Source of the DNA: Gammaproteobacteria bacterium
Lineage (GTDB): Bacteria; Pseudomonadota; Gammaproteobacteria; PS1; Pseudothioglobaceae
Assembly: GCA_008080915.1 (NCBI GenBank)
Contig: VMDI01000041.1
Span: 1-53,877 of the forward strand
Direction of reading: 5' to 3'
Length of the DNA: 53,877 nucleotides
Both the position numbers and the translations under genes were made by a program. Below are positions 1 through 53,877 of this stretch, piece by piece. The notes beneath the pieces are model-generated. The model worked only from the letters and a program-made list of their open reading frames with translations, did no database searches and was not told the DNA's origin. Every line of letters starts with the position of its first letter. Position 1 is the first letter of the stretch.

Positions 1-175
1 TGAAAATCATATTTGAGATGACTTTATTAGAATGAAGAGTTAATTGGGCATTAGGACCATCATTTTTGCCCTTAAATGTGTAAACTCTTCCATCATAATC
101 AGTAAGATTTAACGAGCCATACTTGATAGATTTAAGCGTTTCAATGAATGTTCGATTGATTTTATTTTTAAACAT
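1..175 (-). CDS. Partial CDS (C-terminus beyond window edge), N-terminus resembling cyclopropane-fatty-acyl-phospholipid synthase / SAM methyltransferase
   Basis: Minus-strand reading from ATG at 175: MFKNKINRTFIETLKSIKYGSLNLTDYDGRVYTFKGKNDGPNAQLTLHSNKVISNMIF...; open to the window edge; divergent from an FAD oxidoreductase/DUF1365 pair that commonly neighbours CFA-like methyltransferases. Confidence 0.5.
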   Translation of the reverse strand, partial: MFKNKINRTFIETLKSIKYGSLNLTDYDGRVYTFKGKNDGPNAQLTLHSNKVISNMIF

Positions 176-247
176 ATTCTGACCTCAAGAGATTACTTAT
201 TTTATGAAAATTTGGAAAAGATTGTTTGCAAATAACTATCAAAAACT

Positions 248-1504
248 ATGAAAATTGCGGTTATTGGCACGGGTATTTCCGGAATGAGTGCTGCGTACTT
301 TCTAAGTCAGAAACATGAGGTTAGTGTCTTTGAAAAAGAAGGCTATGTTGGGGGCCACTCCAGAACATTAACTTTTCAAGAAGATTCCAAAGAGATCAGT
401 GTTGATACTGGTTTTATCGTTTTTAATCACAAGAATTATCCAAATCTTTTAGCACTTTTTAGGCATCTTGAGGTTCCCACTATCAAAAGTAATATGTCTT
501 TTGGGGTTAGTATCAATAATGCATGGCTTGAATATGGAACCATGAAACTGAGCAACTTGTTTTCTCAAAAAAGAAATTTTTTCCGACCTTCATACCTCAA
601 GATGCTTCAAGATGTATTGAAGTTCAATAAAAAAGCATTGCTCTACATTGACAATCAGACTGATAAGACCATCGGAGATATGATTGAGGATTTAAAACTT
701 GGGGAGTGGTTTAAAAATTATTATCTTCTTCCAATGAGTGGAGCTATCTGGTCGACACCCGTTGAAGATATGCTTAATTTTCCAGCAGAGACTTTGGTAA
801 GGTTTTTTCATAATCATGGATTATTAACTGTAGATGAACAGCCACAGTGGTACACGGTTAAAGGCGGAAGTAAAGAATACGTGACTAGACTCACCAGGAA
901 TATTAAAAAAAATATTCAAACCAATCTCGCAGTAAGCTCTGTCACTAGAGATAAAAATTCTGCAACTATTACTGACTCAAATGGAGACAAACATCAATTT
1001 GATGCAGTTATCTTTGCATGCCACAGTGACCAGGCTTTAGCTTTAATTGCTAAACCTTCAAAAGAAGAAAAGTCAGTTTTGGGTCGAATTCAATACAAGC
1101 CAAATTCTGTTATTCTTCATCAAGATTCATCTTTCATGCCCAAGAGAAAAAGCGCTTGGTCAAGTTGGGTATATCTATCAAACAGTAATAAAGACAAAAC
1201 AAACAAGATGTCTTTGACTTATTGGATGAATAGTCTGCAGTCCCTTCAATCTAAAAAACCTGTATTAGTGACGCTTAATCCGAGCGTTAAACCCAAAGAG
1301 GAATTGATTATCAATGAACATATATTTGATCATCCTCAGTTCAATCAAGATGCTATTTCTGCACAAAAAGATATTCCTTTAATTCAAGGAGTTGATAAGT
1401 TTTGGTTTTGTGGAGCATGGCAAAAATATGGATTCCATGAGGATGGACTATCTAGTGCTATTAATGTCGTTAAAGATTTTGGAGTTAAATTGCCGTGGGA
1501 ATAA
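248..1504 (+). CDS. FAD/NAD(P)-binding amine-oxidase-like oxidoreductase
   Basis: N-terminal dinucleotide-binding motif MKIAVIGTGISGMSAAYFL, C-terminal WFCGAWQKYGFHEDGLSSA FAD-site motif. Confidence 0.85.
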   Translation: MKIAVIGTGISGMSAAYFLSQKHEVSVFEKEGYVGGHSRTLTFQEDSKEISVDTGFIVFNHKNYPNLLALFRHLEVPTIKSNMSFGVSINNAWLEYGTMKLSNLFSQKRNFFRPSYLKMLQDVLKFNKKALLYIDNQTDKTIGDMIEDLKLGEWFKNYYLLPMSGAIWSTPVEDMLNFPAETLVRFFHNHGLLTVDEQPQWYTVKGGSKEYVTRLTRNIKKNIQTNLAVSSVTRDKNSATITDSNGDKHQFDAVIFACHSDQALALIAKPSKEEKSVLGRIQYKPNSVILHQDSSFMPKRKSAWSSWVYLSNSNKDKTNKMSLTYWMNSLQSLQSKKPVLVTLNPSVKPKEELIINEHIFDHPQFNQDAISAQKDIPLIQGVDKFWFCGAWQKYGFHEDGLSSAINVVKDFGVKLPWE

Positions 1505-2268
1505 ATACACCCAAGTTAATTAACTGTGAGGTGATGCATCAGAGGTTGAGCCCCAGAAAGAATGCTTTTAAATATGATGTCTATTACTTAGGAATCCCCC
1601 TGTCTCAAATTGAAAGTAATGCTGTTAGCGAGATACTAAATCTTAATAGGTTTGGTCTGCACAGTTTCTATGAAAAAGATCATGGTTATAGAGATGGCAC
1701 ATCACTTAAAGCTTGGCTTTATGATATGTTTGATGCTTATAAATTTGAAAAACCGAAAGAAGTTTTTTTAATTTCTATGCCAAGAATTCTCGGGTATGTA
1801 TTTAATCCAGTTAGCTTTTGGTTTTGTTGGAATAGTAAGGATGAGCTCTATGCTGTAGTGAGTGAAGTTAATAATACTTTTGGTGAAACACATAGTTATC
1901 TGACCCATTTAGATGATAAAGATACAAACGGGGACTATGTGGCTAAAAAGGTGTTCCATGTATCGCCTTTCCTAGAAAGAGAGGGATACTATGATTTTCA
2001 ATTTTCACTCAGTGATGATTCAATCAAAATACATATCAATCTTTTTGATAGCAATAAGGAGAAAATTCTTTTAACTTCATTATCTGGAAAGTTTGATGAC
2101 TTAAACTCAATGTCATTAAAAAGGGCTTTTTTTAGGGTTCCTTTTGCGACAATGAAGTCAATTTTTTTGATTCATTTTCAAGCAGTTAAATTGCTATTGA
2201 AAAAGATTAAATTTATCTCAAAGCCCAAACAGCTAGATGATCGTTTTACAAAGAATGAAAAAGCTTAG
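1495..2268 (+). CDS. DUF1365 family protein
   Basis: Overlaps the upstream oxidoreductase; motifs MHQRLSPRKNAFKYDVYYLGIPL and PRILGYVFNPVSFWFC; GTG start. Confidence 0.85.
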   Translation: MGINTPKLINCEVMHQRLSPRKNAFKYDVYYLGIPLSQIESNAVSEILNLNRFGLHSFYEKDHGYRDGTSLKAWLYDMFDAYKFEKPKEVFLISMPRILGYVFNPVSFWFCWNSKDELYAVVSEVNNTFGETHSYLTHLDDKDTNGDYVAKKVFHVSPFLEREGYYDFQFSLSDDSIKIHINLFDSNKEKILLTSLSGKFDDLNSMSLKRAFFRVPFATMKSIFLIHFQAVKLLLKKIKFISKPKQLDDRFTKNEKA

Positions 2269-2340
2269 TTGTTCTAATACCTTTCAATTCTTAATGGGTA
2301 ATCTCTAACATCTAAATCTCATAAGGAATATACTTAAGCT

Positions 2341-2715
2341 GTGCTTCAAGAAATCAAACAATTTAGAAAAGACTTTTATAACGCACTTTACCACTGTCAG
2401 CAGACAGAAGGTGACGCGCCTGAATTTTTTACCTTGGAAAATGATGAGTTCTCAATTCAGAAGGCGAAAAGTGATGATGAGGAGAGAGTCTACAGAGGTC
2501 ATTTTAAAACCAGAGAACAGTATTTCTTAATCAAGTCAACATTTGACCCAAACCGAGAAATCGAGACATTAAGTTATTTTAAGACTGATGAAACTTATTC
2601 TAATCCAATTTTTTTGGGACAAGAGAGGTTGCAAGCAGGTCCTTGGCTTAAAGATGACGATATGGAAAATATTGGAGTCAATATCGTTGATGGAAAGTTA
2701 AATATCGATTACTAA
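2341..2715 (+). CDS. Hypothetical protein (124 aa)
   Basis: GTG-initiated ORF filling the gap between DUF1365 and the FGE-like gene, same strand. Confidence 0.55.
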   Translation: MLQEIKQFRKDFYNALYHCQQTEGDAPEFFTLENDEFSIQKAKSDDEERVYRGHFKTREQYFLIKSTFDPNREIETLSYFKTDETYSNPIFLGQERLQAGPWLKDDDMENIGVNIVDGKLNIDY

Positions 2716-2728
2716 ATAAACGTAGCAG

Positions 2729-3460
2729 ATGAAAAGTCATTTTGTATTTTTCACCATATTTATAACCATCTCATTCAGTCGTTTTTCTAATGCACAAATG
2801 ATTCAATTAGAATCATTTCAGATTGATGAAAAAGAAGTCAGCATAGGTGATTTCAGTCAATATATCAAATCTACCGGTTTTAAAACTAAAGCAGAAAGAG
2901 AGGGTGGGGGTTTGGTGTATGAATTTGGCTGGGAAAGAAAACCTGGATGGAATTGGCTAACCCCTTATGGACTCCCCGCCCAAGATGATGAGCCCGCGGT
3001 TCACATTACTTTTGATGAAGCTCAGGCATACTGCATCTGGAAAGGTAAAAGACTTCCAACTGAGAAAGAATGGATATCTGCGGCCTACACTGAGCAAAGG
3101 TTAAACCCTTCAGATGGATTTGAGAAGGGCAAGACTTATTCCTTTCCAACTGGTAACTCTCCAAGAGGTGCGAATTGCTTAGGGCAATGTGGTGATACCC
3201 CTGCCATTGATTATTCTCATCTACTTGATCGTGGAGTAGGGCATTCAAGAGTTGGCTCAACTAAAAGAGGGGTTAATGGTCTTTATGATATGGGGGCAAA
3301 TGTCTGGGAGTGGGTAGATATCAAAGATGCTTCTGAAAAAGGAACTAGAGGCGGTTCATGGTGGTATGGCTCATCACAAATGATGTCAGATTATGATGCA
3401 ACAAAACCCAGAGACATGGCAGTTGTATATATTGGTTTTCGCTGTTTAAAGCCTAATTAA
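2729..3460 (+). CDS. SUMF1/formylglycine-generating-enzyme-like domain protein with signal peptide
   Basis: Motifs PAVHITFDEAQAYCIWKGKRLPTEKEW, GLYDMGANVWEWV, RGGSWWYG, GFRC; hydrophobic N-terminus. Confidence 0.85.
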   Translation: MKSHFVFFTIFITISFSRFSNAQMIQLESFQIDEKEVSIGDFSQYIKSTGFKTKAEREGGGLVYEFGWERKPGWNWLTPYGLPAQDDEPAVHITFDEAQAYCIWKGKRLPTEKEWISAAYTEQRLNPSDGFEKGKTYSFPTGNSPRGANCLGQCGDTPAIDYSHLLDRGVGHSRVGSTKRGVNGLYDMGANVWEWVDIKDASEKGTRGGSWWYGSSQMMSDYDATKPRDMAVVYIGFRCLKPN

Positions 3461-4445
3461 AGATCATTGCAAAGAATTTATCAAACTCTCTCTTATTGGT
3501 TTCTCTGTTAGAAATAAATCGAACGTGGTTATCTGAGTTTGGGGTCAGTTCAATTCCCCATAATCCTCCGATCTCATTAGGGAGATTGGAATACCTTATG
3601 TCTAGAATTTGATTACGATTATTAGGATTGATTGCAATAAATCCTTGGCTAAACCATTTAAATCGCTCAATATCATTTTTTTGCAAGGCAGTTAATTTAT
3701 CCCGTAATTCGTAATTATCTAGATTGAATATATCAATACTATCGCCATTAAAATGTTGTTTTTTAGGACCTAAATTGACTGCATCCACAAAAAAACGATC
3801 TTTGGTTTTATAGATGATTTTCCATAGAATTAAATTACCAAAACTGGGTTTAACGCTAACCTCGATCGCATTGTGACCTCTTTGTTGGATAAGTTCATTT
3901 GCAAATTCAATCGCTCTTTGATGCTGAAACCATCCTAATGACAAATAGAAAATAGCCCAGATTAAAGATACTCTTGCGAGAAAGGGGCTTTTCTTTATTG
4001 CAGCAAGAGTAATTAAAACAACAATTGGGAGGGTAAACAATGGGTCAATGATTGAAATATTATTCCAAGAGAAACGATCATTGGTGAATGGCCAAAGTAG
4101 TTGAGTGCCATAACTTGTGCAGGTATCTAAAATTCCATGAGTTCCGTATCCAACTGATGCATAAAACCAGACCTGTTTGAAACTCAGAGTGACTCTTCTC
4201 TTAAATAGAGAGTAGAAAACTGATGCAAAGATTAAGCCACCAATTGGAATGAATACAAGGGAGTGAGTAAATTGCCTATGAAATTCCAAGAACAGAAGCG
4301 GATCTTGATCTGACTTTATCAATACATCTAAATCAGGTGACATTCCAGCAAAAAATCCGATAATTCCAATCGTTAATAGATTTTTTTTGCTCGATAGACT
4401 TTGAGATAGGCAGGCACCAATTGCGCCTTGACTTAAAGGGTCCAA
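3453..4445 (-). CDS. YdjM-like/DUF457 membrane-bound metal-dependent hydrolase
   Basis: MDPLSQGAIGACL...SPDLDVLI...HRQFTHSLVF...GTHGILDTCTSYGTQLLWPF with multiple TM segments; paralogous to 48982..49947. Confidence 0.8.
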   Translation of the reverse strand: MDPLSQGAIGACLSQSLSSKKNLLTIGIIGFFAGMSPDLDVLIKSDQDPLLFLEFHRQFTHSLVFIPIGGLIFASVFYSLFKRRVTLSFKQVWFYASVGYGTHGILDTCTSYGTQLLWPFTNDRFSWNNISIIDPLFTLPIVVLITLAAIKKSPFLARVSLIWAIFYLSLGWFQHQRAIEFANELIQQRGHNAIEVSVKPSFGNLILWKIIYKTKDRFFVDAVNLGPKKQHFNGDSIDIFNLDNYELRDKLTALQKNDIERFKWFSQGFIAINPNNRNQILDIRYSNLPNEIGGLWGIELTPNSDNHVRFISNRETNKREFDKFFAMIFN

Positions 4446-4563
4446 ATATCCTCCTAGTTTTTTTCAAATTATAGATAGATAATGACTCAAAATTTGGCAG
4501 TGTTTATGAGGTTTAAAAATATTTTAATTAGCATATATTCTTAGGATATAACTGGATAAATCA

Positions 4564-4809
4564 ATGGAATATAACATCGAACAAATTGAAGGAATTATCA
4601 CCTTCAAGAACCAAAATACCACACTTGGATTTGTGAGATTCAATGAAGAGGCTGAAATTGAGTATATATACGTTCAAAATGCCTATCGAAGACAAGGGCT
4701 TGGAAAGAAGCTTCTTAATTTGGTGAAAGAAACAACTGGAAAAGAAGTAACACCACAAGACCCAATAAGTCCTTTGGGCCATCAGTTATTTAAATCAATA
4801 AGGAATTAA
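4564..4809 (+). CDS. Short GNAT-fold N-acetyltransferase
   Basis: IEYIYVQNAYRRQGLGKKLLNLV matches acetyl-CoA binding motif A (RRQGLGKKL). Confidence 0.65.
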   Translation: MEYNIEQIEGIITFKNQNTTLGFVRFNEEAEIEYIYVQNAYRRQGLGKKLLNLVKETTGKEVTPQDPISPLGHQLFKSIRN

Positions 4810-4882
4810 TAGGTGCCGGAAGCAGGGACTTACGAGGAAACTTTGAGGAATAAATAGATTTCCCCACCTCCGACATGATCAT

Positions 4883-5173
4883 TTAGACACAGCCTGTTGG
4901 TTTAGGTAGGCCTCCATATTTTGTAATCGGTTTCATAGGACCAGTTAACCACATCTTAAACATGTCCTTCTTATCCATACCGATGAACTTAGCAAATACT
5001 CTTATAGCAGGCACAGTAGAATTTTCATCGTAGTACTCTCTTGCTTTCATGATTTGTTCAATTTTTTCTGGTGTTAATTCATAGTCATCAGCTTTTGCCA
5101 TTTCATGCATCACGTCTTCTGACCAATCAGCCATGCTCATTAAATAACCATCACCATCTCTTTCTAGTGCCAT
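4883..5173 (-). CDS. DsrC/TusE family sulfur-carrier-like protein with a single C-terminal Cys
   Basis: N-terminal GYL..M.DWSEDV, central YYDENSTVPAIRVFAKFIG, C-terminal arm GPMKPITKYGGLPKPTGCV; penultimate Cys present, upstream Cys replaced by Thr. Confidence 0.85.
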   Translation of the reverse strand: MALERDGDGYLMSMADWSEDVMHEMAKADDYELTPEKIEQIMKAREYYDENSTVPAIRVFAKFIGMDKKDMFKMWLTGPMKPITKYGGLPKPTGCV

Positions 5174-5361
5174 ACAACCTCCTTAACATTTGAGATCAGT
5201 TGGCCTTGAGTCTCAAAATAGCGTTTCGCGCTGATGTAATCAAAGGCGGGCGCCACCATATGAACGATATTAGCGTGGGATCCACTTTTAGTTGTGCCTT
5301 TTGGTGAACAATCGTAACAATCCTTGTCATCAACTCTGACCATTGCTTCCCAGTTCTTCAT
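5164..5361 (-). CDS. Hypothetical 65-aa protein with CxxC (CYDC)
   Basis: SD AGGAG upstream of ATG at 5361; 10-bp overlap with the start of the DsrC-like gene suggests translational coupling. Confidence 0.7.
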   Translation of the reverse strand: MKNWEAMVRVDDKDCYDCSPKGTTKSGSHANIVHMVAPAFDYISAKRYFETQGQLISNVKEVVWH

Positions 5362-5372
5362 TACATCTCCTA

Positions 5373-5477
5373 TTAAAAAATTAAAAAAGCTAAAACACTC
5401 ACTACAAAAAATAAACCTAGTTGAATATAGTGTTCTAGATCTCTATCAATTGCAATATGCCCATAACTTTCTTTCAT
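5373..5477 (-). CDS. Small 34-aa single-TM peptide
   Basis: Below the ORF-track cutoff. Minus-strand translation MKESYGHIAIDRDLEHYIQLGLFFVVSVLAFLIF*, GGAG SD upstream of ATG, just upstream of the 65-aa gene. Confidence 0.55.
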   Translation of the reverse strand: MKESYGHIAIDRDLEHYIQLGLFFVVSVLAFLIF

Positions 5478-5505
5478 ATGTAAATCTCCAATATAGTTAA
5501 CTTAC

Positions 5506-5519
5506 ACTAAATATTTAGT
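5506..5519. promoter_or_regulatory. Perfect 14-bp palindrome ACTAAATATTTAGT (candidate operator)
   Basis: Seen directly; intergenic between divergent genes; flanks AACTTA/TAAGTT extend the symmetry imperfectly. Confidence 0.4.
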
Positions 5520-5594
5520 TACTAAGTTATTGTTTTTCAATAGCAAAAGAAATACTTACAATGTGGGTATAAATCTATGACAAATATCATTTTC

Positions 5595-5617
5595 GTTTAA
5601 CTATAATTTAGTTAAAC
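5595..5617. promoter_or_regulatory. Perfect 9-bp inverted repeat GTTTAACTA-taatt-TAGTTAAAC (candidate operator)
   Basis: Seen directly; 24 bp upstream of the zinc-ribbon gene start. Confidence 0.5.
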
Positions 5618-5641
5618 ATATCAAATATTTCAGGAGAAAAA

Positions 5642-5833
5642 ATGGCAGCAACTTATCAATGTGACAAATGTGGAATGGCAGTTAATGCAACATGTGCAAA
5701 ATGTGATGAGCCTCTTGTCAATGATACAATTACAGTTGATGGAGAGGTAATCCAAGTTTCCAAGTGTCCAAATTGCGAGGGTATGATCAAATCCCCGCTA
5801 TGTTGTGGTCAGGACATGACCTGTCAGGCATAA
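5642..5833 (+). CDS. Cys-rich zinc-ribbon-like small protein (63 aa, nine Cys)
   Basis: CDKC, CAKC, CPNC, CC and TC motifs; SD AGGAG upstream of ATG. Confidence 0.8.
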   Translation: MAATYQCDKCGMAVNATCAKCDEPLVNDTITVDGEVIQVSKCPNCEGMIKSPLCCGQDMTCQA

Positions 5834-5884
5834 GTTATTTAAATTATTTTTTAAGCCCTTTAATGGGAGTAACTGTTTGTATCT

Positions 5885-7720
5885 ATGTTAATTAGTTCTA
5901 TTAAGAAAAAATCCACAGGGTTTGTCGCTTATTTCATTGTTGGATTAATCGCGCTTACATTTATCGTTACTGCACTCTATGGTATTGACTTTATGGGCTC
6001 TGGACAGACAGTGGCTAAGGTTGGTGATAAAGAGATATCAAAAACAGAATTTTTAAAAAATTTTGTACCTCAACAAAGAAACCTCCAGCAGCAACTTGGA
6101 GCAGAATACAGTACTGATATTGAAAATATTCTTAAACAAACGGTGATTGATCAAATGGTGAATTCACAAATTCTTTTTCAATATGCCCAGAATCATGGCT
6201 ATGTGACAACCCCAAAGGAAGTTCAGACTAATATCGCAAAAAATGAGGTCTTCTATAGAGATGGTAAATTTGATGTTGATCAATACAAAAAAATATTGAG
6301 GTTGAATGGATATTCAGTTCAAGAATATGAAGCTTCTCAGTTCCAACAACTTACCCAAGAACAACTCAGGTCAAACATCGAAAAATCGGCTTTTGTCACG
6401 GATTTTGAAAGAAAAAACGTAACTAGCCTTCTGAACCAAGAGAGAAAATTTGACTACCTAGAAATACCTGTTAAGGATTTTTCTGATCAAGTAAGTATCA
6501 CTGATTCAATGCTTAAAGACTATTTTGATAAAAACCAAGATAGGTTCATAAAACCTATGAAAGTGAGCGTTGATTTTGTAGAACTAAATCTTGATGAAGT
6601 TACAAAAAGTATTTCGCCATCAGATGATGATCTAGCAATATTATATGATGAGGAAAAAAATAGATTTTCGACTGATGAAGAGAGAAAAGCACAACACATA
6701 TTGGTTGAAAACAAAGTCACAGCTGATCAAGTGATAAGCTTAATTAACGAGGGTAAATCTTTTGAAGATTTAGCTAAAGAATATTCAATTGATACCGGTT
6801 CTAAAGATTCTGGAGGTGATCTAGGATTCTTTGGTATTGGTGTTATGGTGCCTGAATTTGAAACTGCTGTTTTTGCTATGAAGGAGGGAGAAGTAAGTGC
6901 GCCAATTAAGTCTGAATTCGGATTCCATGTTATTAAATTAAACAAAATTAAAGAGTCATCATTAAAGTCTTTTGATGAGGTTAAAGAGCAATTAGTTAAG
7001 ATCTATCAAAAGAATCAAGGGCAAAAAATGATATATGACCTGAGTGATGAGATGACAAACCTCGCTTATGAAGGCTCATTGGAGGAACTTGCTGAGAAGA
7101 TGAATTTAAAGCTTCAAACATCTGAACTTTTCTCTAAAACATCAAAATCGCCCAATAAGAAAATGATTAATGCTGCATTCTCTGATCCTGTCTTAAATCG
7201 CGGTGAAAATTCAGAGCCTATTGATCTAGGTGACGATAAGTTAGTTGTTCTTAGACTCAACAATCTCGAAAAATCTCGTAATTTGAATTTCGATGAGGTC
7301 AAGATTCAGGTTGAGGGTATTGTTAAAACTCAAGAGTCTAAAAAGTTGGCTGATAAATTAACTGATGAAATCATTACTTTAATTAGTGACAACCAAAAAA
7401 CAGATGAAATTCTGAAGAAAAATAACCTTAAGTGGACTTCAGTAGAGTGGACAAAGAGAGATAATCAGAAAGTCGATCCGAGCGCCATTGATCTTGCCTT
7501 TAAGGCACCAAAGCCAAATTCTAAACCCGGAATTAGTCTGAGTAAGAATTTAGGATCAAAGAATATGATAGTCCGTGTTAATGCGCTAAAGACTTCAGAC
7601 GAAAGTGCTGGAAATGTCGATAGACTCCTGAATACTTATGAGACTGATGAATTCTACCTGGCTACTTTGAAAGAGCTAAAAAAAGAAGCTAATATTGAGA
7701 TCTATCGCGATCGTTTATAG
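5885..7720 (+). CDS. ppiD: SurA N-terminal/PpiC domain peptidyl-prolyl isomerase, PpiD-like
   Basis: N-terminal TM anchor, [14 protein letters not shown], parvulin core AQHILVEN...[38 protein letters not shown]...[10 protein letters not shown]. Confidence 0.9.
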
Positions 7721-8500
7721 GTCTGGACCCTTATCGTAAAAACTATAACCTGAATCTACATAAGTAACTTCACCAGTAATGCCTGAGGCTAAGTCAGAAC
7801 ATAAGAATGCAGCTGTATTACCAACCTCTTCAATAGTTACTGTTCGTTTAAGGGCAGAACTATCAGCAGCATAATCAAGTAGTTTTCCAAAATCTTTAAT
7901 TCCACTTGCAGCAAGTGTTTTAATTGGACCTGCTGATACAGCATTTACTCGAATACCTTTCTCTGGGCCCATTGCCGCAGCCATGTATCTAACATTTGCT
8001 TCCAATGATGCCTTAGCCACACCCATTACGTTGTAATTTGGAATGGCACGGATAGCCCCTAAGTAACTTAAAGTTAGAAGCGCACCATTTTCATTGAGCA
8101 TAGGTCTTGCTGCTTTTGCAAGAGCGGTAAAGCTGTATGAGCTGATTTCATGCGCTTGCGCAAATTTTTCTCGCTCAGTCACGTCAACATAGTCGCCTTC
8201 TAATTGGGATCTGTCAGCAAAAGCCACAGAATGGACAAGAATATCAAAGTTATCCCAGTGTTTTTTGAGATCTACGAAAGTGTTATTAATGTTTTCATCT
8301 GTTGATACATCACATTCGATGACAATATTTGAATTACAAACTTCAGCACATTTTTCAACTCGAGATTTCAATTTTTCAGTTTGGTAAGTTAGGGCAATTT
8401 CACAGCCTTGTTTAGCCATTGCTTCCGCAATACCCCATGCGATAGATCTGTTTGAAGCAACCCCAATAATTAAGGCCCTTTTACCTGCTAAAAAACCCAT
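7715..8500 (-). CDS. fabI: Enoyl-[acyl-carrier-protein] reductase (NADH)
   Basis: [39 protein letters not shown]...[14 protein letters not shown]. The track start (8668) is too far upstream; ATG at 8500 has a GGAGG SD. Confidence 0.93.
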
Positions 8501-8530
8501 GAAACCTCCGAAATATCTATAATTATGTTG

Positions 8531-10618
8531 ATGTCCAATTATAAACACATTATCTGGATTTTTATCTTTTTGTTGGGCGGTTGTTCTAAACCATGGAATA
8601 GTCCTTATCCTGCTGAAGAAAGGTTTAATAATACGGTTTATAGTTCTTTTGCAGATCGACCAAAACATTTAGATCCGGCAAGGTCATATTCCGCTAATGA
8701 GTGGATTTTTATCCAATCGGTTTATGAGACTCCACTCCAATATCATTATCTTAAGAGACCTTATGAATTAATCCCAGGAGTGCTTGAGGAAATGCCTCAA
8801 GTGGTTTATCTTTCATCAGATGGTTCCATTCTTGATAAATCTCAAAGAAGCGAGGCAAAATTTACGGAATATCGTTTAAAAATTAAACAGGGAATTCGTT
8901 ATCAGGACCACCCCGCTTTTGTTGAAGACAACTATAAGCTATCAGAGAAGCAATTAAATAATATCTCTGACTTAAGAGATTTTAAAAAGACAGATAGTCG
9001 TGAACTGACTGCCAATGATTTTGTATATCAGATAAAGCGTCTAGCAAATCCAAGACTTAGTTCACCTATATTTAGCTTGATGAGCGAATATATTGTTGGT
9101 CTCAATAAGTTAAATAAACAGTTAAAGGATGTTCCCAAAGATCTCCCATTAAATCTTAACAACTATGAATTAGAGGGCGCTAAAGCAACTTCTAGATATG
9201 ATTACACTATCAAAATAAATGGGATAAATGAGCAATTTATGTTCTGGCTTGCTATGCCATTTTTTGCGCCTGTGCCTTCAGAAGCTGATGTCTTTTATGC
9301 CCAAGATGGGTTAATTAAAAAAAATATCATTATGGATTGGTATCCAGTAGGCACTGGCCCCTATATGTTGACAGTTAACAATCCAAACAAAGAAATGATT
9401 CTAGATAGGAATCCAAATTTTCATGGAGAGCTATATCCAAATTCGGGAGAGGTGAGCGATGATAAGAACAACCTTCTTGTTGATTCTGGAAGAGAATTGC
9501 CATTTGTTGATCGTATTCATTTTATGCTTGAGAAGGAATCGACGCCATATTGGCAGAAATTTATACAAGGTTATTATGATCGATCAGGTATAGCTAGTGA
9601 TAATTTTGATCAGGCTATACAGGTTATTGGCAAAGGTCAAACTGAACTTTCAGATTATATGAAGGACAAGAATATCAGATTAATTACAAGTGATAGTACT
9701 AGCGTTTACTACACTGCATTTAATATGAGGGATTCGATAGTAGGTGGATATAGTGAAGAAAAACAGAAACTTAGACAAGCAATCTCTATAGCCATTAACG
9801 AAGAAGAATATATTTCCATTTTTAGAAATGGTAGAGGATCTCCTGCACACGGTCCCATCCCCCCAGGAATTTTTGGAAATAAAAATGATTTCAATCCTTA
9901 TGTCTATGAAATGATTGATGGAAGTGTAGTCAGAAAATCTATCGAGCAAGCAAATCAATTAATGAATGAAGCTGGCTATCCTGGAGGTATAGACACTTCA
10001 ACAGGTAAACCATTGGTACTTTATTTTGATACTACTGCAAGTAGTGCAGATGACCAGCCAAGGCTTGATTGGATTAGAAAACAATTCAAAAAAATTGGTA
10101 TTCAATTAGTGGTTAGACCAACCAATTACAATAGACTGCAAGAGAAAATGAGAAAGGGACAAATCCAGATATTTGAGTTAGGTTGGAATGCGGACTACCC
10201 AGATCCTGAAAACTTTCTTTTTCTATTGTATGGAAAGAATTCCAAGGTCGAATCAGGCGGTGAAAATGGATCGAACTATCAAAACAGTGAATTTGATCAA
10301 CTGTTTGATCAAATGAAGAATATGCCAAACACCTCTGAGCGTCAAAAGGTGATAGATCAGATGGTGGAAATCCTAAGGAAAGACTCACCTTGGATATGGG
10401 GTTTCATCCCTAAATCTTATGGGCTGTATCATGAATGGCTTCAGAATGCAAAACCTAATGCAATGGCAAGAAATACATTAAAGTACCTTAAAATTAATCC
10501 AGAATTAAGAGATGCCTATAGACAAAGAAATAATGAATTTGTTTGGTGGCCAATTCTCATTGTCATTGTTGGAATTTTCTTTGTAGTAAGAAGGTTAGCT
10601 GGACGCTCAGCTAAATGA
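8531..10618 (+). CDS. Peptide ABC-transporter-type extracellular solute-binding lipoprotein (SBP family 5) with C-terminal TM segment
   Basis: Lipobox [59 protein letters not shown]-terminal [24 protein letters not shown]. The track ORF starts at 8525; start ambiguous (8525 or 8531). Confidence 0.85.
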
Positions 10619-11232
10619 AAATTTTGGCATCTGTAATAGTTTTAACCTTTGTTGGTTTTTTAATAGGTTCAGAAGTGATAAATAATGTCGAACAACCCAA
10701 ATACGAAGTTCTAAGTCAAAAGAACAATATCGAAATTAGACAATATGAACCCAACCTAATTGCTGAAGTTAAAAAAGCTGGCAACCGAAAAGAAGCAATT
10801 AGTGCTGGATTTAAAGACCTGGCTGATTTTATTTTTGGTAATAATAAGTCCTCAGACAAAATTTCAATGACCGCGCCTGTTCAGCAGTCAGCTGGTGAAA
10901 GTATTTCAATGACAGCACCTGTTCAACAATTAAAACAGAATGATGAATGGTTAATTAGTTTTGTAATGCCATCCAAGTATCAAAAGAACAACTTACCCTT
11001 GCCCAATAATCCTAATGTAAAAATTATTGAAATTCCTTCTAAGAAATATGCAGCGATTGTTTTTTCAGGAACAAACTCTAATGAGAATGTATATAAACAC
11101 GAAAAGGAATTAGTGAAATTTATAAAAGAAAATTCACTGATTGCAATTGGTGTTTCAAAATATGCATTTTATAACCATCCATTAACTCTTCCATTTATGA
11201 GAAGAAATGAAGTGTTAATAGAAATTAAGTAA
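10615..11232 (+). CDS. SOUL family heme-binding protein
   Basis: YEVLSQKNNIEIRQYEPNLIAEV, ISMTAPVQQ repeats, C-terminal FYNHPLTLPFMRRNEVLIEI; ATGA overlap with upstream gene. Confidence 0.88.
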   Translation: MKILASVIVLTFVGFLIGSEVINNVEQPKYEVLSQKNNIEIRQYEPNLIAEVKKAGNRKEAISAGFKDLADFIFGNNKSSDKISMTAPVQQSAGESISMTAPVQQLKQNDEWLISFVMPSKYQKNNLPLPNNPNVKIIEIPSKKYAAIVFSGTNSNENVYKHEKELVKFIKENSLIAIGVSKYAFYNHPLTLPFMRRNEVLIEIK

Positions 11233-11697
11233 ATGCAGTACCGTATCTATTATTTTTTGGTGTTCATTCTCGTACTCTTAGATCTTGAGTCTAAGATTCT
11301 TATTCAGAGAATGATGACTCTTGGAGAATCTATACAACTTTTGCCTTTTCTTAATTTTACCTATGTACATAATTATGGAGTCGCATTCAGTTTTTTTGCA
11401 GACATGGGAGGATCACAGGTATTACCGCTTATCATCTTATCAATTTCTATAACTATTTATCTGGTTTATTTATTCTTTCAAACTCCAACCAATGAAGTCA
11501 AAAAACTTTTTAGTTTGACCTTTATCATTGCCGGCGCTCTGGGAAACATTATTGATCGGGTTTATTTAGGTTATGTAGTTGATTTTATTGATGTTTTTTA
11601 TGGGTCGTTCCATTGGCCAGTATTTAATCTTGCTGATAGTTTTATAACACTAGGAGCTATTGGTTATCTTTTATTTACCCTTAAAGAAGATGCCTGA
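11233..11697 (+). CDS. lspA: Lipoprotein signal peptidase
   Basis: HNYGVAFSF, AGALGNIIDRVYLGYVVDFIDVF and FNLADSFITLG motifs. Confidence 0.93.
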   Translation: MQYRIYYFLVFILVLLDLESKILIQRMMTLGESIQLLPFLNFTYVHNYGVAFSFFADMGGSQVLPLIILSISITIYLVYLFFQTPTNEVKKLFSLTFIIAGALGNIIDRVYLGYVVDFIDVFYGSFHWPVFNLADSFITLGAIGYLLFTLKEDA

Positions 11698-12670
11698 TTG
11701 TATAGTTATTGGAGGGGGAGTTATCGGTATGATGACTGCGAGAGAATTAACCCTCAAAGGCTTAGAGGTTACACTATTAGAAAAAGGCACTTGTGGCAAA
11801 GAGTCTTCTTGGGCTGGCGGAGGCATTATTAGTCCATTGTATCCCTGGGAATATTCCGATGAGGTCAACAGTTTTTCATTTGCATCACAAGAGGTATATG
11901 AAGGTCTATGTCATGAGTTGCTGGATTCAACTGGAATTGACCCAGAGTTTTATCGATGCGGTCTATTAATGCTTGATCAATTTGAGCAAGATAATGCTAA
12001 AACTTGGCTAAAGAAGTATCAAGTTTCATATCAAGATATAGATGATAAAGCTTTATTTGAAAATATTGCTCAGATAAGAAATCCTCGATTAGTTAAAGCA
12101 TTAAAAAAAGATATTGAAATTCGGGGTGTGAAAGTCATAGAGAATGCCAATGTCAGTGATTTACTTATAGATGCTGATGCAATAAAGGGCGTTAAATACA
12201 ATGAAGTAAGTTTGCATTCTGAAAATGTGGTTCTTTCTGCAGGAGCATGGAGCGGTGAATTTGCACAAACCCCAAAAGAAGTTTTCCCGATGAAGGGACA
12301 AATGATTGTAATTCAAGCTAAACCAAAAGAGGTAGAACATATTATCCTAGGTGAAGGTAGATATATCATTCCAAGACTAGATGGAAATGTTGTGGTGGGT
12401 TCAACAATGCAAGAGGTAGGTTTTGATCGTTCTACTGAAGATATTATTCGCGATGAGTTGTATGATTTTGCAATCAAGTATCAACCTCAACTCAGTAAGT
12501 ATCCAGTCAAATACCATTGGTCAGGATTTAGGCCAGCAACAAGAGATAATGAGGTCATTGTTCAGAAAAGCGATGAAATTGAAGGTCTATACTTTAATAC
12601 CGGTCATTTTAGAAATGGACTAAATATGGCCCCAGCGTGCGCAAAAAAAATTGCTAATTTAATTCAATGA
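11690..12670 (+). CDS. thiO: FAD-dependent oxidoreductase, glycine oxidase ThiO-like
   Basis: MPDCIVIGGGVIGMMTARELTLKG, ESSWAGGGIISPLYPW, HFRNGLNMAPACA; start at 11690 overlaps the lspA end. Confidence 0.8.
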   Translation: MPDCIVIGGGVIGMMTARELTLKGLEVTLLEKGTCGKESSWAGGGIISPLYPWEYSDEVNSFSFASQEVYEGLCHELLDSTGIDPEFYRCGLLMLDQFEQDNAKTWLKKYQVSYQDIDDKALFENIAQIRNPRLVKALKKDIEIRGVKVIENANVSDLLIDADAIKGVKYNEVSLHSENVVLSAGAWSGEFAQTPKEVFPMKGQMIVIQAKPKEVEHIILGEGRYIIPRLDGNVVVGSTMQEVGFDRSTEDIIRDELYDFAIKYQPQLSKYPVKYHWSGFRPATRDNEVIVQKSDEIEGLYFNTGHFRNGLNMAPACAKKIANLIQ

Positions 12671-13218
12671 AATTTTATCTCTTAATCGCATTTTTATTAA
12701 GCTTAAATAGTCAAGCAAAGTTATTTAAGATTTCTGAGAGTGGAGAGCTTCTCAAGGAAAACTCAAAAGAGTGGTCATGCGTTCTTGATCAATCTACTAA
12801 TTTAATATGGGAGGTTAAATCAAATTTACCAGGATTGAGATTTAAGGATAACACTTACACTTGGTTTGATCAAAAAACAGGTGTTGAAAATGGTGAATTT
12901 TCAAAGAATTGCAATTGGCAAGACTCTTGTAATTCAAAGAAATATATAGCTAAACTCAAAGAAAGGAATGTTTGTAACCAGAATAATTGGAGACTGCCTA
13001 CAGAGAAAGAGCTTAACTCATTAATCATTTATGGAGATGATGAACCACTCATTAATTCTAGATTTTTCCCTAATACCAAAAAAGGACATTATTGGTCATC
13101 AACCTCGTTTTTAGAAAAACCGAATTTAGCAATTGATGTGCCTTTTTTTTATGGAGGAAGTCGTGGCAGCGATAAATCTTTTGATAGTTTTCTAAGAGCT
13201 GTGAGTGATGCAAATTAG
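12667..13218 (+). CDS. DUF1566/Lcl-domain secreted protein
   Basis: Signal peptide; VLDQSTNLIWEVK...NWRLPTEKELNSL...HYWSSTS pattern. Confidence 0.75.
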   Translation: MKFYLLIAFLLSLNSQAKLFKISESGELLKENSKEWSCVLDQSTNLIWEVKSNLPGLRFKDNTYTWFDQKTGVENGEFSKNCNWQDSCNSKKYIAKLKERNVCNQNNWRLPTEKELNSLIIYGDDEPLINSRFFPNTKKGHYWSSTSFLEKPNLAIDVPFFYGGSRGSDKSFDSFLRAVSDAN

Positions 13219-14911
13219 AGACATTAACGAGCACCTGCTTGACTCCTATTCTGATGATATTCCATCCTTTATCAAAAGAATACTTGCGGCAAGAAATGTT
13301 AGCGAAACTCGTTTAGATTTAACTTTATCCAAATTGCTTCACCCAAAATTTACAGATTTGGAAAAAGCCATCTTGCTTTTAGAAGATTGCTTAATTAATG
13401 ATAAAAAAATTCTCATTGTTGGTGACTTTGACTGTGATGGAGCTACAGCAAGTGCAGTTGCAATGAAATCATTAAGAATGATGGGGTGTAAATTTGTTGA
13501 TTTTTTAGTTCCCAATCGTTTTGAACATGGATACGGTTTAAGTAAAGAGATAGTTAAGTTGGCAAAAGAAGAAAAAGAACCTGACTTAATTATTACTGTT
13601 GACAACGGTATAGCAAGTAATGAAGGAGTAGAGTTTGCAAAATCTTTGGATATTTCAGTAATCATTACTGACCATCACCTTCCACCAGATGATCTTCCTA
13701 AGGCTGATGCAATCATTAATCCAAATCTTAAAGACTGTGATTTTGATTCAAAAAATCTGGCTGGCGTAGGAGTTAGTTTCTATCTGTTTTCTGCCTTAAG
13801 AACCCATTTAATTAATCAAAATTATTTTGAAAAAAACAATATTGAAGTACCTGATTTAAGAAATCTTCTGGATTTGGTTGCATTAGGCACTATTGCTGAT
13901 GTTGTAAAACTTGATCAGAATAATCGAATATTGATTTCAGAAGGATTAAAGAATATTAGGCAGAATAACTGCTCTCCTGGAATAAAAGCGCTTATCGAAA
14001 TTTCAAATAGAAAACAAGCAGAACTAACTGCTCAAGATATTGGTTTTTCAATTGCTCCAAAATTAAATGCTGCGGGAAGGTTAAGTGATATATCAATTGG
14101 CATTAAATGTTTAATGACCCATGATTTGGGGTCGGCAAGAAGATTTGCAAGTGAATTAGAGTCTTACAATAAAAAAAGGCGTGAAACTCAAGATCAAATG
14201 CAAAATGAAGCGTTACAAATAGTAGAAAAATTTGAAGGTGATGAGCATTTTGCAGTTTGTCTTTACGAACCAAATTGGCATGAAGGAATCGTTGGAATTG
14301 TAGCTGGAAAAATTAAGGAAAAATTACAATGTCCTGTTGCTGTATTTGCCAAGGCACAAGATAATTTAAAAGGCTCGATTAGATCAATTCCCAGTGTCCA
14401 TATCAAAGATTTACTAGATCTGATTGATCAAAAAAATCCTGGAGTGATTGATAAATTTGGTGGACATGCAATGGCTGCAGGATTAACCATCAAGGAAGAG
14501 AATTTTGAAAAATTTCAAGAACTTTTTGCAAGTTTTATTCAAAGTCATTTAGATAATAAAAAACCTGCTGTTGAGCTTATGACAGATGGCGATTTAGAAG
14601 AGTATGAAATGAGCTTATCAAATGCATTACTTCTAGAATCTTATGCACCTTGGGGTCAGGGCTTTGAAGAACCTATTTTCAAGGGTTTATTTGAAATTCT
14701 TGACCAAAAGATAGTTGGTGAGAAACATTTAAAATGTAGTTTGAGACTTAAAGGTGGCAGTTTAGTATTCCAATCAATTGCATTCTTTCAAAATAGGTGC
14801 AGTACTAAATTTGCTGAAATTGCTTATAAATTGTCAATAAATCGCTTCAGAGGACAAAAAGAATTGCAGCTTATGATTGAGCAAATTCAGCCACTCGAGA
14901 AGGTAAAATAG
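13208..14911 (+). CDS. recJ: Single-stranded-DNA-specific exonuclease RecJ
   Basis: VGDFDCDGATASAVA, ITVDNGIASNEGV, ITDHHLPPDDLPKADAIINP, APKLNAAGRL, GGHAMAAGLTI. Confidence 0.95.
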   Translation: MQIRDINEHLLDSYSDDIPSFIKRILAARNVSETRLDLTLSKLLHPKFTDLEKAILLLEDCLINDKKILIVGDFDCDGATASAVAMKSLRMMGCKFVDFLVPNRFEHGYGLSKEIVKLAKEEKEPDLIITVDNGIASNEGVEFAKSLDISVIITDHHLPPDDLPKADAIINPNLKDCDFDSKNLAGVGVSFYLFSALRTHLINQNYFEKNNIEVPDLRNLLDLVALGTIADVVKLDQNNRILISEGLKNIRQNNCSPGIKALIEISNRKQAELTAQDIGFSIAPKLNAAGRLSDISIGIKCLMTHDLGSARRFASELESYNKKRRETQDQMQNEALQIVEKFEGDEHFAVCLYEPNWHEGIVGIVAGKIKEKLQCPVAVFAKAQDNLKGSIRSIPSVHIKDLLDLIDQKNPGVIDKFGGHAMAAGLTIKEENFEKFQELFASFIQSHLDNKKPAVELMTDGDLEEYEMSLSNALLLESYAPWGQGFEEPIFKGLFEILDQKIVGEKHLKCSLRLKGGSLVFQSIAFFQNRCSTKFAEIAYKLSINRFRGQKELQLMIEQIQPLEKVK

Positions 14912-14936
14912 CACTTTTTTATTTTTTTAAACAATA

Positions 14937-16829
14937 GTGATAGAGATTACTTTACCCGACGGATCGATTAGAGAATTTGATAATCCAGTAACAGTTATGG
15001 ATGTTGCTAAATCAATTGGTTCAGGTCTTGCTAAAGCCACTTTAGCTGGTGAGGTTGATGGAAAGCTGGTAGACGCATCTCATGAAATCAATACAAATGC
15101 ATCACTTTCTATAGTTACCGATAAAGATGAAAAGGGCTTAGAGATTATTAGACACTCTACTGCACATTTAATGGCTCAAGCAACACAAATGCTTTACCCA
15201 GAAGCTCAAGTTACAATTGGACCTGTCATTGACGATGGCTTTTATTATGACTTCTCGTACAAAGATGGATTTACAGAATCTGATCTAGAAAAAATAGAAA
15301 AAAATATGTCGAAATTGGTTTCACAAAATTTAGCTGTGAAGCGTTTTGAGTTGTCAAGAGATGATGCAGTTGATTTCTTTAAGAATAAAGGTGAGTTTTA
15401 TAAAGCTGAAATAATAGAGTCTATTCCTCAAGATGAAATTCTTTCATTGTATGAACAAGGTGATTTTGTTGATCTTTGTAGAGGTCCACATGTGCCTTCC
15501 ACTGGAAAACTAAAAGCTTTCAAATTAATGAAATTAGCTGGCGCATATTGGCGCGGTGATAGCAATAATGAAATGCTACAGAGGGTATATGGAACTGCAT
15601 GGAGTAATAAACAGGATTTAGAAGAATATATTCATAGATTAGAGGAAGCTGAGAAAAGAGATCATAGAAAAATTGGAAAAAAACAAAACTTGTTTCATGT
15701 GCAAGAAGAGGCTCCAGGAATGGTGTTTTGGCATGAAAAGGGCTGGACTCTTTACCAAATTGTTGAACAATATATGAGATCTATTTTTAGATCAAATGAT
15801 TACAAAGAAGTTCATACGCCTCAGTTAATAGATAGATCACTTTGGGAAAAGTCAGGCCATTGGGATAAATTTGGTGATGCAATGTTCACAACTAATAGTG
15901 AGAACAGAGACTATGCCATTAAGCCTATGAATTGTCCTGCGCATATTCAAATATATAAACAAGGCCTTAAGTCTTATAGAGATTTACCAATTAGGCTTGC
16001 AGAATTTGGCTCATGCCATAGAAATGAACCTTCAGGTACTTTACATGGAATTATGCGCGTCAGAAACTTTACTCAAGACGATGGGCATATTTTTTGCACT
16101 GATGAGCAAGTTCAATCTGAGGTATCGAATTTTATTGACCTAACCTATGATGTATACAAACACTTCGGTTTTGAAAATGTAGACATTAAGCTTTCCACTA
16201 GACCTGAAAAAAGAGTGGGTTCAGATGAGGTTTGGGATAGAGCAGAAAAAGCCCTCCAAGAGGCATTGGATAACAAAGGCATCCAGTGGGAACTCCAAGA
16301 AGGGGAAGGTGCCTTTTATGGACCAAAAATAGAATTTGTTCTTCGGGATTGTTTAAATAGAGAGTGGCAATGTGGAACTCTTCAAGTGGATTTTTCAATG
16401 CCTGAAAGACTTGAAGCTACCTATGTCGATGAAGAAGGCAATAAAAGAACACCTGTAATGCTTCATAGGGCTATTGTTGGTTCTTTAGAGCGATTTGTAG
16501 GCATATTAATTGAACACTATGAAGGTGCATTTCCATCATGGCTGGCTCCAATCCAAGGCATTATTTTAAATATTTCTGAAAAGCACCTTGAGTATGTCAA
16601 AAGAGTTGAAAAAGACTTAAAAGATAAGGGTTTAAGAATTATTTCGGACTTGCGTAATGAGAAGATAGGCTTTAAAATACGCGAGCATTCAATGCAACGC
16701 TATCCATTTATTCTGGTTGTTGGTGATCGGGAAATGGAATCCGATCAAATTTCAGTGAGAAGAAGAGGCGGAGAAGACGTAGGTTCTATGTCTGTTGATG
16801 CGTTTATAGAATTAATTAATAAGGAGTAA
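14937..16829 (+). CDS. thrS: Threonyl-tRNA synthetase
   Basis: TGS domain, [94 protein letters not shown] start. Confidence 0.97.
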
Positions 16830-16831
16830 AT

Positions 16832-17350
16832 ATTAAAAAAACCAAAACAAGAGTGAATCAAGAAATATTCGCTAATACTGTCAGAGTTATTGGAAACAAT
16901 GGTGAGCAATTAGGAGTATTTACGATTGAAAAGGCTCTTGGAGTTGCTGAAGAAGCATCTTTAGATTTAGTTGAAATTTCACCAAATGCTGAACCTCCTG
17001 TTTGTAAAGTCATGGACTTTGGTAAATATCAGTATGAACAGAAAAAACAACTCAGTGATGCAAAGAAAAAGCAAAAGAAAACAACTGTCAAAATGATTAA
17101 GTATCGTCCAAGTACTGAAGAAGGCGATTATCAGATTAAATTTAGAAACTTGACTAAGTTTCTTGATAATGGTGATAAAGTCAAAGTTGTTATTTGGTTT
17201 AGAGGAAGAGAAATGCAGCATCGTGAATTAGGAATGGAGATGCTGGAAAGAATTGAAAAAGATACTGAAGAATTTGCTACTGTTGAACAGAAAGCAAAAT
17301 TAGAGGGTCGTCAGCTTGGCATGATGCTGGCACCTAAATCAAGAAAATAG
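16832..17350 (+). CDS. infC: Translation initiation factor IF-3, probable AUU start
   Basis: Upstream in-frame ATT at 16832 preceded by AAGGAG (16821-16826) gives MKKTKTRVNQE...; the track's GTG at 16853 is internal and lacks a placed SD. Confidence 0.92.
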   Translation: MKKTKTRVNQEIFANTVRVIGNNGEQLGVFTIEKALGVAEEASLDLVEISPNAEPPVCKVMDFGKYQYEQKKQLSDAKKKQKKTTVKMIKYRPSTEEGDYQIKFRNLTKFLDNGDKVKVVIWFRGREMQHRELGMEMLERIEKDTEEFATVEQKAKLEGRQLGMMLAPKSRK

Positions 17351-17384
17351 AGAATATCTCTATTTAATAAAACTCGAATGAGTT
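17346..17384 (+). promoter_or_regulatory. Two tandem hairpins in the infC-rpmI leader (candidate L20 control region)
   Basis: AATAGAG-aatat-CTCTATT (17346-17364) and AACTC-gaat-GAGTT (17371-17384), just upstream of the rpmI SD. Confidence 0.4.
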
Positions 17385-17401
17385 AATAAAAGGAGTAAAT
17401 G

Positions 17402-17599
17402 ATGCCGAAGTTAAAAACAAATAGAGGTGCTGCAAAGCGCTTCAAAAAAACCGCCAGTGGCGGATATAAATGTAAACAGTCACATCTTCGCCATATTTTG
17501 ACGAAGAAAAGTACTTCTAGAAAAAGAAGCTTACGTGCACCTGATACCGTTGAGAAAGTAGATGTTCCAATGGTCAAAAGAATGTTGCCATATAGTTAA
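17402..17599 (+). CDS. rpmI: 50S ribosomal protein L35
   Basis: [37 protein letters not shown]. Confidence 0.95.
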
Positions 17600-17617
17600 T
17601 TTTTTAAGGAGTAAATC

Positions 17618-17962
17618 ATGGCTAGAGTATCAAGAGGCGTTCAAGCCCACGCAAAACATAAAAAAATTCTAAAGAAAGCTAAAGGCTATTATGGTGCACG
17701 TTCAAAAGTTTTCCGTGTTGCCAAACAGGCTGTTATTAAAGCAGGTCAATATGCTTATCGTGATAGAAGGCAAAGAAGAAGACAATTCAGAAGATTATGG
17801 ATTGTAAGAATTAATGCTGAAGCAAGAAATAACGGCCTAAGCTATTCACAGTTAATCAATGGATTGAAAAAAGCAAATATTGAAATTGACAGAAAAGTTT
17901 TGTCAGATATCGCAATATTTGACAAACCAGCATTTGCAAAGATTGCTGAGCAAGCGAAAGCA

Positions 17963-17974
<12 letters not shown>
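17618..17974 (+). CDS. rplT: 50S ribosomal protein L20
   Basis: [62 protein letters not shown]. Confidence 0.97.
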
Positions 17975-19023
<1,049 letters not shown>

Positions 19024-19024
19024 T

Positions 19025-21385
19025 ATGGATATTTCAACTACCTGGCTAAGAGAATGGGTTAATCCCAAAGTAAGTGATAAAGAATTAGCTGAAACCTTGA
19101 CTATGGCTGGCCTGGAAGTGGATGGTATCAATCCAGTTGCACCTCCATTTAACAATGTGGTCATTGGTCATGTAGAGAGTTGTGAAAAGCATCCTGATGC
19201 AGATAAACTGAGCCTGTGTATTGTTAATACTGGGTCGGAAAAATTACAGATTATCTGTGGTGCCAAAAACGTTCGAAAAGACTTAAAAGTTGTAGTTGCA
19301 ACTGTCGGTAGTGTTCTTCCAAGTGGATTGAAGATTAAAAAAGCCAAACTACGTGGAGTCGAATCTAATGGAATGATTTGTTCAGAATCTGAATTAGGTT
19401 TAGTTGAGAATTCAGAAGGAATTCTAGAATTAGAACCAGATGCTCCAATTGGAGAAGATATTAGAAGTTATCTTGATCTTGATGATAATATTGTTGAACT
19501 AGATATCACCCCTAATAGGGGAGATTGTTTTTCGATCCTTGGTGTAGCAAGAGAAGTCTGTGCAAACTTTAATATAAATATTAGCGCAGTTGAGAGTTCA
19601 AATAAAGAGTCAATTTCTGATTCTATCAAGGCGACACTTTTAAATCCTGAGGCTTGTCCGAAATATTGCTCTAGAGTCATCACAAATATTGACAACACAA
19701 TACAGACACCCCAATGGATGCAGAAAAGATTAAAGAGATCCGGTCAACAATCTCATTCTCCAATTGTAGATATTACAAATTATGTTTTGCTTGAACTAGG
19801 GCAACCAATGCATGCGTTTGATCTTGAAAAAATTGATGGTCAGATCATTGTTAGAAAAGCAAAACAAAACGAGAAACTAGAATTACTCAATGGACAAACT
19901 GTCGAGCTAAATAATGATACGCTTGTCATTGCTGATAACAAATCAGCTATCGCAATGGCCGGAATTATGGGTGGTGAGAGCACTTCAACACAACCTGATT
20001 CTACAAAAATACTTTATGAAGCTGCTTTTTTTGAGCCAGTAAATATTGCTGGTAAAGCAAGATCATATGGTTTGCATACGGAGTCCTCTCTAAGATTTGA
20101 AAGAGGTGTTGATTTTGAACTTGCAGAAAAGGCAATTGAAAGAGCAACAGAATTAACTTTAGAAATTTGTGGTGGAAAAGCGGGTCCTATCCAGGTGGAG
20201 ATCAATAATGAATTTATGCCTAATCCACAACCTATCTCAATTTCGATAGAAAAGATTCAAACTATTTTAGGGTTCGATATAGATTTCGATTGGGCAACAC
20301 AAAAATTCCAGAGTTTGGATTTTGAAATTATAAGTGCTACTGATTCTAGTTGGACAATTCAACCCCCAAGTCATCGATTTGATATCAGAATTCCAGAGGA
20401 TTTAGTTGAAGAGCTTGCTAGACTTTATGGGTACGATAAATTACCAGTTAAACCTCTTAATTTGAATGCAACCCTTAAATCAAAACCCGAATCGAATATA
20501 TCTAAGAATAAAATCATTCAATCATTGGTAAATAGGGGGTATCAAGAGGTTATTACATATAGCTTTATATCGCCAAAGCTACATGATTTAGTTACTCCAA
20601 GTGATCAGAAAATTACTTTAGCAAACCCAATCTCGTCAGATATGTCGATAATGCGATCTTCACTCTGGCCAGGTTTGTTGCAATCACTGTCTTCAAATTT
20701 AAAAAGAGGTCATCAAAATATAAAGTTTTTCGAAACTGGTTTATGCTTTAACGGAACTGGCCCAAACGAACAGGTAGTAAAGATTGCGGGTGTAATATCT
20801 GGTAATCGTTTTGAGAAAGGCTGGAGTAATGATACTAAACCACTTGATTTCTTTGATATTAAAGCAGATTTAGAAAGCTTGATATCTTTAGGTAAGAATT
20901 CTTTTAGTTTCCAACCTGATGAAAATCCTGCATTGCAAATTGGTCAAACAGCTTCTATTGCTTTTAAAGGTAAAGTGGTAGGATGGATTGGATCAATCTC
21001 TCCATATTTGCAACAAGAATTATCGCTACCTAAATGTTATTTATTTGAAATTGAATTGGATGTTATCAAAGATGGCATGCTATCCAAATATAAAAAATTC
21101 TCCCAATATCAAAAATCAGAAAGAGACATAGCAGTATTGATAGACAAAGACATACAGATTTCTGAAGTCTTGAGCGCCATTCAAGAACTATCGCAAAATG
21201 ATTTAATTGATGTCCAACTATTTGACTTATATCAGGGTGATAAGATTGAGACATCTAAAAAATCCATTGCTTTGAATCTTAGCTATCAATCATTTGAAAT
21301 GACTCTAACAGACGAAATTATTAACTCATATGTTGACCAAGTTCTTAAAGTGCTTCAAGATAAGTTTTCCGCAGAGCAAAGATAA
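19025..21385 (+). CDS. pheT: Phenylalanyl-tRNA synthetase beta subunit
   Basis: tRNA-binding domain GHVESCEKHPDADKLSLCIV, DITPNRGDCFSILGVARE, C-terminal anticodon-binding-like domain SERDIAVLIDKD. Confidence 0.96.
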   Translation: MDISTTWLREWVNPKVSDKELAETLTMAGLEVDGINPVAPPFNNVVIGHVESCEKHPDADKLSLCIVNTGSEKLQIICGAKNVRKDLKVVVATVGSVLPSGLKIKKAKLRGVESNGMICSESELGLVENSEGILELEPDAPIGEDIRSYLDLDDNIVELDITPNRGDCFSILGVAREVCANFNINISAVESSNKESISDSIKATLLNPEACPKYCSRVITNIDNTIQTPQWMQKRLKRSGQQSHSPIVDITNYVLLELGQPMHAFDLEKIDGQIIVRKAKQNEKLELLNGQTVELNNDTLVIADNKSAIAMAGIMGGESTSTQPDSTKILYEAAFFEPVNIAGKARSYGLHTESSLRFERGVDFELAEKAIERATELTLEICGGKAGPIQVEINNEFMPNPQPISISIEKIQTILGFDIDFDWATQKFQSLDFEIISATDSSWTIQPPSHRFDIRIPEDLVEELARLYGYDKLPVKPLNLNATLKSKPESNISKNKIIQSLVNRGYQEVITYSFISPKLHDLVTPSDQKITLANPISSDMSIMRSSLWPGLLQSLSSNLKRGHQNIKFFETGLCFNGTGPNEQVVKIAGVISGNRFEKGWSNDTKPLDFFDIKADLESLISLGKNSFSFQPDENPALQIGQTASIAFKGKVVGWIGSISPYLQQELSLPKCYLFEIELDVIKDGMLSKYKKFSQYQKSERDIAVLIDKDIQISEVLSAIQELSQNDLIDVQLFDLYQGDKIETSKKSIALNLSYQSFEMTLTDEIINSYVDQVLKVLQDKFSAEQR

Positions 21386-21672
21386 TGTCTGTTACTAAGA
21401 AAGATATTTCAGATGATTTGGTTAAGAAAAATGGTATTAGCCACGGACTCGCAAAGGCAATTGTCAATCAATTTTTTGATGAAATTAAAAATGCTCTTAT
21501 CTCTGGTGAAGAAGTCAAAATTTCAGGTTTGGGAAATTTTAAAGTCCTAAATAAATCAGCTAGACCAGGGAGAAACCCAAAAACAGGTGAAGAGGTAACA
21601 ATTTCAGCTAGAAAAGTAGTTACTTTTAAAGCTGGTCAAAAACTCAAAAAAATAGTCTTAGAAAGCTCCTAG
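21385..21672 (+). CDS. ihfA: Integration host factor alpha subunit
   Basis: HU/IHF family, VKISGLGNFKVLNKSARPGRNPKTGEEVTISARKVVTFKAGQKLK; directly after pheT. Confidence 0.9.
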   Translation: MSVTKKDISDDLVKKNGISHGLAKAIVNQFFDEIKNALISGEEVKISGLGNFKVLNKSARPGRNPKTGEEVTISARKVVTFKAGQKLKKIVLESS

Positions 21673-22139
21673 CTGCTAATTGCTGACATAAAGCCTCTCA
21701 ATACTGGAATGGCTTTTTCAACAACTTCTTTATTTTGATCTTCGTTTCTTACCTGATCTTCAAGGACCTTATCGGTTGATGTAAGTGTGATATTAAAATC
21801 ATCATCAAATGAAAAACCAATAAAGTAGAAACCCTTGGCCTTACTTCTGGCTGAGTGAATAGCAAGAAAATCAGTTTCCCATGCAAGTTCAGCATTGTAT
21901 TTTTGATCAGTATTTGAAGTATCTCTATTGACGAAAATAATAGTAGTTCCAAACTGGAAAATAAATTTATCTGCGGGACACGATGAAGCAGGTTTGATTG
22001 AAAGTTCGCCATCTTTAATGGCATCTGCAATTTTTTTTAACTGTTCACTATTTAGCTCAATGAATTTTGAATCAAGATAGTCATTGATATTAGTATTAGG
22101 AAAATTGTTCTGAAGGAATTCTACTAAGCGCTTGATCAT
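21669..22139 (-). CDS. Hypothetical protein (156 aa)
   Basis: Complete ORF filling the interval, overlapping convergently with ihfA by 4 bp; family not recognised. Confidence 0.55.
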   Translation of the reverse strand: MIKRLVEFLQNNFPNTNINDYLDSKFIELNSEQLKKIADAIKDGELSIKPASSCPADKFIFQFGTTIIFVNRDTSNTDQKYNAELAWETDFLAIHSARSKAKGFYFIGFSFDDDFNITLTSTDKVLEDQVRNEDQNKEVVEKAIPVLRGFMSAISS

Positions 22140-22201
22140 AACTTTGCAAAAGATGAAAAGTGTTAAATTATACCGAATCAGGTACTTTTAAAGACCACAA
22201 A

Positions 22202-23263
22202 CTAGTTAGATGGTTTGAAATTTAGCTTATAGATATCAAATATCGTAATTGCAAGAGCAGCAATAAGAGGGCCAAAGATTAGACCCAAAACACCAAATTG
22301 AATTACCCCAGCAAGAGTTGATAAAACAGTAAACAATGTGTGATTAAGTCCTGAATCCTGATCATTGCTCTTTAAAAAATTTATCAATAAAGGCCTTAAA
22401 AAATAATCAATAATTGCTCCGATGATGATTGCTCCAAATACAAAAATTATTAATGCTTCTTGATAGTTTCCCAGGAAAAAGAAGTATGCAGAAAGTGGCA
22501 ACCAAATAATCAAGCCTCCTAATACTGGTATAAAGCTTGCAAAAGCCATTGCAAGACCAAAATAAAGGCTTGGTAGATTGACTATATATGCTGCAATAGA
22601 AAATACTAGGCCTTGCAAAATTGCAACAACTAATACACTTCCAAGTAGAGTAACTGATAAGTTAGAGAATTCATTAAATAATAAATCTTTAAATTCAGCC
22701 CTAAGTGGAATTAGTTCTTTAATTTTCTTAAAAATATTTTCACCATCTAAATAGAAATAAAAGCAAGAGAAAATAGTTAAGATAGTAAAGAGAATGAAAT
22801 TACCTGAGAGGGTAATAATGCTATTCAGAATATAAATTGACGCATCTTTGATGGCAAATATAAATGTCTCAATCTTAAAATTCAAAGCACCAAATAGGTT
22901 ATTTTTAATCACCTGTGGTAAATGTTCAGAGGTCTTAATTGATTGAACCAACTGATGAATTTGCTCAATATTAAAGTTTTGATTGATTTCTTGAGTCAGT
23001 CTAGCGCCTTCAATTCCTGTGAGTATTAATAAGTATCCAAGTGGCATTAGAAGAATAAAAGTAATTCCCAGTGTTAATAAAATTGAGGAAAAGAGAATCG
23101 AAAATTTCATCCTTAATCGTTTGAGGATAGAAAATGTTGAAACAGAAATCAAAATTGCTAAAAATATAGAAGGAAGAAAAGGACTAAAAAGCCAAGCAAG
23201 AATTGTCACCGCTAAAATCATGATGATTAAGATGAACTGGTTTTCTAGTTGATGATTTTCCAT
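22202..23263 (-). CDS. AI-2E family transporter (PerM/YdiK-like)
   Basis: Multi-TM; FIPVLGGLIIWLPLSAYFF, IIIGAIIDYFLRPLLI, GVIQFGVLGLIFGPLIAALAITIFDIYK. Confidence 0.88.
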   Translation of the reverse strand: MENHQLENQFILIIMILAVTILAWLFSPFLPSIFLAILISVSTFSILKRLRMKFSILFSSILLTLGITFILLMPLGYLLILTGIEGARLTQEINQNFNIEQIHQLVQSIKTSEHLPQVIKNNLFGALNFKIETFIFAIKDASIYILNSIITLSGNFILFTILTIFSCFYFYLDGENIFKKIKELIPLRAEFKDLLFNEFSNLSVTLLGSVLVVAILQGLVFSIAAYIVNLPSLYFGLAMAFASFIPVLGGLIIWLPLSAYFFFLGNYQEALIIFVFGAIIIGAIIDYFLRPLLINFLKSNDQDSGLNHTLFTVLSTLAGVIQFGVLGLIFGPLIAALAITIFDIYKLNFKPSN

Positions 23264-23583
23264 TACATACTTTCCATTTTTAATACTGAATAAGCAACTT
23301 CTTCATATGGATGAGAGGCCTTAAGTGCTGAAATTACTTGTTTTAATCGATCTTCAACACAAATCATTTCAACTTTATACTCATCAACGTAGTTAATTTG
23401 CTCTTTATTGCCAATTGATGGATTGGCGGTATGTGAAGGTTTAAATTGTCCTTTTCCCATTGTTTGCCATGCACAATTTTGATAATTATTAAATTTACCT
23501 GCACCTGCATTAAACATTGCAGTTTTAACGGCCTCTAGATTTTCCTCAGGCACATAAAAACTAATTTGAAAAACTAAACTCAC
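23263..23583 (-). CDS. NIF3/YqfO C-terminal-domain-like protein (CutA-like fold)
   Basis: FYVPEENLEAVKTAMFNAGAGKFNNYQNCAWQTMGKGQFKP...ALKASHPYEEVAYSVLKM. Confidence 0.8.
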   Translation of the reverse strand: MSLVFQISFYVPEENLEAVKTAMFNAGAGKFNNYQNCAWQTMGKGQFKPSHTANPSIGNKEQINYVDEYKVEMICVEDRLKQVISALKASHPYEEVAYSVLKMESM

Positions 23584-24280
23584 CCTTTAAAAACCTTAAC
23601 CTCTTAACTTCTTCCATTTTCTCAATAGCATACCTTAATGTTGTTCTAGGAAGATTTGAATAGTTTTGGATGAGATACTCTTCAGTGATATTTGGATCCT
23701 TCTTAAAAATTTCTCGAAGAACCCAACCAATGGCCTTATGAATTAAGTCATGGTCATCATTAAGTAATTTTTTTGAAATCTCTAATGAGGGTTCAAATTC
23801 ATTTTTTTTAACAAAATATAGTGTGGAAACAATTGAAATTCTTTTGTGCCATAAATCAGAAGAAATGGATAGGTCAAATAGAATTTGCCTCTTAGATTTA
23901 TAACTATATAAATGTTTTCCAACAATATTAGGGGCTGTGTAGTCTACAAGGTCCCAATTATTTACCGAATGAATATTTGCCATATAAAGACTAAATATAT
24001 GACTTTTATCATCTAAATCATAGAGATATACCAGAATCAATAGTCCTAAAAAACGCACTTCATGAAAGGGACTATTTAGAAGTTTATCTATTTCTTTATA
24101 TTCGATATTCCGATAATGTTTCTTTGCAATCTGTCTTATAAATCTTGTAGGTGTGCCAATAAAAATATCATGTTCAGAATATTGACCTGGATCAGTCTTA
24201 AAAAAAGTTTTGATGGATTGAAGATGGTCGTGACTTGAAAAAGACTTAAGTTCTTCAATTAAATAATTTGCCCTCATCAT
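23561..24280 (-). CDS. DNA alkylation repair protein (AlkD-like HEAT repeat)
   Basis: FIGTPTRFIRQIAKKH, HEVRFLGLLILV, NNWDLVDYTAPNIVG, DLIHKAIGWVLREIFKKD. Confidence 0.85.
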   Translation of the reverse strand: MMRANYLIEELKSFSSHDHLQSIKTFFKTDPGQYSEHDIFIGTPTRFIRQIAKKHYRNIEYKEIDKLLNSPFHEVRFLGLLILVYLYDLDDKSHIFSLYMANIHSVNNWDLVDYTAPNIVGKHLYSYKSKRQILFDLSISSDLWHKRISIVSTLYFVKKNEFEPSLEISKKLLNDDHDLIHKAIGWVLREIFKKDPNITEEYLIQNYSNLPRTTLRYAIEKMEEVKRLRFLKGEFSFSN

Positions 24281-24311
24281 ATATACTACAAATTTTATCT
24301 AACTTTTATTT

Positions 24312-24791
24312 ATGCAATTTGCCTATCTAGCTGGCGGCTGTTTTTGGTGTATTGAGGCAGTTTTTCAAAGAGTCCAGGGAGTTAAATCAGTAGTTTCTGG
24401 ATATTGTAATGGACAGAGTAAGAACCCAAATTATCAAGAAGTGTGTTCAGGGAGTTCTGGACATGCCGAAGTTGTTGAAATCAAATTTGATGAATCTGAA
24501 ATTAATTACAGTCAATTATTAGATATTTTTTTTAGTGCACATGACTATACAACTCTGAACCGACAAGGGAACGATGTTGGTACGCAATATCGATCAGCAA
24601 TCTTTTATCAAGACACTCAGCAAAAAGAATTAGCCCTAGAGAAAATTCCAGACAATGCGGTAACTGAAATTACTCAGTTGGATGTATTTTATCCAGCTGA
24701 AGATTATCATCAGAATTACTATAATAATAATCCTGGACAACCATATTGTATGGTGATGATTGAACCTAAATTACGCAAACTTTTTTCATGA
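24312..24791 (+). CDS. msrA: Peptide methionine sulfoxide reductase MsrA
   Basis: AGGCFWCIEAVFQRVQGVKSVVSGY, GHAEVVEIKFD, GNDVGTQYRSAIFY, YPAEDYHQNYY. Confidence 0.93.
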   Translation: MQFAYLAGGCFWCIEAVFQRVQGVKSVVSGYCNGQSKNPNYQEVCSGSSGHAEVVEIKFDESEINYSQLLDIFFSAHDYTTLNRQGNDVGTQYRSAIFYQDTQQKELALEKIPDNAVTEITQLDVFYPAEDYHQNYYNNNPGQPYCMVMIEPKLRKLFS

Positions 24792-25531
24792 AAGATCAGG
24801 AATTGTTAAGATATTCTAGGCAAATTAATTTGCCTGAGTTTGGAATAGAGTCCCAGCAAAAATTAAAAAATGCCTCTGTGGTAATTATTGGCATGGGCGC
24901 TCTAGGTTCAATCTCATCAATGTATTTAAGTTCGGCAGGTGTTGGAAGAATTTTTATTGTCGATTTCGATGAGGTTGAACTGTCGAATTTACAAAGGCAA
25001 GTTTTATACGATGAATCAGATATTGGAAAATTAAAAGTTGATGCTGCGAAAGAGAAACTTAACCTGATTAATGCTAATGTAGAGATTGTCTCAATACATG
25101 ATAAAGCTACTAGAAAGAATATCAATGAGATCATATCTGAGGTTGATATTGTGCTTGACGGTACTGACAACTTTGATTCTAGATTCTTAATAAATAAATC
25201 CTGTGTTCAAAACAAAAAACCACTAATTTCTGCAGCAATCACTGCATTTGAGGGACAAATACTCACGTTAAAGGGTTATGAAAGAAATCTTCCTTGTTAT
25301 GAGTGCGTTTTTCCAAATATAGGAGAGGAAAATAACAATTGCGTAGACAATGGTGTCTTAGCTCCACTGCCTGGGGTAATTGCTTCAATTCAAGCCACAA
25401 TGTGCATTAAGCTTATAACCAATTTCTCACCTGCAGCATTTAATGAAATGATTTTATTCAGTGGTAAAGAAATTGATATGCGAAAAGTTAAATTAAAAAA
25501 AGACACAGATTGTCCAGTATGTGGAAAATAA
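24788..25531 (+). CDS. ThiF/MoeB/HesA family adenylyltransferase
   Basis: RYSRQINLPEFGIESQQKLKNASVVIIGMGALGS...DFDEVELSNLQRQ...DGTDNFDSRFLINKSC; ATGA overlap with msrA; CPVCGK C-terminus. Confidence 0.87.
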   Translation: MKDQELLRYSRQINLPEFGIESQQKLKNASVVIIGMGALGSISSMYLSSAGVGRIFIVDFDEVELSNLQRQVLYDESDIGKLKVDAAKEKLNLINANVEIVSIHDKATRKNINEIISEVDIVLDGTDNFDSRFLINKSCVQNKKPLISAAITAFEGQILTLKGYERNLPCYECVFPNIGEENNNCVDNGVLAPLPGVIASIQATMCIKLITNFSPAAFNEMILFSGKEIDMRKVKLKKDTDCPVCGK

Positions 25532-25544
25532 TGTTTCGTTTAAT

Positions 25545-25621
25545 CGGGGCGTAGCGCAGTCTGGTAGCGCATCACACTGGGGGTGTGGTGGTCACAGGTT
25601 CAAATCCTGTCGTCCCGACCA
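25545..25621 (+). tRNA. tRNA-Pro (anticodon GGG)
   Basis: Acceptor CGGGGCG/CGTCCCG, anticodon arm CACACtgggggtGTG, T-arm ACAGGTTCAAATCCTGT, encoded CCA. Confidence 0.95.
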
Positions 25622-25715
25622 ATTAAATTAATTAAAACTTATATTATAATTTTCTAAAATATGAGTATAATCAAACGAGTTAATTTAGAATTTTTCAAAT
25701 CAATAGGAGATAAAA

Positions 25716-25868
25716 ATGGCAGATCACAAACCTACTGTCCCAACTGGTCATTCAGATGGTTTAGTTACAGAGCAACTTCCACCTACTAAGAGTGGTTTCG
25801 TGGGTTACAAAACTACATACTCTGAAAAGCAAAAAGAAGCTAAGTATGAGACTCCTAAAGCTCCATAA
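25716..25868 (+). CDS. Small 50-aa hypothetical protein
   Basis: Below the ORF-track cutoff. MADHKPTVPTGHSDGLVTEQLPPTKSGFVGYKTTYSEKQKEAKYETPKAP*; SD AGGAG upstream, TATAAT-like -10 and a strong downstream terminator. Confidence 0.7.
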   Translation: MADHKPTVPTGHSDGLVTEQLPPTKSGFVGYKTTYSEKQKEAKYETPKAP

Positions 25869-25887
25869 TTTTTTTAAGTTTTAGTTT

Positions 25888-25918
25888 GAAAGCCGCGGTT
25901 CTTCCGCGGTTTTTTTTG
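25888..25918 (+). terminator. Rho-independent terminator
   Basis: CCGCGG-ttctt-CCGCGG followed by a T8 run. Confidence 0.9.
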
Positions 25919-25919
25919 T

Positions 25920-26468
25920 CTAGCAATTAGCCAAGACTGCGTTGCTAATATCACGATGCACCTTAGGACCTTTGAGTATTTTTACTAATTCCAAGGCAAA
26001 GCATAGAGAGGTGCCTACGCCCTTAGATGTAATTATGTTTCCATCCGTCACAATATTTTCATCAGATTGATAATTATCTAGATTAATTTTATTTTCCCAA
26101 GAAGGGTAACAGGTATATTCGCCATCAAGAACACCAGCTTTATGAAGGGCATAAGGTGCTGCACATATTGCACCAATGAGACCATTTTTAGATTTTTGTT
26201 CTTTGAGTATTTTTTGCACGATTGGGTTATTGGCTAATGTTTCTGCACCAGGAAGACCCCCTGGAAGAACAATCATATCAAACTCATTCGGGTTGATATT
26301 TTGAATTTCGATATCAGCTGTGACTTTGATATTATGCGATCCAGAAATATTTAAACCTTCAACGCCGGCAATAGTTACTTCAATTTCTGCTCTTCTGCAG
26401 ATGTCAATAATAGTTACCGCTTCAACCTCTTCGAAGCCATTTGCTAAAGGGATGCAAATTTTTTTCAT
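25920..26468 (-). CDS. DJ-1/PfpI family protein (YajL/ThiJ-like)
   Basis: MKKICIPLANGFEEVEAVTIIDICRRA, DMIVLPGGLPGAETLANN, GAICAAPYALHKAGVLDG. Confidence 0.9.
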   Translation of the reverse strand: MKKICIPLANGFEEVEAVTIIDICRRAEIEVTIAGVEGLNISGSHNIKVTADIEIQNINPNEFDMIVLPGGLPGAETLANNPIVQKILKEQKSKNGLIGAICAAPYALHKAGVLDGEYTCYPSWENKINLDNYQSDENIVTDGNIITSKGVGTSLCFALELVKILKGPKVHRDISNAVLANC

Positions 26469-26519
26469 AAGAATAAAAAAGGAATAAAATTCGAATTTTT
26501 ATATTATGACATTCTTTCA

Positions 26520-27443
26520 ATGAAATTTAATTCCAAAGTAGTATTTGTTTCATATCTTTTAATAAGTTTCTTTTCTATTGCTGAAGATCCAATGACAATG
26601 CCTATAGCGGATGTTCATTTACATGTATATGATTGTAAAAAAGCATATATAAACCCAAATGACATGCTTGAGAAGCTTGAAAGAAATAATGTGAAATGGG
26701 CTGGCGGTGTTGGAGATGGGGGTAATAAAATCCTCAGAGAAAAGCTTGGAGATCGATATATTAGCGCCTTTGGACAATGTGATTGGACTGGAGTTTTTGT
26801 TAAAGGTGGCAATGAAGCTTTAGAGGATTTAAGTAATTTTTCAAATTTTATTTCTAACTTCGAAGATGGTGACTTTAATGGAGTTGGTGAAATACATACA
26901 AAAAGTTATGGTCGACTCGCAAGAAGTACACCAATTGACGGCCCTGTTTTAACAAAAATTTACGAATATTTAAATGAGAAAAATGGCTGGATTCAAATGC
27001 ATAGAAGTTATGATCCAAAATCTGAAAATCTTAAAAAAATGATTTCAACTTTTAAAAAATACCCTAATGTAAAGTTTATTTTATCTCATTGCTTAGGCAC
27101 AAAAAAAGCAGGCATCTTAAGAAAAATATTTGAGAACACTGATAATACTTTCTGTGAAATAAGTGCAGAGGGACCTATAAAAGGCGTAGAGGTCAGAGTA
27201 AGAGACAGAGAAAATATATATGGCTATCAATTTAATTCAGGTATCCGAAAAAATTGGAAGCAATTAATGAATGATTATCCAGATAGAATTATGTTGGGTA
27301 CTGATACATGCTGCAATATGGAAGATCACTACGACGGCATAATTGAGAATTTACGTAAGTTAGTCTTATCAAATTTAGAGGAGCCAACTAGGTCAAAAAT
27401 CGCCTATAAAAATGCCCTAAAAATATTCAATCTTCCAGAATAA
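26520..27443 (+). CDS. Secreted amidohydrolase-2 family (TIM-barrel) protein
   Basis: Signal peptide; IADVHLHVYD, WIQMHRSYDP, VKFILSHCLG, RIMLGTDTCC. Confidence 0.8.
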   Translation: MKFNSKVVFVSYLLISFFSIAEDPMTMPIADVHLHVYDCKKAYINPNDMLEKLERNNVKWAGGVGDGGNKILREKLGDRYISAFGQCDWTGVFVKGGNEALEDLSNFSNFISNFEDGDFNGVGEIHTKSYGRLARSTPIDGPVLTKIYEYLNEKNGWIQMHRSYDPKSENLKKMISTFKKYPNVKFILSHCLGTKKAGILRKIFENTDNTFCEISAEGPIKGVEVRVRDRENIYGYQFNSGIRKNWKQLMNDYPDRIMLGTDTCCNMEDHYDGIIENLRKLVLSNLEEPTRSKIAYKNALKIFNLPE

Positions 27444-27543
27444 ATTTAAATAATTTTTTAACGCCTTCTGTGAAAAAAATTACATTGAATTGATATAAAA
27501 TTATCAATCATATATCTATTAATTTTCATTTAAGAGGGGACTT

Positions 27544-28797
27544 ATGTTCAAGAAATCAATTTCCATTTCGGAAGTAGACAGCGAAATTGCAAACGTCATA
27601 AAAGCTGAGGAAAAAAGACAAGAAGAACATATAGAATTGATTGCAAGTGAAAACTACACATCGCCTGCAGTGATGGCAGCTCAAGGCTCTCAACTGACTA
27701 ATAAGTATGCTGAAGGTTATCCTAACAAAAGATATTATGGTGGTTGTGAGCATGTTGATGTTGCAGAGCAACTTGCCATAGATCGCGCTAAGCAGCTTTT
27801 TGGAGCAGATTATGCTAATGTTCAGCCACATTCCGGCTCTCAAGCTAATGCAGCTGTTTATCAGGCGCTAATCAAACCAGGGGATACTATTTTAGGTATG
27901 TCGCTTGCAGATGGTGGCCATTTGACTCATGGAGCAGCTCCTTCGTTTTCTGGAAGAAACTTTAATGCGATTCAATATGGTCTAGATCCCTCTACTGGAG
28001 AAATTGATTATGATCAAGTTGAAAAATTAGCAAAAGAGCATAAGCCAAAACTCATAATTGGTGGATTCTCTGCTTATTCAATGGTCGTTGATTGGCAAAG
28101 ATTTAGAGATATTGCAGATTCTGTAGGCGCTTATCTCTTAGTTGACATGGCTCACGTATCTGGATTGGTTGCAGCAGGTGTTTATCCATCTCCTGTTCAA
28201 ATTGCAGATGTTACAACTACAACCACTCACAAAGGATTAAGAGGCCCTAGAGGGGGATTGATTCTTGCTAAGGCCAATGAGGAAATTGAGAAGAAATTAA
28301 ATTCTGCCATTTTCCCTGGAATTCAGGGAGGCCCTATGATGCATATTATTGCGGCCAAGGCAGTTTGTTTTAAAGAGGCAATGAGTGATTCATTTGTAGA
28401 CTATCAAAAACAAGTAATCGTAAATGCCAAAGCTATGGCTAATGTTTTTATGGATCGTGGTTATGATGTGGTTTCAAATGGAACGGAAGATCATTTGTTC
28501 TTAGTTAGTTTTATTAAACAAGGTTTGACTGGTAAGGCAGTCGATGCTGCCCTTGGAAATGCACATATTACGGTTAATATGAACGCAGTTCCTAATGACC
28601 CTCAGTCTCCATTCATTACCAGTGGTATTCGTGTTGGAACTCCGGCTTGTACAACCAGAGGTTTTGGTGAAGATGAGTGTAAAGAATTAGCTTCATGGAT
28701 GTGTGATATATGTGATGATTTAGAGAATCAATCTGTTATTGACGAAGTTAGGGAAAAAGTCTCCAAGCTTTGCGCTAAATTTCCAGTTTATAGTTAA
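27544..28797 (+). CDS. glyA: Serine hydroxymethyltransferase
   Basis: [59 protein letters not shown]. Confidence 0.98.
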
Positions 28798-28800
28798 ATA

Positions 28801-29253
28801 ATGCGTTGTCCATTTTGTCAATCAGATGATACTAAAGTCCTAGATACTCGATTGATTGATGGCGGTTCAAGAGTTAGAAGAAGAAGAGAATGCACCTCCT
28901 GTGGCGAGAGATATTCAACACAAGAAGTAGTTGATCTTAATATTCCTAGACTGATTAAAACAGACGATTCACGTGAGTCATTTGACGAAGAAAAACTTAG
29001 AACTGGGCTTTTAAAGGCACTAGAAAAAAGACCAGTCTCAACCTCTGATATTGAGACATCAATCCAGCGTATAAAGCATAAGCTTTCAACAATTGGCGAA
29101 AGAGAAATTCCATCTAGCCGAATTGGAGAATTGGTTATGGAAGAGCTTAAAGGCCTTGATCAGGTTGCTTATATTCGTTTTGCATCGGTATATAGACAAT
29201 TTCAAGATATTGAGGAATTTAGAAAAGAAATTGAAAAATTAATGAAAAAATAA
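28801..29253 (+). CDS. nrdR: Transcriptional repressor NrdR
   Basis: [42 protein letters not shown] plus ATP-cone. Confidence 0.97.
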
Positions 29254-29256
29254 TTC

Positions 29257-30621
29257 ATGCCAAAAGCCCATAAAGAGTTTGTATGTCGAGAGTGCGGAAG
29301 TGCACATCATCAGTGGGCAGGACAATGTCAAGATTGCAAAGCATGGAATACTCTTGATGAAATAATTATTTCAAAAAAATCAGGTCAAAAATCAGCAGTT
29401 TTAGATGATTTACCAGAATCTAAGATTGAAAGACTTTCCAATGTATCCTTAAATAATAAGAATCGTTCATCTAGTGGTTTTTCTGAACTCGATAGGACTC
29501 TCGGCGGTGGCTTTGTTGACGGATCAGTGGTATTGATTGGTGGTGATCCAGGAATTGGTAAATCTACTCTAATACTGCAAGTTCTTGAAAATCTTAATCA
29601 TCAGTCTGGGGCTCTGTATGTTAGTGGTGAGGAATCAGCAGAACAAATTAGTGATCGTGCAAAGCGAATTGGTGTCAAAGAGGATATTCTGATTCTAAGT
29701 GAGACTCATTTAGAGAGAATTTTATCTATTGCCAAACAGGCACAACCTAGAGCCATTGTTATTGATTCAATACAAACTATTTACTCTGATTTATCGACTT
29801 CTGCACCTGGATCAGTTTCTCAGGTTAGAGATTGCGCTTCTCATTTAACCCAATTTGCGAAGCAGACAAATACGGTTTTGATCATGATTGGACACGTTAC
29901 TAAAGGTGGTGCATTGGCAGGACCTCGAATACTTGAGCATATGGTGGATACAGTGCTCTATTTTGAAGGAGATCCTGGCGGCAGATATCGTGTTATACGA
30001 GCAGTAAAAAATAGATTTGGTGCAGTTAATGAAATAAGTGTTTTTGCAATGTTAGAAGAAGGTCTAAAACAGGTTGAAAATCCTTCGGCGATTTTTCTAT
30101 CGAATAAGTCTAATACCTCACCAGGGTCAATGGTGATGGTAACCCGAGAATCGTCTAGACCATTGCTTATTGAGGTACAAGCTTTAGCTGATCAGGCTTA
30201 TTCAAATCCAAGGAGAGTATCTGTTGGTTTTGATCAGAATAGACTCGCTCTTCAATTGGCAATTCTTAATAAACATGCAAATATAGCTTCTTTCGATAAA
30301 GATATTTTTATTAACATAGTGGGTGGTATTAAGGTTTCAGAGACTGCATCTGACCTAGTGGTGATTTTGTCTATAGTTTCTTCGATCAAAAATATTGTCA
30401 TTCCATCCGATTGGATTGCTTTTGGAGAGGTTGGACTAACGGGTGAAGTTAGACCTGTTTATAATGCGGAAGAGCGAATACAGGAGGCCAAAAAACATGG
30501 ATATAAAGTTGCAATTATTCCAAAACTCAATTCGCCTAAAAAGAAGATTTCTGGAATTGAAATTGTCACTGTTTCATATCTTGTAGATGCCATTAGATAT
30601 CTTTTAAAAGAATCCTCATAA
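29257..30621 (+). CDS. radA: DNA repair protein RadA
   Basis: FVCRECGSAHHQWAGQCQDCKAWNTL, Walker A GGDPGIGKSTLILQ, KNRFGAVNEI. Confidence 0.97.
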   Translation: MPKAHKEFVCRECGSAHHQWAGQCQDCKAWNTLDEIIISKKSGQKSAVLDDLPESKIERLSNVSLNNKNRSSSGFSELDRTLGGGFVDGSVVLIGGDPGIGKSTLILQVLENLNHQSGALYVSGEESAEQISDRAKRIGVKEDILILSETHLERILSIAKQAQPRAIVIDSIQTIYSDLSTSAPGSVSQVRDCASHLTQFAKQTNTVLIMIGHVTKGGALAGPRILEHMVDTVLYFEGDPGGRYRVIRAVKNRFGAVNEISVFAMLEEGLKQVENPSAIFLSNKSNTSPGSMVMVTRESSRPLLIEVQALADQAYSNPRRVSVGFDQNRLALQLAILNKHANIASFDKDIFINIVGGIKVSETASDLVVILSIVSSIKNIVIPSDWIAFGEVGLTGEVRPVYNAEERIQEAKKHGYKVAIIPKLNSPKKKISGIEIVTVSYLVDAIRYLLKESS

Positions 30622-30671
30622 CCCTTAAAAATTTCCGTGAAAAATCATCATATTTGATCTAGAATTTTCAA

Positions 30672-31949
30672 ATGATTTTAGATATTGTCTTTGCAGCTGG
30701 ATGTTTCTGGGGAGTTGAAAAACACTTCGAAAACATCGACGGTGTTATTGATGCTGTATCAGGTTATGCAGGTGGAAATTATGAGAATCCAAACTATGAC
30801 CAGGTGCTTAGTTATCGTAATATGCAAAGCAAGGATTTCTATGAATTCCTTAAAACTCTTGGCTTTGCAGATGAGACTTTGAAAGAAAAGGTCAAAGATA
30901 TTGTCAATCATACTGAAGCAGTAAAGGTGACTTATGATTCAACAAAAGTCTCCTCAGAGAAATTAATTAAAAGCTTTTGGGAGATTCATGACCCAACTCA
31001 AAAGAATCGTCAAGGTAATGACGTGGGCAACAATTACCGATCAGCCTTATTTTGGACTAATGATAATCAAAAAAGCATAGCTCATAAAACTAAGTCTGAT
31101 TTTCAAGCACTCTTGACCGCTAATGGGTATGGAAAGATAGTGACAGAAATTCAAAAATTGGATAAGTTTTGGCCTGCAGAAAACTATCATCAAGACTATT
31201 TAGTTAAAAATCCTAATGGTTACTGTCCAGATCATTCCACTGGAATTAAATTTGTACCCGTCAAAGATAACGAATTACTTGCTCAAAGTACTAATCAACC
31301 TAATGAGATTATTACTCCACTTGGTGGAAAAGAAGTATTGGTCGTTAATTCAGAAGATATCAATACTTGCTTCTTCTGTCTTCACTTTAAGGCTGACGTG
31401 GTATCAAAATATAAAGGCTCCACCCCCTTAAGAAGTGCCACTAAGTCAACAATTAAAGGTTTTGATATTGATAAAGTAATAGCAACACCAACTATCTTCT
31501 TTATTGAAAATGGAAAGCAGGTTAGTAAGCATGAGGGTTCACTTAAGCCAATTCAGTTCTATGAGCTATTAGGTAAATTCAAATTTGGAGAGAGTAGCGA
31601 AGAATATAACGTGGCCTTCAATAAAGGAACCGACCCAAGATTTTGTCAAAAATATGATCTTTTCAAAAATACGGGGGAAGGTCAATTTGTTGATGCATTG
31701 TCAGGTCAGCCCCTATTTGATACAAAATACCGCTTTAATTCTGGAACTGGTTGGCTCTCGTTTACACAACCCGTTAGTGAGCAGGTTTATGAAAAACCTG
31801 ACTATAGTTATGGAATGAATCGTATAGAAATAAAATCAAAAAGTAGTGATATCCACCTAGGTCATGTTTTTAACGATGGCCCTGATGGGAAGAGTCGTTA
31901 TTGCATCAACGCAACTGTACTAGAGTTTAGACCGGCTAAAGACAGTTAA
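30672..31949 (+). CDS. Three-domain methionine sulfoxide reductase: MsrA - thioredoxin-like (CFFC) - MsrB
   Basis: N-term AAGCFWGVEKHFENIDGV...NHTEAVKVTYD...GNDVGNNYRSALFW; middle EVLVVNSEDINTCFFCLHFKAD...ATPTIFFIENGKQV; C-term DALSGQPLFDTKYRFNSGTGWLSF...HLGHVFNDGPDGKSRYCINATVLEF. Confidence 0.88.
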   Translation: MILDIVFAAGCFWGVEKHFENIDGVIDAVSGYAGGNYENPNYDQVLSYRNMQSKDFYEFLKTLGFADETLKEKVKDIVNHTEAVKVTYDSTKVSSEKLIKSFWEIHDPTQKNRQGNDVGNNYRSALFWTNDNQKSIAHKTKSDFQALLTANGYGKIVTEIQKLDKFWPAENYHQDYLVKNPNGYCPDHSTGIKFVPVKDNELLAQSTNQPNEIITPLGGKEVLVVNSEDINTCFFCLHFKADVVSKYKGSTPLRSATKSTIKGFDIDKVIATPTIFFIENGKQVSKHEGSLKPIQFYELLGKFKFGESSEEYNVAFNKGTDPRFCQKYDLFKNTGEGQFVDALSGQPLFDTKYRFNSGTGWLSFTQPVSEQVYEKPDYSYGMNRIEIKSKSSDIHLGHVFNDGPDGKSRYCINATVLEFRPAKDS

Positions 31950-32539
31950 TAATCAACACCTTTTTGGGCTTTTATTTGCTGATTAAAAGCATGCTTAATC
32001 TCTTTAACATCGCTTACTGTGTCAGCTATATCGATTAATGATTGTTTTGCATTTCTACCAGTGATAACTATATGTTGTTGAGCAGGTCTATTACTTATAG
32101 CTTTTAATACTTCTTCTTCTGGGAGATATTCGTATGAGAGCATATAAGTCAGTTCATCTAGTACTACTAAATTAATATTTGGATCTACAAGAAAATTAAG
32201 AGCATATTCCCATGCCTCTTTTGCTTTTTCGATGTCATGAGTTTTATCTTGACTATCCCACGTAAAACCGGAGCGCATATGCTTAATATTTATATTTTTA
32301 TGCTGAGATAAAAAATGATCTTCACCACTTGGTTGGTCTCCTTTAAGAAATTTAACCATTCCTACTTTCATATCATAACCCAGAGCACGGCAGATCATTC
32401 CAAATGCTGAAGTTGATTTACCTTTTCCATTGCCAGTCAAAAGGACAATCACACCTTTATCAATATTGGCTTCAGATATTTTTTTATCGATATGAGCTTT
32501 TTTACGCATCATGCGCTCTTTGTAATTTTTATCGCTCAT
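31946..32539 (-). CDS. cobO: Cob(I)yrinic acid a,c-diamide adenosyltransferase
   Basis: KGVIVLLTGNGKGKSTSAFGMICRALGYDMKVGMVKFLKG, VVLDELTYMLSYEYL, VITGRNA. Confidence 0.93.
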   Translation of the reverse strand: MSDKNYKERMMRKKAHIDKKISEANIDKGVIVLLTGNGKGKSTSAFGMICRALGYDMKVGMVKFLKGDQPSGEDHFLSQHKNINIKHMRSGFTWDSQDKTHDIEKAKEAWEYALNFLVDPNINLVVLDELTYMLSYEYLPEEEVLKAISNRPAQQHIVITGRNAKQSLIDIADTVSDVKEIKHAFNQQIKAQKGVDY

Positions 32540-32541
32540 GT

Positions 32542-33129
32542 TTATATGTTTTTAGATTGAGAGCTTAATACCGAAAAGGAAAAAACTTTATTAACAGTGA
32601 GAAGTATTGAAATGAAAAGGAGCCAGAAGATACTTGGGATTGTCTCGACAAAGAACCATTTTGAAAGATAATCAAAATACAAACTAAATCCATTATTGGT
32701 AAATGTCTCTGTAAAGACATAATAGCTGGTTGTTGCAATAAGCCATTGAAGAGAAATCAATAAAAATAAGCCCAAATAAACTTGAAGAGATGAGAAACTA
32801 ATTTCAATAGAGTTGATGTATCTACTCATCCAGAATAGCAGATAGTATGAAGCAATAAGTAGGAGATACCCAGGTGTGATACAGTTTGCAGATACTCCAT
32901 CATAAAGAATTGCGTAATTGTCTATCGCAACTGAAAGTAGGACGATACAATTTACATAAAAATATTTTCTGAGATATATGGCTGATAAGATGATGGCAGG
33001 TATCGTGAAATCAACCAGAGTATGACCTAGGATTGAAATACTGTTATGAGATCTAGTTAAAATTATCAAACCACAAATACTTATAAAGATGTATTTGTAA
33101 AAACTTGAATCGAATAATTTTGATTTCAT
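32542..33129 (-). CDS. btuM: Putative BtuM-like solitary ECF-type S component for cobalamin (195 aa, about six TM)
   Basis: Multi-TM protein between btuB-like and cobO genes under a cobalamin riboswitch; length and loop motif GVSANCITPGY with Cys83 fit what I recall of the BtuM family. Confidence 0.6.
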   Translation of the reverse strand: MKSKLFDSSFYKYIFISICGLIILTRSHNSISILGHTLVDFTIPAIILSAIYLRKYFYVNCIVLLSVAIDNYAILYDGVSANCITPGYLLLIASYYLLFWMSRYINSIEISFSSLQVYLGLFLLISLQWLIATTSYYVFTETFTNNGFSLYFDYLSKWFFVETIPSIFWLLFISILLTVNKVFSFSVLSSQSKNI

Positions 33130-33148
33130 CTTGTAATCATACTATTAA

Positions 33149-35110
33149 TTAAAAAGAAAATTTTATAGATGCTGATATATCTCTGGCGATTAAACCTGGA
33201 TAAATCTTATCATCATACAGCCAGGTGCCATAAGTTTCTTTAAATATATTTTTCACATCAAAAATAAATTCAGCATCGTTATTTATTAGGTATTTGTAAT
33301 TGAAATCTGTGGAATTGAAAGCCTTTTGTTTTTGAGAGAAATTATTTAAAAAGTCTTCTTCTGCGAATGCCTTGCTTCTGTATTTATGACTGATCCGAAT
33401 AGATGAAGCTTGACTGGGTTTCATATTTAATCCAAGGCTCAGATTATGTCTTGATACCATAGGTAAAAATTTACCTGAGTAGTTCGAATTCAAGTCCTCA
33501 GAGTCAATTTTTGCAATGATGTAAGCATAATTGAAATCAGTATTAATTCCATTATCTAATTGTGTTCTATTTTGTAATTCAAAGCCATATTTATGAGACT
33601 TATCCAAGTTGGTATTTTTATCGTTCGCAAAGTCATTAGCGCCACCAGGATTTGTCTTGTAAAGGTACATCTCATTCTGAATATTTGATCGAAAAATAGA
33701 TATTTTGGTATTAGTATTTTGATTCAATAAATTTAGACCAATATTTATAGTATCTGTTGTTGTTGGTTTAATAAAACCTTTAAATAAATAATCATTAACA
33801 TCCAAATCATAATGCATAAGATCATCAACAGAAGGAGAGGAGAAAGACTTATTGAGATTAGCAAACAAATAACTATCTTCGTTTAATTTTTTATTAATTC
33901 CTAGTTCATATGCAGACTCATGGAAATTTTTACTTTCATTGGTCGAGTTATTTTTGTATTGATAACTTATCTTTTCATTTCGAATGCCTGCATTCAACTT
34001 AATGTCATCAAAAGAGTATGAAACTTTTGAGAAAATTCCTAAATTATCTTTTGCTATAAACCCTGATGAACCCTCTCTTTCACCATCAGAGACATTAACG
34101 CCAGAGTGCACTTGGAGATTATTATTTGTATACTCAAGTGTAGAGTCTATTTTTTTTAAGTCATAATTCTCAATATACCTACTTCCCCACCATTGAAGAT
34201 AGTTAGTTTCTTTATCCTCATAAGATAGGTGATTTAGTAATTTCAATTGAGAGTCCAACTCAATTGTTTGTTCAAAATTAACCACCTGAGATCCAATTAT
34301 TGATTGTGTGAAATTCCTATTTACATAATTTGCGAATGGATTACTGTTAAATTGCTCAAGGGTCTGAGTATTGGGATAGTTATTTTTGATTTCATTTTTT
34401 GAGAATGAAATAGATGAATGGTTTATGGATTTATCACTTTTAGATAGAACAACACTAAAATTTTGCTGATTACTTGAGTCATTCACCCCAATTGGGTCAC
34501 TGGAGGAATAACCATTGTGACTCCTATTACTACCTGACATACCAAGGTCGAATTTATCGATATTTTGAGTGAGATTAAATGATAATTCTTTAGCTCCATA
34601 GTTACCAGTTTTAATTTGTGAATAATTATTTGACTCTTTAGTAAAGATATTAATTACTCCAGCGCTTGCATTATCTCCAAATTGAATTGAACCAGACCCT
34701 TTGATAATTTCAATCTTTTCAATGCTATTTATGTCAATAATTGTTAAATTAGGTAGATCGTTGTCGATATTGTTGAGCTTTCTACCGTTTAGAAAAATAG
34801 ATATGTGTTTAATTCCATTAGTTAAACCAAAACCACGAAGATCAACTTGTTGAGCAAATTTATTGCCAGAACTAGGCACAAAGCTAACTGAAGAATGTTT
34901 GGTCAAAAAATCATATAAATCAACTGATGCAGATTTCTTGATATCGTCTTTTGTATAGACTTCATGAGCAAATGAAGAGTTGCTTGAATAATCTCCATGA
35001 AAGTTTGATTCAAAAATTACAGGGTTTAAATAGATAGGAATAGGTCCAATAGTGGCAAATAGCTTTAAGGGTAATATTCCAAATAGTAAGACTAATCTTT
35101 TAATGCGCAT
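33149..35110 (-). CDS. btuB: TonB-dependent outer-membrane receptor, BtuB-type
   Basis: Plug motifs SVDLYDFLTKHSSVSF, VDLRGFGLTNGIKHISIFLNGRKLNNIDN, IEKIEIIKGSGSIQFGDNASAGVINIFTK; C-terminal F; cobalamin riboswitch upstream. Confidence 0.85.
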   Translation of the reverse strand: MRIKRLVLLFGILPLKLFATIGPIPIYLNPVIFESNFHGDYSSNSSFAHEVYTKDDIKKSASVDLYDFLTKHSSVSFVPSSGNKFAQQVDLRGFGLTNGIKHISIFLNGRKLNNIDNDLPNLTIIDINSIEKIEIIKGSGSIQFGDNASAGVINIFTKESNNYSQIKTGNYGAKELSFNLTQNIDKFDLGMSGSNRSHNGYSSSDPIGVNDSSNQQNFSVVLSKSDKSINHSSISFSKNEIKNNYPNTQTLEQFNSNPFANYVNRNFTQSIIGSQVVNFEQTIELDSQLKLLNHLSYEDKETNYLQWWGSRYIENYDLKKIDSTLEYTNNNLQVHSGVNVSDGEREGSSGFIAKDNLGIFSKVSYSFDDIKLNAGIRNEKISYQYKNNSTNESKNFHESAYELGINKKLNEDSYLFANLNKSFSSPSVDDLMHYDLDVNDYLFKGFIKPTTTDTINIGLNLLNQNTNTKISIFRSNIQNEMYLYKTNPGGANDFANDKNTNLDKSHKYGFELQNRTQLDNGINTDFNYAYIIAKIDSEDLNSNYSGKFLPMVSRHNLSLGLNMKPSQASSIRISHKYRSKAFAEEDFLNNFSQKQKAFNSTDFNYKYLINNDAEFIFDVKNIFKETYGTWLYDDKIYPGLIARDISASIKFSF

Positions 35111-35125
35111 GTTTTAATAAGCGAT

Positions 35126-35158
35126 AGAAAACATACAGCATTAACTGTATTTTTTTCT
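35126..35158 (-). promoter_or_regulatory. Hairpin between riboswitch aptamer and btuB start (candidate expression platform)
   Basis: AGAAAACATACAG-cattaa-CTGTATTTTTTTCT (plus-strand reading), near-complete 13-bp stem. Confidence 0.4.
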
Positions 35159-35169
35159 AACGCACCACC

Positions 35170-35290
35170 CATCGTAGTTGTTAAAAATTACCAAACCATG
35201 TATCGGACTTTAACCGTTGCGAGGGCAGTATTGGATTTTCACCAATTTCCAGAGGATTTAGCTTCGAACATTATACTTTATCGCAGTTTT
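35170..35290 (-). ncRNA. Cobalamin riboswitch
   Basis: Minus strand reads GGAAATTGGTGAAAATCCAATACTGCCCTCGCAACGGTTAAAGTCCGATACATGG, matching the B12-box core (GGTGxAAxxCC...CTGxCCCxCGCAAC..GT..GTCxGA). Outer bounds approximate. Confidence 0.92.
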
Positions 35291-35386
35291 AAAATTGCTA
35301 TGTAGAGACTATTCAAAGCAAAAAAATACAAGGTATTGATGTAAAATTCTGTGCTTTATTATTGATTTTTAATTGGAGATATTTTA

Positions 35387-36466
35387 ATGAGTCAAGCCTA
35401 CAATTTCAGTGCTGGTCCGGCGATGCTTCCTCGTGAGGTCTTGGAAAAAATGCAAAGCGAATTACTAGACTATGGAAAAGCAAAAGCCTCAGTTATGGAA
35501 ATTTCGCATAGGGGTGCTGACTTTATGGAATTAGCGCAAAAATCTGAGCAAGATCTTCGTGATCTAATGGGTATTCCTAATAACTTTAAGGTGCTTTTTC
35601 TTCAAGGTGGCGCCTCAGCTCAGTTTTCTATGGTTCCTATTAATCTCTTAAGGGGTAAAAATATCGCAAGTTACGCACATACTGGTCATTGGTCAAAGAA
35701 GGCTATCGCTGAAGCGAAAAGATATTGCGATGTTAATGTGGTGACTGATAGCTCTGAAAATAAATATACAGATATCGATGATTTTTCGAACTGGAATATT
35801 GATGCTAATTCGGCATATCTTCATTACACACCGAATGAAACAATTGCTGGCCTGGAGTTTGATTACACGCCAGAGGTAGATATACCGTTGGTTGCAGATA
35901 TGTCTTCAACTATCCTTTCAAGACCCATAGATGTTTCAAAATATGGTGTTATTTATGCAGGCGCTCAAAAGAATATTGGTCCAGCTGGATTAACGATTGT
36001 TATTGTTAGAGAAGATCTCATTGGTAAAGTAGTTGAAAATCAACCAATCCTATTTAATTACGAGACTCAGTCAACGAATGATTCTATGTATAACACACCT
36101 TCAACCTTTGCTTGGTATGCAGCTGGTAGAGTGTTTGAGTGGCTGAAAGAAAAGGGTGGTGTTGAAGGAATGGCAAAAATTAATCAAAGTAAAGCTCAGA
36201 AACTTTATAGTGTGATTGATGAGTCTGATTTTTACTCAAATCCAGTTGCAGTTAAATATCGTTCTTGGATGAATGTGCCATTTATTTTAGCTGATGACTC
36301 TTTAGATAAACTTTTCCTTGAGAAAGCTTATGAAGCAAACCTACTTGCTCTAAAAGGGCATAGGAGTGTTGGTGGAATGAGAGCTAGTATTTATAATGCG
36401 ATGCCAGAGTCAGGTATTGATGCACTAATCAATTTTATGAAAGCTTTTGAAAAGGAGCACGCATAA
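35387..36466 (+). CDS. serC: Phosphoserine aminotransferase
   Basis: YNFSAGPAMLPREVLEKMQSELLDYG, LFLQGGASAQFSMVPINLL, YAGAQKNIGPAG. Confidence 0.97.
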   Translation: MSQAYNFSAGPAMLPREVLEKMQSELLDYGKAKASVMEISHRGADFMELAQKSEQDLRDLMGIPNNFKVLFLQGGASAQFSMVPINLLRGKNIASYAHTGHWSKKAIAEAKRYCDVNVVTDSSENKYTDIDDFSNWNIDANSAYLHYTPNETIAGLEFDYTPEVDIPLVADMSSTILSRPIDVSKYGVIYAGAQKNIGPAGLTIVIVREDLIGKVVENQPILFNYETQSTNDSMYNTPSTFAWYAAGRVFEWLKEKGGVEGMAKINQSKAQKLYSVIDESDFYSNPVAVKYRSWMNVPFILADDSLDKLFLEKAYEANLLALKGHRSVGGMRASIYNAMPESGIDALINFMKAFEKEHA

Positions 36467-37623
36467 TGTATCGAGTTTTAACCCTAAATAATATTTCATC
36501 AGTAGGCCTTGAAAAGTTACCAAGAGATGGTTATGAAATTTCATCTGATGCTAATGATCCAGATGCCATTCTTGTCAGAAGTGCAAAAATGCATGATATG
36601 GAGATTGGAGAAAATCTGAAAGCAGTGGGCAGAGCTGGAGCTGGTGTAAATAATATTCCTCTTGATAAGATGAGTGAAAAGGGAGTTGTGGTATTTAATG
36701 CTCCTGGTGCAAATGCTAATGCGGTGAAAGAATTGGTTATTTCTTCGATGTTACTAGCCTCCAGAAATATCTGCCAAGCATGGGATTATGTTCGCGGACT
36801 TCCAATAGATAATTTAAAGGTGGCTGTTGAAGAAGGAAAGAAAAATTATGCAGGTTCAGAATTGCCAGGCAAAACTTTAGGAATTGTTGGACTTGGTGCA
36901 ATTGGAGTGCAAATTGCAAATGCTGCTCATGCATTGGGCATGAATGTTATTGGTTTTGATCCCTCTATTACTATTAAAAGTGCATGGAAGCTTTCTTCCG
37001 GTGTTGAACAAGCTATTAGTATTGATGAGCTTTTTTCTAAGAGTAATTTTGTGTCTTTTCATGTGCCTCTCACTGAGGGTACTAAAAATATTCTTAACGA
37101 GACTAGAATAAAACTACTTCCAAAAGATGCAGTGATTTTAAATTTTGCGAGAGATGGCATCGTTGATGAAGATGCTCTTGAGAAAGCGTTAGATGATGGT
37201 TCAGTAAAATACTACGTAACTGATTTTCCTATTGATTCTAGAAAAAATCATGAGCGTGTAATCGCATTACCACATCTTGGTGCTTCTACTCAAGAAGCAG
37301 AAGATAATTGTTCAGTTATGGTGGCTCACCAGATTAAAGATTACTTGGAAAATGGAAATATTTTGAATTCGGTTAACTTTCCCGAAGCTGTTATGCCAAG
37401 AGCTGGAAAAGAGCGTTTAGCTATTACTAATAAAAACATTCCAAATATGGTCGGACAAATTAGTACTGCGATTGCTGATATGGGTGGTAATATTGTAGAT
37501 ATGTTAAACAAATCTAGAGATGATGTTGCCTACACTCTAGTAGATCTAGAAAATGAAATCTCAGATGATGTAATTAATAAATTGTCTGAAGTTGAAGGCA
37601 TACTGACCGTCAGAAAGATATAA
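36466..37623 (+). CDS. serA: D-3-phosphoglycerate dehydrogenase with ACT domain
   Basis: AVGRAGAGVNNIPLDKMSEKGVVVFNAPGANANAVKELVI, LGIVGLGAIGVQIANAA, ALPHLGASTQEAEDNC, C-terminal ACT-like region. Confidence 0.92.
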   Translation: MYRVLTLNNISSVGLEKLPRDGYEISSDANDPDAILVRSAKMHDMEIGENLKAVGRAGAGVNNIPLDKMSEKGVVVFNAPGANANAVKELVISSMLLASRNICQAWDYVRGLPIDNLKVAVEEGKKNYAGSELPGKTLGIVGLGAIGVQIANAAHALGMNVIGFDPSITIKSAWKLSSGVEQAISIDELFSKSNFVSFHVPLTEGTKNILNETRIKLLPKDAVILNFARDGIVDEDALEKALDDGSVKYYVTDFPIDSRKNHERVIALPHLGASTQEAEDNCSVMVAHQIKDYLENGNILNSVNFPEAVMPRAGKERLAITNKNIPNMVGQISTAIADMGGNIVDMLNKSRDDVAYTLVDLENEISDDVINKLSEVEGILTVRKI

Positions 37624-37626
37624 ATT

Positions 37627-38706
37627 ATGACAAAAAAATCACTTGATGAACTTAGACAAAAGATTGACTCTATTGATGAAAATATTCAATCTCTAATTGC
37701 AGATAGAGCAAAGTTAGCAAAAGAAGTTGCTGAAGTTAAGAAGTCTATACAAGATAGTGATGTTTTTTACCGTCCAGAAAGAGAGGCTCAGGTTCTTAGG
37801 GCAATAATTGAAAGAAATAAGAGTCTTATCAAAGATAAAGATATGGCGCATATTTTCAGAGAAATTATGTCAGCTTGTTTGGCTGTTGAGCAGCCTTTAA
37901 AGGTTGCTTATTTAGGTCCCGAAGGAACCTTCACTCAAGAAGCAGCATTGAAACATTTTGGTCATGCAGTTTCAACCATCGATTGCGCAAGTATTGATGA
38001 CATTTTTGAAGAGGTTGAAAAGGGCGTTGCTAAATACGGTGTTGTTCCAATTGAAAATTCATCTAACGGTGTTGTAGGTGGAACAGTAGATATGCTTTAT
38101 TCTCATAAGCTTAAGGTTTGTGGTGAGGTTGAAATATCGATTCAACATCAATTAATGACAGCAGACGTTAATCAAGAGATTAAGGTAATTTACGCTCATC
38201 AACAGGCATTAGATCAATGCAGAAGATGGTTGGCAAATCATTATCCTAACTGTGAGTTAAGGCCAGTTTCTTCTAACGCGTTGGCTGCTAGAATTGTCAC
38301 TCAAGAATCTAATGCTGCTGCAATTGCATCTGAAGCAGCACTGGGTTTATATAACCTTGAAAGACTTGCTAAAAATATTGAAGACAAGACAGGAAACATA
38401 ACCAGATTCTTAATTCTTGGCAAGGAGAGCGTATCTCCATCTGGCAAGGATAAAACTTCTTTATTGGTAGTTGCTAAGCACGAGTCTGGTTCTCTATTTA
38501 ATATTCTTGAGCCGTTTAAAGATAATGATATCAATATGCTGCAGTTAGCTAGACATCCAATACCAGGTGTGAAATGGGAGTATTTATTCCTAATTGATAT
38601 TGAAGGACATGCAGAAGATCCTGAAGTTAACAAAGCTCTTTCGGCTGTCAAAGATAGAGTTTTAAAACTTGATGTCTTAGGGTCATATCCAATCTGCGTT
38701 CTATGA
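37627..38706 (+). CDS. pheA: Bifunctional chorismate mutase/prephenate dehydratase
   Basis: LDELRQKIDSIDENIQSLIADRAKLAKEVAEVK (CM) then YLGPEGTFTQEAALKHFG, PIENSSNGVVGGTVDML, ACT domain. Confidence 0.96.
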   Translation: MTKKSLDELRQKIDSIDENIQSLIADRAKLAKEVAEVKKSIQDSDVFYRPEREAQVLRAIIERNKSLIKDKDMAHIFREIMSACLAVEQPLKVAYLGPEGTFTQEAALKHFGHAVSTIDCASIDDIFEEVEKGVAKYGVVPIENSSNGVVGGTVDMLYSHKLKVCGEVEISIQHQLMTADVNQEIKVIYAHQQALDQCRRWLANHYPNCELRPVSSNALAARIVTQESNAAAIASEAALGLYNLERLAKNIEDKTGNITRFLILGKESVSPSGKDKTSLLVVAKHESGSLFNILEPFKDNDINMLQLARHPIPGVKWEYLFLIDIEGHAEDPEVNKALSAVKDRVLKLDVLGSYPICVL

Positions 38707-39767
38707 GTGTTTGTGAATCTATTCTCTCACTAACTCCTTATCAAGGTGGAAGACCTATAAGTGAAATTCAAAGAGAATATGGGCTTTCTAATGTAATAAA
38801 GTTAGCAAGTAATGAAAACCCTCTTGGAGTTTCCAAGAAAGTACAAGAAGCGATTAAAAGCGCCATAACTCAAATTGGAAGATATCCTGATGGCAATGGT
38901 TATTATTTGAAAGATGCACTAGCAAAAAAATTATCAGTTTCAGCTAAGTCCATCACACTTGGAAATGGCTCAAACGATATTCTTGAGCTGATACCCAGAG
39001 CATACGTGTGTTCAAAAGATGATGAAGTTATTTTTTCTCAATATGCATTTGTTGTCTACCCGTTAGTCACTAAGGCGATTGGTGCTAAAGCTATTGTTAC
39101 TCCAGCGAATGATTTTGGGCATGATTTAAATGCAATGTATGAGGCTATTACTGATAAAACAAAGGTAATTTTTATTGCAAATCCAAATAATCCTACTGGA
39201 ACTTTATTAAGCAATGAAGAGATATACAATTTTCTAAAAAAAGTTTCAAACGAAATTATTGTTGTTTTAGACCAAGCATATATTGAGTATCTTGATGTCG
39301 AAGATGTCTATATTGATTGGTTGAAAGATTTCCCTAACTTGGTTATTACCCGTTCTTTTTCGAAAGCATATGGTCTTGCAGGACTTAGAGTTGGTTATTC
39401 TATTTCTAGCGAGGAAATTGCAGATTATTTAAATAGAATTAGACAACCCTTTAATGTTAACTTAATTGCGCAGGAGGCAGCTATTGCCGCTTTATCAGAT
39501 GCAGATTTTCTTGCTGAATCAGTAAAAGTAAACTCTGATGGATTATTACAGCTTGAAGAAGGATTTAGAAGTTTAGGACTTAAATTTATTAAATCTCATG
39601 CTAATTTTATTAGTGTTAAAGTTTCCAACAGCATGGAATTAAATCAAAAACTTTTAGAAAAGGGCATAATAGTGCGCCCTGTTGAAATGAAAGATTATCT
39701 TAGGATCTCAGTTGGGACTTATGCTGAGAATGCAAAATTCCTTGAGGTCCTTAAAGAAATAATTTGA
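38703..39767 (+). CDS. hisC: Histidinol-phosphate/aromatic aminotransferase
   Basis: KLASNENPLGVSKKV, LGNGSNDILELIPRAY, IANPNNPTGTLL, VITRSFSKAYGLAGLRVGYS. Confidence 0.94.
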   Translation: MSVCESILSLTPYQGGRPISEIQREYGLSNVIKLASNENPLGVSKKVQEAIKSAITQIGRYPDGNGYYLKDALAKKLSVSAKSITLGNGSNDILELIPRAYVCSKDDEVIFSQYAFVVYPLVTKAIGAKAIVTPANDFGHDLNAMYEAITDKTKVIFIANPNNPTGTLLSNEEIYNFLKKVSNEIIVVLDQAYIEYLDVEDVYIDWLKDFPNLVITRSFSKAYGLAGLRVGYSISSEEIADYLNRIRQPFNVNLIAQEAAIAALSDADFLAESVKVNSDGLLQLEEGFRSLGLKFIKSHANFISVKVSNSMELNQKLLEKGIIVRPVEMKDYLRISVGTYAENAKFLEVLKEII

Positions 39768-39768
39768 T

Positions 39769-40623
39769 ATGAACAAAATTTGTATTATCGGTGTCGGACT
39801 TATCGGAGGTTCTTTAGCAAGGGCAGTTAAGGAGAAGAATCCTGCAACTCTTATGATGGGTTATGCTCGAACTGATAAGAACCTCAAAATTGCCAAAAAA
39901 CTTGGAGTATTAGATGATTACTCTACTGATATTCAGGAAGCGGTATCTAATTCAGATTTGGTTGTTTTGGCAACACCTGTGAATGCTTTTGAGACAATCC
40001 TTGAAAATATAAAACCATTTTTAGGACAAAAAACTGTTGTTACTGATGTAGGTAGTACCAAACTCAATCTCATAGCCTCTGCCGAGAAGGTGTTTGGAAG
40101 CTTTCCTCAATTTCTTATCCCCGCTCACCCCATTGCCGGAAAGGAGAAAAATGGCGTGGAGTTTTCTGATGCCAATCTATTCAATGGTAAGAGAGTGGTT
40201 GTTACTCCTGAAAAAAATTCTGACCAAAATGCACTGGATATGGTCATTTCCCTTTGGGAAGATATCGGAGCTCATGTCGAAGTTATGTCTGCAATCCAAC
40301 ATGATAGTATCCTTGGAATGACCTCTCATCTTCCCCATATGCTAGCATTTAATCTTGTTGATTATCTAATGAGTCAAAATAAAGATGCCTTTAATTATGC
40401 TGCTGGAGGATTCAAAGATTTCTCTAGGATCGCTTCCAGTGATCATACTATGTGGCGAGATATTTGCCTTAATAACGCTAATGAGATTACCAATCATATT
40501 AGCGGCTACATTGATAATCTAGAGAATCTTAGTAATATGATTAAAGATCATGATTCAGATGGAATTGATAGATTATTCTTAAATGCAAAACAATCTAGAG
40601 ACAACTGGCTTAAGAAAAAATAA
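39769..40623 (+). CDS. tyrA: Prephenate dehydrogenase
   Basis: ICIIGVGLIGGSLARAVKEK, VVTDVGSTKLNLI, FLIPAHPIAGKEKNGVEFSDANLFNGKRVV. Confidence 0.93.
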   Translation: MNKICIIGVGLIGGSLARAVKEKNPATLMMGYARTDKNLKIAKKLGVLDDYSTDIQEAVSNSDLVVLATPVNAFETILENIKPFLGQKTVVTDVGSTKLNLIASAEKVFGSFPQFLIPAHPIAGKEKNGVEFSDANLFNGKRVVVTPEKNSDQNALDMVISLWEDIGAHVEVMSAIQHDSILGMTSHLPHMLAFNLVDYLMSQNKDAFNYAAGGFKDFSRIASSDHTMWRDICLNNANEITNHISGYIDNLENLSNMIKDHDSDGIDRLFLNAKQSRDNWLKKK

Positions 40624-40625
40624 TT

Positions 40626-41936
40626 ATGAGTCAGTTTATTGCCAATCCTGTAAACAGTCTTAAAGGATCAGTTAAGGTTCCTGGTGATAAGTCAATATCC
40701 CATCGTTCAATTATGCTCGGATCATTATCCAATGGTGTTACTCATGTTAGTGGATTCCTTGATGGCGAAGATGCTTTGTGTACCTTGAAAGCTTTTCAAG
40801 ATATGGGGGTAAAAATTGATAGGAATGGAACTGATGTAACCATCCATGGAGTAGGTCTAGATGGTCTAAAAAAACCAGATCAGCCTTTGGATCTTGGTAA
40901 TTCAGGTACCTCAATGAGATTAATGTGCGGACTGTTATCCGCGCAGTCTTTTTCTTGCGAACTGATTGGAGATGAGTCATTATCTAAAAGGCCAATGGGA
41001 AGAGTAATCAATCCATTAAATTCAATGGGTGCACAAATCGAAAGTCATGACGGAAAACCTCCTTTGAAAATCATTGGTGGAAAAAATCTTACTGGAATAA
41101 GCTATGAAATGCCGATGGCATCAGCCCAAGTAAAATCATCAATTCTTCTTGCCGGTATGTATGCCTCTGGTAGAACTTGCGTGACAGAGCCAGCACCAAC
41201 TAGAGATCATACTGAAAGAATGCTCAGAGGTCTTGGAGCAGATGTTTCCTCAATTGGCAATGTTGCTTGTGTGAGAACAGTTAAAGAATTACAAGCAACC
41301 AATATTGTTGTGCCATCAGATATATCCTCTGCGGCCTTTTTTATGGTTGCAGGATGTATCGCTAAAAATGCAGATATTGATATAGTAGGAGTGAATATGA
41401 ATCCTACGAGAACTGGTGTTATCGATATTCTTAAGCTTATGGGTGCAAATTTAACAGTTTCAAATGAACGCGAAATTGGCGGAGAACTTCTTGCGGATAT
41501 AAGAGTTTTATCATCTAATTTAAAAGGTATTCATATACCAGAAGAATTGGTCCCTTTAGCCATTGATGAGTTTCCAGTGATATTTATTGCTGCCTCTCAC
41601 GCAGAGGGAAAAACAATTCTTTCAGGAGCTGAAGAATTGAGAGTAAAAGAGTCGGATAGGATTCAGGTAATGGCTGATGGTCTTGAATCTCTGGGAATCA
41701 AGACGAAAGTGTTGGAAGATGGAATTGAGATACTTGGTGGAGAGTTTACAAAACCCTCAGAAATTATTGAGGCTCATCATGATCACAGGATTGCTATGTC
41801 ATTTGCTATTGCATCAATTAGATCAAAATACCCCATCACAATTAATGGGGTTGAGACGGTATCAACATCTTTTCCTGGGTTTGCTGAACTAGCAAATTCT
41901 ATTGGAATGAATATTGACGAAAAAAAAGGCGCTTAA
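40626..41936 (+). CDS. aroA: 3-phosphoshikimate 1-carboxyvinyltransferase (EPSP synthase)
   Basis: GSVKVPGDKSISHRSIMLG, LDLGNSGTSMRLMCGLLSAQ, AAFFMVAGCI, DEFPVIFIAASHAEGKTILSGAEELRVKESDRI. Confidence 0.97.
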   Translation: MSQFIANPVNSLKGSVKVPGDKSISHRSIMLGSLSNGVTHVSGFLDGEDALCTLKAFQDMGVKIDRNGTDVTIHGVGLDGLKKPDQPLDLGNSGTSMRLMCGLLSAQSFSCELIGDESLSKRPMGRVINPLNSMGAQIESHDGKPPLKIIGGKNLTGISYEMPMASAQVKSSILLAGMYASGRTCVTEPAPTRDHTERMLRGLGADVSSIGNVACVRTVKELQATNIVVPSDISSAAFFMVAGCIAKNADIDIVGVNMNPTRTGVIDILKLMGANLTVSNEREIGGELLADIRVLSSNLKGIHIPEELVPLAIDEFPVIFIAASHAEGKTILSGAEELRVKESDRIQVMADGLESLGIKTKVLEDGIEILGGEFTKPSEIIEAHHDHRIAMSFAIASIRSKYPITINGVETVSTSFPGFAELANSIGMNIDEKKGA

Positions 41937-41948
41937 AGCGCCTTTAAA
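41922..41948. terminator. Bidirectional terminator overlapping the aroA C-terminal codons
   Basis: AAAAAAAGGCGCTTAAAGCGCCTTT; minus strand has T8 after the stem, plus strand has CTTTaaaa; aroA stop TAA (41934-41936) lies inside the hairpin. Confidence 0.75.
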
Positions 41949-41949
41949 A

Positions 41950-42276
41950 TTAGTATCCACCTTTTCTTTTGGTTTCAGGAAGACCTGCAATTTTCCCAGC
42001 TTGTTTAGCGGGACCTTTAGGGAAAAGAGTATATAAATCTTTAGTCGAAAGACTAGAAGGCCAATCATTTTTTAGAGCTTTAACCATATTTCTTTCGTTA
42101 GGTTGATTGCCATTATTGTTGATATATTCATCTCTCAAGAAGTTTAATACTTTGAAACTTAAATCACTTAAGTCAAGACCTTCTTCAGCAGCAATTTCAT
42201 GCGCAATATCTTCATTCCAATCATCGTGGTTTACAAGATAACCACGTTCAGCTCTTTCTAGATCAGCTAACGCCAT
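41950..42276 (-). CDS. DsrC/TusE-family paralog lacking both C-terminal cysteines (RspA-type)
   Basis: RGYLVNHDDWNEDIAHEIAAEEGLDLSD...FLRDEYINNNGNQPNERNMVKALK...LYTLFPKGPAKQAGKIAGLPETKRKGGY; no Cys in the protein. Confidence 0.88.
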   Translation of the reverse strand: MALADLERAERGYLVNHDDWNEDIAHEIAAEEGLDLSDLSFKVLNFLRDEYINNNGNQPNERNMVKALKNDWPSSLSTKDLYTLFPKGPAKQAGKIAGLPETKRKGGY

Positions 42277-42352
42277 TTATACCTCCGTAGTGATTAATTA
42301 TTAGAGGACTATTATATAATATGGTTTTTTAAATAATTAACCCATTTTCATT

Positions 42353-43234
42353 ATGACAATTGATAATGCTTCCCCATTTTTTGCATGGGATGTTGCTACC
42401 TGGTTAGCACTTTTTTTAGTCACTGGTTTTACAATTGTCGTAGTCGATCGATTTTTGATTAATAAAGAAATTTATATTGATTCAAGGGAGATAAAGAAGG
42501 GTTTTTTATCAAAATTGATCTACTTTATCTTATTTCTTAGACATTATAAAAATGAGAAGTATTTAGATAGACCTAAACCTGTTAAATGGTCAGCTGAATT
42601 TTATCCAGTTTTATTATTAGTCTTTGTATTGAGAGGATTCTTATATGAACCTTTTCAAATTCCATCAAATTCTATGATGCCAACTTTATTAACTGGAGAT
42701 TTTATTCTTGTCAACAAACATACTTATGGTTTGAGACTTCCGGTAACCAACACATTATTAATTCCTAATAACAAACCAGAGAAGGGGGATGTTGTTGTTT
42801 TTAGATATCCCAATTACATGAAAGATGAAAGAAGAAGTGGGGAAGATTGGATTAAGAGAGTTGTTGCCACTCCAGGAGATCAATTTACCTATGTAAATGA
42901 TGAATTATTTATCAACGGCAATAAAGTTCAATATAAAAATATTGGAAAATATGTCGGTGTTGAGTCAGGTATAGAAATGACCGGCTTTGTAGAGAAATTA
43001 GAGACTAATGGAGTAGAGCACCAAATCCTCATTGATCCTAAACAAAGCTCTAGAAGCGTTAAGGGAGTTGTGCCAGAGGGTCATTATTTTGTAATGGGTG
43101 ATAATCGAAATAGAAGTAGCGATTCAAGATTTTGGGGTTTTGTTCCAGAGGACTATATCATTGGCAAGGCGTTTGCTATCTGGATGCATTATGATGATTC
43201 TTTCAAATTTGATCGTCTAGGTTTATTCAATTAA
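42353..43234 (+). CDS. lepB: Signal peptidase I
   Basis: FLYEPFQIPSNSMMPTLLTGDFILVNKHTYGLRLPV, KGDVVVFRYP, DWIKRVVATPGD, VMGDNRNRSSDSRFWGFVPEDYIIGKAFAIWM. Confidence 0.97.
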   Translation: MTIDNASPFFAWDVATWLALFLVTGFTIVVVDRFLINKEIYIDSREIKKGFLSKLIYFILFLRHYKNEKYLDRPKPVKWSAEFYPVLLLVFVLRGFLYEPFQIPSNSMMPTLLTGDFILVNKHTYGLRLPVTNTLLIPNNKPEKGDVVVFRYPNYMKDERRSGEDWIKRVVATPGDQFTYVNDELFINGNKVQYKNIGKYVGVESGIEMTGFVEKLETNGVEHQILIDPKQSSRSVKGVVPEGHYFVMGDNRNRSSDSRFWGFVPEDYIIGKAFAIWMHYDDSFKFDRLGLFN

Positions 43235-44063
43235 AGTGTTTGACGATATCATTTAATTCAGTTTTACTCTTGTAGTGAATAATTAAACGCCCTTTGTTAT
43301 CGATATCCTTAATCTCAATCTTCCAGTTGAGTTTTTTTGATAATGTTGCTGATAAATCCTGGATAAAAGGATCAATATCTAAAACTTTTTTTGGTTTAGG
43401 GTTTAAAACTTTTTTAACAAGAGCTTCAGTCTGTCTGACAGACAAACTTCTTTTAATAACTTCATTAGCAACAAAAATTTGATTCTCTTCATCTAGTGGC
43501 AAAAGAGATCTAGCATGGCCCATTTCAATCGAACCTTTATTTAAGAGCTTCTTGACAGGCTCCTTGAGTTGCAAAAGTCGTATTAAATTTGAAACACTTG
43601 AGCGAGAACGACCAACTACCTGAGAAATTTCCTCATGAGTCATCTTGAAATCAACTATAAGCTGTTGTAATGCTTTTGCCTCCTCAAGTGGCGTTAAGGA
43701 TTCTCTTTGAATATTTTCGATAAGACCTATCGCAAGAGCAACTTGGTCATCAATCTCGCGAACAATGACAGGAACTTCTTCTAGTCCAGCAAGTATTGAT
43801 GCCCTCCATCTTCTTTCACCTGCAATGATTTCATGCTTATCGTAGGTTATTTTTCTGACAACTAATGGCTGAATTACACCTTGTGACTTGATTGATTCAG
43901 CTAGTTCATTAAGAGCTTCAGGGTCAATATCATCCCTGGGTTGATACTTGCCCCTTTGAAGACTGTTAACATGCATCATTTCAAGATTTTTTTGATTACC
44001 ACCAGTTTGGTCCGTATTAACTTGACCTAGAAGAATATCGAGACCGCGACCTAATTTAGACAT
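43227..44063 (-). CDS. parB: Chromosome partitioning protein ParB
   Basis: MSKLGRGLDILLG, GKYQPRDDIDPEALNELAESIKSQGVIQPLVVR, IIAGERRWRAS, LIENIQRESLTPLEEAKAL. Confidence 0.97.
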   Translation of the reverse strand: MSKLGRGLDILLGQVNTDQTGGNQKNLEMMHVNSLQRGKYQPRDDIDPEALNELAESIKSQGVIQPLVVRKITYDKHEIIAGERRWRASILAGLEEVPVIVREIDDQVALAIGLIENIQRESLTPLEEAKALQQLIVDFKMTHEEISQVVGRSRSSVSNLIRLLQLKEPVKKLLNKGSIEMGHARSLLPLDEENQIFVANEVIKRSLSVRQTEALVKKVLNPKPKKVLDIDPFIQDLSATLSKKLNWKIEIKDIDNKGRLIIHYKSKTELNDIVKHFN

Positions 44064-44846
44064 TTAAGTATATGAATTAATTGATGTTTTTCTCAAAACT
44101 TCACTTGCAAGAGAAAGGTAGGATAGGGCACCTTTAGATGATCTAGCATAATTGATAGCGGCTTTTCCAAAACTTGGAGCTTCGGCTAACTTTACATTTC
44201 GTGGAACAATAGTCTTAAAAACTTTATGAGAGAAGTACTTTAATAATTGAACTGAGACTTCATTAGATAAATTATTTCTTGTGTCATACATCGTTCTAAC
44301 TAAACCAGTTATGTCTAAATTGGGATTAGTAGTTTGTTTGATTTTTTCAATAGTTTGCATAAGTGCGCTTAAACCCTCAAGTGCGTAGTATTCACACTGC
44401 ATTGGAATAATAATACCATTAGATGCTGTAAAAGCGTTGATTGTTAGCATATTAAGAGAAGGGGGACAATCTATAACAATAAAATCATAAACATTAATCA
44501 CTTCAGATAACACTTCTTTAAGTTTGTATTCAGAATTTTTATTTCTTAAAAGAGTTACCTCTGCTGCAACTAAATCAGTATTAGATGGAATAACATCCAT
44601 ACCAACTCCTTCACAATGTTGAACAGCTTTATCAAGTGAGCATTCATCTAGAAGTAGTTCACAAATCGAATTGTTAAGATTGTATTTATCAATTCCACAA
44701 CCCATCGTGGCATTACCTTGTGGGTCGATATCAATCAATAAGACTTTCTTATGGATTTTAGCCAGCGCTGCAGATAAGTTAACTGCGGTGGTTGTTTTTC
44801 CAACCCCACCTTTCTGATTTGCAATTGAAATTATATTGGCTGACAC
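44064..44846 (-). CDS. parA: Chromosome partitioning ATPase ParA/Soj
   Basis: IISIANQKGGVGKTTTAVNLSAALAKIHKKVLLIDIDPQGNAT; FIVIDCPPSLNMLTINAF. Confidence 0.97.
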   Translation of the reverse strand: MSANIISIANQKGGVGKTTTAVNLSAALAKIHKKVLLIDIDPQGNATMGCGIDKYNLNNSICELLLDECSLDKAVQHCEGVGMDVIPSNTDLVAAEVTLLRNKNSEYKLKEVLSEVINVYDFIVIDCPPSLNMLTINAFTASNGIIIPMQCEYYALEGLSALMQTIEKIKQTTNPNLDITGLVRTMYDTRNNLSNEVSVQLLKYFSHKVFKTIVPRNVKLAEAPSFGKAAINYARSSKGALSYLSLASEVLRKTSINSYT

Positions 44847-44853
44847 GATAAAA

Positions 44854-46257
44854 CTACTTTTTAGCTAAAACATTGAGCGCCTTTAAAAGATTCGAAGCTT
44901 CAACAATAAAGTAATCCTTTTTGAGTCTTTCAATTGCTTTAGTTTCCGCTTCATTAGCAATTTTATCTTGTTGTTTAATAATCTCATCAGATGTCATTTC
45001 TGTAGGATTTTTATCCTCTAAATGTCCCTCTAGATCTTTTTCTTTGGTATCAGTGATATCTTCTTCTTTCTCATTGTTAAGATCTATATTTTTGAGAGCA
45101 ATATCTGGCTCAATACCTTTCGCTTGAATAGATCTTCCTGATGGAGTGAAATATCTTGCAGTTGTGATTTTAAGACCATATCCATTTTCAGAATCAATAA
45201 TGGTCTGAACAGAGCCCTTACCAAAAGATGTCTTACCCATTATGATTGCACGCTTATGATCCTGCAAAGCACCAGCAACAATTTCAGATGCTGAAGCGGA
45301 GCCTTCATTAATTAATACTACAATAGGTGCACCATTAAGAATATCAGGTCCCTCTATAGGAAATTTCAAATTGGAACTTGGTATTCTTCCTTCGGTATAA
45401 ACCACTAATCCTTCATTATCAAGAAAAACGTTGGATACATCGACAGCTCCATCCAATATTCCACCTGGATTGTTTCTAAGATCAAGTATTAGGGATTTTA
45501 GAGGGGAGCCATTCTTTTCGACTAACTCTTTTATCTTGTCTTTGAGTAATTGGGCGGTAGGATTTTGAAAACTAGAAATTCTTACATATCCCAATCCTGA
45601 ATCAAGCAAGTGGCTTTTAACAGAAGTAATAGTGATAATTTCTCTAGTGATATTAACTACAAAAGGTTTTTTCCCATTTCTAACAATTGTTAAATCAATT
45701 GAAGTATTTGGAGTTCCTCTCATTAGAGATACGCCATCTTCTAGTGTCATATCATTAACTGGTTTATTCCCAATTTTAACAATTAAATCACCTGCTTGAA
45801 TTCCTGCACGATAGGCAGGAGTGTCGTCTATCGGTGAAATGACCTGAATAGCATCATCTTTCTTACCAATCACTATACCAAGTCCACCAAATTGACCTTC
45901 GGCACTCTCCATTAAGTTGGTTTGTTCTTTTGGCTCAAGATAAACCGAGTGAGGATCAAGACCATTAACCATTCCTTTGATGGCATTATTGAAAAGTTCT
46001 TCGTTAGTAACATCATCAACATAAAGTTGTTTAATATCACTAAATATTCTCGTGAATGACTCTAGATCTTCAAAAAAAGCCTCAATTTTTTCTTTTTCTG
46101 AAGTATTTTCGGCAACTACATTAGATGTGAAAAATGATGCAAGACAAAATATTGAAAAAAGTGAAAATTTTGAAATAATTTTTAAGAAATTCATAATATA
46201 ATTATTTTGTGAATAGTGTAAATAGCTCTTGTTGGCAAAAAATACAATAATACTCAC
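44854..46257 (-). CDS. ctpA: S41 family C-terminal processing peptidase
   Basis: PDZ domain GLGIVIGKKDDAIQVISPIDDTPAYRAGIQAGDLIVKI; LRNNPGGILDGAVDVSN; GSASASEIVAGALQDHKRAIIMGKTSFGKGSVQT. True start probably near 46197 (MNFLKIISKFSLF). Confidence 0.93.
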   Translation of the reverse strand: MSIIVFFANKSYLHYSQNNYIMNFLKIISKFSLFSIFCLASFFTSNVVAENTSEKEKIEAFFEDLESFTRIFSDIKQLYVDDVTNEELFNNAIKGMVNGLDPHSVYLEPKEQTNLMESAEGQFGGLGIVIGKKDDAIQVISPIDDTPAYRAGIQAGDLIVKIGNKPVNDMTLEDGVSLMRGTPNTSIDLTIVRNGKKPFVVNITREIITITSVKSHLLDSGLGYVRISSFQNPTAQLLKDKIKELVEKNGSPLKSLILDLRNNPGGILDGAVDVSNVFLDNEGLVVYTEGRIPSSNLKFPIEGPDILNGAPIVVLINEGSASASEIVAGALQDHKRAIIMGKTSFGKGSVQTIIDSENGYGLKITTARYFTPSGRSIQAKGIEPDIALKNIDLNNEKEEDITDTKEKDLEGHLEDKNPTEMTSDEIIKQQDKIANEAETKAIERLKKDYFIVEASNLLKALNVLAKK

Positions 46258-46295
46258 AATTCCATTTATTTGACTTTATTTTTTTAACAAAATCA

Positions 46296-46916
46296 TTGAG
46301 GATATTAATGAAATCATTAAATTTGTTTTTTTTCATCACTTTGTCTTTCATAACCAGTTTTGCAATTGCCGATAATCATTCTGAGACTTCAATAACTGAA
46401 TCATCGGAACCAGTTTCTACTGGGCCAGCTGATGCAATAAGATCAGCGTTAATTAATCTCAACCAGCTATCAAAGTCGCTTTATACGCCTGAGAAGACTA
46501 AAGAAGTTGTTGAAAACCAAGTAGTTCCATTGTTTGATTTCGATAAGTTAGCTAAAGAAGTACTATTGTTTACTCGTGTTTCATTGTCAAATGAAGAATT
46601 AAAATATTTTACCTCCCGTCTACAGAATTCAATTTTGACTGGCATGTTGACAAAGTTTGCCCAAATTAGAACAACAAGTTTCAAATTTATGTCAGCTAGA
46701 CCTTCTAGGGGTGGCTCAATAATTGTTCAATTGGGTGTATTCGGATATGCTTCATATCCAATGTATATAGATTTGGTTTTTCATCAAAATGATGAACAAA
46801 AATGGTTAATTTATGATGTTGTGCTAAATAGAGACAGTTTGATCAATTACTATCGTAAGATGGCAATTGTGTTGCTCAATAGGTACGGCACATATGGAAT
46901 GTTAGGTAGAATATAA
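46296..46916 (+). CDS. mlaC: MlaC/Ttg2D-like periplasmic phospholipid-binding protein
   Basis: Signal peptide; LFDFDKLAKEVL, VSLSNEELKYFTSRLQNSILTGMLTKF, WLIYDVVLNRDSLINYYR. Confidence 0.75.
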   Translation: MRILMKSLNLFFFITLSFITSFAIADNHSETSITESSEPVSTGPADAIRSALINLNQLSKSLYTPEKTKEVVENQVVPLFDFDKLAKEVLLFTRVSLSNEELKYFTSRLQNSILTGMLTKFAQIRTTSFKFMSARPSRGGSIIVQLGVFGYASYPMYIDLVFHQNDEQKWLIYDVVLNRDSLINYYRKMAIVLLNRYGTYGMLGRI

Positions 46917-46928
46917 ATTGGGGTATAT

Positions 46929-47243
46929 ATGACTGAAGTTACACTTCTAGAAAAAGAAGAAGATATTGAAAAAGCAACAAAAGCTCTTAAAGCGATGGCT
47001 CATCCTTTAAGGTTAAAAATACTTTGCGCATTAAAGGCTGATGAGTTGCCTGTTTTGGAAATAGTCAAACAAGTTGGCTCATCTCAATCAAATATTTCTC
47101 AACATATTGATATTTTAAGAACTAAGGACATCGTTGAATCGCGACGGGATGGAAACAAAATTTTGTGTAAGGTTAAAGATGCAAAAATTTTAAAGCTTGT
47201 CGCCAATATGCAAGCCGTTTTCTGTTCAGAAGATATTTCTTAA
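46929..47243 (+). CDS. ArsR-family winged-helix regulator
   Basis: ALKAMAHPLRLKILCALKADELPVLEIVKQVGSSQSNISQHIDILRTKDIVESRRDGNKILCKV. Confidence 0.9.
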   Translation: MTEVTLLEKEEDIEKATKALKAMAHPLRLKILCALKADELPVLEIVKQVGSSQSNISQHIDILRTKDIVESRRDGNKILCKVKDAKILKLVANMQAVFCSEDIS

Positions 47244-47265
47244 TACACTTTAACCGACCACTACT

Positions 47266-47342
47266 GCGTCCGTAGCTCAGCTGGATAGAGTATTGGCCTC
47301 CGAAGCCAAGGGTCGGGTGTTCGAATCACCTCGGACGCGCCA
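47266..47342 (+). tRNA. tRNA-Arg (anticodon CCG)
   Basis: Acceptor GCGTCCG/CGGACGC, D-arm, anticodon stem TTGGC/GCCAA with loop CTCCGAA, T-arm GGTGTTCGAATCACC, encoded CCA. Confidence 0.96.
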
Positions 47343-47355
47343 AAAATAACCATTT

Positions 47356-48135
47356 ATGACATATCCAAACATTGATCCAGTAATTCTTGACTTAGGATTC
47401 GCCAAAATTTATTGGTATGGGCTAATGTATATTTTTGCTTTTATTTCTGCATATTTTCTAGCAAAGAATCGCATAAAAAAATCTTCTCAATGGAAATTAA
47501 ATGAATTAGAGGATCTAATTTTTTATGGCGCCATTGGCGTTGTCTTAGGTGGAAGGTTGGGATATATGTTTTTTTATAATCTCAGCGATTTTATTTCAAA
47601 TCCAGCTATTATTTTTGAAATTCAAAATGGCGGTATGTCGTTCCATGGAGGTCTTCTAGGGGTAATCATATCAGTGATTTTGTTTAATAGAAAATATAAA
47701 CGAGATTTCTTTATTACGATGGACTTTGTTGCACCACTTGTACCTCTGGGATTGGGGTTTGGGAGAATAGGTAACTTTATAAATGGTGAGTTATGGGGCA
47801 AGGTATCGAGTTCCAGTTATGCCATGTTCATTCCTCAAGAGAATACCAGTCGATACCCAACTCAATTGTATGAAGCTTTTTTGGAAGGATTAATTCTTTT
47901 TGCAATACTATGGTTATATAGTTCAAAAGAGAGGCCAAGAATGTCAACTTCAGCTCTTTTTCTAATATTTTATGGTTTATTTAGATTTATAATTGAATTC
48001 GTAAGAGAGCCGGATCAACATATTGGATATTTGGCTTTTAACTGGATAACGATGGGGCAAGTCCTGAGCTTTCCAATGATTCTTTTGGGAGTTTATCTAT
48101 TTATGAAGTCTAATAAAAATGCAAGCATATCTTGA
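47356..48135 (+). CDS. lgt: Prolipoprotein diacylglyceryl transferase
   Basis: MTYPNIDPVILDLGFAKIYWYGLMYI, GGRLGYMFFYN, GGMSFHGGLLGV, GRIGNFINGELWGK, RYPTQLYEAF. Confidence 0.96.
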   Translation: MTYPNIDPVILDLGFAKIYWYGLMYIFAFISAYFLAKNRIKKSSQWKLNELEDLIFYGAIGVVLGGRLGYMFFYNLSDFISNPAIIFEIQNGGMSFHGGLLGVIISVILFNRKYKRDFFITMDFVAPLVPLGLGFGRIGNFINGELWGKVSSSSYAMFIPQENTSRYPTQLYEAFLEGLILFAILWLYSSKERPRMSTSALFLIFYGLFRFIIEFVREPDQHIGYLAFNWITMGQVLSFPMILLGVYLFMKSNKNASIS

Positions 48136-48973
48136 TATAGGTAAAAAAATTCTTGAAGAAGGTCAATGGATCGAAAATAAACGCACAGGACAAAAAACTC
48201 TAGCGATTATCGGTGCTACTTTTGAGCATGATTTATCTACTGGAACCGTTCCAGTTGTTACCACAAAAAAACTCTTCTGGAAGGCTGCAATTGGTGAAAT
48301 GCTTGGGTATATAAGAGGTTATCGATCAGCAGCACAATTTAGAGCATTGGGATGTAATACTTGGAATGCCAATGCAAATGAGAATGATGCATGGCTTAAT
48401 AACCCTCATCGTCAGGGTGAAGATGATATGGGACTATGTTACGGTGTCATTGGAAGGGCATTTCCAGGAATTGAGGATGACGAACCATTGGACCAATATA
48501 AGAAGATCGTGAATGACCTATCTCAAGGTTTTGATGATAGACGCGAGATTTTAACTTTCAATCATCCTAATTTGATTCATAGAGCCTGCCTGCCTGCCTG
48601 TATGCATACACATCACTTCAATTTGTTAGGCAATGAACTATACATAGAAAGTTACCAGAGGAGTAGTGACTATGCTCTTGGTCAGCCATTTAATCATTTC
48701 CAAGTGGCCTTTCTATTGATGATCACTGCACAAATTACTGGAAATGAACCAAAAAAAATGAGGCATCATTTATCCAATATTCATTTGTATGAAGATCAGG
48801 TAGAAATTTTTAAAAATGAACAATTAAACAGAGAGCCACTCAAGTTACCTAAATTAAAGATTAATCCGGATATCAAAACCTTAGAAGATCTTGAAACGTG
48901 GGTGACTATGGATGATTTTGAATTGGTGGATTACGAACATCACCCAGCAATTAGTTATCCTTTTACTGTTTAA
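48119..48973 (+). CDS. thyA: Thymidylate synthase
   Basis: KRTGQKTLAIIGATFEHDLSTGTVPVVTTKKLFWKAAIGEMLGYIRG, LPACMHTHHFNLLGNELYIESYQRSSDYALGQPFNHFQ. Confidence 0.93.
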   Translation: MQAYLDIGKKILEEGQWIENKRTGQKTLAIIGATFEHDLSTGTVPVVTTKKLFWKAAIGEMLGYIRGYRSAAQFRALGCNTWNANANENDAWLNNPHRQGEDDMGLCYGVIGRAFPGIEDDEPLDQYKKIVNDLSQGFDDRREILTFNHPNLIHRACLPACMHTHHFNLLGNELYIESYQRSSDYALGQPFNHFQVAFLLMITAQITGNEPKKMRHHLSNIHLYEDQVEIFKNEQLNREPLKLPKLKINPDIKTLEDLETWVTMDDFELVDYEHHPAISYPFTV

Positions 48974-48981
48974 AGTCTCTA

Positions 48982-49947
48982 ATGGACTCACTTTCTCAAT
49001 TTGTCTTAGGTTCAGCTGTTGCTGTTGTTGTTACCAAGGAGCCATCAAGGAAAGTTGCAATCTGGGGAGGAATAATTGCGACTATTCCTGATTTAGATAT
49101 TTTTATTCAGTATGCAGATCCCATAGAAAGAACAACTAGTCATCGTGGTTTTTCCCATTCTTTAATCGTATTGACGCTTTTTGCTCCTTTTCTTGGTGTA
49201 TTAATCTCTAAGGTTTTGAAGATTGTTGATAAGCAAAAAGTAATATTAATGACCTGGCTTGCTCTGATTACTCATCCATTACTGGATAGTTTAACTATTT
49301 ATGGCACACAGCTTTTATGGCCAATTGCAGATCTTCAGTCAAATGTGATGATCGGATCAATTTTTATTATTGATCCTCTCTACACCTTGTGGTTATTAAT
49401 TGCATTGTTGCTCATTTTATTAGGATACAAAAATAAGAATATTAGGTTGAGAGCGGCACAATTAGGGTTAGCGATTAGTACTTTGTATCTTTCTTTTACA
49501 TTGTATGCCCAGGAAGGTATTGTTAAGCCAATAATCAAAGACTCTTCTTACGATCAGGTAATTATTACCCCATATCCATTTAATACAATCAATTGGAATA
49601 TAGTCAAAATTAAGGGAGATCAATATACTGAAAGTTGTGTAAATATATTTAACCGCTTAGAGATTGAAAAGTTTAGAGGCTTTTTAAATCATGATCTATT
49701 AAATTCTGATTCTATAAGTCGTTACGCAAAATTTTCAAATAACTTTTACAAATTAGATTCGGATACTTTTAATAACAGACTTCTCCTAACTGACCTAAGA
49801 ATGGGAAATCATCAGCAGTATGTTTTTAATTTTATCGTCGGAAGAAAAAACCCAGATGAAAAAAACTTTAAATCAACTAAGCCTTTTAGGGTTAAAGTAG
49901 GGACTGGTAGGACACTTGAGAAAATAAGTTTGACTTGTAAAAGTTAA
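48982..49947 (+). CDS. YdjM-like/DUF457 membrane-bound metal-dependent hydrolase
   Basis: MDSLSQFVLGSAVAVVV...IPDLDIFI...TSHRGFSHSLIVL...THPLLDSLTIYGTQLLWPI; paralog of 3453..4445. Confidence 0.82.
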   Translation: MDSLSQFVLGSAVAVVVTKEPSRKVAIWGGIIATIPDLDIFIQYADPIERTTSHRGFSHSLIVLTLFAPFLGVLISKVLKIVDKQKVILMTWLALITHPLLDSLTIYGTQLLWPIADLQSNVMIGSIFIIDPLYTLWLLIALLLILLGYKNKNIRLRAAQLGLAISTLYLSFTLYAQEGIVKPIIKDSSYDQVIITPYPFNTINWNIVKIKGDQYTESCVNIFNRLEIEKFRGFLNHDLLNSDSISRYAKFSNNFYKLDSDTFNNRLLLTDLRMGNHQQYVFNFIVGRKNPDEKNFKSTKPFRVKVGTGRTLEKISLTCKS

Positions 49948-49948
49948 A

Positions 49949-51163
49949 CTAGATATTTCCCATCAGATTTTTTACAGTATCTATATCTTTGTCTCCACGA
50001 CCAGAGAGGTTAACAACAATGCTTTTACCTTTGCCCATTTCTTTAGCAAGTTTGATGGCATAGGCAACAGCATGAGAAGTTTCAAGTGCAGGAAGAATTC
50101 CTTCAACTCGAGTTAAGGTATGAAATGCCTCTAGCGCTTCATGATCATCGACCGCTACATATTTTGCTCTTCCTGAGTCTTTAAGGTATGAATGCTCTGG
50201 TCCCACTCCAGGATAATCTAGGCCAGCAGATATTGAGTGAGTTTCACCTATTTGTCCATTCTGATCACAAACCACATAGGTTCTATTACCATGAAGCACT
50301 CCAGGTTTTCCCTTGTTAAGAGGGGCAGAATGTTTATCGGTATCAAGGCCTAGACCGGCAGCTTCAACTCCGTACATTTCAACAGAAGTATCTTCAATAA
50401 AAGGATGGAATAAACCTATCGCATTCGAACCACCACCAACACAAGCAACTAATGCGTCAGGAAGGCCTCCAAACTGCTCTGAAAACTGTTTTTTTGTCTC
50501 TTTACCAATAACACTCTGAAAATCTCTTACCATCATTGGATAAGGATGTGGACCAGCGACAGTGCCAATAATATAAAAAGTGTCATCAACATTAGTGACC
50601 CAATCTCTCATAGCCTCATTGAGTGCATCTTTAAGAGTTTTCGATCCTGAGGTTACAGAAACCACTTCAGCACCTAAAAGTTTCATTCTAAACACATTGA
50701 GTGCTTGACGTTTAACATCAACCTCACCCATATAAACTACACATTTGAGCCCTAATCTTGCGGCAATAGTTGCTGTGGCAACCCCATGCTGACCAGCACC
50801 TGTCTCAGCAATAATTCTTGTTTTACCCATTCGTTTAGCCACTAGAGCTTGACCAATGGTATTGTTAACTTTGTGAGCTCCAGTATGATTTAAATCTTCA
50901 CGTTTGAAATAAAGATTAGCGCCACCAATTTTATTGGTTAGATTTTCAGCAAAATATAATGGAGTTTCTCGGCCAACATAATGTTTCAGGTCGTAATGAA
51001 ATTCTTGCTCAAAAAGTTTGTCATTCTTACATTTTTCATACTCAATCTCTAATCTCTTGATTGGATCAATGAGTGTTTCAGAAGAAAAATTACCACCAAA
51101 GATACCGAAGTGACCTTTTTCGTCTGGCAGGGTGTAGTGTTTAAAGTCTTTTTGATTCATCAT
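49949..51163 (-). CDS. trpB: Tryptophan synthase beta subunit
   Basis: [88 protein letters not shown]. Confidence 0.98.
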
Positions 51164-51539
51164 TTCGACCAGATTGAACGTATACAGCTGATTTTACCAA
51201 TAAATCAGCAATTTCTTTACGCGAACCAAGATAATCAGCAATTTCAATTTCAATATTTGGATTGTTAGCGCGACCTTTATCAACCTCTTCTGGAACATCT
51301 TCCGCCACATGCCTACCAGCAGATAGGAAGTAGGGAACGACAACAATTTTTTCAGCACCTTTACGAACACAAAGGTCAATCGCATCAGGAATATATGGTT
51401 CAGCTAATTCAAGAAAACCATGCTCGACAAAGTCAAATTCACCATCGAGTAAGTTATTCATATGTTTAGCAAGCACTGCCACTTCGCTATTAGATTCTTT
51501 CCTTCTGCTTCCATGTGCCACCAATAGAAGTGCATTCAT
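51141..51539 (-). CDS. CbiX/SirB-type small chelatase
   Basis: [70 protein letters not shown]; overlaps the trpB start. Confidence 0.9.
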
Positions 51540-51712
51540 AATAAATTCCTAAGTAATAATTACATCAGTAATTTTAGTTTATTTTCTAAAGTAAGCAAAA
51601 AGATCTACCCTGTGATTAATAAGGTAATAAATCAAATAAACTGGTAAATTACATATCTGATGCAATTTACAACATCAGTATAATTCACTGTAAATATTCT
51701 TAAAAGTTTTAA

Positions 51713-52750
51713 ATGTATAGTTGTTCCAGGAAATATGAATCTGCAAATCAAGGCAAAGTTGGAGTATTAATCACAAACCTTGGAACGCCTGATTCACCGA
51801 CCAAGGAGTCATTAAAGGTTTATCTTAAGGAGTTTCTTTCTGATCCGAGAGTAGTTGAGCCACCCCCAGCTAGGTGGTTATGGAAGCTGATTTTAAATTT
51901 AATTATCTTAAATACTCGTCCAAAAAAATCAGCCGAGGCTTATCAGAGTGTTTGGGGGAAATTTGGTGACGGATCACCGCTTCTTGATATTGGCAAAGAG
52001 CAAAAAAGATTGATTTCAAAAGAACTCAATGATAAATACTCTGGTCAGTTTGAAGTTGAGATTGGCATGAGATATGGAAACCCTTCTATTGCTTCTGGAC
52101 TAAAGAGTCTGGAGGAAAAAGGCTGTGAAAAAGTGCTAATTTTTCCTTTGTATCCTCAATATGCAAGCGCAACCACTGGCTCAACATTTGATGCTGTTGC
52201 TGATGCTCTTAAGACAATGAGGAGAGTGCCTGAATTAAAGTTTGTGAGCCATTACTACAATGATAAAAGATTTATTAAAGCGCTTTCTAATTCTGTTAAA
52301 AAATTTCAGAAACAACACGGAAAACCTGACTTGCTTTTAACTTCATATCATGGGATTCCAAAAAGATACTTTGAAAATGGTGATAACTATCCTTGCCATT
52401 GTTGCAAAACTACTTACCTGTTAGCTAAGGATTTAAAGCTAGAGCCTAGTAAGTACAAGATGAGTTTTCAATCCCTTTTTGGTAAAGAGGAGTGGATGAG
52501 GGACTACACTGATGAAACTTTAAAATCTTTACCTTCCAAAGGGGTAAAAAATGTTCAAGTTATTTGTCCTGGTTTCTCAGCAGATTGTCTTGAAACTATT
52601 GAAGAAATTGATGAAGAAAATCGTGAATATTTTATGGAAGCTGGTGGAGAAACATATCACTACATACCGGCTCTGAATTATGACAAAGAGCATATCTCCT
52701 GCCTTACTGGGATTATTATTGATAAAACCAAAGATTGGATGATTAAATGA
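51713..52750 (+). CDS. hemH: Ferrochelatase
   Basis: GVLITNLGTPDSPTKESLKVYLKEFLSDPRVVEPPPARWLWKLIL; YPQYASATTGSTFDAVADAL; LLTSYHGIPKRYFENGDNYPCHC; VICPGFSADCLETIEEI. Confidence 0.96.
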   Translation: MYSCSRKYESANQGKVGVLITNLGTPDSPTKESLKVYLKEFLSDPRVVEPPPARWLWKLILNLIILNTRPKKSAEAYQSVWGKFGDGSPLLDIGKEQKRLISKELNDKYSGQFEVEIGMRYGNPSIASGLKSLEEKGCEKVLIFPLYPQYASATTGSTFDAVADALKTMRRVPELKFVSHYYNDKRFIKALSNSVKKFQKQHGKPDLLLTSYHGIPKRYFENGDNYPCHCCKTTYLLAKDLKLEPSKYKMSFQSLFGKEEWMRDYTDETLKSLPSKGVKNVQVICPGFSADCLETIEEIDEENREYFMEAGGETYHYIPALNYDKEHISCLTGIIIDKTKDWMIK

Positions 52751-53592
52751 ATATTTTAATATTTGGTGGTACTGGACTTGTTGGATCTTTGTTAAGTGAA
52801 TTCTTTTCAAAATCTCATCAAGTTAAAGTTTTTGGAAGAGGGGTTTATCAAGATGAGAAAATTATCTTAGACAGTCTAGAGTGGTCTGATGTATTTATTC
52901 AACTTAGTGGTGCAACTATTAATAAGCGTTGGACTGAGGAATATAAAAAAGAATTGCACTCTAGTAGAATTGATACTAACAAACTAATTTCAAAGATTTA
53001 CAAACAAGTAAACAATAAGCCTAAAGTTATTTTTGCTTCTGCGGTTGGCTGGTATCCAGAATCAAATTGCCTAAAGCCTTTGGATGAATCGCAAAAGGAG
53101 CCAGATAATGATTTTTTATCGAATCTTTCTGTTCAATGGGAGCAAGTAGCTAAAGACATATCAAGTGACGTATTAATTTTTAGGTTTGGGGTAGTGCTAT
53201 CTAAAAATGGAGGTGCTTTAGGTGAAATGCTACCTTTTTATCGGTTAGGTCTTGGCGGCCCTGTTGCTTCTGGTAATCAGTGTTTTCCATGGGTCCATCA
53301 TAAAGATTTATGTCGAGCTTTTGAAATGGCAATTGATAAAGACTGGAAGGGAGTCTTTAATTTAACTTCTCCCGGTTTTTTGCCTCAAAAAGATTTTGGA
53401 AAAGCTTTAGCAAGGGTTTTGAGAAGACCGTTTATTATCCCGACATTTGAATGGCAATTAAAAATGCTTTTTGGAGAGGGTGCATCTGTATTGCTTAAAA
53501 GTCTAGCAGTACAACCAGAAAGATTAATCAAAGAAAACTTTGTTTTTACTTATCCAGAAATAAATGAGGCATTAGAAGATATTTTTAACTAA
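52747..53592 (+). CDS. TIGR01777-family (YfcH-like) NAD-dependent epimerase
   Basis: MNILIFGGTGLVGSLLSEFF, VFIQLSGATINKRWTEEYKKELHSSRIDTNKLI, RFGVVLSKNGGALGEMLPFYRLGLGGPVASGNQCFPWVHHKDL. Confidence 0.92.
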   Translation: MNILIFGGTGLVGSLLSEFFSKSHQVKVFGRGVYQDEKIILDSLEWSDVFIQLSGATINKRWTEEYKKELHSSRIDTNKLISKIYKQVNNKPKVIFASAVGWYPESNCLKPLDESQKEPDNDFLSNLSVQWEQVAKDISSDVLIFRFGVVLSKNGGALGEMLPFYRLGLGGPVASGNQCFPWVHHKDLCRAFEMAIDKDWKGVFNLTSPGFLPQKDFGKALARVLRRPFIIPTFEWQLKMLFGEGASVLLKSLAVQPERLIKENFVFTYPEINEALEDIFN

Positions 53593-53595
53593 AGC

Positions 53596-53877
53596 TTATT
53601 TCCAAAGATCTACTGTAATTCCCTGTTCTCTTAGTCTATCCGCTTTATCTTCAAGATATCTTTGAAAGCTAGGTTGGGTTTTATAAGCATTGGAAAGGAC
53701 ATAAGTCATAATTCCATGCGTATGAAACTCTTTAAAAAATGCATCCCTTCTGACTATCTCTTGACCATCTTTATCAAAAAATACAATAGCAGGTTTGTAT
53801 GTTAAGCCTAAGTCAGAATACCAATCTTTTGCGGTCGTTCTCTTACCTTGTGGAGTAATTAATTTTTCCTCCGATAA
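53596..53877 (-). CDS. Partial CDS (N-terminus beyond window edge), thioredoxin-like protein
   Basis: Minus-strand reading ...LSEEKLITPQGKRTTAKDWYSDLGLTYKPAIVFFDKDGQEIVRRDAFFKEFHTHGIMTYVLSNAYKTQPSFQRYLEDKADRLREQGITVDLWK*; cis-Pro region YKPAIVFFD then DGQEI. Confidence 0.7.
   Translation of the reverse strand, partial: LSEEKLITPQGKRTTAKDWYSDLGLTYKPAIVFFDKDGQEIVRRDAFFKEFHTHGIMTYVLSNAYKTQPSFQRYLEDKADRLREQGITVDLWK

Follow-up and report, generated by a model that had tools for sequence, protein, structure and literature searches.

A single-cysteine DsrC paralog of the dsrC_1 group, probably acquired through phages, in a gammaproteobacterium of the Pseudothioglobaceae

Members of the DsrC family differ in the cysteines of the C-terminal arm: canonical DsrC carries two, 11 residues apart, TusE has a single one, and RspA has no C-terminal cysteine at all. 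Sulfur reaches the canonical protein as a persulfide by way of TusA and DsrEFH, and the trisulfide that the protein then forms serves DsrAB as substrate (see the summary in PMC13293266). A further subgroup, dsrC_1, was described from SUP05 phages as missing the second C-terminal cysteine together with an insertion of 7–8 residues (Roux et al. 2014, PMC4164917, after Anantharaman et al. 2014). Most of the single-cysteine phage copies of DsrC have since been suggested to serve as TusE (Kieft et al., PMC8190135). Among bacteria, extra DsrC paralogs were noted in A. vinosum, with no function assigned (PMC3368242). The Riftia symbiont, found in our searches to encode a dsrC_1 (L221), expresses four proteins of the DsrC family (PMC7787665). 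No biochemical test of any dsrC_1 protein was found.

The dsrC_1 gene described here comes from a bacterial chromosome contig. The stretch of DNA analysed, called the window below, comprises 53,877 nucleotides of contig VMDI01000041.1 (GenBank assembly GCA_008080915.1); the genome is a 984-kb draft, 86% complete, and the sole member of its genus. The gene is the last of three tightly packed minus-strand genes (Table 1). A preliminary description of the locus had outlined this unit, and the ORF calls bear it out in gene number, strand and position, including the 10-nt overlap (5164–5173) between the 65-aa ORF and the start of the DsrC-like gene. Shine-Dalgarno-like motifs, previously pointed out for the two small genes, are present at all three starts (ttGGAGatttacatATG, AGGAGatgtaATG and AAGGAGGttgtATG). 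Since such motifs are found at only 3.0% of the window's 1978 ATGs, their occurrence at three starts out of three is above chance and supports translation of all three genes. Codon statistics are uninformative on the coding status of the 34- and 65-aa ORFs at such short length: the 65-aa ORF scores 0.13 bits per codon against a null 95th percentile of 0.21, and a conserved neighbour of similar size has the same score. The 65-aa ORF is unusual in composition, its G+C content lying in the top 1.2% of same-size windows. Promoter and terminator scans at the unit gave no more matches than shuffled sequences did.

Table 1. Features of the three-gene unit and of a second DsrC-family gene in the window
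Feature	Position	Strand	Remarks
dsrC_1-type DsrC paralog, 96 aa	4883..5173	-	single Cys95, Thr84 at CysB position
65-aa orphan ORF	5164..5361	-	one CxxC (CYDC); 44% G+C
34-aa orphan ORF	5373..5477	-	C-terminal hydrophobic stretch (putative membrane peptide); sequence MKESYGHIAIDRDLEHYIQLGLFFVVSVLAFLIF
A+T-rich region 5' of 34-aa ORF	5478..5640	-	22% G+C; presumed promoter
RspA-like DsrC-family gene	41950..42276	-	no C-terminal Cys, ends GLPETKRKGGY

The family assignment of the DsrC-like protein is clear from its Pfam match (DsrC, PF04358; E 4.5e-22, 78.9 bits against a cut-off of 24.9) and from its AlphaFold model (pLDDT 90), whose best fold matches are all DsrC, including A. vinosum DsrC (1yx3; TM 0.81). 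The C-terminus, GPMKPITKYGGLPKPTGCV, keeps Cys95 and has Thr84 in place of the canonical cysteine 11 residues upstream, just as the preliminary description had read it. The protein therefore shares with canonical DsrC (A. vinosum 1yx3, D. vulgaris 2v4j_C) the fold and the C-terminal arm with its last cysteine, but is without CysB and, as seen in an alignment with 1yx3 and with the genome's own DsrC, without the 7–8-residue insertion before the arm. Paired arm cysteines at the canonical spacing were found in no dsrC_1 relative either. Cys95 also sets it apart from the RspA-like paralogs, which belong to the same family but have no C-terminal cysteine and fall in another clade. In a tree of 97 rows the window protein sits in a 74-row clade (support 100/99) that holds the phage copies and is separate from the canonical DsrC, TusE and RspA-like rows, the comparison the preliminary description had called for; TusE was represented there by one row (E. 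coli), on a long branch. The dsrC_1 relatives end in [M/L]KPITKYGG[L/M]P[K/Q]P[T/R]GCV in 120 of 120 cases, with one cysteine and a threonine at the position of the second, although the invariance of KPITKYGG is partly built in because it was one search pattern behind this set; the family's orthologs, found without patterns, have the same ending. The single C-terminal cysteine and the absence of both the second cysteine and the insertion are shared with the SUP05-phage proteins, among them that of phage Lau218 (KJ183193), to which the window protein is 64.6% identical, and it matches phrog_17249, the PHROGs entry for dsrC_1, at E 1e-37. What differs from the phage genes is the setting of the window copy, on a bacterial chromosome contig and behind two orphan ORFs. 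Judged by its sequence and predicted fold, the protein is a dsrC_1 member rather than a TusE, a canonical DsrC or an RspA.

It had been stated earlier that the window contains no dsr genes. This needs correction, as an RspA-like DsrC-family gene lies further along the window (Table 1); the dsr genes are on other contigs, with dsrA on contig 40 and dsrB-E-F-H-C-M-K on contig 66, where the genes were recognised by reading the ORFs. The dsr operon of contig 66 includes a canonical, two-cysteine DsrC. The genome thus carries three genes of the DsrC family, namely the canonical dsrC, the single-cysteine dsrC_1 and the cysteine-less RspA-like gene. Orthologs of the last with the same GLPETKRKGGY ending are common in the window's family.

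A tblastn scan of GTDB contigs, in which every match at E <= 1e-3 counted as a relative of the window protein, returned 403 of them. The 80 best of these are largely from sulfur-oxidising gamma- and betaproteobacteria, among them Thioglobus, Sedimenticola, the Solemya and Riftia symbionts, Thiodiazotropha, Thiobacillus, Sideroxydans, Thiothrix and others. The gene was also found on 59 viral contigs and, at more than 100 bits, in 43 of the 83 genomes of the window's own family. The link with the reverse Dsr pathway is best seen in 370 genomes sampled evenly at class level, with presence of dsrC_1 set at E <= 1e-30: dsrA was found in 45 of the 47 genomes with dsrC_1, compared with 80 of the 323 without it. 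This association spans 25 families, and its Fisher p of 7e-22 ignores shared ancestry. Of the two dsrC_1 genomes without dsrA, one carries a fragment of dsrB where a contig ends. Many dsrA-positive genomes have no dsrC_1, so the pathway does not require it. The neighbours of dsrC_1 in 80 named genomes include none that is common across taxa, prmA and alaS recurring only in the window's own family; in one genome (L242) the gene ends a minus-strand run that lies immediately upstream of the dsr operon and diverges from it. Taken together, dsrC_1 is a bacterial family of long standing among sulfur oxidisers with reverse Dsr; it also occurs in marine viruses and, because of the dsrA counts, is on sequence grounds tied to sulfur oxidation, not to tRNA thiolation.

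What would such a protein do? Its role is likely that of a one-thiol persulfide carrier or a competitor in the Dsr sulfur relay. Cys95 would accept a persulfide from the TusA/DsrEFH relay, whereas the loss of CysB would leave the protein unable to form the intramolecular disulfide or trisulfide that is canonical DsrC's route to DsrAB and DsrMK. A protein with only the last cysteine and no intramolecular trisulfide could thus act as a one-thiol carrier, buffer or competitor beside canonical DsrC, tuning the flow of sulfur to it, or as a sensor, and phages bringing dsrC_1 could shift sulfur flow during infection. The role of an ordinary TusE, in which the protein would pass sulfur on from TusBCD to MnmA to make the 2-thiouridine of tRNA, would agree with the single C-terminal cysteine and with the suggestion of Kieft et al. 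for most of the phage copies, and the genome's DsrEFH could replace TusDCB. We regard it as quite unlikely, since the TusE equivalog model gives 53.9 bits against a cut-off of 191, the protein lies in a clade separate from E. coli TusE and lacks the insertion which that protein has, and dsrC_1 follows dsrA rather than the genomes with enteric-type tRNA thiolation; the dsrA association in particular argues against the TusE role suggested in PMC8190135. A helix-turn-helix-like regulator with the DsrC fold, sensing persulfide on Cys95 and controlling the dsr genes, would fit the putative role of DsrC in transcription regulation cited in PMC7787665, the weak similarity of its fold to those of LexA and further helix-turn-helix proteins, and the location of dsrC_1 beside dsrAB in one genome. 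This too seems unlikely: the fold matches outside DsrC have E values of 0.5 or worse, and DNA binding is purely hypothetical.

The origin of the window copy can be weighed in a similar way. Its identity is 82% to two copies from marine phages (L036 and L037) and 60–70% to the dsrC_1 copies of its own family, while the ThrS of the same genome is 74–83% identical to that of most of the same relatives. The locus differs as well: in the family, dsrC_1 is located between prmA and alaS, whereas the neighbours of the window copy are a GNAT gene and a zinc-ribbon gene, and a search of the draft genome did not yield prmA. The higher identity to the phage copies and the different locus point to acquisition through phages, probably. 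Vertical inheritance would mean that the copy is the family's dsrC_1, merely moved, and that the phage copies were taken from the window's lineage. The presence of dsrC_1 in about half of the family's genomes (the 43 of 83 above) speaks for it, host genes are commonly taken by phages, and a single draft genome represents the genus. We nevertheless consider it rather unlikely. Besides the ThrS comparison and the change of locus, an AU test rejected a tree that made the window copy a member of the clade formed by the host copies and their phages (p 0.007, an optimistic value because the groups were picked after an earlier tree). The tree, built on 96 columns, left the exact sister of the window copy without firm placement. 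Phage-mediated acquisition is, as far as the sequences can tell, the best reading, with transfer presumably from phage to bacterium.

By reading of their ORFs, two of the dsrC_1 viral contigs (L037 and L044) carry genes such as that of a PhoH-like ATPase and have a T4-like look. L036, among the phage contigs the one nearest to the window copy, has two genes resembling flavin-dependent halogenases (1048–2199 and 3624–5120) and an IscU-like gene near dsrC_1, all recognised by eye. Another viral contig with dsrC_1, L038, which may not be purely viral, has a putative TonB-dependent receptor of 568 aa (1766–3472). Next to the three-gene unit of the window, the zinc-ribbon gene (5642–5833, plus strand) encodes a 63-aa protein with several CxxC motifs; it falls under all Pfam and NCBIfam cut-offs and is 50–75% identical to proteins in 6 of the 39 other relatives searched, in varying contexts. 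The unit and this gene are flanked by an imperfect 25-nt direct repeat (4771–4795 and 5820–5844, 80%). It was considered as an integration scar and set aside, since this single imperfect pair is possibly due to chance.

The two small ORFs are a different matter. The 65-aa protein matches nothing in Pfam or NCBIfam, and its relatives were sought without success in viral contigs, GTDB contigs, the 83 family genomes, phage records and plasmids, where the contig scans used exact peptide patterns that distant relatives would escape. Its PHROG match (phrog_38516, E 0.026) is unconvincing, the matches at E of about 0.01–0.07 are chance, as their frames, read by eye, fall in HisG, NAD kinase, a cytochrome-like protein and similar genes, and its predicted structure (pLDDT 46) is too poor for a fold search. 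The 34-aa protein has no relative within the window's family. Neither ORF adjoins any of the more than 130 dsrC_1 relatives fetched, some of whose contigs end just upstream. Conserved synteny with the DsrC-like gene, which the preliminary description had made the test of its proposal, is hence absent outside this genome within the collections searched. The two are probably translated, lineage-specific small genes, or they may have arrived together with a transferred dsrC_1; any joint action with it is hypothetical.

The preliminary description had proposed a specialised persulfide carrier with a CxxC partner and a membrane peptide, in a module it did not recognise. The carrier part stands in so far as the protein is a specialised single-cysteine paralog of DsrC, neither TusE nor canonical DsrC; its subgroup was already described in phages (PMC4164917). 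The dedicated three-gene module, in which the CxxC protein would reduce or load the carrier and the 34-aa peptide dock it at the membrane, finds no support, given the absence of relatives and of synteny of the small ORFs. The tight packing, the overlap and the three Shine-Dalgarno motifs favour such a module, which is all the same very unlikely, the small proteins having turned up in none of the other collections searched and beside no dsrC_1 relative fetched, and dsrC_1 elsewhere having varied contexts and no conserved partner. A variant, in which all three genes are a phage-born sulfur-carrier cassette kept by the host and the 65-aa protein is a phage-type partner loading or discharging the single-thiol carrier, we hold to be very improbable; if true, it would provide the first dedicated partner for viral DsrC-like proteins.

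In summary, the genes are real, the protein is of a known kind and a new module is not supported. We favour, with a probability of about 0.6, the reading of the gene as a laterally acquired, probably phage-borne member of dsrC_1, that is, a reverse-Dsr-associated DsrC paralog in which the C-terminal cysteine is the only one left. What is useful here is the close link between dsrC_1 and reverse Dsr in bacteria, together with a host copy that looks phage-derived. The single-cysteine DsrC proteins of SUP05 phages, so far guessed to be TusE-like, are part of a bacterial subfamily which is strongly conserved and whose occurrence follows that of dsrA. With this, the question of what the phage copies do moves to culturable bacteria, in which a deletion is testable, and the bacterium of the window appears to carry a copy from the viral pool, not from its own family.
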